In this document: positions 1 through 64,000 of the stretch, one piece after another | Layout: each line of letters begins with the position of its first letter | Position numbering within the stretch: the stretch's first letter is position 1 | Origin: Pseudobdellovibrionaceae bacterium | Lineage (GTDB): Bacteria; Bdellovibrionota; Bdellovibrionia; Bdellovibrionales; JAMPXM01 | Assembly (NCBI GenBank): GCA_947462815.1 | Contig: CANHQR010000008.1 | Coordinates: forward strand, 1-64,000 | Direction: 5' to 3' | Length of the DNA: 64,000 nt | Made by a program: the position numbers and the translations under genes | Notes under the pieces: model-generated | What the model was told of the DNA's origin: nothing | Seen by the model: only the letters and a program-made list of their open reading frames with translations | Database searches by the model: none

Positions 1-1518
1 AGAGGCCGACTCGGAGTTCGGGCCCTGATGAGCATCGCCGACCTTATGTTCAGAAAGCTCACCACTGGCCTCGCAGCGGAACACCATCGGCTGATTGTCT
101 TGGACAGTCGCCAAGTTCACCGGTCTGCCCCAAATCGCCGCAACATTCTTTAAGGTCTCACGCATGTAGTCCGGCTGCATGTCGACACCTTCCCACAGAT
201 GGGTCAGCAGGAGTTCGCCACGATTTTCAAAATTGGCATCTTCGACCTGAATGATCGGCTGTCCGAAGTTGGTCAATTGAAACAACAATTGCCGCTTAAT
301 CGCCTTGAAGTCCTTCGTATCGACCTCGTATTGACCTGTTCGACGATTAAACTTGTACACGAACATTTTATTACGAACGCAAAACTCTTCGGTCAGAAAC
401 TCGTCGATGAAGGTCACATCGTTGTAATTGCGCCGAACTTCAAACATCTTCTCGCGGCCTAGTCCGAGTTTCAGATCCCAGCGCGCTTTTTCATGGATAT
501 CATCGCACTCATTCCACGGCTTCCCAAAGCGACCCTTATTCCATCTCTCTTCGATGTCGCGGAACAACTCGATACCAATCTTGTAGGGATTGAACCCGCC
601 TGGCGACATAGCCATAGTTCCGGAGTGAGCGTCCGCAAAGTCGATCACCTCGCTGTCATTGAGAATATCGCGAGTCATCATCTTCGAGTGCCAGTAAGAC
701 GCCCAGCCCTCATTCATGATCTTCGTCATGCCCTGAGGAGCAAAGTAGTAAGCCTCGTCGCGAATAATGGCGATTACATCTTGCTGCCAATTTTTTAAAG
801 GGGCGTAATGCATCAGAAACGCGAGGATGTCACGCTGAGGCTCACTGGGAAACTTAGCTGAACGCTTGGCCTCGTCTTCGCGTCGCTGCTTTTGGGAAGC
901 CACAAAATCCGGCGGATTGATGTACTCATCCATGTAGTCGCGATTCACTCGCAAGAGAGAAACTTCGGAGCTCCTCGCCTCATCCTGTCGTTCTTTTTCG
1001 GTCTTCTTCTTGATGTAGGGCGAGTAGCGGTCGATCAAGTTTTCGAGGGAGAGAACCCGATCGATGAAGTCTTCCACCGTATCGACACCATAGCGATCCG
1101 TATAGCGTCGGATCCGCGTGGCGTGATTCGCCATCGCATCCATCATCTTGCGATCAGTGGGTGCGAACCATTGGTTGTTCTTGAAAAAATCGCAGTGGCC
1201 ATAGACGTGAGCCATCACCAGCTTTTGATCCACCATGCGATTGCCTTCCATCAAGTAGGCATAGCAAGGATCGGTATTCACCACCATTTCATAGATCTTG
1301 GATAAGCCATATTCGTAGCTCTTGGAGAGTTGTTCGTACTCCATACCAAAGCGCCAATGCGGATAGCGCACGGGGAATCCACCGTAAGCAGCGAATTGGT
1401 TGATCTGGTCATAGGTAATCAGTTCGAAAATGGTTTCGAACATATCCAAGCCATAACCCTCAGCAATCTTGAGAATCTTGACCCGCCACTTTTCGAGTTC
1501 AGGCGTCAGATTGGCCAT
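1..1518 (-). CDS. spoVR: SpoVR family protein (C-terminus runs off the window)
   Basis: Open minus frame from ATG at 1518 to the window edge (MANLTPELEKWRVKILKIAEGYGLDMFETIFELITYDQINQFAAYGGFPVRYPHWRFGMEYEQLSK...). Third gene of the prkA-yeaH-spoVR arrangement. Confidence 0.92.
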   Translation of the reverse strand, partial: MANLTPELEKWRVKILKIAEGYGLDMFETIFELITYDQINQFAAYGGFPVRYPHWRFGMEYEQLSKSYEYGLSKIYEMVVNTDPCYAYLMEGNRMVDQKLVMAHVYGHCDFFKNNQWFAPTDRKMMDAMANHATRIRRYTDRYGVDTVEDFIDRVLSLENLIDRYSPYIKKKTEKERQDEARSSEVSLLRVNRDYMDEYINPPDFVASQKQRREDEAKRSAKFPSEPQRDILAFLMHYAPLKNWQQDVIAIIRDEAYYFAPQGMTKIMNEGWASYWHSKMMTRDILNDSEVIDFADAHSGTMAMSPGGFNPYKIGIELFRDIEERWNKGRFGKPWNECDDIHEKARWDLKLGLGREKMFEVRRNYNDVTFIDEFLTEEFCVRNKMFVYKFNRRTGQYEVDTKDFKAIKRQLLFQLTNFGQPIIQVEDANFENRGELLLTHLWEGVDMQPDYMRETLKNVAAIWGRPVNLATVQDNQPMVFRCEASGELSEHKVGDAHQGPNSESAS

Positions 1519-1521
1519 GGC

Positions 1522-2619
1522 TTACTTTCCTTTTCCCAAGAAGTCTTTGATCGAGTCGAGAATCTTGTCTCGTGTTTCGATCTTCGAGATGACCAGCCGA
1601 TCATCATTGGGGAATTCACGCTCGAGATCCTTGGCGAACTGTCCGCTGCCGTACTTGGACTCCACTTGTCCATAACCAAACTGATTCACGTTGGGCAGGA
1701 AGAACTCGTGCAACAAGCGCATACACAGGCGCGTATCTTCGCCCGACCAATTGTCGCCGTCTGAAAAGTGAAAGGGATAGATGTTCCACTGATCCACAGG
1801 GTAGTCCGCCTGAACGATCTCCATCGCCAGCTTGTAAGCTGACGAGATCAAGGTTCCACCTGACTCGCTGGTCGAAAAGAACGTCTTTTCGTCGACTTCC
1901 TTGGCCGTCGCATCGTGAATGATGAAACGCGTCTCTAGCCCCTTGTAGTGCTTCTTGAGCCAAGTGTTGATCCAGAAGGACTCTAAACGAACGATCTCTT
2001 TTTGCTCCTCACCCATGGAACCCGATACGTCCATCATATAGATGACAACGGCATTCGTCTGGGGCTGCACGACTGGTTTGAAGCTTCGGTAGCGCATGTC
2101 CTGGCGAATCGGAATAATCACCGGTTCATCGGGACTGTAAGTGCCGCTGGATATATAGCGCTTCAGAGCGCGCTTGTAGCTGCTCTTGAAGTGGCGCAAG
2201 CCTTCCGGTCCAACCGGCGCGATTCCCGAATACTTGGACTTCACCACATCGATCCTCGAGCGACCTTTCGGTTGAATATCCGGGAGCTCAAGTTCTTCGC
2301 CTAGAATTTCCGCCAACTCTTCCATGGAAAGAGTGGCTTCGAGCTCATGTTGCCCTGGCTGATTTCCCGCTTCGCCCGAACCATCTTGAGGCTCACCATT
2401 GATCGGATCGCCGGCTTGACCTTGACCTTGACCGACGCCGCCCCTCTGTTTCGGACCATACTTGAAGCGCGGGAGATCAATCGACGGCACAGGAATTTTC
2501 ACGAAGTCGTTCTCACGCTTCCCAATCATTTCACCTTGGGTCACGTACTTCTTGAAATTCTCCTTGATCCGGCCGCGGACAATATCCTTAAAGCGGCTAT
2601 GATCTTCCCGAATCGACAT
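1522..2619 (-). CDS. yeaH: YeaH/YhbH (DUF444) family protein
   Basis: 365 aa; VWA-like '[18 protein letters not shown]'; lies between prkA and spoVR. Confidence 0.93.
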
Positions 2620-2627
2620 TGAGCTCC

Positions 2628-4709
2628 TTACTTATTCTTCACGTCGCCACGAGCAAAAATACTCGCCACGTAATGCAGAACGTCTGTCGCCGAAATCTCG
2701 TCGTAACCATAGTCTTTGATCAAGCGCGCTTTCACGATATCGATCTTCTCCTGCGTTTCCTTGTCAACCACGCTGGAAACGAGGCTGGTGAGCTTGATTG
2801 AATCTTTTTGGTCTTCAAACAGCTTCAGCTCAAGAGCCTTATGCAAACGCTCGTTCGTCTTGTAGTCGAACTTTTTGCCCTCGAGAGAAAGTGCGCCAAT
2901 ATAGTTCATGATTTCGCGACGGAAATCGTCTTTTCGCGACTCAGGAATCTCAATCTTCTCCTCGATCGAACGCATGAGACGCTCATCGGGCTCCTCGTCC
3001 TGTCCGGTGAAGTGATTGCGCACGCGTTCCTTCTGTGTGTAGGCCTTGACGTTGTCGATGTAGTTGGCGCACAGCCGAGCCAAAGCTGAATCATCGGCTG
3101 AAATCGCACGCTGCACTTCGCCCTTGATGATCTCTTCGTACTCTTGTTTCACCACACCCAAAAGCTCGCGGTACTCCGCCTTCAGCTCTTCGTTCGCGAT
3201 CAAGGAGTGATGTTTCAGACCGCTCTCGAGTTCATTCATCACCATAAAGGGATTCACCGAGCCACGATTGTTTTGTTGAGCATTTACCAAAGCATTGGAG
3301 AGCTTGTCCTGAATGTAGCGAGGCGAGATTCCATCAAGGCCTTCGCGAACGCTTTCCTTACGGAGTTCCTTCACGTTGTCTTCCGTGTAGTTCGGCAAGG
3401 TCTTTCCATCGTAAAGCTTCATTTTTTGGAGCCGAGTGAGATTCGCTTTCTTAGGCTTCTCAAGTCTCGTGAGTACGGCCCACATCGCCGCCATCTCAAC
3501 CGTGTGAGGAGCAATCGAAATACCCCGCAGCTTCCTTGAGTTGAAATCCTTCTTGTAGATATTCACCTCGTGTCGCCACTTGGTAATGTAGGGAATATCG
3601 ATCTTCACCGTTCGGTCGCGAAGAGCTTCCATGAATTCGTTGTCTTGAAGACGGCGATATTCAGGTTCGTTGGTGTGTCCGATAATCACTTCATCGATGT
3701 GGGTCTGGGCAAATTTCTTTGGCTTTACGCGATGCTCTTGCGAGGCACCCAGTAAGTCATACAAGAAGGCCACGTCGAGCTTGAGAACCTCGACGAACTC
3801 AATCATGCCCCGATTGGCGACGTTGAATTCCCCGTCGAAGTTGAAAGCGCGAGGGTCCGAGTCAGAGCCATATTCGGCAATTTTGCGATAGTTGATGTCG
3901 CCGGTCAGCTCAGTTGAGTCTTGGTTCTTTTCATCCTTCGGCTGGAAGGTGCCGATGCCGATGCGATCCGCTTCACTCAAAACCAAGCGTTTGACTCTCA
4001 CATGAGACAGGACCTTACCCAAGTCCCCGTTGTAGCGCTCCATGAGCTGTCGGAAGATGAATCGCGAAGGGGGCGAGAGCTCACCTTCGATGTTGACGCG
4101 GAAATCACCCTTCGCGCCACGATTGAGCTCCTCCACAACCTTAGGACGAAGATCATCCGGGATGAGCAAAAGAGGTTCTTCGTGCATCGGCGACTCAAAA
4201 GCCTTCACACCTTTGCCTAACAACCCATCGAGCTCGCCTTTTTCATCAATCCACTCGAAGGTGTACAGGGCACCTTGATCGGTCTTCGCGTAGTTCTCAA
4301 GTCCACGCTTCAGCAACCTACAAATCGTTGATTTCGCAGAACCGACCGGACCGTGAAGCAAGATCACTCGCTTTTCAGTGCCGTAACCGAGAGCCGCCGC
4401 TCGCAAAACGTTCACGAGCTTCATCAATGGCACATCGAGACCGAAGACTGCATCTCGTCCGTCATTGTCGGCATCGTCGAAAAACTTGTAACGCACGATT
4501 TGCTTTTTGAACTCTGTATACTCGGAGGTTCCACGCTCGACGATCATATCGTAGAGACGTTGATAGGCATTGCGAGTGACCTTTGGATTCTCTTTAACTA
4601 ATCCAAGGTAATCGTTGAACGATCCGCTCCACGTCAGATCTCGATACTTCTGATTGCCTTGCCAATTTTTGATCAGTTGACCGAGATCCACCGATTGACC
4701 TGTCGACAT
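2628..4709 (-). CDS. prkA: PrkA family serine protein kinase
   Basis: 693 aa; '[23 protein letters not shown]' P-loop and typical PrkA length and context. Confidence 0.97.
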
Positions 4710-4736
4710 GGAGAGCCCTCCCTTGCTTCGCCGTCT

Positions 4737-4758
4737 CGCTTCGTCTCAAAACGAAGCG
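4737..4758 (-). promoter_or_regulatory. Hairpin in the prkA leader (CGCTTCGT-CTCAAA-ACGAAGCG)
   Basis: Perfect 8-bp inverted repeat with 6-nt loop, 28 bp upstream of the prkA start; contains a GTCTCAAA half-site. Confidence 0.5.
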
Positions 4759-5001
4759 CATCCTCACTTAAGATTCTCCAACGTCTGCCCAAGCTTTGAA
4801 AGCACTAAGACATCTCGTCGACCTGCACCGCGAAGAGACTTCATAATGCGTCTAGGATTCGATCAAACTTAGACAGTCGCGGTTCGGCGCAACAACTCGA
4901 CTTAGGTCAAGTATTAGAAATCCTCATAGATGGAATAGGCCCGACGGCAAGACATCGATTTCGGAAGCCACTCACGGTCTCAACGATCAGGGCCGCCGCG
5001 A

Positions 5002-5685
5002 TCAGAAACCGCGTTTTTCAACGGTAAAGCTCGACGGCGCGTCGAGAACCCAATAGTCGTTTCGATCTTGAGCCTCACCCTCGGAATCAAGTTCCAAGCT
5101 TAAGGTCGCACCGTCTATAGACTGAGCGGAGAGCTTGCGCTGCGTTTGCCCTCGAGTGCGCTGCCATTGCTCACCTCGTGATGTTTGACAGGTCTCGAGC
5201 TCACCCTCCCGCAGGCAACTCACGCCGCGCTGACGAAGTTGGCGCAAGTCAAAGTCCAGATCAAAGAGCCAAGCCTGAATTTCCTGAGGAGAGATCGGGA
5301 CAGGCAAAATTTGGTCGAAGGCGCCCGATACAGATGGAGAAATGATCATACGCTTTTGCATGGGCAACAATACGCGTGCTTCTTGCGGAGTCCAAATCGC
5401 TGTACCCACCGACGTACCGAACGTGCCGCTCATCTCCGCACGACCATACCCATTGTCCTTCGCCACGACTTCGATCTCAAAGGACCACTTTTGAACGATC
5501 GCCTGTTTTCCAGGAGCTTTGATGGTCTTACTCGCTCGCCCCTCACCCTGCCAGCGCCCCATTTTTCCCGGAGGCGTGGCGGGCGCCGAATCACGTGTCG
5601 GCTTTGAAATGCTCGAACAACCGCTCACGATCACCAATTGAAAAAATAAAAGCCCGGTCAACAGCAGGGCTTTCGAAAATTGAAT
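5002..5685 (-). CDS. LolB-like outer-membrane lipoprotein (start codon uncertain)
   Basis: Lipobox-type signal 'QFSKALLLTGLLFFQLVIVSGCSS' and LolB-like body; follows a TPR-protein gene, as lolB does in many proteobacteria. No ATG/GTG/TTG gives a sensible signal peptide; ATT at 5685 would. Confidence 0.55.
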   Translation of the reverse strand: MQFSKALLLTGLLFFQLVIVSGCSSISKPTRDSAPATPPGKMGRWQGEGRASKTIKAPGKQAIVQKWSFEIEVVAKDNGYGRAEMSGTFGTSVGTAIWTPQEARVLLPMQKRMIISPSVSGAFDQILPVPISPQEIQAWLFDLDFDLRQLRQRGVSCLREGELETCQTSRGEQWQRTRGQTQRKLSAQSIDGATLSLELDSEGEAQDRNDYWVLDAPSSFTVEKRGF

Positions 5686-5707
5686 CCAAGTTTGCGTTGT
5701 CGGATCT

Positions 5708-7591
5708 TCAGCGTGAAGCGGGTCGCCGTTCGTTTTCGCGAGCCAACTCTTCGATCTGTCGATCGACGATAAGAATCTTGGCACGAATTCTTTCTGGTGA
5801 AACGCCAACTTCGACTCCTGACTGACCAGCTTCGCGGCGGCGCTGAATTTCGCGTTCAGCCAAACCAACGGCCTTTTCATAAACGCGCTTCGCACGCTCG
5901 GGCATTCTGAATCGATAGTATGCATCTCCCAAGTGATCGGCAATGATCGCTTCGTCGGGCTGGAGTTGATGCGCCTGCTCCAAAGTTTTGACAGCCTGCT
6001 CGAACTTACCTTGCTTGAAATAGACCCAACCCAATGTGTCGACGATATACCCATCGTCACCCTTGAGACTCACCGCACGCTTGGCGAGCTCCTCGGCCTC
6101 GACCAGGCTCTGCTCTTCCTCCGCCAAAGAATAGGCGAGGTAATTCAGAGCTTGCACGTGATCTTGATCCAACTCTATTACCCGACGCATCCACTCGAGC
6201 GTCGACTTTTTGTCGCCCAGCTTGTCGAACACCGACCCGAGATAGAATCGCAACTGAGCATTCTTAGGAAATCTCTCGACCGCCGACTTCAACATATCCA
6301 GAGATTTTTTGTGAGAGCCCTGATCATCGAGAAGTGAGGCATAAAGAGCATAAAACTGTTCATGCTCCGGCGATTCTTCAATAGCAGCCTCAATGGTCGT
6401 CACCGCCTTATCCACATCGCCAATCAATTTATGCAAATAGGACGCATGAACGCGAGATTCCACATAGTACGAGCTGCCGGTGGGAATTTTGAGAAAATGG
6501 GGAATGGCCGACCGATAGTCCTTCACCTCTTCATAGACTGCGCCCAGATAAAAGCGCAGCTTATCCGCCGTGGGCATTTTCGAGATCAATTCCTCGAGAC
6601 GGAGGATCGCCTCTTTATAGCTCTTGGTCTGAATCAGCGTGTAGGCGATCTTAACGCGTACACCTAAATCTTCGCTGTCAGAGGCCTCCACTATTTTCAA
6701 CTGCTCGAGAGCCTCGGCAAACTTTTCGTCCTGGAGATAGTACTGCGCCAATGATTCCGCGAGAGTCGACGCCGGGCCATGCTTCGCTTGATGAGCGTTC
6801 AGCAGTTCAACAGCTTTGGGGCGACGGTTTGATTCTTCATAAAGTTGTGCGAGTGCGAGAACTGAATCGTGAAAGCCTGGCTTCAGCGAGATTGCCTTAA
6901 GCAGGGCGGCCTCCGCCTTGCCACCCTTATCCATTTTGTTTCCTTCGAGGCGCACACGCCCAAGGTAATACCAAGCGAGGTGGGCATTGGTGTTGCCCTC
7001 GGCTTTGGCCAAAGACTCAAAGCGCTTACCAGCCTCCTCAAAGCGGCGTTGCTCAGCGTACAGGGCGGCAACGAACATCAACGCATCGTAGTGATTCGGA
7101 TCTCGTTTGATCACATGCTTGTACTGCTCTTCAGCCGAGTCGAACATGCGAAGCGCCGAGTACAAGCCGCCCAACATCATGCGAGCTTCTACATGTTCCG
7201 GAGACTTTTCCACCGCGGCCTTCACCTGCGCTACGGCCTCAGCCACCATGTTTTGCTTCACGTACTCTGCGGCCAAACGCAGTCGAACCTGCACGGATTC
7301 AGGATCATGAACCAAAACCATACGGTATTCTTCCAATGCGCGAGCCGGGTTACCTTCGAGGGCATATGCCTCGCCGAGGGCGAAGTGAAAATCCGCTTTG
7401 GCCCGAGGGCTCTCATGTTCCATAGAGTAGTCTGCAGATTTTGGAATTGCGACCGAAGCGGGCGCGCGATCTCGAACGTCGACACTGCTTTCGGTGTAAC
7501 CGCCACCTTCTGTGCGCGGGGCGCTCGCACATCCCGTCAAGGCGAACGCAAGAGTCACAGCGACGATTCGAATCTGAGTGTGTTTGGGCAT
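5708..7591 (-). CDS. Tetratricopeptide repeat lipoprotein
   Basis: 627 aa with many TPR units ('ALEEYRMVLVHDPESVQVRLRLAAEYVKQ...'); N-terminal 'LAFALTGCASA' lipobox. Confidence 0.9.
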   Translation of the reverse strand: MPKHTQIRIVAVTLAFALTGCASAPRTEGGGYTESSVDVRDRAPASVAIPKSADYSMEHESPRAKADFHFALGEAYALEGNPARALEEYRMVLVHDPESVQVRLRLAAEYVKQNMVAEAVAQVKAAVEKSPEHVEARMMLGGLYSALRMFDSAEEQYKHVIKRDPNHYDALMFVAALYAEQRRFEEAGKRFESLAKAEGNTNAHLAWYYLGRVRLEGNKMDKGGKAEAALLKAISLKPGFHDSVLALAQLYEESNRRPKAVELLNAHQAKHGPASTLAESLAQYYLQDEKFAEALEQLKIVEASDSEDLGVRVKIAYTLIQTKSYKEAILRLEELISKMPTADKLRFYLGAVYEEVKDYRSAIPHFLKIPTGSSYYVESRVHASYLHKLIGDVDKAVTTIEAAIEESPEHEQFYALYASLLDDQGSHKKSLDMLKSAVERFPKNAQLRFYLGSVFDKLGDKKSTLEWMRRVIELDQDHVQALNYLAYSLAEEEQSLVEAEELAKRAVSLKGDDGYIVDTLGWVYFKQGKFEQAVKTLEQAHQLQPDEAIIADHLGDAYYRFRMPERAKRVYEKAVGLAEREIQRRREAGQSGVEVGVSPERIRAKILIVDRQIEELARENERRPASR

Positions 7592-7746
7592 AGCCCCTCC
7601 ACATCTCAGATCGGCACATTTCGGCTTCGGCTTGATCGGCTGACCTTGGAAAACACTGTGGCCATGCCTGATTCGCGGCGATGGTCGAGTCGACTGTAAC
7701 CCCGGCTCAGGCCAGCTCTAAACAGAGCTTAGAGGCTCTCATGGCC

Positions 7747-8433
7747 TCATTTCCTTTTGTCTTGGCTTCGACTTGCCGTGCGAGCCGATTCCCGGTGCAA
7801 CACGCCTACGTCATCGCCCGAGAACCGAAAACTCTCCTCGTCCTGTCCCGAAATGAGACGCTCGACGTTGAGAGTGCTCTCATTCCTAGCATTGCGTCCC
7901 GACGACCAAACCAAGACCGCGCGCAAATGCGGCAGACTGACATAGTGGTAAGCCCGTCCCCATGGATCCTTACCAATCTGCTTCACTTGCAAGGCTGGCA
8001 TGGTCGAATTCACAATCGATGCGGGAGCGCGCGAGCCAGATGAATTCAGCGATGCTTCCAGTTCATGCGCCATTTCACCTGATGCACTCTCGACGAAGTT
8101 GGCCTCGAGCATTTGCTGCGCAAGGACTTCAGACTGCGCACGAGCAATCGGCGTCTCGCCGTCGCGGAGCACCTCGGAGATCACGCCGCCGAGTACCACA
8201 GCCATGATGGACCAAAGTCCAATCATCACCACCAAGTCTGCTGTCCCGAAGCGTCGCGGATCCGACGACATACTGCCTCCGAAGGCGGATTTTGCTCGAC
8301 CTACTCGACCAAGAGCCTGTGTCTGATCATTCGGCAGCTTTGGACCTAAACTTGAGTCGGGCGAGCTAACCGGGGACATGTAAATCAGCGTCAGATTTTT
8401 GAAGTCCGCCTCGAATTGCAGCTTTACGTTCAA
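7747..8433 (-). CDS. Type II secretion pseudopilin (GspG)-like single-TM protein
   Basis: 'ADLVVMIGLWSIMAVVLGGVISEVL' TM helix and C-terminal 'GKDPWGRAYHYVSLPHLRAVLVWSSGRNARNES', resembling the GspG 'DPWG..Y.Y...SxGxDG' region. Confidence 0.5.
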   Translation of the reverse strand: MNVKLQFEADFKNLTLIYMSPVSSPDSSLGPKLPNDQTQALGRVGRAKSAFGGSMSSDPRRFGTADLVVMIGLWSIMAVVLGGVISEVLRDGETPIARAQSEVLAQQMLEANFVESASGEMAHELEASLNSSGSRAPASIVNSTMPALQVKQIGKDPWGRAYHYVSLPHLRAVLVWSSGRNARNESTLNVERLISGQDEESFRFSGDDVGVLHRESARTASRSQDKRK

Positions 8434-8721
8434 TTAATACTTAGTGATTTCAAGCATTTGAATATAGCTACAATCAGGTCCAGCCTGGCTTGACAAGCTG
8501 TGGCGGCCTGAATATGTTGCGCTCGGATTTGGGGCGGGATTTCCCTAAGGCTTTGAAAATCGAGATAAATTCGGCGCGACCGGCAACGCATGATGCGGCG
8601 AAACGAGCGACGCGAGATCGAGACCTCAAAGCTCAAGACGGAATCCCCAGGCCGACGAGAAAAGTTCTCTTCGGCTCTTTGAAACGGTCATGGGGGAGTT
8701 TTAACTCCGTTAGGAGGCAAA

Positions 8722-9267
8722 TTGATCAACCACAACCACTTGAACGGTGGCATCCAGGAGATGGGTCATATGACAGCAGCGGGTAAGGCGAGCGCAAAGA
8801 CGAAGATCATCAAGCGCTACCAGAACCGAAAGCTCTACGACACGCAGCAGTCTTGCTACGTCACTCTCGACGATATCGCGAAGATGATTCGCACGAACGA
8901 AGAAGTGATGGTCATCGACAACAAGACGAAGAACGACATCACGGCGGCGACTTTGACCCAGATCATCTTCGAAGCTGAGAAGAAGGCGTCGACTTACGCG
9001 CCGCTCTTCACTCTCCGCGAGATCATCCAAAACGCGAACGGCTCGATTTCGAGCTATCTCGCGAAACTCGGTGCGATCCCGCACGACTACGTCCGCAACG
9101 AAGCGGCTGTCGCTGCGCCTGAGCGTTCTTCGACAGATGACCTGAAACAGTCTTTGGAGAACCGCGTCGCGAAAGCTGCGCAAGCTGAGACTTCGGAATT
9201 CGGTAGCCGCTTCGCCAGCGAAGAGACGCCGAGCCTCCCGAACTCAAACAAGTCACTCAACAACTGA
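8722..9267 (+). CDS. phaR: PhaR-type polyhydroxyalkanoate synthesis regulator
   Basis: 'KIIKRYQNRKLYDTQQSCYVTLDDIAKMIRTNEEVMVIDNKTKNDIT' matches the PhaR DNA-binding domain. TTG start with AGGAGG at 8712-8717. Confidence 0.87.
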   Translation: MINHNHLNGGIQEMGHMTAAGKASAKTKIIKRYQNRKLYDTQQSCYVTLDDIAKMIRTNEEVMVIDNKTKNDITAATLTQIIFEAEKKASTYAPLFTLREIIQNANGSISSYLAKLGAIPHDYVRNEAAVAAPERSSTDDLKQSLENRVAKAAQAETSEFGSRFASEETPSLPNSNKSLNN

Positions 9268-9294
9268 TCGATCAACCAAGATCGAAGTTTAAGA

Positions 9295-9327
9295 AGCCTG
9301 AGGCCCGTTGCCTCGGGCTTTTTTTTG
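9295..9327 (+). terminator. Rho-independent terminator after phaR
   Basis: AGCCTGAGGC-cccgt loop-GCCTCGGGCT followed by a T tract. Confidence 0.9.
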
Positions 9328-9349
9328 AACGGAGGATAGCCGCTCTACG

Positions 9350-10606
9350 TCAGTCGAAAGATCGTGCGTGAACAAATACTTTTTTTCGAGCTTTGACTTC
9401 GATTTCACGCTCGGTCACCAGATCACCTGCACTGTTGCCATACAAATCTAAGCCTTCGACGCGAATCTTGTATCGTCCTACGGGAAGCGACTGACGAGCC
9501 AGTTGAAAACTCGCCGGCAATGTCGACCACTGACGCAGATCCGCTCGGTCCGCGAGGTTCATGGCGATCCACGCGAGTTCACCGAGAGCTTCGTTTTTTT
9601 GTCGCAACTGATCGGCAAGTACGGCCTTTGTCGCAACCCCACCCATCCGCGAAGCCACGAGTCGCGAATAGTCGTCTTCCAAAGCTTTCACCGCGATGTC
9701 TTCAATCGAATAAATGCGGTGAGACTCAAACGACTGCGTTTCGCCCTTTTCATTCGTGAGATGAACGCGAGCTCGCTGGATCGACGAAGCGACCGGAACT
9801 AGCATAGGAAAACGAGGGGCCTCCGGACGCTGCGCTTTGCGCGGGCCCCAACCTTGCTGGTAGACGAGCACCATCTCGCCGAGTTGTTCGCGGAGTTTGC
9901 GGTCTCTCCACTCGGGGCGAATCTCGATATCAGGGAAAACTTTTTTCCATCGCTCCACCTGATCAGGGCGCTGAGCCTGAATGGCGGCACGAATGAGATC
10001 ACTGCGGAGTGGCGGATAATCGGGCGCTACTTCATAGGCTTTGGTGTACAGGATGTAGGCGTTGTCAAAGTCACGATCGGCTTCGAAGAGCACGGCACCC
10101 AAATAAAATGCGAAGGGACTTTGATTGAAGGCAGGTCGCTCATCGGTCCGTAGTGCATTGAGCTTGTTGTTCACCGCCCGCACTTGCACGACCGCGTTTT
10201 CAAACTGACCTAACTCAAGATAATTGATGGCGTTGAGTCCGTTGATCAAAACCTTCTCGAAATCGTCTCCCTTGTACTGCACCATCTCCTCGCTCAGCGC
10301 CAAAGACGCCGCAACTTGAGATACCGAATGATAATCTTTGAGATCGGCGAGGCGCTCGGCCTGCAAAAAGGCGCGCGCGCTTTCATCATAGCGACCGGCT
10401 GCTTGCAGAGCCGTGGCGTAGTCGAGCAGGTAGACCAATTGATCGCGGCCTTCGGCCTCGGCCTTAGGTTTGAGAATCTCTACAGCATGAAGTGGGTTAT
10501 CGCGCAAAGCGCGTCGAGCCGTATCGACTTCAGACTGATAAGTTGCGCACCCCGAGGTCAAGATCACAATGCCTATCTTGAGCGTGATTCTCAGGGCGCT
10601 GATCAT
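9350..10606 (-). CDS. COG3014-like lipoprotein
   Basis: 418 aa; 'IGIVILTSGCATYQSEVDTARRAL' lipobox; TPR-like body; adjacent to lpoB. Confidence 0.75.
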   Translation of the reverse strand: MISALRITLKIGIVILTSGCATYQSEVDTARRALRDNPLHAVEILKPKAEAEGRDQLVYLLDYATALQAAGRYDESARAFLQAERLADLKDYHSVSQVAASLALSEEMVQYKGDDFEKVLINGLNAINYLELGQFENAVVQVRAVNNKLNALRTDERPAFNQSPFAFYLGAVLFEADRDFDNAYILYTKAYEVAPDYPPLRSDLIRAAIQAQRPDQVERWKKVFPDIEIRPEWRDRKLREQLGEMVLVYQQGWGPRKAQRPEAPRFPMLVPVASSIQRARVHLTNEKGETQSFESHRIYSIEDIAVKALEDDYSRLVASRMGGVATKAVLADQLRQKNEALGELAWIAMNLADRADLRQWSTLPASFQLARQSLPVGRYKIRVEGLDLYGNSAGDLVTEREIEVKARKKVFVHARSFD

Positions 10607-10639
10607 AGGGATCTCGCTGTTGTGGTGCCCGATGCAGGT

Positions 10640-11347
10640 TTAGAGTCCAACAGATTGCTTGCGATACTTTTTGCGGATTTGTTTGTAGTCCGTCCAAGCA
10701 ATCACATTCGTCTTCAGATTGGTGAGCTGAAGCGTGACTTTGTAGTAAACCGTCTTGTCTTTGCCGGCCTGCTGAACGATGGAATCCAAGCGGCCGTCAA
10801 TAATAAAGTCGGCGCCGAGCTGGCCGCCCTTACCCTTCTTCGACTCTTCGGAGACCATGCCGGAGTTCTGATAATCGTATTCGGCGGCGACGTCCTCACG
10901 AGCTTCGCGATTGACGAATGCGACACGGCCTCCACGCGACAATTCAACACGCACCATGTCCATAATGTTTTGCGTATCGATGACTTCACCGGTTTTATTT
11001 TGAAGTTTGGTGATCATAACGAGCGGCGGGCGCTTGGCATTGGCAATCTCGTTGTGATTGATCATCGAACCCACCAAGTCCGCCACAACCTTCTGCATAT
11101 CCGTTTCGGACCACAGGTCGTTGAGGTTGTTCTCTTCTTGAGGATCCTCGTACTCGCCGCGAACGAAAGCTTTTGGTCCACAGCCTGTTAGCACCAGGCT
11201 CCCAGCGACCGCGACCAGGGTCAGGCCGATGACAAAGCTCGAGCGCACGAAGCGCTGCCAATTCGATTGAAAACGAGTCGGATTGGTGGACGCGGACGCT
11301 TGTTCGGAAGTCTTAGAAATTTGCGACAGAAAAATCATCATCCTCAT
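10640..11347 (-). CDS. lpoB: Penicillin-binding protein activator LpoB-like lipoprotein
   Basis: 'LVLTGCGPKAFVRGEYEDP...NNLNDLWSETDMQKVVADLVGSMI...PPLVMITKLQNKTGEVIDTQNI'; LpoB family pattern. Confidence 0.88.
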   Translation of the reverse strand: MRMMIFLSQISKTSEQASASTNPTRFQSNWQRFVRSSFVIGLTLVAVAGSLVLTGCGPKAFVRGEYEDPQEENNLNDLWSETDMQKVVADLVGSMINHNEIANAKRPPLVMITKLQNKTGEVIDTQNIMDMVRVELSRGGRVAFVNREAREDVAAEYDYQNSGMVSEESKKGKGGQLGADFIIDGRLDSIVQQAGKDKTVYYKVTLQLTNLKTNVIAWTDYKQIRKKYRKQSVGL

Positions 11348-11383
11348 ACTCCTCGGCTCGCGTTGGATACTGATCGCGGTTCT

Positions 11384-11575
11384 TCATTGTAAAGAAGCGA
11401 TCGCATGAGCTGCAACCTTGGACACGGTCTTTAATCCCAGCTGACGTCTTGGCGAGCCTTTAAAAGCAAAGAACGTCGCAAGACGGAGAGCGTCGGACAA
11501 AAAAGCCACAGTCAGACTTCGAAACTGTTCCAAGGCTGGTGCGCTGTAAGCTTCTTCGATCGCAAGTGAATTCAT
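11384..11575 (-). CDS. Possible small hypothetical protein (63 aa)
   Basis: ORF in the gap between lpoB and the radC-like gene, with a purine-rich GAGAAGAG upstream of ATG. Confidence 0.35.
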   Translation of the reverse strand: MNSLAIEEAYSAPALEQFRSLTVAFLSDALRLATFFAFKGSPRRQLGLKTVSKVAAHAIASLQ

Positions 11576-11639
11576 AATCTCTTCTCGTCACATCGCTTGC
11601 GAACGCGATGGAGTGACGAGTCCGCGAAAGGAAAGACTC

Positions 11640-12152
11640 ATGCTGAAAAAACCCGAAGAGATCCTCGCACCATTGCATACTGCGGCGCGCGTCTGCGGGG
11701 ATCTCACCGAAAAGCCACGGCAAGTCACTCGACGAACGTCGAACTCCCTGCGCCCACGTATCATCACGGCAAAGGCTGCCGCAAGTTGGCTGAGGCCGCA
11801 TTTGCGCATGGATTGCGAAGAGTTTTGGGCCATGGCTCTCACGACCACGCAGGAACTTATTCAGGCCGAAATGCTCTTTCGCGGCACAGTCGACTGCTGT
11901 CTGGCTCACCCTCGCGATATCTTTCGATTCGCCGTCCGCATGAACGCGAGCCGACTCCTTCTGCTTCACAATCACCCTTCGGGTGATCCGCGTCCCTCGC
12001 CCCTGGATTGGGCTTTCACGGAAAAGATCACTCGCTGCTCATGGATGATGGAGATTCCTGTGTTGGATCACGTGATCGTCACGGATCGAAGTTACAAATC
12101 GATGATGGCAATTCGACCCCATCTCTTTCGCGATGTGATCCCCCCGAAGTGA
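11640..12152 (+). CDS. RadC-like JAB/MPN-domain protein
   Basis: 'NASRLLLLHNHPSGDPRPSPLDWAFTEKI...VLDHVIVTD' JAMM motif typical of RadC. Start at MLKKPEE. Confidence 0.83.
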   Translation: MLKKPEEILAPLHTAARVCGDLTEKPRQVTRRTSNSLRPRIITAKAAASWLRPHLRMDCEEFWAMALTTTQELIQAEMLFRGTVDCCLAHPRDIFRFAVRMNASRLLLLHNHPSGDPRPSPLDWAFTEKITRCSWMMEIPVLDHVIVTDRSYKSMMAIRPHLFRDVIPPK

Positions 12153-12236
12153 TCCAATGTATCGACGCCCAACAAATCCACGCCCTACGACTGAACGATT
12201 GATCATCGGCGAAGAGGAATCCGGAAACAAAATAGG

Positions 12237-13265
12237 CTAGCGGCTCACGCCGCCACGCGATTGACCGGTTGAGCCTTTTCGAACCGGGCGGACGTCGATA
12301 ACATTGAGATCTTTGTCGAGAATGACGTCGTAGCCTTGGGCGCGCGCATTCGCGAGGAAATCGTCGATGTATTGTTCGTTCGCTTTCTTCGTCCAGGCCT
12401 CGCGATCAGCCTCTTCCTGAAGTGAATACTGTACGCGCGCGTCGGGATGATCGGGAGACACAGGCACGAGCTGCCCTCGATCGATCGTCGGCAGACCCTC
12501 TTGCTTTAGCGGCACACCCAGAAGAGGTCGCACGGCATCACGAGAAGTGGACTCAACACTCGAGATTGGAGCTTTGCGGAAGTTATCCATTTCCACCTCA
12601 ACCCGTTGACGATTGAGAACCTGGCCGAGATGGGTGCGGTAAAAAGAGACTCGATCTTGGCTTTCACTCACCGAAATTTCGCCACGTGGTCGACCCACAG
12701 GAAGGCCATCGGCTTTTTGAGTGGTGAATTCCCGATACTGCCATACGCTCAATCCAATCACACTGATTGCGAGAAGTGTCCACACTCGCCACGATCGGTT
12801 TGCGCTCTCCTCGTCGTTCGCACTTTGCGACTGAGCTCGGGGAGAGGCTGCGCGATCGTGGAGCCGCGTCGTGGCATCGGAGATCTGGGACAACTCTTGG
12901 TCACGCGCTGTTGGCGCATCGCCATGAGGTCCCTGAATTCGAATAGCTGGCCGATAGGGTTCGTTGGCGATCACCGCTTCCTCGGGGCGCTGGCGATTCG
13001 ATTCGCGATAGATCGGTGCGATCAATCGCGTATCCTCACCTTGAGCGGCTCGAGGATGTTGCACAGCGACGGGCGAGAGTGGAATGGTTTTTTCATTGTC
13101 CGCTTCAGGGAGAGGTTCAGGTCGAAGCGCTAAAGTCTTCTCCTGAGACCGATGGAAAAGGTCGCGAATTTCTTGAGCGCGCCGAACCGACGTGCTGGCG
13201 GGATCCAACACGGGCTTCGGCCGCTTCAGTGAAGCGGGCTTTGGGTAAGCGCGTTTCGCGTTCAT
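12237..13265 (-). CDS. Hypothetical single-TM protein with disordered N-terminus
   Basis: ORF 12237-13337; start MNAKRAYPKP at 13265 preferred. TM 'SWRVWTLLAISVIGLSVWQY'. Confidence 0.65.
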   Translation of the reverse strand: MNAKRAYPKPASLKRPKPVLDPASTSVRRAQEIRDLFHRSQEKTLALRPEPLPEADNEKTIPLSPVAVQHPRAAQGEDTRLIAPIYRESNRQRPEEAVIANEPYRPAIRIQGPHGDAPTARDQELSQISDATTRLHDRAASPRAQSQSANDEESANRSWRVWTLLAISVIGLSVWQYREFTTQKADGLPVGRPRGEISVSESQDRVSFYRTHLGQVLNRQRVEVEMDNFRKAPISSVESTSRDAVRPLLGVPLKQEGLPTIDRGQLVPVSPDHPDARVQYSLQEEADREAWTKKANEQYIDDFLANARAQGYDVILDKDLNVIDVRPVRKGSTGQSRGGVSR

Positions 13266-13284
13266 GGCTGATGTTGCCGACGAC

Positions 13285-13301
13285 TGTCTCATAATGAGAC
13301 A
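13285..13301 (-). promoter_or_regulatory. Palindrome TGTCTCATAATGAGACA (candidate operator)
   Basis: Dyad with single-base centre, about 20 bp upstream of ATG 13265. Confidence 0.55.
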
Positions 13302-13363
13302 CACATCGGCTGCCCCTTCTCTCGACGTATCGGTCAACTCGACCGAAGTCTTGAGACCAAATA

Positions 13364-15343
13364 CTAGCTGCCGGCTGGCAATGAGCTTTCAACTGGCAGG
13401 AGGATGGTGAACTCGGAGCCCTTGCCGGGAATTGAGGTCACTTGAATATCCCCACCATGCTTTTTGATGATGCCGTAAGAAATCGAAAGGCCAAGCCCGG
13501 TTCCTTGTCCGACATCTTTCGTTGTAAAGAACGGATCAAAGATTTTTTCGAGGGTGTCGCGATTCATGCCTCGACCAGAATCGGCGATCCGCACGCGGAC
13601 CTGTTGGTCATTCGGCTGATCCAAATCGATTCGAATTCGTCCTTCACCTTCAATCGCCTGAGCGGCATTGGACAAAATGTTCATGAATACTTGGTTGATT
13701 TGGCTGGCATAGCAGGTGATTTCGGCAACTTTGGCGTAATGAGTTTCGACCTCGATGCGGTTTTTCAGTTCGCCATGCAAAAGAGCAAGAGTACTTTCAA
13801 GTCCATCGCGAAGGTTGACCTTCTTGAGCTTGGCTTCATCTAAGCGCGAGAAGTTACGAAGCTTGACCACAATCTCCTTCATGCGACGAGCGCCATCTTC
13901 GCACGAGGCAATCAGCTTCGGCAGATCCGCTTGAACAAACTCGTAGTCGGCCCTCGCCTTCTCAGAGGCGAGCGCCTTGGGATCCTTCTCGGCGAGCTCG
14001 ATGAGATGTACCAGTCTTTGTGAGTAGTCGCGAAGGGTCGCCATGTTGCTGTAGACGAATCCAATGGGATTGTTTAATTCGTGGGCCACACCAGCAACCA
14101 ATTGACCCAGACTTGCCATCTTGGCCGTGTGAACCAGCCGTGCTTGCGTATCGCGAATTTCGCGATTGGCTGCTTCGAGTTCGTCGATTTTGGTCTTCAA
14201 CTCTTGTCGTGCGAGATGGATGCGATGAGACATTTCGTTGAAGCTTTCCGTGAGGACACCGATCTCCGTCTCCGTTGTGACCGGGATCTCGATCGGTCCA
14301 TCCTCAAGCTCCATACTCCGTAGGGCATCGACCAAATCATTCAGCGGTCTGAGGACGATTCGCGAGGTGATAAAGGCCGTTAGAATCAAGAGCAGTCCAA
14401 CCGCGCCGATGACCGTAAAAAATGCGAGGTTGATATTGCGAAGTACAGCCTTAGCTTTGCGCTTACTCGCCCCCAAGCCGATGGAGAAGTTCGAGTCTCC
14501 CCATTGGATCTTTGTGAGCATGAATCCAAGGGGCTCGCTTCTGAGAGTCAGATCAAAGAGCGACTGCCCCCCAGAAGCCAAGTTTTGCACGTTGCCGTGA
14601 AAGTAATCCTTCGGAAAGAGCAGGAGGTCAGGGTGGCTCGCCGCAACGAGATCACCGCGCGAGTCAAAAACGAGAATCTCAAGTCCCAGCCGCTTTTTGA
14701 GGTTTTCGAGGAAAGCTCCACCGAGGTTGATGACTTCCTCAACGGCACCGACAGGGCTGCCGTTCTTACCATCGATTCGTACGATGGAAATCAGATCTAG
14801 GCTGTTCTGCGGTCCAACACTCGCAACGACAATCTGCGTTTGTTGGGCCAGTTTTTGCGTGAAGGCCTCGTGGAGGGCAAGTTGTGGTTCAGGGTTGATG
14901 GCCTCTCGCCCCGCCTGGAGATCGGCCTGCGAGAGAACGGAGATCCGCTGAAAATCTCGATCAAAAATTGAAATCTCAGACACAAAGGTGTTGGCCAAAA
15001 TTCCCGACGTCATTTGTCGAACGGCCACGGCGGAACCGACGCTCAAATGAAACTGCAATTTCGGGTCATTTCGCAATCGATCTCGGCGCGTAGAGAGGTA
15101 GCGCTCATATTCGGAGATCGTGGTCGCGACTTCGCGAGAGTTGGCCTGAAGTCTTTGGACGAGTTCTGAATCGATGGCCTCTTCATACTTCACGAGCGAG
15201 TAACCCGTTACAAACATGAGTGGCACAAGCGAGAGCAGTAAGAACCAAATCAAGAGAATGGTCCTTAAGCTACGGCGCGGACGATAGTTGCGTCGTCGAG
15301 ACGACATGGCCGGAGCGGCCGGTCGCGCGGCTGGGGTCGGCAC
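13364..15343 (-). CDS. Membrane sensor histidine kinase (Cache-like sensor, HAMP, HisKA, HATPase)
   Basis: '[25 protein letters not shown]' H-box; '[33 protein letters not shown]'. Confidence 0.95.
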
Positions 15344-15366
15344 GTGGGGATCTCCTCAAGCTGAGC

Positions 15367-16431
15367 TCAATTACCAGATGACTCGATCCACAGAATAAAT
15401 CGAAGCTGGCCCGGGGGCATCACGCGCGGATGCACATCCTTTGAAATTCGGACTGGACCATAGGCCCGGAGCACTTCCAAAAGCCGAGCCTCGTTAGTTT
15501 CAGGTATCGCAAAGTGAAAGTATCGTCCCGTTCCGCGCTTCCAGCCCAATTCAACTTCGCCGGCCTTTTCCGCTCCCAGCTCCTTGATCTGCACCACAAT
15601 CTTTGGAGCGAGTTCATCGAGGCGATCGATGCTCATAAACGCGCGATTGACCACACCTTGTTCAGCAGGTTTAGTTCGCGATTCCACCGCGGGAGTTGCT
15701 GAGGCCACAGCCAATTTGGGCGTGGGTGCGGGTGAAGCCGGAATCGTCGCCGCGACGGGCGTGGGGGGCGGAACTACATTCGGCCGAGGTGTCGCAGAGT
15801 TTGCAGTCAATGTGCCCAAGGCAACCGGAGTTGCGGTGGCCAGTGGGCGATCCGCAACGTTGTCCGAACCCACATCCGCAAACTCTTGATCACCGCTGGA
15901 ATCTCCAGTTGGTCCCGCGTCGCTATTGAGCGAATCGGGGTTACTCACCCCATCTTCGGTTTCTTCTTCATCCACATGAGTTCGCGTTAGATCCGCCAAC
16001 TTGAGGTGTTCACCTTGATCCGTGGATTGCCGCAAGCTCCACGACGGCCAAAGGCGCGCGGCTCGGTTCCAAGGCACACTGACAACTGTGAGCGCCGTCA
16101 TGGTAGAAATGAACACGGCCACAATCGACCATCGCAGAGCATCCGGCCACTCCGACCAGCGGGACATCTTTCTTGAGAGCGAGACAAACGACTCGGCGCT
16201 GGAGATCTGCTCGATTTCATGCGGAGGCAAATTCAATTCACCGAGCCGCTCGGCGTAACGAAGACCTCGACGAATGGCCTCGAGCAAATTCTGGCTCTCT
16301 CGGTCCGAACGAATGAAGTCCTCAACAGCAGCGCGACGCTCGGGATCGAGATTTCCCACGACGTAGTCGTACAACATCTCATGGGCGAGAAACGGCGTGA
16401 GCTTGCGGCGGCCATCATTGAAGTCACTCAT
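15367..16431 (-). CDS. Anti-sigma-factor-like membrane protein
   Basis: 'HEMLYDYVVGNLDPERRAAVEDFIRSDRESQNLLEAIRRGL' N-terminus, TM 'SIVAVFISTMTALTVVSV', Pro/Ala-rich periplasmic part; overlaps the upstream sigma-like gene. Confidence 0.65.
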   Translation of the reverse strand: MSDFNDGRRKLTPFLAHEMLYDYVVGNLDPERRAAVEDFIRSDRESQNLLEAIRRGLRYAERLGELNLPPHEIEQISSAESFVSLSRKMSRWSEWPDALRWSIVAVFISTMTALTVVSVPWNRAARLWPSWSLRQSTDQGEHLKLADLTRTHVDEEETEDGVSNPDSLNSDAGPTGDSSGDQEFADVGSDNVADRPLATATPVALGTLTANSATPRPNVVPPPTPVAATIPASPAPTPKLAVASATPAVESRTKPAEQGVVNRAFMSIDRLDELAPKIVVQIKELGAEKAGEVELGWKRGTGRYFHFAIPETNEARLLEVLRAYGPVRISKDVHPRVMPPGQLRFILWIESSGN

Positions 16432-16912
16432 GAGATCGGTCCGTCTTTGAACTGCCTAGAGTTTGACTGCGAATGGAGAGGCCGAGCTGACGCACGCTCT
16501 TACCGAGGCGAAAGCGAATCGTACCCACCGAAGTTTGCAGTCCCTCGGCGAGCTCCTCATCTGTGGCGTGAAAGAGATGTTTCATGAGCGTTGCCATCAC
16601 ATCTTCTTCCGGTGCGTCCTTTTGATAACGGCGCCAGACATTCAAATCAAAGTCGGTTGGGAACACGAAGTGCTCGTCACCGGTTCGGACGCGGTGACCG
16701 GGCAAGGATCGCGCATGAGCTTTCCATTCCTTGCGGCACTCGGCGAGAACGGCGGCCGTTGTCCATAGCGGTGCTTCCGGTGATAGAGGACGATCCCCGT
16801 ACTTAGCCTTCAACGACGCAATGGTTTTTTGCGCGGCCTGCTGAGCGGACTTTTGGTCCATCAGACCCAGGGCAAAGAATAAGGCGATGGAACGAACTTG
16901 ATCGAGTTTCAT
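16424..16912 (-). CDS. Atypical sigma-70-like (ECF-related) protein
   Basis: C-terminal HTH-like 'MATLMKHLFHATDEELAEGLQTSVGTIRFRLGKSVRQLG' resembles sigma region 4; 8-nt overlap with the anti-sigma-like gene. Confidence 0.5.
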   Translation of the reverse strand: MKLDQVRSIALFFALGLMDQKSAQQAAQKTIASLKAKYGDRPLSPEAPLWTTAAVLAECRKEWKAHARSLPGHRVRTGDEHFVFPTDFDLNVWRRYQKDAPEEDVMATLMKHLFHATDEELAEGLQTSVGTIRFRLGKSVRQLGLSIRSQTLGSSKTDRSHE

Positions 16913-16948
16913 TGAACCTCAAGTCCCCCGCCCCATGGCACTTCGACC

Positions 16949-18052
<1,104 letters not shown>

Positions 18053-18226
18053 CTAGGCGCGACCGGAAACAATGGTCAATTCGCGAAGTTAGGATTCTCG
18101 CCTAGCTGCGTTACCTGACGTTTGTTGGACGCCCGCTCCCCGCTTCAGAACCCCAGGCTGGACCCCGCGCTGGACCTTGGATGTCCCGACGCAGATCCGC
18201 TCAATTTCTGAGCGTTCAGCCTCCGC

Positions 18227-19918
18227 TCAGTCGAAGGCGCCACGCCAGGCAAATTCACGCTGAATCTGCTCCTGCAGTTGGCGTGTTTGCGCCGCCCGCT
18301 CGGCCTCACTCCAATTCAGCTCCTCTTGAAAGGCGCGACTGATCCGCCCGACAAAAGGCAACCCGTGATCTGTTCGCGACAGAGCCAGCGGGACCCGACG
18401 GAAGTAAAAGTCCACCAATGAGTCACACATGGTTTCGCGAATCGCGTGCAAGGCTTCCATGGTCCAAAGTCTCTCCTCCGCGCTAAAAGCAGGCCCGGGA
18501 TCAAGGCTCCAGAGCGCCTCGGCCTCGAGTGCATGGCGATCCGCCAAGGTTTCCGCGGCATGACGAGAGATTTGAAACTGCTCGGCCCATGCATCGATGC
18601 GCGCACGTGCTGTCGCCAACTTGTCGATGGTGGCGAGAGGATTCAGCGCCTCCGTGGTCCGCGATCTTCCAAATTTCACCTGATCTTCCAGTTGCATTTG
18701 CCCGAGCGCCGCATCGACGGTTTGTTCCGCCATGTGACGGTAGGTGGTGTACTTGCCACCGGCGACAAAAGTGATGCCGCGCGGGTCCGACAAAATGACA
18801 TGCTCACGCGAGGTCTTGGACTCTGTTGCCGAGCCGTCATCGACGAGCGGGCGAACGCCGGCGTAGCTGGCCATAATGTCTTGAACAGAGATCCGCGCAC
18901 CGGGGAAGTATTCTTCGGTCACACCGAGAAGATAGCGAACGTCCTCGGGCGTGACACTCACGTCATAGGGATCACCCTTAAAGTCTGTGTCGGTTGTGCC
19001 GACGATGAACATTTCGTGTCGAGGAATTCCAAAGACGATGCGCTTATCTTCCGACATGACGACAGCATCTTTGAGCTCAAACCGAGATCGCGGGAAAGTG
19101 AGATGTACGCCTTTTGAAGGCCGCAAGATGGGCTTCCAAGTCTTCAGCAGGTCCGAGGCCACTTGATCCGTCCATACGCCCACTGTGCTCACGACGTGCC
19201 GGGCGCGAATCGAGTAGCGGCGCGCTGACTTCACATCCTGAGCGACAACGCCCTCCACTCGCCCTTGGGTGTCGAAGATTGCCTCGACCGCCTTCATGCG
19301 ATTGACCGCGAGCGCGCCCTGCGCGACGGCCGAGCGCAAGGTTTCCAGCACCAATCGATCATCGTCCATGTAGGCATCTGAGTAGACGAAACTGCCCTTG
19401 AGTCCATTTGATTTGAGTGCGGGCAAACGCTCACAGGTCTCCGAGGGCGTGAGTCGCTCGTGGAGCTCCGGGGCCTCGAACATCGAAAGCGCATCGTAGG
19501 CCCACATTCCTAAACCCATCAGGCCCATACCAAAACGATAGCCTTCATAGACGGGTAAAACGAAACGTAGCGGATGCACGAGATGCGGCGCGAGCTCAAA
19601 TAGCAATTGCCGCTCGCTCAGCGCCTCGAAAACCAAGTGAAACTCATAATTTTCTAAATAACGAATACCGCCATGCACGAGCTTGGAGGATCGAGAACTT
19701 GTGCCGATCGCGAAGTCCTTGGCCTCAATCAGCGCGACGCGCAGACCACGCGAGGCCGCATCGCGAGCCGCACCAGCACCTGTGATCCCACCACCGATGA
19801 TGAGAAGATCGAAAACTTCCGACTCGAGTTGATCGAGCATTTGCGGCCGATCGTGAACGGAAAGACGAAGTCGAGAGTTCGCGGAACCATGCTTCGACTC
19901 GCTCCTTGACGACGACAT
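18227..19918 (-). CDS. glpD: Glycerol-3-phosphate dehydrogenase
   Basis: 'FDLLIIGGGITGAGAARDAASRGLRVALIEAKDFAIGTSSRSSKLVHGGIRYLE'. ORF-track start 20062 overlaps the upstream gene; ATG 19918 preferred. Confidence 0.95.
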   Translation of the reverse strand: MSSSRSESKHGSANSRLRLSVHDRPQMLDQLESEVFDLLIIGGGITGAGAARDAASRGLRVALIEAKDFAIGTSSRSSKLVHGGIRYLENYEFHLVFEALSERQLLFELAPHLVHPLRFVLPVYEGYRFGMGLMGLGMWAYDALSMFEAPELHERLTPSETCERLPALKSNGLKGSFVYSDAYMDDDRLVLETLRSAVAQGALAVNRMKAVEAIFDTQGRVEGVVAQDVKSARRYSIRARHVVSTVGVWTDQVASDLLKTWKPILRPSKGVHLTFPRSRFELKDAVVMSEDKRIVFGIPRHEMFIVGTTDTDFKGDPYDVSVTPEDVRYLLGVTEEYFPGARISVQDIMASYAGVRPLVDDGSATESKTSREHVILSDPRGITFVAGGKYTTYRHMAEQTVDAALGQMQLEDQVKFGRSRTTEALNPLATIDKLATARARIDAWAEQFQISRHAAETLADRHALEAEALWSLDPGPAFSAEERLWTMEALHAIRETMCDSLVDFYFRRVPLALSRTDHGLPFVGRISRAFQEELNWSEAERAAQTRQLQEQIQREFAWRGAFD

Positions 19919-19922
19919 ACGA

Positions 19923-20405
19923 TCACTCCTTGGTGGTGGGTAACTCCATGACCAGATCGGCAACGGGACGGACCCGACGTTGCTCAGCGATGCTACGAAC
20001 TTGCGGAAGTTCCAGAGTCGAAGTGACGAATTGCAAGCGCTGCATGTGTTTGTCGCGCGCAATTCCGATCATGACTTGAAAAAGCTCAGCGGTCCTCGAT
20101 TCGTTCTCAGCCGCGAGATACTCGAGCCAAACCGTCTGCGTCTGTTGCCTAAAAAATAAAATCGGTTGCGCCAGTGCGACACCGCGAAGTCGACCATTTT
20201 GAGGATCGCGAGAGGCCATGGACCAACCGGTCGCGAGGTAGTGCTGAAGTGATTCGCGGCGCCACGCAGCAGTCCACTCGATGAAGGGATCATCCGGATG
20301 AAGTGCGACCGCCTGCGCTTTGCTCCACGCGTAAACCTCGTCAAGATCACGAATACTGAGAACCTGAAATTCATTAAAACTCGACGCGCTCATCGGTGAC
20401 ATCAT
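19923..20405 (-). CDS. Hypothetical protein, possibly GNAT-like
   Basis: 160 aa, ends just before glpD; weak acetyltransferase-like pattern. Confidence 0.55.
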   Translation of the reverse strand: MMSPMSASSFNEFQVLSIRDLDEVYAWSKAQAVALHPDDPFIEWTAAWRRESLQHYLATGWSMASRDPQNGRLRGVALAQPILFFRQQTQTVWLEYLAAENESRTAELFQVMIGIARDKHMQRLQFVTSTLELPQVRSIAEQRRVRPVADLVMELPTTKE

Positions 20406-20430
20406 CCCTTACGCCTGTGAGACTGAGATC

Positions 20431-21228
20431 ATGCTTTCAAATGCCAACCTCAGCGTCAACGAGTTCACCGACGAGCTCTGGCGGCGACTCGACCAACATC
20501 TCCACGAAAATCTTCAGGAGTGCCAAAAGCGCGGCGAAGTTCCGGTCGCCGTCTTCGATGCCGACGGCACGCTCTGGGACGAAGATGCCGGAGAGGCTTT
20601 TTTCAAATGGCAGATTGAGAATTGTGGCTTCGAACTCCCGGCTGATCCTTGGCAACACTACTTTGCATGGAAAGCACGCGATCCTCTTGGCGCCTACGGT
20701 TGGTTGGCCCAAATCTCGGCGGGACAAAGCTTGTCACAGGTCCGCGATTGGGCTTCGCAGTGCGCTCGTTCGAATGCGCCGTGGCCGGTCTTTGAAAGCC
20801 AACGCCACCTCCTTAAGAAACTGCAGGCTTGGGGCGTCGAGATTTACGTGGTGACCGCATCGGTTAAGTGGGCCGTTGAACCCCTGGCCCTCGAGTACTT
20901 TGGCTTACCCTATGAGCGCGTGATCGGCATCGAGTGCGAGATCGATCCGCGAGATGTTTTACGTACCGAAGTTAAGCTGCCGATCACTTGGCGCGATGGC
21001 AAAGCCCAAGCCCTGCGGGCCAGGATCGGCGATCGTCAGCCGATTCTCACTTGCGGAAACACCTACGGCGACATTGCCTTGATCGAAACGGCGACCGCCA
21101 AAGGTATACGACTGATGATTCAAACCCGGCCCGACAACGAAGCCGAAGTTGGTCTCGGTCGAGAAGAGGCCAAGCTGCGCGCCCATGGACGCGCGCTCAA
21201 CTGGTGGCTGCATTCTTTTCGACGCTAG
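20431..21228 (+). CDS. HAD-superfamily phosphatase (phosphoserine phosphatase-like)
   Basis: 'VAVFDADGTLWDEDAGEAFFKW' motif I and 'PILTCGNTYGDIALIETA' motif IV. Confidence 0.88.
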   Translation: MLSNANLSVNEFTDELWRRLDQHLHENLQECQKRGEVPVAVFDADGTLWDEDAGEAFFKWQIENCGFELPADPWQHYFAWKARDPLGAYGWLAQISAGQSLSQVRDWASQCARSNAPWPVFESQRHLLKKLQAWGVEIYVVTASVKWAVEPLALEYFGLPYERVIGIECEIDPRDVLRTEVKLPITWRDGKAQALRARIGDRQPILTCGNTYGDIALIETATAKGIRLMIQTRPDNEAEVGLGREEAKLRAHGRALNWWLHSFRR

Positions 21229-21953
21229 GTCGCACTTTGATAAATCGAATATCGGGAGCGATGCAGCGGCGAGATCACCTCGGCCAACCAGGGATGTAAT
21301 TTCTCAATCGTCGAGCGAGTCAGTCCTCCGCGACCCACGAGCACAATACTATGCCCCTGACGTGCGCGGTCCTGCAGTTGGGCTACGGTGGCTTCAATAC
21401 TCGCGCGATCTGAATAGTCGTACATGAAGTAGACGTCGGCCGCAGGTAGCGGTAGTCCTCGAAGATCCTCGCAACGCAATTCATAGCGGGAAGCCGGTAA
21501 ACCACGCGCGTCGCGCCAGCGCACAGCCTCAGCGTGTCGCTCGGGCACGACTTCGTAGCCACAGTAGGTCCAGATCGGTGAACACGCGTGCAGCACATGC
21601 GCGAGGCGCGAGTAGCCCGAGCCCAGCTCGACGAGGTGACCAGGCTGAAAGCGCTCATCAAGATCGAGGATCATGCGCCGAAGTTCTGTGTAAGGCGTGA
21701 GTAAGGACTGAAGAGCGAGGCCACGCCACTGTTGGGGCTGCTCCGAATTGCCAGTCTGAGTTTCTTCGCAGGTGAGCTGAGTCTCGATGCCGTGGTGGGC
21801 ACGCAAGCCGAGTCGCTCATCGAGTTTCTCAGAGTGCAGCTTCTCCTCCTGGAGATCGCAGTGGGGATCACCAGGCCAAGCGGGAAAAAAGACCTGTTGG
21901 CTCAAGTCGTCCCCTCCTTCATGAAGATGACTTTTTCCTACGGGATACCGCAT
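21225..21953 (-). CDS. Class I SAM-dependent methyltransferase-like protein
   Basis: 'HLVELGSGYSRLAHVLHACSPIWTYCGYEVVPERHAEA' SAM-binding motif. Start uncertain (21953 or 21992). Confidence 0.6.
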   Translation of the reverse strand: MRYPVGKSHLHEGGDDLSQQVFFPAWPGDPHCDLQEEKLHSEKLDERLGLRAHHGIETQLTCEETQTGNSEQPQQWRGLALQSLLTPYTELRRMILDLDERFQPGHLVELGSGYSRLAHVLHACSPIWTYCGYEVVPERHAEAVRWRDARGLPASRYELRCEDLRGLPLPAADVYFMYDYSDRASIEATVAQLQDRARQGHSIVLVGRGGLTRSTIEKLHPWLAEVISPLHRSRYSIYQSAT

Positions 21954-22134
21954 TCTGCTTCTCTCGCCATGTGAAGAGTCCCAAGCGAACATCCTGCTCT
22001 TCTAATTGAAGAGTCACATGAATCCGCTCACGGTCTTTCAAATTTTCGCTCTTTCGAACTTCGGATTTGAGGGGCAGCAGATAAGATCGGCGAAGAGAGT
22101 CATACCAGATTGCGGAAAACCTAGACTGCTTCAT
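21919..22134 (-). CDS. Possible small basic hypothetical protein (71 aa)
   Basis: ORF upstream of the methyltransferase with a purine-rich leader; no family recognised. Confidence 0.35.
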   Translation of the reverse strand: MKQSRFSAIWYDSLRRSYLLPLKSEVRKSENLKDRERIHVTLQLEEQDVRLGLFTWREKQNAVSRRKKSSS

Positions 22135-22258
22135 CTCTTTCTCAATTCTCTATGAGCTTCAACTCGATTTGAAGTCTCCAATGCGGAGATCCCTTGTAAA
22201 TCCAAAAGACATCCTCGCAAAAACACTTGGGTGTGATTTTAAGTGAGTGACGAGGAAG

Positions 22259-22335
22259 TGGCGCACTCGCCAGGACTCGAACCTGGAACCCTCTGATCCG
22301 AAGTCAGATACTCTATCCAATTGAGCTACGAGTGC
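22259..22335 (-). tRNA. tRNA-Arg (anticodon TCG), CCA encoded
   Basis: GCACTCG-TAGCTC...-TCTGA-CTTCGGA-TCAGA-...CCAGG-TTCGAGT-CCTGG-CGAGTGC-G-CCA cloverleaf on minus strand. Confidence 0.97.
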
Positions 22336-22488
22336 ACGTCAAGCTTTGGAGCTTAAGCCGTCCCGACAATCTGGACAGCTGGGCCAGAGTCGCCGCGACG
22401 GCCCGATTCTGTCAAGTGGCGGAAGTCGGGCGATGCCGCTTTTGGCTGAGCCTTGAAAGCGGCACCTCGGACCTCACCTCGCCTCGCC

Positions 22489-23811
22489 TCACGCTTTGCG
22501 ACCCACGAGGGCCTCAAGATCTGCGACCTCTTTAGGCGACTCGGACGTCATCACCTCACAGCCGCCCGCAGTGATCACCACGTTGTCCTCAATGCGAACA
22601 CCGATCCCGCGCAACTCCTCAGGGGCCGATGCGTCCTCGGCCGGAATGTAGAGTCCTGGCTCAATGGTATAGGCCATGCCGACTTCGAGGCGGCGCGGCT
22701 CATTGTGAATTTGATAGAGACCCGCATCATGAACGTCCATACCCAAGTAATGGCTAACCCCATGTGGGTAGTACTTCTTAAAAAGCTGACGTTCAATGGC
22801 CTCAGTACGAGGCACATGCAATAGCTTGAGCTCAATCATCGCGTCTGTCAGATACTCGATCGTTCGATCCTGGAGTTGCTTGAAGGCCAAGCCCGGCTTG
22901 GAAAGTCCAATCAGCTCCTTCTGGATCTCCAGCACTCGATCATAGACCTTTCGTTGCGCCGAGGTGAATTTGGCATTCACCGGAAAGGTTCGCGTGATGT
23001 CGCCGGTATAATAGCGAACTTCGGCGCCTGCATCGATCAGCAGCAGATCGCCATCTCGGCAAGTCTGATCGTTGAAAACATAGTGGAGGGTGCAGGCATT
23101 GGCGCCCGTCGCGACGATCGAGTTGTAACCTTCACGATCCGCGTTTTGCTGATAGATCGAGTGCAGGAAGACACCTTGCAGTTGTCGCTCGGTCACTCCG
23201 GGTCGAGTCGCACGCATCACCTCAACATGGGCTTTAGCGGTGACCGAACAGGCACGACGCATGAGATGAACATCTTCTTCGGTTTTAATCACCCGCAGCT
23301 CGCCGACAAGCTCCGCAGAATCATGAATCGGCATGTTACCGCGGCCGCTGCGGCCGTGAGCTCGGCGAACACGAGCTAAAAGCCCAAGCATGCGATGATC
23401 GAAATCTTCATCGATGTCGAAGCGGTAATAAAGTCGATCGCAAGTTTTCAATAAATCAACGGCAAGTTTGTCGAAATCATCGATCAAGTGAGCTTGATCG
23501 ATGCCGAAATGCTGTTGGGCACCTTGAGGCCCGTAGCGAAAGCCATCCCAAGTTTCGCGCTCCACATCTTTGGGCCGCACAAACAAAACGGTTTCCGGAG
23601 TCTGACCTGGGCGGAAGATCAGAATACTCTCCGGCTCTTCCCAGCCGGTGAGATAATACAGATTCGTGTCCTGCCGAAATGCGTGATGCACGTCGTGGTT
23701 GCGAATTCGTTCTGGATTAGAAATCAAAACCAGAGCGGCGCCCTTGGCGCGATCCGCCAGGCTCTGACGACGTTTTTTGAAGATCGACATATTGTCTGTG
23801 GGTTGCCGCAT
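22489..23811 (-). CDS. pepP: Xaa-Pro aminopeptidase (aminopeptidase P)
   Basis: 'LLIDAGAEVRYYTGDITRTFPVNAKF', 'HGVSHYLGMDVHDAG', 'MAYTIEPGLYIP'. Confidence 0.95.
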   Translation of the reverse strand: MRQPTDNMSIFKKRRQSLADRAKGAALVLISNPERIRNHDVHHAFRQDTNLYYLTGWEEPESILIFRPGQTPETVLFVRPKDVERETWDGFRYGPQGAQQHFGIDQAHLIDDFDKLAVDLLKTCDRLYYRFDIDEDFDHRMLGLLARVRRAHGRSGRGNMPIHDSAELVGELRVIKTEEDVHLMRRACSVTAKAHVEVMRATRPGVTERQLQGVFLHSIYQQNADREGYNSIVATGANACTLHYVFNDQTCRDGDLLLIDAGAEVRYYTGDITRTFPVNAKFTSAQRKVYDRVLEIQKELIGLSKPGLAFKQLQDRTIEYLTDAMIELKLLHVPRTEAIERQLFKKYYPHGVSHYLGMDVHDAGLYQIHNEPRRLEVGMAYTIEPGLYIPAEDASAPEELRGIGVRIEDNVVITAGGCEVMTSESPKEVADLEALVGRKA

Positions 23812-23895
23812 GCCATTCCTCCGCGCGATCCGCCCTAGCGGTGTCGGACGAGTCTAGCACAGGAATTGGCCTTTGGAGTACTGATACCGAGTCGA

Positions 23896-24993
23896 TTAAA
23901 AGCCGTACTGTTGGGACAGCTTGCGCGTTAGATCCCCTGCGGCCCGAGCCCCGGCCTCCACACTCGCCCTTCGCGCCGCGAAGTCCTCCAACTTTTGACC
24001 GCTCGTATTGACGCTTAAAATCCAATTGACCGTTGGCGACCGAGCGCTCGCGTGAGCCCGACGAACTTCACTCCAGAGTACGCTCGCCGCATGATCGGCT
24101 GAGGCCACGTCAGGATGCAGGGCTTCGCCCGAACCCAAAACGTTGACCAGAACAATCAATGTCGCCCCTTGCTGACGCAACCACTGTGCCGACTCGGCAA
24201 TCGCCAGGGGTGCCGCCATGGACCCGGCCTCCCGCATCAGTGGTGGAAAGGGCAGGCAGCGCGAAACAGCCTCTTTGACTGAACCGCGGCTTTGCCAAGA
24301 GAGAGCGTTCTGCTTCAACCGGGACTGAATGGACGGACAGGCAAAAGGAATTTTCATCTTCTCGATGCCTCCACTCGGGAAGGCGAGACTCAAATACGAA
24401 TCAAGATCCCCTGGGGACTTCGGCTTATGCTTCTCGAGATCGCGCCGATCCGCCACATCGCTCTCGCGCAGACGAAAGCCTTTCCACTCCACATCATTGG
24501 GCTGAGTCTTCTCGGCGTAGGTCGCGGCCATCAAAGCCCCCCACTCGAGGCCGACAATCGCATGGATCGGAATTCGCGAGCGGTGAAACTCCCTCAGCAC
24601 GCCGATGTGCGCGTAAGCCTTGAGGCCACCTGGGCCCAGAATCACACCGACGCGTGGGATTTCCTTTTGTAGAAAACTTGTGTCGACAGGAGTCGGAGCC
24701 GGCGTCGCGCCCACATCACTGGGCGTATCGCTCGAGGCATTCGCAAAGGGCTCAGCATCCACGGTGGTTGGCGCGGCCTCGACCGCAACCTGCGAGGAGG
24801 GCATCGGAGTCGCCGCTGCTGCTGGGCCGCCGCTCGCGGGTGGAGCTGTGGCCGTCCGTGGTTTCGGCGAACTGGGACGCGTTCGAGTCTCGAGACCTTG
24901 GCAAGCCGAGAGGCTCAAGAATAGACCTGTCCAACAAGCCAGAGCCAGACCGCGGCGGAGATCTAAGCCAATTGAGCGATTGTGACACGGCAT
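23896..24993 (-). CDS. Patatin-like lipoprotein, probable pseudoenzyme
   Basis: Lipobox 'LACWTGLFLSLSACQG' favours ATG 24993; 'RVGVILGPGGLKAYAHIGVLREFHRSRIPIHAIVGLEWGALMAATYA' aligns to patatin but GxSxG reads GLEWG. Confidence 0.7.
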   Translation of the reverse strand: MPCHNRSIGLDLRRGLALACWTGLFLSLSACQGLETRTRPSSPKPRTATAPPASGGPAAAATPMPSSQVAVEAAPTTVDAEPFANASSDTPSDVGATPAPTPVDTSFLQKEIPRVGVILGPGGLKAYAHIGVLREFHRSRIPIHAIVGLEWGALMAATYAEKTQPNDVEWKGFRLRESDVADRRDLEKHKPKSPGDLDSYLSLAFPSGGIEKMKIPFACPSIQSRLKQNALSWQSRGSVKEAVSRCLPFPPLMREAGSMAAPLAIAESAQWLRQQGATLIVLVNVLGSGEALHPDVASADHAASVLWSEVRRAHASARSPTVNWILSVNTSGQKLEDFAARRASVEAGARAAGDLTRKLSQQYGF

Positions 24994-25050
24994 GGAAGGA
25001 ACAAGAGACTGATCAATCGAAGCTTCAGTCGAACTTTCAGTCGAGTCTAA

Positions 25051-25093
25051 TGCTGTTGCTGTTGCTGGTGCTTGTGCTGGTGCTGGTGCTGGG
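25051..25093. repeat. Hexanucleotide-like repeat (GCTGKT)n
   Basis: tgctgttgctgttgctggtgcttgtgctggtgctggtgctggg. Confidence 0.75.
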
Positions 25094-25264
25094 CTCATTC
25101 CACCCTCCTTCATCTCTGGATCAAATGCGGTGTCTTTCGACTCTAAGTTCCACGTCGGCGTCCAGATCCGCGCTTATGTCCGCGTCTCGGTACAAATCCC
25201 CAGATCGTTTATCCGACCATCACTCAGACCAACTATCAGACAATGCCCAAGGAGATGCCTAACG

Positions 25265-26167
25265 TCACAGCCAATTCAACTGTTGAGGCGGTCGTGCATA
25301 CAAGAAAAATTCCTGATTCCCGTCGCTTCCCAAAATCGGACTCGGGAAATAGGCCAGAACGGTCCAGCCTAACGACGCCAAAAAATCGCGCATTTGCGGT
25401 TCAAGCGCAGCCCGTCGCTTCTCGTCTTTGACGATACCGCCCTTTCCAAGAGCCTCCCGACCCAACTCGAACTGAGGTTTAACAAGAGTCAGTAGCGAAG
25501 CGTCGGGTTTCAACATCTCGATACCGCTCCCGAGTAGCGCCGGCAGCACGAGCCGCTGCGAGATGAAAGATAGGTCCATCACCACCCAATCAAAGAGTCG
25601 TGCATTCGTGGCCTGAAGAAGTTGTTCGCGAAGTTCCGGTCGATCGAGCTCACGTGCGTTCCATCGCTCAAAGATCTTCACGCGAGAATCGTGGCGCAAA
25701 GCTGGAGCGAGCTGATCGTGACCGACATCAACGCCGACAACTAGACTCGCCCCCGACTGCAAACAACAGTCGGTGAAACCGCCTGTCGATACGCCAATAT
25801 CTAAGACGATTGAGCCTCGCATGGTCAGTTGGGTCGGGGGGCTTAGATTCAGTTCCCGAAGTTTCTGCAAAGCCCCGTGAAGTTTCAGACCGCCCCGGGA
25901 TACGAATTCAGGATCGCTCGATTGAGCGAGCTCGAGGCGGGCACCCGACCGCAAATCCAAAATCTGCGAAGCCTTTTTGATCGCGACGCGTTGGCCTTGA
26001 GCATTGATGAGGAAAACTCGTCCCTCTTGAATCAGGGCTTGAGCGCGCTGGCGCGATGAGGCCAAGCCGAGTTCGACCAAACCCAGATCAGCGCGTATCG
26101 GCTCTTCCAATTCGGATTTCGACGTCGGCAAGTTGTCGTCATCGCGGTTATCGATATTCATACTCAC
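25265..26167 (-). CDS. tlyA: TlyA family RNA methyltransferase
   Basis: S4-type N-terminus 'RADLGLVELGLASSRQRAQALIQEGRVFLN', 'VLDIGVSTGGFTDCCLQSGASLVVGVDVGHDQLAP'. Confidence 0.95.
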   Translation of the reverse strand: MSMNIDNRDDDNLPTSKSELEEPIRADLGLVELGLASSRQRAQALIQEGRVFLINAQGQRVAIKKASQILDLRSGARLELAQSSDPEFVSRGGLKLHGALQKLRELNLSPPTQLTMRGSIVLDIGVSTGGFTDCCLQSGASLVVGVDVGHDQLAPALRHDSRVKIFERWNARELDRPELREQLLQATNARLFDWVVMDLSFISQRLVLPALLGSGIEMLKPDASLLTLVKPQFELGREALGKGGIVKDEKRRAALEPQMRDFLASLGWTVLAYFPSPILGSDGNQEFFLYARPPQQLNWL

Positions 26168-26176
26168 TTCGTGCTT

Positions 26177-27100
26177 TTAGCGGCTTCGATCTCGATTGTA
26201 GAGAACCAAGCTTCGCAAGGTCTCGGCGCGCTCGTCCCAGTCGATGATGGCCTCGAGAGCCTCATCTGTCAGTTCAAAGAGGAATTCACGCGTCTTCTCT
26301 GGACCCAGCATTGCGCAATAGCTACCCGCCTCTGGTCGAGCCTGATCGAAATCCAACAAGTCATCGGCGACCTGAAAAGCCAACCCAAGGGCCGCCGAGT
26401 AATCCGACAGGTCCTCGATCTGATCTTCCGTCGCTTCGCAGATAATGGCCGAGCCGACGGCAGCCGCTCGAATCAAGGCGCCGGTTTTGAGTTGATGCAT
26501 GAGTCGGAGCTCTTCGATTTCGGTCGCGTCACCGCGCTGAGCGCGAAGGTCGATGGCTTGCCCACCCACCATACCGTGCGAACCTGCGGCCCGCGAGAGC
26601 TCCACGATGGCGCGAACAGCGACCTCAGGTCGTTTCGCGTAGGCCTCGCCCAGCCAAGCGAAGGCATCTGTGAGCAAGGCGTCACCGGCAAGAATAGCCG
26701 TGGCTTCATCAAACTTTTTATGACAAGTCGGCTGGCCGCGACGGAAGTCATCATTGTCCATAGACGGCAAATCATCGTGAATGAGCGAATACGTGTGCAC
26801 ACACTCGACTGCCCCAGCATACGGCAGCACCAAATCTTGGGATTCACCGAGGGCATCAGCGACCATCAGTGCGAGGCTGGGCCGGAAACGCTTCGCTCCC
26901 TCTTGAAGAAGGGAATACCGCATCGCCGAATTCAGACGTTGCCAACCCTCGGCCCGATCATCGCGCGATGCAAACTGGGAGTTAAGTGCATCGTGGACGA
27001 GCTTCGCCGAACTTTCCATGAAACCGAGAACATGAGCGAGATTTTTGGATCCATCGACATGGTCTGCGATATTTTCTGAAGAACTCACGTGGAACCTCAT
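26177..27100 (-). CDS. ispA: Polyprenyl synthetase (farnesyl/geranyl diphosphate synthase, IspA-like)
   Basis: 'YSLIHDDLPSMDNDDFRRGQPTCHKKFDEATAILAGDAL', 'AFQVADDLLDF'. Confidence 0.95.
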   Translation of the reverse strand: MRFHVSSSENIADHVDGSKNLAHVLGFMESSAKLVHDALNSQFASRDDRAEGWQRLNSAMRYSLLQEGAKRFRPSLALMVADALGESQDLVLPYAGAVECVHTYSLIHDDLPSMDNDDFRRGQPTCHKKFDEATAILAGDALLTDAFAWLGEAYAKRPEVAVRAIVELSRAAGSHGMVGGQAIDLRAQRGDATEIEELRLMHQLKTGALIRAAAVGSAIICEATEDQIEDLSDYSAALGLAFQVADDLLDFDQARPEAGSYCAMLGPEKTREFLFELTDEALEAIIDWDERAETLRSLVLYNRDRSR

Positions 27101-27165
27101 TCTGGAGTCGCCGTTCGGCGAGCAAATGACGAGATGGGGCTTCGAGGCGCGGATCGGCGTCGCTT

Positions 27166-27441
27166 CTAGTCTTCGACCTCGGGATCGAAGTCTTCGGTTA
27201 CGGCTTCACCTTGATCGTCAACCGACAGGAGCAGCTTCACTTTTTGCTCGGCGTCTGCCAGCTGCACATTGCACTCTCGCGACAACCTCACGCCTTCTTC
27301 GAAAAGTTTGAGAGATTCCTCGAGCGGCATTTCACCACTCTCCATTTTCTCGACGATCTCTTCGAGGCGCGAAAGCTTCTTTTCGAAATCCATTTTGCCG
27401 AGCTCACTCGACGCTCGACTCGACGTGGGTTGACCTGCCAT
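27166..27441 (-). CDS. xseB: Exodeoxyribonuclease VII small subunit
   Basis: 'DFEKKLSRLEEIVEKMESGEMPLEESLKLFEEGVRLSRECNVQLADAEQKV'; adjacent to xseA. Confidence 0.96.
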   Translation of the reverse strand: MAGQPTSSRASSELGKMDFEKKLSRLEEIVEKMESGEMPLEESLKLFEEGVRLSRECNVQLADAEQKVKLLLSVDDQGEAVTEDFDPEVED

Positions 27442-27518
27442 AACTCCTCCAGTTCAAAATGTCTTTCCAAGAACTTTAAAAAATTTCACCGAAATCACAT
27501 GCCCTCAGCGGACCTAGG

Positions 27519-29321
27519 CTAAGCTCCCGACTCTTTCACCTCGGGCCGACGGGCTGCCGACTTGAGCGAAGTCACTTGCGCGGTGAGTTCACCCGCAGAG
27601 AGACGAATTTGAAGTTCGTCGCCGATGCGGACCTGCTGCGGATCGCGGAGCGCTCGCCCCTCTCGGGACTGCACGAGGGCGTAACCGCGATCCAAAACCT
27701 TGAGCGGGCTCAGTGAGTCGAGCATCCCCATCGCCAAACGGACTCGCTCGAGGCGTTTGGTACGACTCCCTATTTCGCCGGCCATCAAACGAGAGCGAAG
27801 ATCTCGCCACCGCCAGCGATGCTCCGCGATGAGTCGCGTGGGATCACCGAGCTGCGCGCGCAAGATCTGCGTACGTGACCGTCGCGCTTCAATCAGGCCA
27901 CGCGCCGCTCGCTCGAGTCGGTCGCGAAGCTCATCGCAACGCCAAATGGCCTCTTGCAGAGTGCGGCGCGGATCAATCAATCGACGAGCGACATGCGTGC
28001 AGTGAATCTTAGCTTCATTCAATTGACGAAGGATCGCGAGCTTCAACGACTGTCGCAATCGCGCGATTCGCAAACTCAGCTCTCCGGCCGATTGCGACAC
28101 CAATTCGGCGGCAGCCGAAGGTGTCGGCGCTCGTAAATCCGCGACAAAATCCGCAATGGTGAAATCGATTTCATGCCCAACGGCCGAAATGATTGGCACT
28201 CGACTGGCCACGATCGCGCGCGCCACGCGCTCATCGTTGAAAGCCCAGAGGTCTTCAATCGAACCGCCGCCTCGGCCCACGATCGCCACATCAATCTGCG
28301 AGAGTCGGTTCAGCTGGGCGAGGGCCGCAACGATTTCGCCGGGAGCTTTGTCGCCTTGAACCGCACAAGGGATCACGAGGATCTCACCGCCCCGATAGCG
28401 TCGACCCAAGACATTGAGCATATCGCGGACGGCTGCACCCGTGGGTGAAGTGATCAGAGCAATACGCCTCGGGAAGCTGGGGATGGAGCGTTTTCGCTCA
28501 GGATCGAATAGACCCTCGGCTTGCAACTTCGCTTTGAGTCTTTCAAATTGTTGCTGAAGCGCACCCGCCCCAACGGTTTCCATCGAGTCGGCTACGATTT
28601 GGTATTGACCGCGCCCCTCATAGAGCGTGACCTTGCCGCGAATGAGTACTTCCACGCCGTCCGCTGGCTTGAAGTTCACGTTTTGCGCAAAACCTCGAAA
28701 CATGACCGCGGAAATCTGCGCCTGTTGATCTTTGAGTGAGAAGTACCAATGACCCGAACCTGCGTTCGGGCGAAAGTTGGAAATTTCGCCGCGCAACCAG
28801 ATTGTGTGGAGTTCGCGCTCCAACATCGACTTCGCGAGCTTGTTGAGCTGGCCAACGCTGTAAATGCGCGGCTCACTCTTCGTCACACCTGGATGGGCTG
28901 ACGAGGGCCCCTCGGACGGCGCCAACGTTGAAGGTTCGCGGGCCGCGACGGAAGTGTCAGCGAGCGAGGCCTCCGACTTGCCTGCTGAGGTGGAGGACGG
29001 CGCAATTGAAGTGTCGTCAGAACTCGAAGCGTAGTTCACTTCGCGATCGCCCAGCTTCGCGGTTTCCGGAAAACTCAGCTTCTTCCATCGGTCAGGAACA
29101 TGGGTGGGAGGGCTGGCGGAGCGATCGCTGCGGGTGGAGCTTGGAGTCGTTTGGGGAGACTTGGCCTCGCTGGCCGCAAGCCAATCCGACCAATTCATTT
29201 GCGCTGGTGCTTTCGCGCGCGACTTCGCCTTTGAGTCTCGAGAGCTCGAGATCTCCGAATTTCCAGTGGAGGAATTTGATGACGATTCGCCTCGTGAGCG
29301 GCGCGACTTTTTGTCCGACAT
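27519..29321 (-). CDS. xseA: Exodeoxyribonuclease VII large subunit with ~150-aa Ser-rich N-terminal extension
   Basis: 'YSVGQLNKLAKSMLERELHTIWLRGEISNF...GHWYFSLKD', 'AIVGRGGGSIEDLWAFNDE'. Confidence 0.96.
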   Translation of the reverse strand: MSDKKSRRSRGESSSNSSTGNSEISSSRDSKAKSRAKAPAQMNWSDWLAASEAKSPQTTPSSTRSDRSASPPTHVPDRWKKLSFPETAKLGDREVNYASSSDDTSIAPSSTSAGKSEASLADTSVAAREPSTLAPSEGPSSAHPGVTKSEPRIYSVGQLNKLAKSMLERELHTIWLRGEISNFRPNAGSGHWYFSLKDQQAQISAVMFRGFAQNVNFKPADGVEVLIRGKVTLYEGRGQYQIVADSMETVGAGALQQQFERLKAKLQAEGLFDPERKRSIPSFPRRIALITSPTGAAVRDMLNVLGRRYRGGEILVIPCAVQGDKAPGEIVAALAQLNRLSQIDVAIVGRGGGSIEDLWAFNDERVARAIVASRVPIISAVGHEIDFTIADFVADLRAPTPSAAAELVSQSAGELSLRIARLRQSLKLAILRQLNEAKIHCTHVARRLIDPRRTLQEAIWRCDELRDRLERAARGLIEARRSRTQILRAQLGDPTRLIAEHRWRWRDLRSRLMAGEIGSRTKRLERVRLAMGMLDSLSPLKVLDRGYALVQSREGRALRDPQQVRIGDELQIRLSAGELTAQVTSLKSAARRPEVKESGA

Positions 29322-29437
29322 GGCTGAGACAAGCTAATCGCACAAAATCAAAAACGCCATTTGAAAGCGCGAGAATTCACGAGTGGCATTTGGACTTGCT
29401 GAGCCTCACCGAAAATCGGCCACAAGGCGGATTTCCT

Positions 29438-29671
29438 TTAGGCACCCAGCCATGCGCTTTGCAGCAACCAAATGCTCCCCACCAGCAAACAAATCCACGC
29501 TAATTTTTGGTGGGCGCGGAATTGCGCGAGAAGCGGCGGCGGCAAGCGCTGCTCGGCGATGGCCATCAACTTTGGTTGACTTAAGACCACCAGCATCATC
29601 GCACCGTAGGCAAATGCCAGCCATGGAACGTAGAGATCCAGCAGTACGTGTGTGGGGTGTGAACCAAGCAT
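29438..29671 (-). CDS. Small two-TM membrane protein
   Basis: 77 aa: 'YVPWLAFAYGAMMLVVLSQ' and 'LAWICLLVGSIWLLQSAWLGA'. Confidence 0.6.
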   Translation of the reverse strand: MLGSHPTHVLLDLYVPWLAFAYGAMMLVVLSQPKLMAIAEQRLPPPLLAQFRAHQKLAWICLLVGSIWLLQSAWLGA

Positions 29672-29955
29672 GCCTCGCTATCGGTCAAGGCAGACAAGAG
29701 CTGTAGCAAGACGAGTCGACTCTGGCGAAAGGTCAAGCAAAGATGGCGCGTCGGGAGCCGAGGCTGCACCTGCCGACGAGGCGCTCAAAAGTTGGCATCC
29801 GTAGTTGGCATCAGTCTTGGGCCCACCCTGTATTGCAGTCTATTGGAGAAGGTGTCGAGAAGACTGAGGCGAAGGTCAAGTTTCTCTCGTTGAGCTTGCG
29901 CCATTTCGTGCGTCGTTTGCGATTCACCCTGGGAGAGTGATAAGCTGTGAGTGGG

Positions 29956-29979
29956 GTTCGGTGGCATATGCCTCCGAAC
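29956..29979. promoter_or_regulatory. 24-bp near-perfect palindrome GTTCGGTGGCATATGCCTCCGAAC
   Basis: Reverse complement differs only at one symmetric pair; lies in a ~760-bp non-coding gap. Confidence 0.5.
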
Positions 29980-30184
29980 AAAAGAGACCCTACAAGTCTT
30001 ATGAATTGGGGACTGTCCCTGTCGATGGTGAGCAAGCTCGGCCTTCGGGATCACGAGAAGCCTAAAGTCGGCATATGGTCACCCACCTTAAAGAACACGG
30101 GTCTCTTGGGATTCGATGAGCGCCCCGACCCCTTTTTTTCTTTTCTCGGCGCGAGGCCGCGGCGATTCAGTCTGTTTTGTGGTG

Positions 30185-30232
30185 TGTGTTTTGCTCTGTG
30201 TGTTGCTCTGTGTTCTGAGCTGTGTTTCGAGC
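30185..30232. repeat. Four degenerate 12-bp tandem units (TGTGTTTTGCTC-like)
   Basis: tgtgttttgctc / tgtgtgttgctc / tgtgttctgagc / tgtgtttcgagc. Confidence 0.8.
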
Positions 30233-30299
30233 TGCCTTTTTTTAATAGGCATTGTCAGGTCTACTCGAAGACTCACCCCCACCATCCCCGACACTAAGC

Positions 30300-30318
30300 T
30301 TGTCTCAAATTGAGACAA
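30300..30318 (+). promoter_or_regulatory. Palindrome TTGTCTCAAATTGAGACAA (candidate operator)
   Basis: Perfect 9-bp arms around one central base, 120 bp upstream of ATG 30438. Confidence 0.6.
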
Positions 30319-30437
30319 ACCAATTTTCATATAGGACCTCGGTCCGGAAGCGCACAGTTTTTTGGCGAAGAGACGAGAAACGGCACCGCCCTTGCTGCTA
30401 AACTCTTTAGGAATTGAGTTGAAGGGGGCGCCGTCAA

Positions 30438-32039
30438 ATGAGAAGCATTTCCAGCAAATCTTTGGTGTCGAAGTTCACGACAGCTGTGCGAGGTGTGGTT
30501 TTCAGCCGTTCTTCATTGAGCGTCGTTACAGTGATGCTCACGACGCTTCTTTCCGCTTCAAAAGGCCGCACAACCGGCGCCACTTTGAATGAGGGAGCAT
30601 GCTATGACCGAGCTCGCGCGACCTGCGGGGTCACATCAGGTGAAGGCAATCAGACCCAAGTCGCCTGTATCGCCGGTCAGGTCGCAATTTGCCGAGGCCA
30701 AGACCCTCAGGGCAGCAATTGTCAGAGTATTAACAATTCGATTCAGACAACATTCGATCGCTTTAACGAGGCCTGCTCGAGAATTGGAACAACCGACCCG
30801 GCTGCTTGTCGACGTCGGGCCGAGCAGTGTCAAAGAGCACAAGAACAACTTGATGCCGAATCCGAAGACAGTGAAGACTGCGATACCGTGACCGCGGCGG
30901 CATGCCCCGAGCTCTATGCCGGATCAAGTCGCGACCATCGAGAAGAGCAGCGCCAAGCAGATCAAGATCGCCGAGACAATCAAAGACAGATTCAAGACCT
31001 CACTAAACAACTAGGTGACGCTCAATCTGAACTCGCTCGGAAGCAAATGGAACTTCGTCAGGACATGGAAAAGGCGGCGATGGACTTCCGCAAGGCCGAG
31101 CGCGAGCTCATGGAGCAGCTTAAGAAGACGCTCGATGAGATCGACGCTCAGCAGGCGCAGGCCCTCGATAAGGCCCAAGAAGCTTATCGAGCCATGGACG
31201 CCGAGTACGTCAAAATGCGTGATAAACTGCGCCGACTTCAATCCAACATCAATCGAATGCGCGACGGACAGCTCGCACAGTGTCGAGGGGCCGCGCAAGC
31301 GAAGTATCAAGTCGCGGAAGAAGCACGACTGAAAGCCCGCAATCAAGGACCGCAGAATCGTGGCAGTATGTCGAGCCTTGCGGGCGATGAGCGTCGCCGG
31401 GCCCAACGTGACATGCGTTCACGTCAGGCCGATTACACAGCATTCTATAATGAGTGCATGGCGGGCCAATCGCCGGAGGGCCGCGCAGCTCAGAACAATA
31501 TCAATAAGTCCCAAGACGAACTTCGCGACGAAGAAAAACTTGTCGCCGATCAATCAGCGATGCTCGAGAAGCAGCGCCTGGAAATTATTCAGAAATTGAA
31601 ACAGCTTGAGGAGACGGCCAAGGTCAAAAAGCAGGAAGCTCACGTTCGGGTTCAGCAGCAATTGCAGACTCTACGCGAAACCTTCGAGATGAATCAGCGC
31701 CAAAATCAAGAGCGCATGCAAATGGCTCAACAAGAGGCGATGCAAAAGCAGCAGAATCTTCAGAACCAGCTAGGTCAAGCTCAACAACAATCCGCGCAAG
31801 CCGCACAGGCCGGTAACGCTCGGGCGCGCGCTCAGCGCTGCGCGGGTCGCGGGGGCCGCATGTCGGAATCGGAGGGACAACGTCGCTCCGAGGCTTCGGC
31901 CTCAGTCCCATCGCTCTTCTTGGCCCTGCAGAATCGATGCAATCAAACTCCCCCCGCGGGCTGTACTCTGAATCAAGCTTGCACTCAGTTCCGAGGCGCG
32001 GGCGGAACTCCAACCGGCGGAGCACGCGTCACTCGCTAA
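30438..32039 (+). CDS. Hypothetical secreted Cys-rich, coiled-coil (Gln/Arg-rich) protein
   Basis: 533 aa; N-terminal signal-like segment, Cys-rich region 'CYDRARATCGVTSGEGNQTQVACIAGQVAIC', then long heptad-like charged region. Confidence 0.8.
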   Translation: MRSISSKSLVSKFTTAVRGVVFSRSSLSVVTVMLTTLLSASKGRTTGATLNEGACYDRARATCGVTSGEGNQTQVACIAGQVAICRGQDPQGSNCQSINNSIQTTFDRFNEACSRIGTTDPAACRRRAEQCQRAQEQLDAESEDSEDCDTVTAAACPELYAGSSRDHREEQRQADQDRRDNQRQIQDLTKQLGDAQSELARKQMELRQDMEKAAMDFRKAERELMEQLKKTLDEIDAQQAQALDKAQEAYRAMDAEYVKMRDKLRRLQSNINRMRDGQLAQCRGAAQAKYQVAEEARLKARNQGPQNRGSMSSLAGDERRRAQRDMRSRQADYTAFYNECMAGQSPEGRAAQNNINKSQDELRDEEKLVADQSAMLEKQRLEIIQKLKQLEETAKVKKQEAHVRVQQQLQTLRETFEMNQRQNQERMQMAQQEAMQKQQNLQNQLGQAQQQSAQAAQAGNARARAQRCAGRGGRMSESEGQRRSEASASVPSLFLALQNRCNQTPPAGCTLNQACTQFRGAGGTPTGGARVTR

Positions 32040-32050
32040 ACCGCCATTGC

Positions 32051-32080
32051 CGCGGCGCGCCCGATTGTGCGCGCGCCGCG
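32051..32080. other. GC-rich perfect hairpin without U tract
   Basis: CGCGGCGCGC-ccgattgtgc-GCGCGCCGCG, 12 bp after the stop of the preceding CDS. Confidence 0.6.
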
Positions 32081-32154
32081 CTCCGCGATACTCTCCCGAG
32101 GTTACACTAACGTTGAATTCTGAAACGTTCCGGTGACCTAAGGAGAGTTGCTTC

Positions 32155-34965
32155 ATGCGTCGGCTTTTCCCTCGAATTCTTGCTCTCGGCATTGCTTCGG
32201 TCTTGATCGTCATCGGCGCCGGTGCCGTCATGTTTTTGTCGGCGACCTCGGCGCTACCCGAGATCTTCAAAGTCGACGACTACAAGCCCCTGCTGGTGAC
32301 CGAAGTCTACGCCAAAGGCGGCGAACGCATGGGCGAATTCATGCGCGAGAATCGCACGCTGGTGCCAATTGATAAGGTGCCCAAAAAACTGATTGAGGCC
32401 TTTCTCGCCACCGAAGATCGCAAGTTTTACGAGCACAAGGGCATCAACTACTTGGCCATCGCACGCGCCGTGTTTGAGGGTTTTCGCGGCGAACGTGTGC
32501 GCGGAGCCTCGACCATCACCCAACAGTTGGCCAAGCAACTCTTCCTCACGCCTGAACGAACCATCACACGTAAATTGCGCGAGGCCGTTTTGGCCAAGCA
32601 GCTTGAAGAGAACCTCACCAAAGACGAAATTCTCTATCTCTACTTGAACCAGATCTATTTCGGCTCGGGCGCCCATGGGGTGGCGGCTGCTGCCGAAACT
32701 TATTTCCGTAAAGAGCTTAAGGATCTGACGCTTGCTGAGATCGCGATGATCGCGGGACTTCCGCAGCGCCCGACCGATTGGTCGCCCATCGCCAATCCCA
32801 AAAACGCCAAGCGACGTCAGCGAGAGGTTTTGAACAACATGGCAGAGGTCGGCTACATCTCCCCCGAGGAAGCTGACGCGGCGGCGAAAGAGGTGGTCAA
32901 GGTCTACATCGATCGCAGCTATCGTGATGTCGCGCCCTTTGTGATGGAGACCATTCGACAAATGCTCGTCGCTAAGATTGGCGAAGGCAAAGTTCTCGAT
33001 GAGGGGCTTAAGGTCTATACTTCCATCGACTTCAAGGCTCAACAAGCCGCTCAAGAGCAAGTGCGAGAGGGACTTCGCGCTGTCGACAAACGCCAAGGCT
33101 ATCGTGGGGCTCTGCGACGACTCGAAAAGCCCGAGGAACTTGACAACTTTTTTGTCCGTGGAAAAAAAGCGCTCGAAGACAAGATTGCTCCAGTGCGCTT
33201 CATTGAACCCGAAATGACGGCGGACACCGACGCCCCGAAGAACTCAGAAAAGCCCGCCGCTTTGCCCATCTTTCAAAAATTGGATGCGCAGAAGCGTGTC
33301 GTGAGTAATCTCCCGCCTTATGCGGCCAAAGGCCAAATCGTCGAAGCCGTCATCACGCGCATCGAAGATGGTCTGGGCTTGGTCGAAGTTCGCTTTGCCG
33401 ACGTGCAGGCCCTCATGGACTCGAAGGATTTCGAATGGGCTCGAAAACCGGATCCCAATTCCAATCCTGATTATGCGCCGAAACTCGCGAAGCCCTCCTT
33501 GGCCTTTAAGGTCGGCGATGTGGTTCTGGTGAAGATCACCGGTGATAAATTTGTGTCGCCGCGAAATAAAGACCTGCAAACCAAACTCGCTGCTGCTCGC
33601 AAAGCCGGCGGCAAGCTCGATCAATTCAATTTCGAAAACTTCGCTCAGGTCGCTCTGGAACAAGAGCCGGCCGTTGAAGGCTCTTTGATTTCCTTTGACC
33701 TGAAAACAGGACAAGTCGCCGCCATGGTGGGTGGATATGATTTTGCGCGCAACCAGTTCAATCGCGCCCTGCAGGCCAAACGACAGACAGGATCGAGTTT
33801 CAAATCCATCGTCTACGCGGCGGCCCTCGATAAGGGTTACACGCCGGCAACTTTGGTTCAGGACACGCCGCTCGTTTTTGAAGGACGCGATGCCTCGAAT
33901 GTCGAAGGACAAGACAGCGACATGCAGAAGTGGAAGCCGTCGAACCACGGAGAAAAGTTCTCGGGCGACATCCTGTTTCGCACAGCTTTGTCGAAGTCTT
34001 TGAATATTCCGACCGTTAAGATTCTTGAGAGCATCGGCGTGAGCTGGGCTTTGGAGTACGCTCGACGCCTGGGAATTTTCTCGCCACTCAATCCGGATTT
34101 GTCGCTGGGTTTGGGCTCGAGTTCAGTGACGCTCTACGAAATGACCAAAGCGTTTTCGCACTTTGCGCGACTGGGTCAGCGCATTCGACCGAGAATCGTC
34201 GAGAAGGTGATAGATCGACAAGGAAATGTGATTCTCGATGGCTTGAGTCTCGACGAGTATTTTGCGAAAGATCTAGCGCCCCTCGAGGAAGAGTTCGAGC
34301 AGAAACGCCAAGCCGTGTTGGCGAAGCGAGCCGGCGAATCTGCGCCTGAGCCAACCGCCGCGCCGACGGCGGCTCCCGAGGATCCCGAGATTGCCGATCC
34401 TTCGGCGACTCCAGCCGAAGAGACAAACCCGGCGATCGCCACCTCACCGCGACTCTTTTTTGAAGATGCCGATCAACTCATCTCACCCCAGACGGCCTAC
34501 GTCGCGACAACTCTCCTGCAATCGACCGTGAATGACGAAGGCGGCACAGCGGCTCGAGCACGTGCGCTCGGTCGACCTGTGGCCGGAAAGACAGGTTCAA
34601 CGAACGGTTACTTCGACGGTTGGTTCGTTGGCTATACCACTCAGTATGCGACAGGGGTATGGGTCGGCTTCGATGAAGAGAGAAGCTTGGGCTTGGGCGA
34701 AGTCGGAGGACGCACGGCTCTGCCAATCTGGTTGGAGTACATGAAGACCGCACATGGCGATGATCCGGCTCAGAACTTCTCTCAGCCAGGAGGCATTGTG
34801 ATCGCGAATATCGATGCGGAAACGGGAAAGCTCGCGTCGGTGAGCTCCCGTAAAGTTCTGACCCAGGCGTTCATCCGGGGCACTGAGCCTCGCGAGTTGA
34901 GCGGAGCTCCATCGGGCGGCTCGAAAGATGACAGCGATTTCCTCAAAGAGGATTTGGCCAACTAA
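32155..34965 (+). CDS. mrcA: Penicillin-binding protein 1A (bifunctional class A PBP)
   Basis: Transglycosylase 'AFLATEDRKFYEHKGINYLAIARA...GASTITQQLAKQLFL'; transpeptidase 'TGSSFKSIVYAAAL', 'SKSLNIP', 'AGKTGSTNGYFDGWFVGYT'. Confidence 0.97.
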   Translation: MRRLFPRILALGIASVLIVIGAGAVMFLSATSALPEIFKVDDYKPLLVTEVYAKGGERMGEFMRENRTLVPIDKVPKKLIEAFLATEDRKFYEHKGINYLAIARAVFEGFRGERVRGASTITQQLAKQLFLTPERTITRKLREAVLAKQLEENLTKDEILYLYLNQIYFGSGAHGVAAAAETYFRKELKDLTLAEIAMIAGLPQRPTDWSPIANPKNAKRRQREVLNNMAEVGYISPEEADAAAKEVVKVYIDRSYRDVAPFVMETIRQMLVAKIGEGKVLDEGLKVYTSIDFKAQQAAQEQVREGLRAVDKRQGYRGALRRLEKPEELDNFFVRGKKALEDKIAPVRFIEPEMTADTDAPKNSEKPAALPIFQKLDAQKRVVSNLPPYAAKGQIVEAVITRIEDGLGLVEVRFADVQALMDSKDFEWARKPDPNSNPDYAPKLAKPSLAFKVGDVVLVKITGDKFVSPRNKDLQTKLAAARKAGGKLDQFNFENFAQVALEQEPAVEGSLISFDLKTGQVAAMVGGYDFARNQFNRALQAKRQTGSSFKSIVYAAALDKGYTPATLVQDTPLVFEGRDASNVEGQDSDMQKWKPSNHGEKFSGDILFRTALSKSLNIPTVKILESIGVSWALEYARRLGIFSPLNPDLSLGLGSSSVTLYEMTKAFSHFARLGQRIRPRIVEKVIDRQGNVILDGLSLDEYFAKDLAPLEEEFEQKRQAVLAKRAGESAPEPTAAPTAAPEDPEIADPSATPAEETNPAIATSPRLFFEDADQLISPQTAYVATTLLQSTVNDEGGTAARARALGRPVAGKTGSTNGYFDGWFVGYTTQYATGVWVGFDEERSLGLGEVGGRTALPIWLEYMKTAHGDDPAQNFSQPGGIVIANIDAETGKLASVSSRKVLTQAFIRGTEPRELSGAPSGGSKDDSDFLKEDLAN

Positions 34966-35011
34966 GTTTCGTTTTTTCTAGGCCAATTGTCATTGGCAAT
35001 TGAAGGACATC

Positions 35012-38000
35012 ATGAAGGCACCCGAAAGTTCTGCCGACAAGCCTCAAGATCGAAACATCGAGCTGTGGGGCGTGAAGCAAAACAATCTGAAGAACATCGA
35101 CGTGAAGATCCCGCTGGGGTCTTTCACGGTCGTTTGCGGACCGAGCGGCTCGGGTAAGTCATCATTAGCTTTTCAAACCTTGTACGCCGAGGGTCAACGT
35201 CGCTACATCGAATCTCTTTCAAGCTATGCCCGACAGTTTTTGGGTAAAGCTCCCAAACCCGATGTGGAGGGGGTGCGCAATATCCCGCCCGCAATCGCGA
35301 TCGAACAAAAAAATACGGTGAAGACTTCGCGCTCGACAGTAGGAACTTCTACGGAAGTGATCGATTATCTTCGACTGCTCTTTGAGAAAGTGGGACTGCC
35401 CCACTGCCCGTCTTACAATTTCAGGATTCAAAAAGAGTCGCCGACAGAGGCCACGCGACAAGTACTTGAAAAACTACAAGGCCAACGCGGCTACATCCTC
35501 TCGCCGATCCTCGCCCATGAAGATCGAGCGGATGCCCAAGTCTTACTTCATGCCTTACTTCAAGACGGATACTCAAGACTGCTGGTACCGAACAAGAAGG
35601 CTCCGAAGTCCGCGGCCCTTTCCAAAAGCTCCAGGAAGTCGGCCACCAAGACCACCTCCAAAAAGGTCGCCAGTCGCAAGTCTACAGCTGCGGAAGATTC
35701 GGAGCCCAACTCCGAACTCGAGGGCACGGATGGAATGGGTCATTCACTTTCGCAGTTGGTGGCCACAGCCTCGGTTGGACTTCCCATGTGCCAACCCGAG
35801 GTGGCTCCGCCGGACTTTGAAATTGTCGAACTCAAACCGACGGACACTCCGAAAGTTATTCCATCTCAAGATTTCTATATCGTTGTCGATCGCGTCGCAT
35901 TTCGCGAAGAAGACGCTGGACGCATCGCCGATTCGGTTCAACAGGCCTACGCCGCTTCTCTGAAATACAATCCCGGTTTGTCGGCAGGCCAGGTGGAGTT
36001 CCGCGACACGACGGGAAAGCGTTTGGTCTTGAGTGAGGATCTCCGCTGCCAGCAATGCGGATTCACCTTCCCCACTCCCAGCACGGCGCTCTTTAGTTTC
36101 AATTCGCCGATCGGGGCCTGTGCGGCCTGCAACGGATTTGGAAACCGGCTGGAGCTCGATGAAGCGAAGATCATTCCCAACCCTCAACTGACCCTCAAAG
36201 AAGGCGCCTTGAGCCCTTTCTCAATGCCCTCAGCCGCCTACGATCGGCGACAACTTTTTGATTACTGCAAGAAGACCGGCATCGACGTGAATGTACCCTG
36301 GCTAAGACTGCCTCAGCTTCAACGCGAAAAAATTTGGAATGGCGACGGCAAGTGGTACGGCGTCCAGGGTTTCTTTGAGTATCTTGAGACCAAAAAATAC
36401 AAGATGCACGTGCGCGTGTTTCTTTCGCGCTTTAAGTCGCCGCTTCCTTGTCACACGTGTCGCGGCTCGCGCCTCAAGCCCGAAGTGGCCCTGTTTCGCG
36501 TCGGGGGCAAGTCGCTGGATGAATTGTCACGACTTACGCTCGGCGAACTGAACAACTTCATCAGCCAGCTGAAGCTGAGTAAGATGGAAACTGAATTGGC
36601 GGGAGAAGTCTTCCGTCAGCTGTCATCGCGGTTGCAATTTCTCGTCGAAGTCGGCGTCGAATACCTGACTCTAGACCGTCCGACCAAGACTCTAAGTGGC
36701 GGCGAATACCAGCGTCTGAATTTGGCAAAACAGTTGGGCATGGGTCTGTCGCAGACTCTCTATGTCCTGGATGAACCGACGGTTGGTCTTCATCCCCGTG
36801 ACAACGATCGACTCATCGGCATCCTCAAGAAGCTCAATGCCCTCGGCAACACTCTCGTGGTGGTCGAACACGATCACGATGTCATTCAAAATTCAGATCG
36901 CGTCATTGAGATGGGTCCCGGATCAGGTCATCTCGGTGGCGAAGTCGTATTTGCGGGCGATCGATCGGCCTTTCTCCAATCTGATCTGTCGATCACGGCG
37001 GCTTACCTCGGAAACAAGAAGCCCAACACGAATCCCCGACCGCGCAAGACACTCATTGAGGATCATCGCTACGCCCTGACACTCAAGGGCGCCCGAGGAC
37101 ACAATCTCAAAAAGATCGACGTGAAGTTCCCCCTCAATCGTCTTGTCACCGTCACCGGTGTCAGCGGGTCGGGCAAGTCTACGCTGGTCGCACAGACTCT
37201 CTACCCCGCCATCGCTCAAGCTCTGCGAATCGAGTACTTGCCGGGCCAGGCCTATGATGAGCTGGAGGGCCTCGAACACGTGCATGGCGTGATGTTCTTG
37301 GATCAGTCTCCGATCGGCAAAACGGCTCGTTCGAGCCCGGTGACTTACCTGAAGATTTTCGATGGAGTCCGAAATGTCATGGCTGCCACACCGGATGCGA
37401 AGCTGCGTGGCTATACGCCGGGTACCTTCTCCTTGAACGTCGACGGCGGACGCTGTCCGGTCTGTAAGGGTTTGGGAGTCGAAGTCATCGATATGATGTT
37501 TATGGATGACGTGACCTTGGTTTGCGATGCTTGCGACGGAAAAAAATATCGTCGGGAGATTCTCGAGGTCACGTACAAGAATAAAAACATCCATCAGATT
37601 CTCGAAATGACGGTGGATGAGGCCATGGAGTTTTTCGTCGCCCATCCACCCATTCGCAAGCCGCTCAGCTTTTTGCGCGAAGTGGGTTTGGGCTACTTAC
37701 GCCTAGGGCAGAGCGCGAGCACACTTTCCGGCGGCGAATCACAGCGCCTGAAGATTGCGCGTGAGTTCATCGGCGCACAACAACGTCACACGCTTTACAT
37801 CCTTGATGAGCCGACGACGGGATTGCACTTTCGAGAAATTGAACTGCTGATGTCCGTATTGCACAGACTGGTTGAATCGGGCGGCAGCGTGATTCTCATC
37901 GAGCACAACCTCGACGTCATTCGCGCCAGTGATTGGATCATCGATCTCGGGCCTGAGGCTGGAAGCGGCGGCGGGCAGATCGTCGCTCAAGGACCTCCGG

Positions 38001-38077
38001 AGGCCTTACTGAAGTCGCCGAAGAGCCTGACGGGTCAGTACCTTCGCCGATATCTCAAAGGAGACGCACAACTGTGA
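35012..38077 (+). CDS. uvrA: UvrA family excinuclease ABC subunit A
   Basis: Two ABC cassettes ('GPSGSGKSSLAFQTLYAEGQRRYIESLSSYARQFLG', 'GVSGSGKSTLVAQTLYP', two LSGGE signatures) and Cys zinc-finger motifs. ATG 35012 preferred over upstream TTG 35000. Confidence 0.95.
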   Translation: MKAPESSADKPQDRNIELWGVKQNNLKNIDVKIPLGSFTVVCGPSGSGKSSLAFQTLYAEGQRRYIESLSSYARQFLGKAPKPDVEGVRNIPPAIAIEQKNTVKTSRSTVGTSTEVIDYLRLLFEKVGLPHCPSYNFRIQKESPTEATRQVLEKLQGQRGYILSPILAHEDRADAQVLLHALLQDGYSRLLVPNKKAPKSAALSKSSRKSATKTTSKKVASRKSTAAEDSEPNSELEGTDGMGHSLSQLVATASVGLPMCQPEVAPPDFEIVELKPTDTPKVIPSQDFYIVVDRVAFREEDAGRIADSVQQAYAASLKYNPGLSAGQVEFRDTTGKRLVLSEDLRCQQCGFTFPTPSTALFSFNSPIGACAACNGFGNRLELDEAKIIPNPQLTLKEGALSPFSMPSAAYDRRQLFDYCKKTGIDVNVPWLRLPQLQREKIWNGDGKWYGVQGFFEYLETKKYKMHVRVFLSRFKSPLPCHTCRGSRLKPEVALFRVGGKSLDELSRLTLGELNNFISQLKLSKMETELAGEVFRQLSSRLQFLVEVGVEYLTLDRPTKTLSGGEYQRLNLAKQLGMGLSQTLYVLDEPTVGLHPRDNDRLIGILKKLNALGNTLVVVEHDHDVIQNSDRVIEMGPGSGHLGGEVVFAGDRSAFLQSDLSITAAYLGNKKPNTNPRPRKTLIEDHRYALTLKGARGHNLKKIDVKFPLNRLVTVTGVSGSGKSTLVAQTLYPAIAQALRIEYLPGQAYDELEGLEHVHGVMFLDQSPIGKTARSSPVTYLKIFDGVRNVMAATPDAKLRGYTPGTFSLNVDGGRCPVCKGLGVEVIDMMFMDDVTLVCDACDGKKYRREILEVTYKNKNIHQILEMTVDEAMEFFVAHPPIRKPLSFLREVGLGYLRLGQSASTLSGGESQRLKIAREFIGAQQRHTLYILDEPTTGLHFREIELLMSVLHRLVESGGSVILIEHNLDVIRASDWIIDLGPEAGSGGGQIVAQGPPEALLKSPKSLTGQYLRRYLKGDAQL

Positions 38078-39843
38078 ATCGAGTTCTCGCCACCTTGGGA
38101 AAGATTTGGCCTTACGTTCGCCCTTACAGATCGAAGCTGCTCCTCGCTTTCTTCTTTGGCGGCATCATCAGTCTCTGCAATGCCGCGCTTCCCGTTCTGG
38201 GTAAGTTACTCTTTCAGAATGTTTTCGAGGAAAAAAACTCAATCATCGCCCTTGGGCCTTGGCAGTTTTCTGTTTGGATTTTGCCTCTCGCCTTCCCTGT
38301 TCTTTATCTCGTTTGGGGTGCTGCTCGATACGTCCACTACCGAACACTGATCATGATCAACGAACGCGTGGTGGGCGATGTTCGTCGATCGTGCGTTGAA
38401 CAGGCTTTAAGGCTGAACCTCTCTTTTCATGCCAAGTTTGATTCGGGATCCGGTGGACTCATGAGCCGCATCCTCAACGACACACAGGTTCTGCAAACTG
38501 GCCTGAACTTTTTCGGCGATGTCTTGCGAGAGCCGTTGATTGCTCTGGCACTGCTGGGCTGGATGCTGTGGCTGGATTGGAAGCTCACACTTGGTCTTCT
38601 AGCTTTTCTGCCGATTTTTGTGGTGATTACAAAGCAAGTCTCGAGATCCCTGCGCAAATATGGGCACGCTTCACGAGAGGCGATGGAATCCGTAACCGCC
38701 GATATTAAAGAGAACTTGGACGGCGTTCGGGTGATCCAATCTTTCGGCCTTGAAGAGTCCATGGCGGCACGTTTGCGACGCTCGATGGACAACTATCTCG
38801 CGCAGCGAAAGCAGATTGTCGCACGCGAAGAGGCCGTCAGTCCGATCAACGAGTTTTTGGCGTCGATCTTGGTGATGGGCCTGTTGATCTGGGTCATTCA
38901 ACAAGTCTTTGGAGGACAAAGCTCTGGATCCGATTTTATTTCTTTTCTGATCGCGGCCGGACAAATTCAGAACCCCATCAAGCGCCTGCAAGAATCCTTT
39001 GTGCGCGTCCAACAAACCCTCGTCGTGAGCGAACGCATTTTTGGTTTGATCGACAGCACGGATCGAGTTCGTCAGTCGCCTTCGCCGCGCTCGTTTCCGA
39101 CGGATTGGCAGAGGATCAAGTTTGACCGGGTGAGTTTCAGTTACGGCAACGAGCCGGTACTTCGGGACGTGAGCCTCGAAGTGAAGCGTGGTGAAGTGGT
39201 TGCCCTGGTCGGGTCCAGCGGTTCCGGTAAGTCGACGCTCGTGAATCTTCTGGAGCGTTTCTACGATCCGACCTCAGGCACAATCTCGATTGATGACGTG
39301 CCCCTCAATGAACTCAAACTTCATGAGCTTCGCTCGCGGATCGCTCTCGTCACCCAAGACGTCTTCTTGTTCCGCGATAGCATTGAGGCCAACATCCGCG
39401 CCGGCAAAGGCAATCCCGATTTGGGCGATCGAGACGCGGTCCTCCGGGCCGCGCAACATGCCCACGCTCATGATTTCGTCTCGCGAATCCCGCAAGACTA
39501 TAGTGCTCAGGTTGGCGAACGCGGCGGACTGCTCTCCGGAGGTGAAAAGCAGCGCATCAGCATTGCGCGTGCATTTTTTAAAGATGCTCCCATTTTGATT
39601 CTCGATGAAGCGACCAGCGCCCTCGACAGCGTCAGCGAAATGGAAGTGCAAAAGGGACTCAATGAGCTGATGGAGGGACGCACGGTCTTTGTGATCGCCC
39701 ATCGCCTCTCCACGATTCGCGGCGCGGATCGAATCGTGGTGCTCAAACAAGGACAGGTTGTGGAAGTGGGTCGACACGAGGACTTACTGGCTCGCCAAGG
39801 CGAGTATTTTCGATTCCATCAGATTCAAGCGAGTGCCGAGTAG
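38074..39843 (+). CDS. MsbA-like ABC exporter (TM-ATPase fusion)
   Basis: 'VALVGSSGSGKSTLVNLLERFYDPTSGTISIDDVPL', 'LLSGGEKQRISIARAFFKDAPILILDEATSALDS'; GTG start overlaps the uvrA stop (GTGA). Confidence 0.95.
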   Translation: MNRVLATLGKIWPYVRPYRSKLLLAFFFGGIISLCNAALPVLGKLLFQNVFEEKNSIIALGPWQFSVWILPLAFPVLYLVWGAARYVHYRTLIMINERVVGDVRRSCVEQALRLNLSFHAKFDSGSGGLMSRILNDTQVLQTGLNFFGDVLREPLIALALLGWMLWLDWKLTLGLLAFLPIFVVITKQVSRSLRKYGHASREAMESVTADIKENLDGVRVIQSFGLEESMAARLRRSMDNYLAQRKQIVAREEAVSPINEFLASILVMGLLIWVIQQVFGGQSSGSDFISFLIAAGQIQNPIKRLQESFVRVQQTLVVSERIFGLIDSTDRVRQSPSPRSFPTDWQRIKFDRVSFSYGNEPVLRDVSLEVKRGEVVALVGSSGSGKSTLVNLLERFYDPTSGTISIDDVPLNELKLHELRSRIALVTQDVFLFRDSIEANIRAGKGNPDLGDRDAVLRAAQHAHAHDFVSRIPQDYSAQVGERGGLLSGGEKQRISIARAFFKDAPILILDEATSALDSVSEMEVQKGLNELMEGRTVFVIAHRLSTIRGADRIVVLKQGQVVEVGRHEDLLARQGEYFRFHQIQASAE

Positions 39844-40052
39844 GCTCGGCTCAAAACGAGACAGCATCAGCTTGCAAGCCGACGAGGTGGCCCCAGACGC
39901 TCGACCTAGGTCGCAACAATTTCGACATCCCCTCAAGCCCGTCCAAACTTTAGCCGACAAGATTTTGGACACGTCTGCTTGAAATCTCGACATTCAGATC
40001 GAGTTTTCGATGGATGTTGTCGGAACGGGCCGCAAAGCCGGGGAGTCGTCTG

Positions 40053-41603
40053 ATGATTAATTGGGATGAGTTTGACCATATTCACGTCATTCGCAAGCTC
40101 AAGCATATTCTCGCCTCATGGTGGAATGTCGACACCGTATTCACCGACGAGCGCGGCTATTTGAAGGGCTTCGATAAAGCGAAGCTCAACTTCGTCAATC
40201 CAGGCGTTGCTCATCTTCTGCAGAAGGATGCAGCTCTGGATGATTTAGCTGAAACAGTTTCGAAGACGCTCGAGGACCTTCGCCTCTCCGAGAACCGCTA
40301 CTCGGTTCGCAAGTGGGACTTGGCGGGCTTCGACGTCGGCGTGTTTCCGATCTGGATCGACAATGATCTTGTCGGCGCCGTGGTGAGTCTCGGATTTTTC
40401 AAAGAAGGCGGCCCCCAACGCGTGGCTGAAGTTCGCGAGCGTCTCGCAGCCTTTGGTACGAGCAACGATGTGATCGAAGTGTCGCTTGCCAAGATGCGCG
40501 TACTCGACGAAGAGGATCGCTCAAAGTTCGTCTCACTCGTCGAGCTGACTTCGCAAGAGATCGTCACCTTGCATCTGGAAATCACACAGCGCGAAGACCG
40601 CATTCGCGAACTCAACAAAGAGTTGGGCAGCCGGTACAAGTACGACTCGATGATCGGTAAGTCCAAGCCAATGCAGGCCCTCTACTCGCTGCTCGATAAG
40701 ATTCAAAACGCCGACTCCACAGTTCTGGTTCAAGGGGAAAACGGTACAGGTAAGGAATTGATCGCGAAGGCGATCCACTTCAACTCGGCTCGAAAAGACA
40801 AGCCGTTTATGATCGCCAACTGCGGTGCCATTCCTGAAGGTCTTCTTGAGTCCGAGCTCTTTGGTCACATGAAAGGATCGTTCACCGGCGCGATCGCCAA
40901 TAAAAAGGGCTTGTTCGAGGCCGCACATAGCGGAACTTTCTTCCTCGATGAAATCGGGGAGATGCCGGCGACCATGCAGGTGCGACTCTTGCGAGTTCTT
41001 CAAGAGGGGACCTTCACGCCAGTGGGTTCGACGGAGCAACGCAAAGTCGATGTGCGAGTGATCGCAGCGACAAACCGCAACCTCCGCGAGATGGTCGATG
41101 CGGGAACATTCCGCGAAGACTTGTACTATCGATTGAACGTCATCAACATCCGCGTGCCGCCGCTTCGCGAGCGCAAAGAAGATATTCCGTTGCTCGCTGA
41201 ACACTTCCTGGTTAAGGAGTCAGAAAAAGGCGGACCTAAGAAGATGCTGACCAAGCGTGCTCTCGAGAAGCTGTATGACTATGTTTGGCCGGGTAACGTC
41301 CGCGAATTGCAAAACGAAATTGAGCGAATCGTGGTGTTGTCAGGAACCGAAACCAAACTGACCGCCGATATGCTCTCCCCGAAGATTCTGGAGATCGGCG
41401 AGAAGTCGAAGGTGCAAGGCGCGCGCGTGCACGGAAAGCTCAAGGACGCTCTCGAGGAACTCGAGCGCGAGATGATCAAAGAAGGTTTACGCCGAACCGG
41501 CTGGAATAAATCCAAACTCGCCAAAGAGTTGGGAATCAGCCGCGCTGGTCTGATTATGAAAGTTGAAAAGTACGGACTCGATAAGCGCCGCTTGGCGAAG
41601 TAA
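40053..41603 (+). CDS. Sigma-54-dependent transcriptional activator (AAA+, Fis-type HTH)
   Basis: 'VLVQGENGTGKELIAKAIHFNS', 'GHMKGSFTGA', 'GTFFLDEIGEMP', C-terminal 'LEREMIKEGLRRTGWNKSKLAKELGISRAGLIMKV'. ATG 40014 also possible. Confidence 0.95.
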   Translation: MINWDEFDHIHVIRKLKHILASWWNVDTVFTDERGYLKGFDKAKLNFVNPGVAHLLQKDAALDDLAETVSKTLEDLRLSENRYSVRKWDLAGFDVGVFPIWIDNDLVGAVVSLGFFKEGGPQRVAEVRERLAAFGTSNDVIEVSLAKMRVLDEEDRSKFVSLVELTSQEIVTLHLEITQREDRIRELNKELGSRYKYDSMIGKSKPMQALYSLLDKIQNADSTVLVQGENGTGKELIAKAIHFNSARKDKPFMIANCGAIPEGLLESELFGHMKGSFTGAIANKKGLFEAAHSGTFFLDEIGEMPATMQVRLLRVLQEGTFTPVGSTEQRKVDVRVIAATNRNLREMVDAGTFREDLYYRLNVINIRVPPLRERKEDIPLLAEHFLVKESEKGGPKKMLTKRALEKLYDYVWPGNVRELQNEIERIVVLSGTETKLTADMLSPKILEIGEKSKVQGARVHGKLKDALEELEREMIKEGLRRTGWNKSKLAKELGISRAGLIMKVEKYGLDKRRLAK

Positions 41604-41641
41604 GAGTCGGGCTGAGAGAATTAAAGCCCAGGTCGCGGCCC

Positions 41642-41665
41642 ACGGCGATGCAGATGCATCGCCGT
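41642..41665. other. Perfect 10-bp-stem hairpin ACGGCGATGC-AGAT-GCATCGCCGT
   Basis: Inverted repeat in the gap after the sigma-54 activator; no U tract. Confidence 0.65.
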
Positions 41666-41970
41666 TGGTCGTTGAGGCGAGGCCCTCATGGCGTCTCGAC
41701 ACCCAAGAGACGAACTCGCCCGCAACGCAACACTCTGTAATTCCTGCGGATTCGCCTTCAATTCAGACAGCTGCGCCCGGCCATGTAAAGGCATCAAAGC
41801 CTTGTAACTCCACGTGTTTTGAGAACGCAGCGATCGAACTTCCCGTGGCACAGGCATTGTAGGTCGGTTGGCTACGACAGTGAGCCTTCAGTCGAAAGAG
41901 ACTGAATCGACACCGTGTTGGGCTTTTTCCGACCGGCTTCGCAAACGGCCGCCGCGAGGGAGAAGTTCAA

Positions 41971-43092
41971 ATGGATCGCACACCCTGGAGTCCGGACAGC
42001 TCCGACCTTGTGCTGAGGGTGACTCGCCTCACTGAGAGGCTCTTCGCTTGCCATTTGACCTTCATGTCTCTTGAGCAGTTTCAAGCCTCAGCCGCGGAGC
42101 TTGGCTATCACACTCAGGATTTGATTTTTCTATCGGCTCAAAACTTTGATGCTCCTCGATTCTTGCGATCCTCGGTCAGTGGTCGCATAGCGTTTCCGCT
42201 TGTTCCGGGCGGACTCAACACACAGCCCGTTGAAACATCGATCGTGGCATCGCCACTGACCCACTTTCCGACACTTCCAACGGTTTACGCCGTCGCCCAA
42301 ATTGAAGGACTCGCGGCCTCCGACGATCAACGACTTGCGCTGATCTCTGATTTTCTGCACTTTGCGACCGAGGCGCATCGGGAAACTCTCCGTCAGACGA
42401 TGACCAGCGAAGGCCCCACTTCATCAACGAGCTACACCGCCGTCTCGGCGCCTCTTCCATCCAAGGTGATTCGACTGTTTCCACGCCTCGAGGAACGGAC
42501 CAACTGGATCGCTGTCGATGAGCCGCGCACCGACCTGCCCACACTCGAAAACAAGCTCAGTTTGGACCGACCGATTTTGTTTGTCAGTCCTCCTCAGTTC
42601 CCTGTTGAGCGAGCCGCCGTCGAGATCTTCAACCGCTCCAGATTGTGGTTTTTTGTAAGTATCGGCGACTTGCAACCCGACGCGCTTCAATCCACGCGCA
42701 GTCTTCGCGAACTGGGACGCATGTGTATTTATGTTCCTGATGTCCGTCGCCTCAGCCTTGATCAGCAGCGTGTGTTGATCGAATCCCTCAATGATCCCAG
42801 TGACGATGGACCGCGTTTGATCGCATGTGCGCCGGAAGAGGTCACCGATCTGGTTGACCAGGGCACACTGCTCGCCGAGTTGGCTGATCTTTGCCTGCAA
42901 GTCGAAGTGAATCCCACTCTGCGAGCACTTGGGCCAGACCACAGTCCAGTGATTCGATCATTGATCAACTCGATCGAAGCCGCCGAAGAACGCCGCACAG
43001 CCTCTGCGGACTCCGAAGAGCTGGAGGGCGGAAGGCTCATTCGACTCTTCAAGAGCTTCGATTCAGACGAAGACAATCCGACGCTTCACTGA
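41971..43092 (+). CDS. Degenerate sigma-54-activator-like (pseudo-AAA+) protein
   Basis: 'GRMCIYVPDVRRLSLDQQRVLIESLND..DGPRLIACAPEEVTDLVDQGTLLAELADLCLQVEVNPTLRAL' aligns by eye with 'GTFFLDEIGEMPATMQVRLLRVLQEG..VDVRVIAATNRNLREMVDAGTFREDLYYRLNVINIRVPPLRER' of the upstream activator. Confidence 0.6.
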   Translation: MDRTPWSPDSSDLVLRVTRLTERLFACHLTFMSLEQFQASAAELGYHTQDLIFLSAQNFDAPRFLRSSVSGRIAFPLVPGGLNTQPVETSIVASPLTHFPTLPTVYAVAQIEGLAASDDQRLALISDFLHFATEAHRETLRQTMTSEGPTSSTSYTAVSAPLPSKVIRLFPRLEERTNWIAVDEPRTDLPTLENKLSLDRPILFVSPPQFPVERAAVEIFNRSRLWFFVSIGDLQPDALQSTRSLRELGRMCIYVPDVRRLSLDQQRVLIESLNDPSDDGPRLIACAPEEVTDLVDQGTLLAELADLCLQVEVNPTLRALGPDHSPVIRSLINSIEAAEERRTASADSEELEGGRLIRLFKSFDSDEDNPTLH

Positions 43093-43141
43093 GCCACACT
43101 CCCCCGTTGATTCTTGACCCACAAAGCGATCAAAATCAGCT

Positions 43142-44224
43142 ATGGCCAACACCACTCCACGGATCGCATCCGAACTCGATATTTCTGCCTTCCTGGCTAG
43201 CGCCCTCGGCGCTGGCCAGTTTCAACTCCATCCCCTGGCCGGCGATGCATCGGCGCGACGATACTTCCGCGTCGTGGCGCATGATGAATCCTTCGTCTTG
43301 ATGCAGTGGGAGCCTTTCGTCGATGATGGTCGCTACCCCTTCTTGAACGTCCGACAACACTTTGAGCGTCACGGTGTTCAGGTCCCCAGCGTGATCGCTC
43401 TCAAGCCCGAATTCGGCTTGGTGCTGCTCGAGGATTTGGGCGACCTAACCTTGGAGAGGAAGTTCTGGGAAAGTCAGAGTACTTCACATTCTCTCATTTA
43501 CTACGAAGCTACCATCGACGAGCTTCTGAAAATTCACTATGACTGCACGCTCGATCGCGGGAATTGCGTCGCCTTCGGAGTCGAGTTCGACGTGGCCAAG
43601 CTGCTCTGGGAGATGAATTACGGCCGCCAGCATCTGCTGCACGGGCTCGCTCATCTAACCCTGTCCGAACAGGAGGAGAGCTGTCTCTCGGAGAATTTCC
43701 AGAAAATCTGCGAGCGCATTGCCGCTGAGCCAAAATTTATTGCCCATCGAGATTACCACTCTCGCAACGTCATGATTAAACTGGGCAAAGTTCGGGTGAT
43801 CGATTTTCAAGATGCGCGCCTCGGCGCCATTCAATATGATCTCGTTAGCCTGTTGCGCGACTCCTACGTCAATCTCGACGAAGAAACTGCACGACGCCTG
43901 ATCGATCGCTACATCGATGGCCGAGATCAAAAAGCGAGATCTTACGATGGGCGTTTACTTGACCTTTCGTTGGAAAAATTCGATTTGATCTACGAGGTGC
44001 AAACCGTGCAGCGATGCTTCAAAGCCTGCGGGAGCTTCGCGAGCTTCTATATGCTCCGCAAAGATACTCGCTATCTGAAGTACTTGCCGCAAACCTTGCG
44101 TACAGTTCGCTCAGCTCTACAAAAGCTTCCTGAGTATTCCGGATTCCTTAGTGTGCTGGAAGATCGCGGAGTATTTGACCGAGATTTTGCCAAAGAGATC
44201 GCGCAGTCGCAGGAGACGCCTTGA
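43142..44224 (+). CDS. amgK: Aminoglycoside phosphotransferase-family sugar kinase, AmgK-like
   Basis: 'HPLAGDASARRYFRV', 'FIAHRDYHSRNVMIKLGKVRVIDFQDARLGAIQYDLVSLLRD'; overlaps a MurU-like gene. Confidence 0.85.
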   Translation: MANTTPRIASELDISAFLASALGAGQFQLHPLAGDASARRYFRVVAHDESFVLMQWEPFVDDGRYPFLNVRQHFERHGVQVPSVIALKPEFGLVLLEDLGDLTLERKFWESQSTSHSLIYYEATIDELLKIHYDCTLDRGNCVAFGVEFDVAKLLWEMNYGRQHLLHGLAHLTLSEQEESCLSENFQKICERIAAEPKFIAHRDYHSRNVMIKLGKVRVIDFQDARLGAIQYDLVSLLRDSYVNLDEETARRLIDRYIDGRDQKARSYDGRLLDLSLEKFDLIYEVQTVQRCFKACGSFASFYMLRKDTRYLKYLPQTLRTVRSALQKLPEYSGFLSVLEDRGVFDRDFAKEIAQSQETP

Positions 44225-45240
44225 CTGCGTTTCTGTTGGCCGCAGGCCTTGGGACCCGATTGCGACCACTGACCTTGCATTGGCCAAAACCAGCGATTCC
44301 CTTTCTCAACGTTCCACTCATCGAATGGAGCTGGGCTTTACTGCAGCAGCAGAATCCAGAGCGACTCATTGTCAATCGGCACTACCTGCCCGAGGGATTG
44401 AATCCCTGCCTCGCACGACTGGGCCAGGATGTTGAAGTCCACGTCAGCGACGAAGTCGCCGCTCCTCTGGGAAGCGGTGGTGCAATTTGGAATGCCCAAC
44501 ATCTCATCGATGCCGATCAGACTCTGCTCATCGCGAATGCGGACGAGGTGATTTTGCCTCTGCGGAGCGGGGCGCTGGATCGGCTCATTCAGCGCCATGA
44601 AGCCAGCGACGCTTTGGCCACTTTACTGGTGATGCGACACCCTCTTGCCGGCACACACTTCGGCGGCGTTTGGGTCGAGCCGGGAAGCTTCGCGATTGAA
44701 GGATTTGGACGACAAAAGCTCGAGGGTTGCGAGCCTTGGCACTACGTAGGCGTGATCGCCGTGAACTCGCACATCTTTAACTATCTCCCCGACGGGGAGA
44801 GCAATTTACTCTACGACGCCGTGATGCGTGGACTGCATGCTGATGAACATGCGCTCATTCACCCCGAAGCTTTGTTCTGGAGAGAAACCGGTGATCCCGA
44901 ATCCTTTCTCAACGCGAGCATCGACACACTCGATCTCATTTGTGCATCGGAAAATTCAGAGGCTCACACGACAGACGCCTGTGCATGGGGCCGAGAAGTA
45001 CTTCGTCGACACAGTCAGAGCTATCTTTGGCAGTTCGGCGAAAGTCGATGCCTGATCCACGAAAGCGTCGGGGATGTCGTGAGACCGCAGATTCTCACGG
45101 CCATCGACTCAGGAAGGAGTCTCGGCCTGCAGGTGATTGGTGCGCACGTCAAATACGACGAGCCCGTTCGCGATCTGATCGCGTTACCGGGCTCGCATGT
45201 GACGAACCTCACTTCGCCGAGATCGATTACGGTTCCTTGA
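44221..45240 (+). CDS. murU: Nucleotidyltransferase, MurU-like
   Basis: 'AFLLAAGLGTRLRPLTLHWPKPAIPFLNVPLIEW'; TTG start overlaps the TGA of the kinase gene. Confidence 0.8.
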   Translation: MTAFLLAAGLGTRLRPLTLHWPKPAIPFLNVPLIEWSWALLQQQNPERLIVNRHYLPEGLNPCLARLGQDVEVHVSDEVAAPLGSGGAIWNAQHLIDADQTLLIANADEVILPLRSGALDRLIQRHEASDALATLLVMRHPLAGTHFGGVWVEPGSFAIEGFGRQKLEGCEPWHYVGVIAVNSHIFNYLPDGESNLLYDAVMRGLHADEHALIHPEALFWRETGDPESFLNASIDTLDLICASENSEAHTTDACAWGREVLRRHSQSYLWQFGESRCLIHESVGDVVRPQILTAIDSGRSLGLQVIGAHVKYDEPVRDLIALPGSHVTNLTSPRSITVP

Positions 45241-46207
45241 TGAAGTTGTTTTGCGCATCTCGATCGCGATAACGTCGCGTCACCATTTCCCAGATGTTGT
45301 CAGCCGCGACACCAATTTGGTCTTCACCGACCCGCTTCGAGAGACCGCTGAGCTTATTCTTGCTGTCGGCTCCGCCGCCTTTGCCAAGTCTGTTTCCGCC
45401 GCCAGCGAACATGCTGGAGTAGTCCACTGCACCCGAAGCGCCGCCGGCTACTCCCGCGCCGCCGCTGGTCTCACCCATTTGGCCAATCTTGCTCCCAAAT
45501 TGGTCGTTAAGCTTCTTGCCGATGGCGGCAGATCCCCCAAGGGCATTCTTAATATCTTCCTCTCCATACCCGAGCGCAGCCAAACCCTCCGCGCTGAATG
45601 AATCGGGACCAAACGCCTTTCCATCTGGAGTTATGATTTTGCCATTCTCGAACTTCACACCTGCACCCTGGAGTTGACTGCGGATTTTGTTGAACTCGTC
45701 GCGGACTTTTTGCGATTGATCGGGGGTCAAACCGGGAATCACAGTGTTCGTTCCATTTGTGCCATCCGTTCCGTTTGTACCGCCTGGAGTTAGAGTTCCT
45801 CCGCCGTTGTTTGTGTTCGGAATCGTCCAATCCCAAGCCGCCATATTGGCGCCGGCATTATTGGATCTGCCCGAAGATCCGCCCATATTCGCAGCGGCGG
45901 CTGCCGACATCGCGGCAAAGGCATAGTGAATGCAAGCGGAGGGCGGCTTAGGGCAAGGGTTAGCGAACTTCAGATTCATTCCCGCCGAGGCTAAATTGGC
46001 GAGCATTCCCGCCATCTGGTTCGATCCTGTGTTGCGACCACTTTCGGAGGCGTTACCACCAGATCCAGGCATCACATAGCCCGCGCCTGGAGTCGGCGTC
46101 GCTACCACAACAGTGTTTGCGGAACTTAGGTCAGAGATGCCTACGGCGATCGAGATGGCGAGACCGAGCGCACATCGCACGTAAGGCGACATTTTCATTG
46201 GAGTCAT
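45227..46207 (-). CDS. Secreted hypothetical protein C with C-terminal IWExxTRRY motif
   Basis: Signal peptide 'MTPMKMSPYVRCALGLAISIAVGISDLSSA'; GGGGGGAAA before ATG 46207; ends 'DNIWEMVTRRYRDRDAQNNFIKEP'. Confidence 0.8.
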   Translation of the reverse strand: MTPMKMSPYVRCALGLAISIAVGISDLSSANTVVVATPTPGAGYVMPGSGGNASESGRNTGSNQMAGMLANLASAGMNLKFANPCPKPPSACIHYAFAAMSAAAAANMGGSSGRSNNAGANMAAWDWTIPNTNNGGGTLTPGGTNGTDGTNGTNTVIPGLTPDQSQKVRDEFNKIRSQLQGAGVKFENGKIITPDGKAFGPDSFSAEGLAALGYGEEDIKNALGGSAAIGKKLNDQFGSKIGQMGETSGGAGVAGGASGAVDYSSMFAGGGNRLGKGGGADSKNKLSGLSKRVGEDQIGVAADNIWEMVTRRYRDRDAQNNFIKEP

Positions 46208-46233
46208 TTTCCCCCCTGACAGCTCACACCTAA

Positions 46234-47655
46234 TCACTTATCCAAGATCACATTCTGCTTTTGGACCTGCTCCTGATACTGTCGCGTTGCCTTTTCCCAG
46301 AGCGATGGTCCCATCGGACCTGTCACTCCATCCTTGGCAGGAACACTCATCCCCGCCAAACCGCGGTTCTTATATTTATCTCCTGGCAAGAAGCGCTTCA
46401 GATTCAATTTGCTGAGGAAACCGTCGTCCCCCGCGTCTCCACCTGTGGCCCGTCCACCGCCTCCACCACCAAATCCCCCGCCTCCACCACCGCTCGGATT
46501 CCCGCCGGAAACTCCCGTGATGGCCGAAGCACCTTCGCGACCACCGGCAGGTCCGCCTCCACCATCACCACCCAGTGAGCTCAGACCACCGCCACCGGGA
46601 GCGCCGCCACCGCCGCTACCTTGAGAGTCACCGCCACCGGCGGCATTGTTTCCACCCAGTGCGCCAAAGGGATTGGCCGCACCTGGGTTGTTCGGATCGT
46701 CGGGCGAGTAGGGAACATTGCCACCATTTCCTCCACCGCCGGGAGGAGCCTGTACGCCGCCCGGAACGACTCCGGGACTTCCTCCGCCGCACATCTGCTT
46801 CTCCGCGTTTTCAGGACGCGCACAAAAACACGTGAGCGACTGATTGTTGGGATCCGAACAGTCACTCGGTGTGGGGAAGCTAAAGGGCGTCGGACTTGTC
46901 GACGCGGCAGCCGTCTGATTCGCACAGTTCTGGTTCTGCATCATATTGGCGCCATGTCGCAGAGCTGAGTTCATGTTCATCACGCCGTTCATAGTGTAGT
47001 CTCGGCATTTGCGACGCGCCCTCTCGGCCCTACGCTTCCTTTCGGGATCCGCCGCCAGAGTCTCAATCTCTTCGTCACAGGTCGACTTACAAGCCGATAC
47101 TGCGGCCATACAAGCCGCAGCCTTAGCTGCGTTCAACAATCCCATCAGTTTAGAAAGGTCAGCTTGGTTTTGACATTGAGCCTGCATGTTTTGACCCTGA
47201 CTCTGCATCTGGCCCGCCATGCCGATCGCCTGATTGAGCATCATCTCAAACATCATGCCTTCTTGGGGACTCATACCCGCAGCGCCCAAGGTATTGCAGG
47301 CCAGTTGTGCCGTTTCGTGTTCCGCTTCGCAGCGCGTTTGCGAGGGCGAAGCGCCCGGAGCCGGAGCAGCGCCAGCTGGGGGAGCCGAAGCGGCACCCAC
47401 CATGGCTTCGCAATCTGCATTTGGGAAAGCGGCCTGACACGAACCCATTCGCACTTCACGAGACATACTAGGATCGCGAGCATATCGCGACAAATCTTCG
47501 CGGGTAACCTCACCCCTCTGCAAATCTTGCGACAGTTGTTGGCGATACCAATCCGCAGAGTTCGCCAAGGCTTTCGTGGAGAAAAGCATAACTACACAAA
47601 ACATCACGGCAGGATCGAACTTGGATCTAATATACCCGAACCTAAGGAAGTGCAT
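46234..47655 (-). CDS. Secreted Cys/Gly-rich protein A, paralog of 47820..49106
   Basis: 'ACNTLGAAGM..QEGMMFEMMLNQA..GQNMQAQCQNQADLSKLMGLLNAAKAAAC' and C-terminus 'GPSLWEKATRQYQEQVQKQNVILDK' nearly identical to the paralog; GGGGGT SD-like before ATG. Confidence 0.85.
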   Translation of the reverse strand: MHFLRFGYIRSKFDPAVMFCVVMLFSTKALANSADWYRQQLSQDLQRGEVTREDLSRYARDPSMSREVRMGSCQAAFPNADCEAMVGAASAPPAGAAPAPGASPSQTRCEAEHETAQLACNTLGAAGMSPQEGMMFEMMLNQAIGMAGQMQSQGQNMQAQCQNQADLSKLMGLLNAAKAAACMAAVSACKSTCDEEIETLAADPERKRRAERARRKCRDYTMNGVMNMNSALRHGANMMQNQNCANQTAAASTSPTPFSFPTPSDCSDPNNQSLTCFCARPENAEKQMCGGGSPGVVPGGVQAPPGGGGNGGNVPYSPDDPNNPGAANPFGALGGNNAAGGGDSQGSGGGGAPGGGGLSSLGGDGGGGPAGGREGASAITGVSGGNPSGGGGGGFGGGGGGRATGGDAGDDGFLSKLNLKRFLPGDKYKNRGLAGMSVPAKDGVTGPMGPSLWEKATRQYQEQVQKQNVILDK

Positions 47656-47782
47656 GAGGACCCCCAGAGTTCTTGTCGGAGGTCGACGCGAGCCACTTTA
47701 GGACATAAGTCGAGATTCTCTGGAGAATACGAGGGCTTGGCGAAATTTCCGCGTCGATCTTTTCGACGTCAAAAGATTCGGC

Positions 47783-47797
47783 GTCTCAAAGCGACAC
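47783..47797. promoter_or_regulatory. Degenerate dyad GTCTCAAAGCGACAC
   Basis: Matches GTCTCAnnnYGAnAC; in the gap upstream of gene A. Confidence 0.4.
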
Positions 47798-47819
47798 AGC
47801 CGCCCTGAACATCACGAGA

Positions 47820-49106
47820 TTATCGATCCGTGATGACATTCTGTTTCTGAATTTGCTCTTGATACTGGCGGGTGGCTTTTTCCCAAAGCGACGGACCCAT
47901 GGGACCTGTGATCCCGTCTTTTGCCGTGCCATTCATTCCCGCGAGTCCACGATTCCTATACTTATCGCCAGGTAACAGCTTTTTGAGATTTAACTTCGAC
48001 AAGAAGCCACCATCATCACCGCGACCACCACCACCACCACCACTGCCTCCGCCACCGGCGTGTCCTCCAGCGCCCGAGGTATTACCGCTAGAAACGCCAC
48101 CAATTGCACTACCGCGATCTCCATTCGAGCCGAAGGAACCCGTACTCTCTCCACCCAAACCACTCAATCCACCACCACCTGGCGCGCCACCACCACCGCT
48201 CCCTTGACTATCACCTCCACCGGCTCCGCTCTTGCCGTTCAAGCCTTCGAGCGGATTTGCCGCACCGGGATTCGTCGGATCGACAGGACTGTAAGGAACG
48301 TTTCCACCATTGCTTCCGCCAGGCGGCGACTGCACGCCGCCCCCGGGTGTCACACCAGGGTTACCGCCACCGCACATTGCTTTCGTGGAGTTTTCGGGCC
48401 GCGCACAAAAACAAGTGAGCGACTGATTGTTCGGATCTGTGCAATCACTCGGTGTCGGAAACCTGAAGGGAGTCGGGCTTGTGCTCGTCGCAGCTGTCGC
48501 ATTCGCACAATTCTGATTTTGCATCATGTTGGCTGCGTGCTGAAGTGCTGAAGCCATGTTCGCCACTGTATTGATGCGGTAAGAAGCGCATCGTTCCGCC
48601 GTAGTTCGAATCTGCGAATTACGAATACCATCGAGGCGTGTAGCTTCTGTCGTCGCCGCATTAGCTCGAGCCGTTTCGGCCGCGGCGAGGTTGGCCGTCG
48701 CATCGGCTTCGCACGAAGACTTGCACTTCATGATGGCCGCCGTACAGGCCGCGGCCTTTGCCGCATTTAATAGCCCCATCAGCTTCGATAGATCCGCCTG
48801 GTTTTGACACTGCTTGTTCATATTTTGGCCGGAATTCGCCATTTGACCCGCAAGCTGTACGGCTTGGTTCAGCATCATTTCGAACATCGCGCCCTGAGCG
48901 GCGTCCATTCCAGCAGCACCCAAAGTGTTGCAGGCCATCTGTGCCGTTTGCGCGGCCGCTTTACACGCGTTGCCCTCTTTATCGCCGCCACCACCGCCCT
49001 CTGCGAGGGCCAACTCCAACGAACTCAAGCAGGCGCAGGCAAGAACCAGGCGAAATCCGATCGAGAGCAGTTTGAATTGAAGGTCAAGTCCTGAAACGGA
49101 CGGCAT
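47820..49106 (-). CDS. Secreted Cys/Gly-rich protein B, paralog of 46234..47655
   Basis: Start MPSVSGLDLQF with GGTGGGGGA upstream; 'ACNTLGAAGMDAAQGAMFEMMLNQA...QCQNQADLSKLMGLLNAAKAAAC'; ends 'GPSLWEKATRQYQEQIQKQNVITDR'. Confidence 0.85.
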   Translation of the reverse strand: MPSVSGLDLQFKLLSIGFRLVLACACLSSLELALAEGGGGGDKEGNACKAAAQTAQMACNTLGAAGMDAAQGAMFEMMLNQAVQLAGQMANSGQNMNKQCQNQADLSKLMGLLNAAKAAACTAAIMKCKSSCEADATANLAAAETARANAATTEATRLDGIRNSQIRTTAERCASYRINTVANMASALQHAANMMQNQNCANATAATSTSPTPFRFPTPSDCTDPNNQSLTCFCARPENSTKAMCGGGNPGVTPGGGVQSPPGGSNGGNVPYSPVDPTNPGAANPLEGLNGKSGAGGGDSQGSGGGGAPGGGGLSGLGGESTGSFGSNGDRGSAIGGVSSGNTSGAGGHAGGGGSGGGGGGRGDDGGFLSKLNLKKLLPGDKYRNRGLAGMNGTAKDGITGPMGPSLWEKATRQYQEQIQKQNVITDR

Positions 49107-49182
49107 CGAGTCCCCCACCTGAAACAGTATCGGCGGAAGCCGTGAAAAGCTCAGAGAGAATTCGCGAACATTGAATCTCCAT

Positions 49183-49197
49183 GTCTCAAGTTGAAAC
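49183..49197. promoter_or_regulatory. Degenerate dyad GTCTCAAGTTGAAAC
   Basis: Matches the motif with one arm mismatch; ~77 bp upstream of gene B start. Confidence 0.4.
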
Positions 49198-49202
49198 AAG
49201 GC

Positions 49203-51440
49203 TCACCATTCACCGAGCTGCGAAGGCGGATTTTTGAGATCGGCTTCGGTGTTATCCGCACCACCCACTTTCCATTTGCCGTTGAGGTGCTCGCGCGAAA
49301 TCAACCGGACGGAGTAACCGCTGCGACCGCCAATAGCGCACTTCCCCGGAATCGGTGAATCCGGAAGGGCCGCCTGGGCGCATTGTCCGAATCTCTCGGT
49401 TGGAAAAGCGAAGTTGGTCGCACGATGTGGGGCCCACATCGTCAAAAGATTTCGCCAATCGCGAATCATCCAGTGAACTTGCGGCTGAAGTTGTTGATCA
49501 ATAGCCGGCGAACCGCCAAAGGCTGCTTCAATTTGCCCCTCCAAATTCACATTGGCAAAACCCGTTCCTACGTGCGACCCCAAATCCCCAGCTGGGACAG
49601 CACCGCTGGGCGCGAGTGTGACTCGACCAGAGTTTTGTCGAAGCGGGTTGATGAAAGTCGTCGTGCCTTGTGGATCGATGGAATAATAAGCGACATCAAA
49701 CAAATTAGGAGCCACCATCGCCATTTCGAGGTTACGCAGTCGCGATAAAACCGCGTTGCTCATCATCGCGGGATTCACATAGTCATAAGCGAGCGCGTCA
49801 CCTGTTTGCGCTACGCTGTAGAAACCCGTGAACCAGTTGTACATCAAACGATTGGCGGGAGGTGGCTGGCCGGAAGTTGAGTTCAACGAAAGGGCTCGCA
49901 GGAATTCGCGCCCTAAGCCCTGAGTCAAGTTCGATTGCATTCCCAGAGTGTCGCCAGGGAATCTCGAAAAATTAGGAATGTAAGTTGAATTCGCTGTGGG
50001 CAAACCGGCTCCGGGAAGTTGGCGAGGTGAGGTCAGGCGATCGGTTCTCGAGGACGGGTCCGCGGATGAAATTGGGTCGCTGGAGCTCCACCGATTGCCG
50101 TACCATGGTCCGATTCGCCCGCCGAAGGGTTGCGCGAAGGCTCTCGCTTCTATTGCAATCGGCTGACCAAATGGCGCAAAGGGCTTTCTCGGATTGGCGC
50201 GAGCCTTCACCCCAATCCAAGCCATGCACCAAGGATTCTTTTCGAAGCCTAAAGATGAATGAAAGGGATCTTGCTGGTTGGGCTCACCGGCCACGACAGC
50301 TCGCAAGACGCCCGTGGGATCTAATTGTTGAACCTGATTTTGTTCTTGAATTTGCCCATGATCGACTTGCGATCTCACGGTGAAGGTACAACCTGACTGA
50401 CCCGAAAGGTCTCCCGTCGTATTGAAAAAATAGAGTGCGGTCGTCGTCAAAATCTCCGGGATGGTTGTTTCGCCGGGACGGGCGCCGCCTGCGCAATCAC
50501 CAAGTGATAAGCCGTTGATAAAGTCGACGCTCGGCTGCGAATTGCGGCTCGCCTCTGTGAGATTCTTCAAAACAGTCTTTCGTACACCATCGCGAATCGG
50601 CTGATTGTCTCGATCGCGCGGATCGCCATTCACTAAGTTTGCTCGCAAACTCCAAATGGTTTGCTTTCGAGTCGAGGCCGAGAATTTATACATGCCAAGA
50701 ATGCTAGCCAAAAAGGACCAGTTGAGCGGCGCCGCACTTCTGCAGCTCGCTCCAAACTGCGCCGAGGCTGCGATCGCATTCGCTTGGATGGCCGCATTGA
50801 GTCCAGCTGTATCCGGTGCGCCCCCTGTCGCGTTGATTGCAACAGGAGGTGCGGTAAAGCCTGACGTGTCTTGCCAACAATAGTTTTCGTTGGGGTCGTT
50901 GGTCCGTCGAGCAAATTCGTACCAAAGAGGATTGGCAATACAAGATACCGGCACGGGACCATCTGCGGTCGCCGAGTGATTCTGCAACACATCTTGAAGC
51001 GCGCCCTGCGAACGCGCCGGTACCTGAGGGTCTGTTCGGCGACGGCCCAAAGTTCCTAACACATGATAGCGAAACGCCAACAATTTGTAGTCTTGCCGAA
51101 TCTGAAAATTGATGTGAGCGATCTCGTTCATCAACTCCGCTTGCTTACCGGCAGCGTAGAAGGCCCCCAGATCAACCGCGTTTTGCAAGTTGATCTTGTC
51201 GTGAACAAACAGGCCCATGTTGATCACCATGGCGAAGAACACGAAGAGAATCTGGAAAATGAGGGCGAGGAAAATTGAAACTTGGCCGAGCTCGCTGCGC
51301 AGAGGCCGACGGCGGCCGGTGCTTCTCCAGACGCCTTCGAACATCTCGCGCCAACTCATGACGTCGCAGGACTCCGCTGATGGAATCAGCTTTGGCTCGC
51401 GTTTCAAATGCGTCGAATTGGACCCCTCATGGATCAACAC
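49203..51440 (-). CDS. TadG-like (TadE/G-type N-terminus) large protein
   Basis: 'RRPLRSELGQVSIFLALIFQILFVFFAMVINMGLFVHDKINLQNAVDLGAFYAAGKQAELMNEIAHINFQ'. Start uncertain (51440 TTG or 51359 ATG). Confidence 0.75.
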   Translation of the reverse strand: MLIHEGSNSTHLKREPKLIPSAESCDVMSWREMFEGVWRSTGRRRPLRSELGQVSIFLALIFQILFVFFAMVINMGLFVHDKINLQNAVDLGAFYAAGKQAELMNEIAHINFQIRQDYKLLAFRYHVLGTLGRRRTDPQVPARSQGALQDVLQNHSATADGPVPVSCIANPLWYEFARRTNDPNENYCWQDTSGFTAPPVAINATGGAPDTAGLNAAIQANAIAASAQFGASCRSAAPLNWSFLASILGMYKFSASTRKQTIWSLRANLVNGDPRDRDNQPIRDGVRKTVLKNLTEASRNSQPSVDFINGLSLGDCAGGARPGETTIPEILTTTALYFFNTTGDLSGQSGCTFTVRSQVDHGQIQEQNQVQQLDPTGVLRAVVAGEPNQQDPFHSSLGFEKNPWCMAWIGVKARANPRKPFAPFGQPIAIEARAFAQPFGGRIGPWYGNRWSSSDPISSADPSSRTDRLTSPRQLPGAGLPTANSTYIPNFSRFPGDTLGMQSNLTQGLGREFLRALSLNSTSGQPPPANRLMYNWFTGFYSVAQTGDALAYDYVNPAMMSNAVLSRLRNLEMAMVAPNLFDVAYYSIDPQGTTTFINPLRQNSGRVTLAPSGAVPAGDLGSHVGTGFANVNLEGQIEAAFGGSPAIDQQLQPQVHWMIRDWRNLLTMWAPHRATNFAFPTERFGQCAQAALPDSPIPGKCAIGGRSGYSVRLISREHLNGKWKVGGADNTEADLKNPPSQLGEW

Positions 51441-51549
51441 GGCTACCCCACCCTTCGTCTCAAAATCATAGCACGGTTGTCTCGAAATGATCCCATTGCT
51501 AACCTTAACTATCTACATTTGTGACACTCGCCAGACGGAGGCTTCCCAC

Positions 51550-52572
51550 ATGTTCATCCGCGAATCGCATCCTGACTCCAGCCGACGATCTCTTCGCCGA
51601 ATCGCGCGCTTCGCTTCGCAAATCGCGACGGTTGCCTCGCTGATCTGTCTCCTAGTTTTGTTCGATATTGTCGCTGTCGCGACCGCTACTGGCCAAGTCA
51701 ACTCCGCTGCGAAATCCAACTTCCTCTACGAGGGCTGGTCAAAAGTCCTGATGCAAGGTCAGCATGTTGGCTACATCGTTCAGCGCTATGAGTTCGACAG
51801 CAAAAAGAAGCAATACAAGAGCACATCATTTCTCAAAACCGAAGCCGACGGTCACAAATTCACCGAAAGCCTGATTTCGATTGCCGATGCTGCGCTGAAA
51901 CCCGTTTCCTATCAATACACCAGCATCGTAGGACCCAAGACGATCACCATCGACGCGTCTTTCACGTCGAGCGGAGCGAGTGGCAAGCCTCAGACGATGA
52001 CGGCAGTCGTCAATGAGAATGGCAAGAAGACCACGGTTCGAAACACGCTGCCCAAAGGCGCCTTTCTTTCAAGCTTCCTCGGCTACGTTATGCTGATGGG
52101 CGAACAAGGCATCAAGAAAGGCGTGAAGTACGCCTACGAGGCGGTCGCCGAAGAGGATGCGGGAATTTACAAAGGCGAAGCCTTCATCGCGTCTGAAGAA
52201 AGTGTGGAAGGCATCGCGACCTTCAAAGTCTTGAACACTTTTAAAGGTGCACGCTTCGTGAGTTTGATCACACACAAGGCAGAGGTTCTCGGAACTGAAT
52301 CGCCCGCACAAGGCATCTCAACAGCCTTGGTGGGTAACATGTCCGAGGCCATCGGCTCTCACTCTCTGAACACGGCGACCTTGAACTCCTTGTTCGGCTC
52401 CGTACCCAAAGGTGAAAGCCTCAGCCTGATTCGCATGGCCTCCGGGAGCAAGGCCGTGACGCCTACAGCAAGTGCCCCACCTACTTCTGGAACTTCCACC
52501 AACTCAAAATCCGAAACACCTCAGATCGCGCCGGCTCCTCGCCCTTCTGCGAACTCCACCAAGAGCCCCTGA
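51550..52572 (+). CDS. Secreted hypothetical protein
   Basis: Start MFIRESHPDSSRR; signal 'IATVASLICLLVLFDIVAVATA'; stop overlaps the next ATG (TGATG). Confidence 0.75.
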   Translation: MFIRESHPDSSRRSLRRIARFASQIATVASLICLLVLFDIVAVATATGQVNSAAKSNFLYEGWSKVLMQGQHVGYIVQRYEFDSKKKQYKSTSFLKTEADGHKFTESLISIADAALKPVSYQYTSIVGPKTITIDASFTSSGASGKPQTMTAVVNENGKKTTVRNTLPKGAFLSSFLGYVMLMGEQGIKKGVKYAYEAVAEEDAGIYKGEAFIASEESVEGIATFKVLNTFKGARFVSLITHKAEVLGTESPAQGISTALVGNMSEAIGSHSLNTATLNSLFGSVPKGESLSLIRMASGSKAVTPTASAPPTSGTSTNSKSETPQIAPAPRPSANSTKSP

Positions 52573-53492
52573 TGATCATCTATACGCTTCGCCGACTTCT
52601 GTCCGCTTTGCCGGTACTCTTAGGAGTCTCCGCACTCAGCTTTAGTTTGCTGGCTTTCGTTCCTGGCGATCCCGTCGACATCATGCTGGGTGATCAAGCG
52701 GCGACGGCGGACAAGGATGCTTTACGACGCGAGCTCGGCTTGGATCGACCCTTCACCGAACGACTCGCGGGCTTTTACTCCGGTCTCGCTCGACTCGATC
52801 TGGGAAGATCTCTGCAGTCGCGACGTCCGGTGAGCGAAGAAATTCTCGAGCGCGTTCCCGCGACCATCGAACTCACGATGGGCGCCATGTTCCTTGCCCT
52901 GAGTATCGGCATTCCCTTTGGTGTATTGGCCGCGGTTCGCCGCAACACTTGGGTCGAAAAGTTAGCGCTCGGATACGGACTTGTTGGGATGTCGACGCCG
53001 GGGTTCTGGTTGGGACCCATGTTGATATTGGGTTTCGCGATCCAGCTGGATTGGTTGCCCGTAAGTGAACGCGGCGGACTCGAACATCTCGTACTACCCA
53101 GTCTGACTTTGGCGCTTGGGCTTTCCGCCATTCTCACACAAGTCACACGGGCTTCGATGATTGAAGTCGTGCGCGAAGATTACGTGAACGTCGCTCGCGC
53201 CAAAGGCCTGCGACCTTTCAAGATTTGGTTTAAGCACGCGCTGGCCAACGCGATGATGCCGATCATCACGATCATAGGTCTGCAGTTTGGCGCCTTGCTG
53301 ACGGGAACGGTCATCGTCGAGACCATCTTCGACTGGCCGGGCGTGGGAACCTTGTTGTTCCAGGCCATTCAGCAACGCAACTATCCTCTCGTCCAAGGTT
53401 GCGTATTGTTGATTGCGACCACCTACGTCGTCGTCAATTTGATCACGGATCTCGCCTACGCCGCCGCTAACCCCAAAGTGAGGCTGGGATGA
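52572..53492 (+). CDS. dppB: DppB-family ABC transporter permease
   Basis: 'MIIYTLRRLLSALPVLLGVSALSFSLLAFVPGDPVDIMLGDQA' and 'VVREDYVNVARAKGL'. Confidence 0.93.
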   Translation: MIIYTLRRLLSALPVLLGVSALSFSLLAFVPGDPVDIMLGDQAATADKDALRRELGLDRPFTERLAGFYSGLARLDLGRSLQSRRPVSEEILERVPATIELTMGAMFLALSIGIPFGVLAAVRRNTWVEKLALGYGLVGMSTPGFWLGPMLILGFAIQLDWLPVSERGGLEHLVLPSLTLALGLSAILTQVTRASMIEVVREDYVNVARAKGLRPFKIWFKHALANAMMPIITIIGLQFGALLTGTVIVETIFDWPGVGTLLFQAIQQRNYPLVQGCVLLIATTYVVVNLITDLAYAAANPKVRLG

Positions 53493-54301
53493 AGAAGCTT
53501 AAGCCAAAGTTTTATTTAGGCTGCTTGCTGATTGCCCTCACGACCTTTTTGGCAGTGTTTGCACCGCAGATTGCGCAACAAGATCCGACGGCCATGGATC
53601 TTTCCAAGCGTCATGAAGCTCCTTCCAGCGAAAACTGGATGGGTCGCGACCAAAACGGCGCAGATGTTTTTGCCCAAGTCGCACACGGTGCTCGCGTCAG
53701 TTTGCGGGTGGCCTTCACCGTCGTGCTCTTGAGTGCGGCGATCGGTCTGCTCATCGGCAGCGTGGCCGGCTACATGGGCGGCTGGACGGATAACCTCATC
53801 ATGCGTTTTCTCGACATGTTCTATGCGTTTCCCGGTTTTCTTTTGGCGCTTTCGCTGGTGGCGGTACTCGGTCCCTCGATCGGCAACCTCATCTTCGCTA
53901 TGTGCATCACCGGCTGGACGGGCTACGCTCGACTGGTCCGCGGCGAAGTTCTGCATCTTAAGAATCGAGAGTATGTCACGGGCGCGTTCGCGGCGGGAGC
54001 AGGTCCACTGCGAATTCTCACTCGCCATATTTGGCCGAACCTACTCGGGATTCTCGTCGTTCAGATGACTTTCGGCATGTCGGGAACCATCATCACCGAG
54101 TCCGGACTCTCCTTCCTGGGTCTCGGAGCGCCGCCAACTGTACCGACCTGGGGACAATTGCTGAACTCTGGACGACGTATTCTCGTCGAGGCTCCACATG
54201 TGAGTTTGTTCCCGGGCCTCGCGATCCTTGTGCTTGTATTGGGATTCAATCTTGTCGGCGACGGCCTGCGAGACTGGCTCAACCCCCGCTCCGCCAATTG
54301 A
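53489..54301 (+). CDS. dppC: DppC-family ABC transporter permease
   Basis: 'WMGRDQNGADVFAQVAHGARVSL', 'REYVTGAFAAGAGPLRILTRHIWPN'; overlaps dppB (ATGA). Confidence 0.93.
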   Translation: MKKLKPKFYLGCLLIALTTFLAVFAPQIAQQDPTAMDLSKRHEAPSSENWMGRDQNGADVFAQVAHGARVSLRVAFTVVLLSAAIGLLIGSVAGYMGGWTDNLIMRFLDMFYAFPGFLLALSLVAVLGPSIGNLIFAMCITGWTGYARLVRGEVLHLKNREYVTGAFAAGAGPLRILTRHIWPNLLGILVVQMTFGMSGTIITESGLSFLGLGAPPTVPTWGQLLNSGRRILVEAPHVSLFPGLAILVLVLGFNLVGDGLRDWLNPRSAN

Positions 54302-54323
54302 AAAGCTACGACTGAGGTGATGC

Positions 54324-55463
54324 GTGAGAGAAAAAATCGGCCAGTGTATGATCATCGGTATCAACGGCAGCTCGTTGACCGCCGAAGAGACGGACTTCAT
54401 CGCGCGCGAAAATATTGGCGGTGTTATCCTGATGAAGCGCAACTTCAGCACCCCGGAAGAACTCCACGAACTGACACGCGAGATCCAGAGTATCCATCGC
54501 CGCCAAGCCGATCGAGCGCCTCTCTTTATTGGTGTGGACCAAGAGGGGGGACGCGTCGCTCGTTTTCGTTCGCCTTTCACCGAGTGGCCGCCGCTCGCGG
54601 CACTTGGCAAACTGCAATCTCCCACACTGGCCTTTAATGCGAGCTATCGCTTGGGTCTGGAACTTGTCGCGTTTGGAGTGAATCTGGATTTTGCTCCCTG
54701 CTTGGATATTCTCACCAATCCAGCCAATACCGTCATCGGCGATCGGGCGCTGAGTTCGGATATGGAAACCGTTAGCAAATTGGGGAGCGCCTGCGTGCGC
54801 GGATTTATGAAGTCCGGGGTTGTGCCCGTCGGCAAGCACTTCCCTGGCCATGGCAATACCTTGCTCGATAGCCACGAGGACTTACCTGTCGAGACTCGCG
54901 TCTGGGCGGATCTCGAAGCGCGAGAGCTGGAGCCTTTCAAACGCGCGATCAAAGCGCGGCTACCCATGATTCTCTCCGCTCATGTGAAATTCACTGATGT
55001 CGATGCGGAACTCCCCGCCTCACTGTCGTCAAAATGGCTCAAGGATATTCTCCGCGGTAAACTTCGCTGGCGCGGAGTAACCGTCAGCGACGATCTCGAC
55101 ATGAAGGCTCTTACGAAGCATTTCACCAAAGCTGAGATCGCCGAAAGGGCTTTTGCTGCGGGCAACGACATACTCTTGTATTGCAATGAACCAGACTCGC
55201 ATCAGATCGCTCTCGATGCTGTGGAAAAAGCTGTGCGCGACAAGCGAATCCCGCTGGCCGATTTGATGGCCGCGCATCAGCGCATCCTTGAGCTTAAGCG
55301 CGATCATGAGATCGTGGCCTCCCCAAAGTCCCTCGCCGAGGCGACCGAGCTCATGGGGCACGAGCTTCACCAGAGGCTCTCGCAAGCCATCCGCGCAGGC
55401 CAAGTCCCCGCCGACTTGCTGGAGGCCGCTGGCCCGCCGAAGTCAGAACCACCGTCGGCTTGA
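54324..55463 (+). CDS. nagZ: Glycoside hydrolase family 3 beta-N-acetylglucosaminidase (NagZ-like)
   Basis: 'GVDQEGGRVARFRSPFTEWPPL', 'VGKHFPGHGNTLLDSHEDLP', 'VTVSDDLDMKAL'; GTG start. Confidence 0.93.
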   Translation: MREKIGQCMIIGINGSSLTAEETDFIARENIGGVILMKRNFSTPEELHELTREIQSIHRRQADRAPLFIGVDQEGGRVARFRSPFTEWPPLAALGKLQSPTLAFNASYRLGLELVAFGVNLDFAPCLDILTNPANTVIGDRALSSDMETVSKLGSACVRGFMKSGVVPVGKHFPGHGNTLLDSHEDLPVETRVWADLEARELEPFKRAIKARLPMILSAHVKFTDVDAELPASLSSKWLKDILRGKLRWRGVTVSDDLDMKALTKHFTKAEIAERAFAAGNDILLYCNEPDSHQIALDAVEKAVRDKRIPLADLMAAHQRILELKRDHEIVASPKSLAEATELMGHELHQRLSQAIRAGQVPADLLEAAGPPKSEPPSA

Positions 55464-55655
55464 GGCCTCCTTCATCGAGACGACCTGGACTCAAGAGCCT
55501 GAGATGCCAATTCTCGCCTCTCTTGGGGGCGCCACGTGAAATTTTCACGCGATGGAGTCGCCCAGGGCTCCGGCGTGCGGTGCGCGCGAGGGAACGCAAA
55601 TTGCCCCTCGTTCTGCGTTTGGGCCGAGAGCCCGTCGTGAAACGAGGTAGGGACT

Positions 55656-57161
55656 ATGTCTTCAAAATCAGATCAGTCTCATCGAATCGAAAATCGAGCG
55701 AACTCCGGGCGACAGGACGCTTCGCCGTCTGCTTGGCGCCGACGAGAGAAAGATCGCCGTGCTGGATTTATCGGTCTGAGTATTCTCGTGCACGGCATGA
55801 TGGCCACGTTGATTCTGATTTACGGCCAAAAGATACTGCAGATTGGTGGCGGAGGCCAAGACGGCTCGAGCCATGAAGAGTTCGGTCAAAGTGGAGTGAG
55901 CGCAGGACTCGTTTCACCCTCAAGTACACCGAGTACAATTGCAGATTCGGGCGCAGATTCGGGCGCAGATTCGGGCGCAGATTCGGGCGCAGATTCGGGC
56001 GCAGATTCGGGACTCGAAATCGTACAGCTCGCGGATGCATCGTCTTCCGTCGCGCCAGCATCCGAGCTCCGAAATTCAGCGACTTCAACCCTAACGGCAT
56101 CGACAAGTCCGAATGAACCTCAAGATGGTGTTGTTGTTCCACAGACTCCGATCTCGGAATCGCCACCTGCGCCCACCGAAACCAAAGCCGCACCCCTCAT
56201 CAAATCTCCCATCGCCGCCGCGGTGAACCCCAAGATCCCAAAGTCAGCGCCTCAGGAATCGGCGAAGCCCAAAGCTCCAGTTCAAACTCAAGCCCAGGCC
56301 CAGCCTGCACCAAAGCCGATTGAGCTCAACACTTCCGAGAGTGATGTGCCCACTGAGATGGTCACCGAAGAGCCACCTCAGCTGATGGCCAGTCCTCCTG
56401 ATGTGACCGACGAAACCGAGCCGGAGTCGCGGTCCGAAGCGGAATCGAAACCGAACCTCGTCGCCGCGGCCATAGCTGCAGATCCAGAGGTCGCTGAAGA
56501 GAGGCCCGTCGACAGACCCGTCGACGACGAAGACGAGCGCGAGGCGCCCCGCGCCCAGCTCCTCCCGCCACAAGAGCCGCCACAAGAGATCGAAAAGCAA
56601 ATCGAACCTGAAACCGAAAGTTCGCAGGCGCAGATCCGTGCAGCTCCCGTGACCAGCGAAACGACGGAGGCTTCGAGCGAAACCTCTGACGCGAGCTCCA
56701 CCCAGGCTTCATCCACTTCGAGTGAAACGAAAAGCTCGACAACTCCAGGAATCGGCCTCGGCAATGAAACCGCATCCCAAGGACAAGGCGGCGGCGGTGA
56801 TCCCCGCGGGCTCAAAGGTCCCGTCACAGGAGCCGTTGGTGTGCAAATTCGCGATGCGAGTGAGCTCGCCGCGCTTCCCGGCAATCCCAAACCGAGTTAC
56901 CCCGCACAAGATCGACTGCGAAAATACGAGGGCAAAGCCGTCCTCGTTGGTCGCGTTGGTGCGGATGGAAGAATGTCGCAGGTTTTAGTCGAGCGCAGCT
57001 CGGGATCAGCCGCGATGGATGCCTCGGCCATGGAGGCCTTCAGGCGCTGGCGCTATCGCCCAGGTCAGCAAAGTTGGGCGAGACAGCCCTTCCAATTCCG
57101 ATTGATTGGCGATGCCACCGAGATTCCGGCGCGACTCGGTCAAAACTCTTCGCACCGCTGA
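55656..57161 (+). CDS. TonB family protein
   Basis: N-terminal TM 'AGFIGLSILVHGMMATLILIYG', disordered Pro/Glu/Ser region, C-terminal 'KPSYPAQDRLRKYEGKAVLVGRVGADGRMSQVLVERSSGSAAMDASAMEAFRRWRYRPG'. Confidence 0.9.
   Translation: MSSKSDQSHRIENRANSGRQDASPSAWRRREKDRRAGFIGLSILVHGMMATLILIYGQKILQIGGGGQDGSSHEEFGQSGVSAGLVSPSSTPSTIADSGADSGADSGADSGADSGADSGLEIVQLADASSSVAPASELRNSATSTLTASTSPNEPQDGVVVPQTPISESPPAPTETKAAPLIKSPIAAAVNPKIPKSAPQESAKPKAPVQTQAQAQPAPKPIELNTSESDVPTEMVTEEPPQLMASPPDVTDETEPESRSEAESKPNLVAAAIAADPEVAEERPVDRPVDDEDEREAPRAQLLPPQEPPQEIEKQIEPETESSQAQIRAAPVTSETTEASSETSDASSTQASSTSSETKSSTTPGIGLGNETASQGQGGGGDPRGLKGPVTGAVGVQIRDASELAALPGNPKPSYPAQDRLRKYEGKAVLVGRVGADGRMSQVLVERSSGSAAMDASAMEAFRRWRYRPGQQSWARQPFQFRLIGDATEIPARLGQNSSHR
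55941..56012 (+). repeat. 12-bp in-frame tandem repeat (GCAGATTCGGGC), ~6 copies
   Basis: Period-12 repeat encoding (ADSG)6 in the TonB-like protein. Confidence 0.97.
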
Positions 57162-57219
57162 TCCCCCCCCATGACTTCGCCAACTCGGAACATCTCCGGA
57201 GACTGATTTCAGAAATGAA

Positions 57220-57246
57220 AAACGCCACTCGACCGGAGTGGCGTTT
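57220..57246 (-). terminator. Rho-independent terminator, hairpin AAACGCCACTC/GAGTGGCGTTT
   Basis: 11-bp stem, 5-nt loop; minus-strand reading ends in a T tract (GGCGTTTTTC). Confidence 0.8.
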
Positions 57247-57259
57247 CGTGAGTCAGTAG

Positions 57260-57324
57260 TTTTTTGCGCCCGTTTCTTGCGCCCGTTTTTTGCGCCCGTT
57301 TTTTGGGCCCGTTTTTTGGGCCCG
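57260..57324. repeat. 13-bp intergenic tandem repeat (TTTTTTGSGCCCG) x5
   Basis: Five consecutive 13-bp units: three end GCGCCCG, two end GGGCCCG. Confidence 0.97.
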
Positions 57325-57381
57325 CTTTTCTACGCCAGGCGCTTTTTCAGCTATGGATCAAAGCGATCGACGTCTCGAGGA

Positions 57382-57510
57382 TCAGTCGCCGAACAACTTC
57401 TTGGCCGACTTCGTCGAACCTTTAGTTCGTCGAGCCGCTTTGGCTTTTTTGCCTTGAGTGACTTTTTTGCGACGACGACGCTTCTCAGTACGCATTGTTT
57501 TGGATGCCAT
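57382..57510 (-). CDS. Very basic 42-aa protein MASKTMRTEKRRRRKKVTQGKKAKAARRTKGSTKSAKKLFGD
   Basis: ATG-to-TGA ORF below the 60-aa track cutoff; GGGAG SD-like 7 nt upstream; 18/42 residues Lys/Arg. Confidence 0.75.
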   Translation of the reverse strand: MASKTMRTEKRRRRKKVTQGKKAKAARRTKGSTKSAKKLFGD

Positions 57511-57554
57511 GCTTCAACTCCCTGATTCGCAGATGCTTTTCGCCCTTGGGGGTA

Positions 57555-58472
57555 TCAAAGCGGTAACCACAAGTCAAATGTGTGCCGCGAAGATGCCCCA
57601 GACCGCGTATCTTGCTCATAAGCGTAACCAAAGCTCAAGCGTGGACCGATAAAACCGAGCCCCACCGTGACCCAATTCTCGTCCATGGACTCGATTCGAG
57701 CCGTTCCCAGGCGGAAAGCGAACTCTTTGCGAAAGAAGCTTTCCATGCCCAAACGGAAATCCAATTTCTGATTGGGGTTCCACTTTTGAGCCTTCAAAAC
57801 GTCGGCGCGAACTCGCAAGAGCTCATGCAACTGACCCTGAAGACCGAAGCCCAGCACGGGACGCAGGCGGGCCTCGGTCGCTACGCTATCGGCCGAGGCC
57901 GCGAGATCTCGCGCGACAAAACCCACACCCCAATTCTCATTAAAGGGGAGGATCAAACCGAAGCTTCCCGTATCTTGAGTCAAAGTCCCCTGCGCGTCCC
58001 GATGGATGAGGCGACGTCCTGTCAGACCAATTCCCAACATCACGCGACCTTGCGGACCGAAGGGCGGCAAAAAACCCGCGAGCGAGAACTGGATGTCGTC
58101 TTGAGTGCTCGAGATCGCACCAGGCCCTGCGCGCAAAGCCTCACGTCGAACATAGCTGAGAGCTCCGGCCGCGAGATGATCGGGTCCGCCGTCTGAGAGC
58201 ACCAAACTGAAATCTCGATGTGACCCGCGGCTAGCGTGGGAGATCTGCTGGTGGCCGATCCCGACGTAGTAAGCCTGAATATGAGAAAGCGTTGCAGGAT
58301 TCAGAAACGAGCTCTCTGAGCCATCCACTGCAGCAATCCCGGCACCACCCATCGCGGCGGCGACCGGACCCATGCGATAGGGCTCGGAGGCTTCGGCGCG
58401 ATCGCCAAGGTCGGCAAGTTGCAACCCGCTCCAGAAACCCATCAGCATCAGAATTTTCGCCGTGATTCGCAT
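57555..58472 (-). CDS. Outer-membrane protein, FadL/PorV-like
   Basis: Signal peptide then 'MGPVAAAMGGAGIAAVDGSESSFLNPATLSHIQAYYVGIG'; aromatic alternating beta-strand-like body. Confidence 0.65.
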   Translation of the reverse strand: MRITAKILMLMGFWSGLQLADLGDRAEASEPYRMGPVAAAMGGAGIAAVDGSESSFLNPATLSHIQAYYVGIGHQQISHASRGSHRDFSLVLSDGGPDHLAAGALSYVRREALRAGPGAISSTQDDIQFSLAGFLPPFGPQGRVMLGIGLTGRRLIHRDAQGTLTQDTGSFGLILPFNENWGVGFVARDLAASADSVATEARLRPVLGFGLQGQLHELLRVRADVLKAQKWNPNQKLDFRLGMESFFRKEFAFRLGTARIESMDENWVTVGLGFIGPRLSFGYAYEQDTRSGASSRHTFDLWLPL

Positions 58473-58544
58473 GCGCTTCAGGCTAATGCGACTGCAGCCC
58501 CGAATGCAATGGCCGGCCGAGGAAGTCTTGTGGGCCTTTGGAGA

Positions 58545-59795
58545 TTACGGCACGTAGCAAATCGTCGCAAACTCGACGCAACGATTCGTTTGCCCCGCCA
58601 CGGCACACTCGGTGGTGATGTTGTAGTTCACGCCGCCGCCCTCTGAGTTCGCGCCGGCGTAACAGGACTCACCCTTCTTTGACACAATACACTTGTTGAC
58701 CATGTCCACGTACCAATCCTCGACACGGAGAATGTGTCGCACGCGAGAAAGCTCGTCGGTTGGATTCTCGGGATCGCCGGCCATGGCACAGGTGATGCGC
58801 CCCGCCTTCACATCCGAAGCGCGAACGATTTTGAATCGCAAGGCCGAGGGGCAGGTCCACGACTGTGTCGCCGTCTGCCCTTGGCGAAGGCTGCGCTCGG
58901 AAACGCTGTTGAGAATGGCTGAGGGACGCGATGTGTGAGGCGAGCCCCCATCAGTGGGTTGCGAGAAGGTCAGATTAAAACCCCGTCCAAAGACCGACTG
59001 CTCGGGCTTTTCCAAAGACTTGTTGTCGACATCTTTGGGACTGCGAGCCAGCGTATCAGTCGAGCCACCCGTGCCACCGACATTTCCTTGGCTGTTAAAC
59101 TTTTGCGAGTAAGTGATCGTCAGCATGGCGTTGCGATTCATCTGCTCGCGTCGCATTGAATCCGTCGTTCCGTAAGCGTCACTGAAGTGCAACGAGCCTT
59201 CGAAACGGGAACCAAACACCGAGCCATTGCGAAGGTAACGGAGCGAGGTGCTCGGATCTGCCTTCACCATCAACTCGGCGAGATCGACCGTGCCGAGCTG
59301 CTCGAAGATATTGACGTAGTCTTCACCGTGCGTCGGTGTCGCACTTCTCGCATACATCGACTGCAGGTTCGCAGTTCGTCGAAACCCGAACTGCACATGC
59401 GTTTCGTTGTTGGCTCGACTAGCGACCATCAACGAAGCCAACTTCTCCACCGTCTTCGCCCGGTTGGCATTACGGAACTCATCCGTCAAACGCAGACCGC
59501 CTTTTCGGTAAGCACCGAGGCGGTAGCTGAAAAAGGCACTGGTGTCGAAGCTCCCTGGCGACATTCCCGAACACGACATGTAACCAATGTGATCCACGGT
59601 CGCATCGTAGGCAAAATCGAGCTTGGCGGCTTCGAGAGAGAGCTGATCACCCGACTCAGGGGGAACGGGGCTTGTACAGCCGCCGAGGGGGAGTACCGAA
59701 AGACTCGCACCTAGCGCCAAAGCGCTCGACTTCGTCAAAGCCCTTGCGACGACGCCTTTCGACGCACGCATGACGTCTCTCAAATCGAAGCGCAT
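58545..59795 (-). CDS. Hypothetical lipoprotein
   Basis: 416 aa; 'LALGASLSVLPLGGCTSPVPPESGD' lipobox. Confidence 0.8.
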   Translation of the reverse strand: MRFDLRDVMRASKGVVARALTKSSALALGASLSVLPLGGCTSPVPPESGDQLSLEAAKLDFAYDATVDHIGYMSCSGMSPGSFDTSAFFSYRLGAYRKGGLRLTDEFRNANRAKTVEKLASLMVASRANNETHVQFGFRRTANLQSMYARSATPTHGEDYVNIFEQLGTVDLAELMVKADPSTSLRYLRNGSVFGSRFEGSLHFSDAYGTTDSMRREQMNRNAMLTITYSQKFNSQGNVGGTGGSTDTLARSPKDVDNKSLEKPEQSVFGRGFNLTFSQPTDGGSPHTSRPSAILNSVSERSLRQGQTATQSWTCPSALRFKIVRASDVKAGRITCAMAGDPENPTDELSRVRHILRVEDWYVDMVNKCIVSKKGESCYAGANSEGGGVNYNITTECAVAGQTNRCVEFATICYVP

Positions 59796-59861
59796 AGGCC
59801 CCCCATGAAGCTCTATCTTAGCATGTGCTCAAGGAAAAAATCGAAACCCACCTCGATCATC

Positions 59862-59876
59862 GTATCGCTTTGAGAC
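59862..59876. promoter_or_regulatory. Degenerate dyad GTATCGCTTTGAGAC
   Basis: In the divergent gap between the 58545-59795 lipoprotein and galU. Confidence 0.35.
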
Positions 59877-60026
59877 GAAACTCCACCGAGGACGCGGCCG
59901 TTGAGGCCCTGGATCATGCCGAGGCCGCGCTCCCAGGTCACGGGCGACCTCGACCTCACCAGAAGCGCCGTCCCAACTTCGCGGCGAGGCTCCCCTTTTT
60001 TTACGAGCTTTGCTTCACTGCTGGTC

Positions 60027-60965
60027 ATGACGCCGAAGCCTCGTACTACAGTCGCAAAATCTCCTGTTCGCAAAGCCGTGATTCCAGCTGCTGGCCTCGG
60101 CACGCGCTTCTTACCGGCGACCAAGACGATCCCCAAAGAGATGCTGCCCATCGTCGATAAGCCGACTTTACTTCTCGTGGTCGAAGAAGTCGCTCGGGCC
60201 GGATTCGAAGACGTGGTCTTGATTCAAGGCCGAGGCAAAACCGCTATCGAAGACTTCTTCGACGTCAGTTACGAGCTTGAGGAGAAACTCGAGCGCGAAG
60301 GTAAAACCGATTGGCTGAGTTCGCTAAAAAACATTCGCAACTCCATCAACGTGATCTCCATTCGGCAAAAACGCGCCCTCGGACTCGGACATGCGATTTG
60401 GACAGCTCGTCCGGTCATCGGCGATGAACCCTTCGCTGTTCTGCTGGGCGACGAGATTATGATAAACAAAGAAAATGAAACTCCCGTGATTGGCCAGCTC
60501 GCTGAGCGATTTGCCAGCACAGGACTCTCGAGCGTGGCCATGATGAAGGTGCCGGACTCCGAAACCCACAAGTACGGAATCGTGGCCGGTGATTCTTTGC
60601 CACCGGACGCGAGTGGATCGGGATCTGGAATCGAAGTTCTTCGTGTGCGCGATGTTGTGGAAAAGCCCGCGCCCGGAACGGCCCCGTCCAACTGGGCGCT
60701 ACCGGGTCGCTACGTATTTGACGCCGAGATTCTTCGCGAGCTCGCCGATGCCAAGCCTGGAAAGAACGGCGAGATTCAACTGACCGACGCCATGCAGACC
60801 ATCGCCAAACAGCGCGGCATGCTCGCATCCTCATTTGTGGGTCGGCGCTATGATGCCGGCGACAAGCTCGGCTATCTTCAGGCCAACATTGAGTTAGCTC
60901 TTGAACGCGAAGATCTGCGCACGGATCTCACTCGCTACTTGAAGACACTCGCAGGGAGACTCTGA
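60027..60965 (+). CDS. galU: UTP--glucose-1-phosphate uridylyltransferase
   Basis: 'RKAVIPAAGLGTRFLPATKTIPKEMLPIVDKPTLLLVVEE'; ATG 60027 preferred. Confidence 0.96.
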   Translation: MTPKPRTTVAKSPVRKAVIPAAGLGTRFLPATKTIPKEMLPIVDKPTLLLVVEEVARAGFEDVVLIQGRGKTAIEDFFDVSYELEEKLEREGKTDWLSSLKNIRNSINVISIRQKRALGLGHAIWTARPVIGDEPFAVLLGDEIMINKENETPVIGQLAERFASTGLSSVAMMKVPDSETHKYGIVAGDSLPPDASGSGSGIEVLRVRDVVEKPAPGTAPSNWALPGRYVFDAEILRELADAKPGKNGEIQLTDAMQTIAKQRGMLASSFVGRRYDAGDKLGYLQANIELALEREDLRTDLTRYLKTLAGRL

Positions 60966-61924
60966 TGCCTAGGCCGAAGACCTTCACGACATTGGCCAAG
61001 CGTTTGAGCTTGGCTCTTTACCTGGGCTGTTCACTCACCAGCGTGGGCGGGCTGTCGATCGGTCTAACGGGGGCGACTGCGGTTGGCTTCTCGCAGGACG
61101 CGCAAGCTGCAATCCCCTCAACCCGCACCATCTTGGGTCGCATGGCTCGCCACAATGGGCAGGGCGCCTTCATTGTTGAACAAGAAGTTCGCCTCAACAC
61201 AGGCCGCGAGCCCCTGATCTTCAAAGAGCGTTGGCTCGTCGAGAATGGCGACACCATGCGTTTGGTGGTCACGGGACTCAAAGCGACGGATTGGCGTTGG
61301 GATGCGATCTATCGCGACGGCAAGCGCATCGCGAGCCCCGCTTTCGAAGGCGGGAGCCGTGATCTGAAAACAACGGAGGCATCTAAAGAGTTCTTGGAAC
61401 CCTTCCTGCACCATCGCGCGGCTTCGAAATTCATCGATCTGTTGATTCGCAACAAAATGTTACCTTCGGCCGCGGCGAAAGAGCGACCCAGGGTCACCGT
61501 CTCGCAAGGCAAGGTGCTCACGGAAGTGGGAGTGCGACTCGCACGCAGTGGCGGCGTGGTGACTTGGGCCTTCGGTGAACCCACACCCATCGGTGCTGCG
61601 CGCGAGTTCCCCGGGGCTTGGATCGAACAAGACGCCTTCCTGCTTCGGAAACTCCGCCTTCCCACCCAGGCGCAAATGACTCTCCAAAATCACAAACGCT
61701 TTCCCGGGGGCATTCATCTTCCTCAAGAGCGAACCATCACTTGGCCCAATCCTCAGGACCCGCAAGCCGCACCCTTCAGCGCCAACATTCGCCTTCTCTC
61801 CGTTCGCTCCCAGGGCGAGGGTAAACTTGCAAGCTCCATGCAACCCAGTTCGATTGGAGCTTCGGAGCTCAAGGCCGCGCGACTTCCGGATGAAGCTCGT
61901 GATTTCTACATGAGGTTCAGGTGA
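60965..61924 (+). CDS. Secreted hypothetical protein
   Basis: Signal-like N-terminus; overlaps galU and priA, so probably one operon. Confidence 0.75.
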   Translation: MPRPKTFTTLAKRLSLALYLGCSLTSVGGLSIGLTGATAVGFSQDAQAAIPSTRTILGRMARHNGQGAFIVEQEVRLNTGREPLIFKERWLVENGDTMRLVVTGLKATDWRWDAIYRDGKRIASPAFEGGSRDLKTTEASKEFLEPFLHHRAASKFIDLLIRNKMLPSAAAKERPRVTVSQGKVLTEVGVRLARSGGVVTWAFGEPTPIGAAREFPGAWIEQDAFLLRKLRLPTQAQMTLQNHKRFPGGIHLPQERTITWPNPQDPQAAPFSANIRLLSVRSQGEGKLASSMQPSSIGASELKAARLPDEARDFYMRFR

Positions 61925-63978
61925 TCTGGACGGTCGCGGTCGACGCGCCCCTGCCACCTTTATCGTACGAGATCCCCGAGGCGTGGAATCCCCAGCGCGG
62001 ACAGTCGGTCATTGTGCCTCTGGGCTCGCGTCGCGTGCATGGCTTACTTCTCCACCCCGCAAGAGAAGAAGCTTCGCCGCAACAAAGGACCGCGAGCTTC
62101 ACGATCAAGCGCGCCGTCTCGCCCGCCGCCGATCGTCCTCAGTTGACGGAAGCTCGACTGCAGTGGCTGGAGTGGCTGGCCAAATACTACGTGCATTCAT
62201 TGGGCGAGACCGCGGAACTCAGTTTTCCGCCGCTTGCCAAGAGTGGTGGCCGTCGAAAATCCAAAAAGTCAGCCTTGATCCACGAAACTTCGCTCGATGC
62301 GCACAAGGCGGGATCTTCGCTCGAATTGAATGCAGCTCAGCGTGCAGCGTCGGACGCCATCTGCAAGGCAGAAGGCTTTCACGCGCATCTGCTGTTTGGT
62401 GTCACCGGGTCGGGAAAGACCGAGGTTTATCTCGAGTGCATTCAAAGAGCTCTCGCACAAGGCCGTCAGGCCCTGGTGCTCGTTCCCGAAATTGCACTGA
62501 CGCCTCAGCTGATTGATCGCTTCGCCGCCCGCTTGGGAGAGCGCATCGCCGTGATCCACTCGCATCTCACGCCTCGGGAAAAAACCGACAATTGGTGGCG
62601 AGCACAAAGCGGCGAGGCCGACGTCTTGATCGGTGCTCGCTCAGCTCTTTTTTGTCCCATGCCGAAATTGGGTCTCATGATCATCGACGAGGAGCACGAG
62701 ACCTCCTTCAAGCAAGATGAGTCGCTTCGCTATCACGCTCGGGACGCTGGGATCGTATTAGCGCAAAAACTCAAAGTTCCTGTTGTGCTCGGCTCCGCAA
62801 CTCCAAGCCTCGAAACCTGGCACAACGCCATGATTGGCAAATATCAGCGCCATGATTTACCGGCGAGAGCCACGAAGGCCTCCATGCCCGAGATTCACGT
62901 CGTTGACCTCCGCAGTCAGCGCGAAAAGGAGAAGGCCGCGGGTCGCCGTGATTCAGATCGGCCCTTTTGGATCTCCAAGGAGCTGCAATTCGCTTTAGCC
63001 GACACCTTAGAGCGCGGGGAGCAGGCGGCGTTGTTTCTCAATCGTCGCGGCATCGCGCAATCCGTGTTTTGTCCCTCTTGCGGCACCAAGGCAGAGTGTC
63101 CTAACTGCGCCGTATCCCTGACTCTGCACGGCCGTAGCCATCTCGTCTGTCACTACTGCGACTACCACGAAACCAAGAAGGAAGTGTGCGGCGAGTGCAA
63201 AGAGGGCGAACCTCAGCCGCTGGGCCTCGGCACGGAATTGATCGAGAACGATTTGCGCACGCTATTTCCCGCGGCCCGACTCGCCCGCATGGATCGCGAT
63301 GAGATCCGCACGCGCGAAGATCTAGAAGCGGCCATTCGAGGCGTCGAGAGTCGTGAAGTCGATGTGCTGATCGGCACACAAATGATCGCCAAGGGCCTCG
63401 ACTTCCCCGGACTCACGCTCGTCGGTTTGGTCATGGCTGATGTCGCTTTTAACTTGCCAGACTTTCGCGCCAGCGAGCGGGCCTTCCAGCTTCTCACGCA
63501 GGTTGCGGGCCGGTCAGGTCGACATCTCGAGGATCGCCGCGGGCAAGTGTTCATTCAAACTTATAATCCCACGCATTCGGCCATTCGTTTCACTCTCGCT
63601 CACGACTATGAAGGCTTCGCGCGCGAGGAACTTTCGTTTCGCAATGAGCTGAATTATCCGCCCGCGCAGCGCCTCGTCGCGATTCGCTTTGCTGGACCCG
63701 ATCAAGATGAAACTCTGGGAACCGCGTCGCGCGTGGGGTCGCTCGCACGAAAGCTGATCGAAATCGCGCCTTTCGTAGGTCGCGAACTCGATGTCCTAGG
63801 CCCAGCCCCCTCGCCTCTCGCGAAACTTCGCAATCAGTTTCGATTCCAAATGTTCATCAAAGGCCAAGATGCTCCGGCTCTCGCCAGGACCTTGAGCGAG
63901 GCGATCGACAAGAACCGTAAGAAGCTCCCGCCCAAGGTCAAGATTCACATCGATGTTGATGCTCACCATCTGCTCTGA
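61921..63978 (+). CDS. priA: Primosomal protein N' (PriA helicase)
   Basis: 'HLLFGVTGSGKTEVYLECIQRALAQGRQALVLVPEIALTPQ', 'MIIDEEHETSFKQ', paired CPxC zinc motifs. Confidence 0.97.
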   Translation: MIWTVAVDAPLPPLSYEIPEAWNPQRGQSVIVPLGSRRVHGLLLHPAREEASPQQRTASFTIKRAVSPAADRPQLTEARLQWLEWLAKYYVHSLGETAELSFPPLAKSGGRRKSKKSALIHETSLDAHKAGSSLELNAAQRAASDAICKAEGFHAHLLFGVTGSGKTEVYLECIQRALAQGRQALVLVPEIALTPQLIDRFAARLGERIAVIHSHLTPREKTDNWWRAQSGEADVLIGARSALFCPMPKLGLMIIDEEHETSFKQDESLRYHARDAGIVLAQKLKVPVVLGSATPSLETWHNAMIGKYQRHDLPARATKASMPEIHVVDLRSQREKEKAAGRRDSDRPFWISKELQFALADTLERGEQAALFLNRRGIAQSVFCPSCGTKAECPNCAVSLTLHGRSHLVCHYCDYHETKKEVCGECKEGEPQPLGLGTELIENDLRTLFPAARLARMDRDEIRTREDLEAAIRGVESREVDVLIGTQMIAKGLDFPGLTLVGLVMADVAFNLPDFRASERAFQLLTQVAGRSGRHLEDRRGQVFIQTYNPTHSAIRFTLAHDYEGFAREELSFRNELNYPPAQRLVAIRFAGPDQDETLGTASRVGSLARKLIEIAPFVGRELDVLGPAPSPLAKLRNQFRFQMFIKGQDAPALARTLSEAIDKNRKKLPPKVKIHIDVDAHHLL

Positions 63979-64000
63979 CCATCGTGCTTTCAACTCGCAT

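Follow-up and report, generated by a model that had tools for sequence, protein, structure and literature searches.

Within the window, the 64,000-nucleotide stretch of Pseudobdellovibrionaceae DNA analysed here, four consecutive minus-strand genes (G, B, A and C) form a cassette that is flanked by a fifth, divergently oriented gene (D). The genes and the associated features are as follows:

49203..51440, minus strand: G, large TadG/TadE-type (PF13400) minor-pilin-like membrane protein; candidate starts are GTG at 51440 or internal
47820..49106, minus strand: B, secreted A-type paralog with Cys-rich helical domain, Gly-rich linker and C-terminal module
46234..47655, minus strand: A, secreted A-type protein with Cys-rich helical domain, disordered Gly-rich linker and C-terminal helix; putative counterpart of HD100 Bd0149 by position
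45227..46207, minus strand: C, small secreted protein with the shared module at its end; putative counterpart of HD100 Bd0150 by position; ATG at 46207 preferred
45230..45361, minus strand: C-terminal module of C (IGVAADNIWEMVTRRY...)
46237..46368, minus strand: C-terminal module of A (GLAGM...GVTGPMGPSLWEKATRQY...)
47823..47954, minus strand: C-terminal module of B
47673..47700, minus strand: weak FliA-like promoter 5' of A (TAAA-N16-TCCGACAA)
51487..52572, plus strand: D, secreted protein, family unassigned, divergent from G; probable companion of G

The four minus-strand ORFs were all recovered where the initial annotation had placed them, including B, whose best start is at 49106 as proposed. 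The TadE/TadG-like N-terminus ascribed to G corresponds to a Pfam Tad (PF13400) match at residues 52-97 (26 bits, cut-off 22.3), and the suggested paralogy of A and B is borne out by 69% identity across 375 aa, with the Cys-rich block, the Gly-rich linker and the common C-terminus all present as described. The reported overlap of A and C, in contrast, is probably not real, because C is best started at ATG 46207, which has the ribosome-binding-like GGGGGGAA immediately 5', and because a 27-bp gap separates the two genes in the closest relative found, the Bdellovibrionaceae MAG UBA2339 (L133). A feature absent from the earlier description is that C, too, ends in the module found at the C-terminus of A and B. 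A, B and C carry signal-peptide-like N-termini on Gly-rich bodies and have no Pfam or NCBIfam family match, nor was a Pfam pilin domain found in A, B, C or D. D is probably a companion of G, since all 21 class loci inspected have it in divergent orientation to G.

In UBA2339, G is 79% identical and the order G-B-A-C is the same. Across the four genes, this comparison gave pN values of 0.09-0.19 against pS values of 0.75-0.81. Because amino-acid-changing differences are far rarer than silent ones, all four genes are real and under strong purifying selection. Of 145 genomes in the class Bdellovibrionia, 137 encode G and 129 have a match to the A-/C-type tail profile. Among the 81 genomes for which both were listed, a tail gene (A- or C-type) lies within 8 kb of G in 62, and in 59 of these 62 genomes it is located downstream of G on the same strand; in 17 of the 81, the tail gene is on a contig other than that of G, some of the assemblies being fragmented. 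An arrangement in which G is followed by A- and/or C-type genes is recurrent across Bdellovibrionia, and this recurrence, together with the exact gene order in the closest relative, supports a system, as the initial annotation had anticipated. The opposite pattern, homologs of A, B and C scattered without the TadG-like gene, had been named as evidence against a system and was encountered in part: A/C-type genes occur away from G in some genomes (L111, L114, L118), and several Bdellovibrio genomes possess additional A/C cassettes, or arrays of A-type genes, that lack G. A profile search across the phylum Bdellovibrionota recovered G itself in 343 of 374 genomes, and nine of ten G loci examined outside the class have no A/C neighbours, L127 being the sole one with distant A- and C-like genes by G. 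Unlike G, the A and C proteins are not phylum-wide, so G also works without them.

By its domain content, G is a minor pilin of the Tad type. PF13400 matches all 36 G orthologs, and each of 20 genomes checked encodes exactly one PF13400 protein above the cut-off, which is always G; the own genome has only one other weak TadE match, on another contig. An invariant Gly-Gln precedes the hydrophobic helix of the orthologs at the predicted prepilin site. The leader in front of it can be short and basic, with 6-14 residues possible in several orthologs, while the shortest in the window has 20. Modelled with AlphaFold (pLDDT 81.8, pTM 0.84), G has an N-terminal helix of 79 residues and another long helix, alongside a beta scaffold and small helices. 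A PDB fold search with this model returned nothing at E <= 0.001 and sequence searches gave no credible PDB relative, leaving the C-terminal domain of G with no known relative by either approach. Like TadG/CpaL of Aggregatibacter and Caulobacter, G is a large, single-copy protein with a PF13400 N-terminal pilin-like helix, encoded in a genome with Tad machinery. It differs from them in that no von Willebrand A domain of the CpaL type was found by Pfam in any of the 36 orthologs, in that its gene is far from the Tad operon (location in the tad locus is usual, though not essential), and in that it is accompanied by A, B and C rather than by TadE/TadF-type partners, none of which is encoded beside it.

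The initial annotation had noted that the window holds no TadA ATPase gene, and indeed no T2SSE or T2SSF gene is present on the window's contig. The window lacks Tad genes because TadB and the Tad machinery are encoded elsewhere: in the same genome, contig C1 carries a T2SSE ATPase with a fused ParA/CpaE-like domain (CpaE/TadZ-TadA-like), followed by TadB, and contig C2 carries a TadC-like T2SSF. Nothing can therefore be read into the lack of Tad genes in the window. TadB is present in 363 of 374 phylum genomes, and co-occurrence of G with Tad genes discriminates little, because both are nearly universal in the phylum. Given that Tad machinery exists elsewhere in the genome and that G is its sole PF13400 protein, G is most simply a TadG-type minor pilin of the genome's Tad pilus. 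The same two findings weaken the earlier suggestion of a separate envelope structure using a TadG-like anchor.

As a single-sequence search across families for the tail common to A, B and C was too weak alone, we compared profiles, and those of the A-type (25 sequences) and C-type (31 sequences) proteins matched over their last ~40 residues only (hhalign probability 93.5, E 2.3e-7); no such match was obtained between these tails and the tail of G. Judged from the profiles, the bodies of A/B and C are unrelated, whereas their tails are homologous. The AlphaFold model of A, which is weak (pLDDT 62), shows a helical Cys-rich head, a disordered Gly-rich stretch and a short terminal helix; the cysteines of the head are conserved family-wide, and six tails have helical moments of 0.4-0.7. 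A PDB fold search with this model yielded nothing at E <= 0.001, and sequence searches of the PDB with A and C gave no credible relative, the sole match of A below 0.001 being in the Gly-rich linker.

A short common C-terminus on otherwise unrelated secreted proteins is reminiscent of the LPXTG, PEP-CTERM and type IX CTD tags. Accordingly, the tail might be a secretion or sorting signal for an unknown exporter, responsible for surface placement or release of A, B and C, with the linkage to G reflecting operon history only. The signal-peptide-like N-termini, the Gly-rich bodies, the confinement of the similarity to the C-terminus and the module-bearing paralogs arrayed at a distance from G (L111, L112, L115) would fit such a role. 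We nevertheless regard it as unlikely: known tags serve many substrates, whereas the module is carried by very few proteins per genome, it lacks a hydrophobic anchor segment, and no processing enzyme or exporter gene, such as a sortase, exosortase or T9SS component, was seen linked to A, B or C. A genome-wide C-terminal sorting tag was rejected, the tail model having three matches in the own genome, namely A, B and C. Because only these are found, the module would be better viewed as a docking module of a small protein set than as a general tag.

A FliA-like site was located upstream of 12 of 25 A-type genes, compared to ~3% in shuffled sequences, a figure that is illustrative, as the rows are related and the site score was picked after inspection of the sequences; the corresponding counts for C-type genes (2/31) and G (1/36) are not above chance. 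Pbd0149 reportedly has a FliA motif and is robustly active during attack phase (PMC12622784). In B. bacteriovorus HD100, published coordinates place Bd0054 near 48.2 kb and Bd0108 near 97.05 kb (PMC11323537), and interpolation from these puts Bd0149 near 134 kb. The genome taken as HD100 has an A-type ORF at 134263-135723 (134.3-135.7 kb), in which codon 256 is GGT, as required by the reported Bd0149 G256V, and which also has a FliA-like site. From the interpolated position, this one codon and the promoter motif, rather than from an annotated record, we infer that the A-type gene is Bd0149 and the C-type gene Bd0150, which would make the locus equivalent to Bd0148-Bd0150; the ORFs at 131949-134168 and 135732-136742 would then be Bd0148 (G) and Bd0150 (C), respectively. 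The hit locus (Bd0108-Bd0109) was rejected as the site of the cassette, since HD100 has its TadB gene at 99 kb, whereas the cassette spans 132-137 kb. In the literature that we found, Bd0149 and Bd0150 are hypothetical proteins, with no family, tail module or TadG-type link described, and searches for Bd0144-Bd0148, Bd0151 and Bd0522-Bd0527 returned nothing on Bdellovibrio.

If the mapping by position, codon and promoter holds, C corresponds to a gene with a published predation phenotype. In a screen of a host-independent 109J strain, Bd0150::Tn was a class I mutant, in which prey attachment, killing and rounding are all lost, a class that also includes mutants of TadC (Bd0470) and PilT (PMC6561027). 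Polarity of the insertion is unlikely, because the C-type gene is the last on its strand in HD100. The cassette can thus no longer be called entirely undescribed, as the initial annotation had it, its Bdellovibrio counterpart Bd0150 having a published attachment phenotype. Deletions of Flp pilins, on the other hand, abolish predation yet retain attachment (PMC5430801), and since these mutants still attach, loss of attachment in Bd0150::Tn does not necessarily reflect a defective Tad pilus.

The genes surrounding the cassette belong to peptidoglycan recycling, with a GH3 NagZ-like, an APH (AmgK-like) and an NTP-transferase/nucleotidyltransferase (MurU-like) protein, and the separated A/C pair in L118 is, by eye, near such genes too. 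A, B and C could on these grounds be structural periplasmic or peptidoglycan-linked proteins of a cell-wall recycling neighbourhood, with the Bd0150::Tn defect being an indirect envelope effect. We consider this very improbable, as A, B and C have no peptidoglycan-binding domain and an attack-phase FliA-type promoter in front of A fits motility or attachment genes better. The location amid recycling genes instead of in the Tad operon bears equally on a different proposal, that of the initial annotation extended by a role in prey attachment. Here, G, A/B and C would constitute a separate envelope or adhesion complex, off the Tad pilus and with a borrowed TadG-type anchor. The contrast between attachment loss in Bd0150::Tn and attaching flp mutants, the conserved divergent partner D, which is no known pilus gene, and the C-terminal domain of G without known relative all speak for it. 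Set against these points, genomes with Tad machinery have no PF13400 protein other than G, and, according to PMC12607857, TadG has been detected in preparations of pilus fibres; a free-standing complex is hence a serious but rather doubtful candidate.

The gene cluster probably belongs to the prey-grabbing apparatus. Its more specific assignment to an attack-phase attachment apparatus, in which G is a minor pilin of a Tad (Kil-like) pilus and A, B and C are its partners, is the reading we prefer, with a likelihood that we put at about even. Under this preferred reading, G would be exported and inserted in a prepilin-like manner via its Gly-Gln site and first hydrophobic helix, to act as a TadG/KilN-type minor pilin, probably at the tip. 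A, B and C would be exported by Sec, and the ~40-residue tail, as a short amphipathic helix, may dock them on a shared binding partner, for which G or a G-containing tip is the most likely candidate, thereby connecting them to the pilus. The disulphide-rich head of A and B could then be presented towards prey on a long, flexible Gly-rich tether and serve as contact head. The main doubt concerns whether the complex rides on the Tad pilus, given that flp mutants still attach.

A precedent for such a tip is the Myxococcus Kil (Tad-like) pilus, the tip protein of which, KilN4, has a description closely similar to our model of G (PMC12075869). Going by that published description, KilN of Myxococcus xanthus is likewise a large minor pilin, the fold of which combines two long helices with a beta scaffold and small helices; it is stated to have no PDB relative and comes from a predator lineage; a Tip-like complex is predicted there for B. 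bacteriovorus too. Compared to the KilLMN Tip, G has no KilL/KilM (TadE/TadF) neighbours, and its secreted partners are not pilin-like.

How Bdellovibrio grips its prey is still open, considering that flp pilin mutants lose predation and keep attachment. The present data connect Bd0150, an attachment gene so far without explanation, with a conserved cassette containing the lineage's only TadG-type minor pilin, and the common tail of A, B and C offers a testable feature by which to ask what is present on or next to the Tad pilus of these predators. More tentatively, the locus may encode a phylum-specific Tad tip or surface complex, in which tethered, disulphide-rich non-pilin proteins are the first to touch prey and are held, via a docking module of a new kind at their C-terminus, by a TadG-type subunit, the A-type heads having been duplicated and diversified between species. 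In the lineage studied here, the duplication that gave rise to A and B is older than the split from UBA2339.

Next to G, the TadG/TadE-type minor-pilin-like protein, a divergent gene encodes protein D, for which a Pfam search returned no match. This divergent arrangement was found in 21 of the 21 Bdellovibrionia loci examined, and D is a conserved, probable companion of G.

51487-52572 (+): protein D, divergent gene next to G
43142-45240 and 52572-55463: genes flanking the G-B-A-C cassette, recycling-like functions (Pfam)
L003 1132-3435 (own genome, contig C1): ParA/CpaE-like domain fused to T2SSE ATPase, 767 aa

At non-class loci (L123-L126, L128, L129, L131, L132), a Lys/Ala-rich protein often adjoins G; the second frequent neighbour has the N-terminus MEIRDPVHGSI and by eye is putatively HD-domain-like.

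The cassette flanks encode an APH kinase (AmgK-like), an NTP transferase (MurU-like), a GH3 protein (NagZ-like) and two oligopeptide-type permeases, and judging from these Pfam assignments the surroundings look like a cell-wall recycling set. In some relatives, an AnmK-like gene was seen by eye close to the cassette.

Away from G, A-type proteins (Cys-rich head, Gly-rich linker, C-terminal tail) form paralog arrays of two to four copies in the Bdellovibrio genomes L111, L112, L113, L115, L121 and L122, with a tail variant, e.g. GPDGITGPHSNIWKKIQNRY. On contig C1, a single 767-aa protein joins the ParA/CpaE-like domain with the T2SSE ATPase, and TadB comes next.
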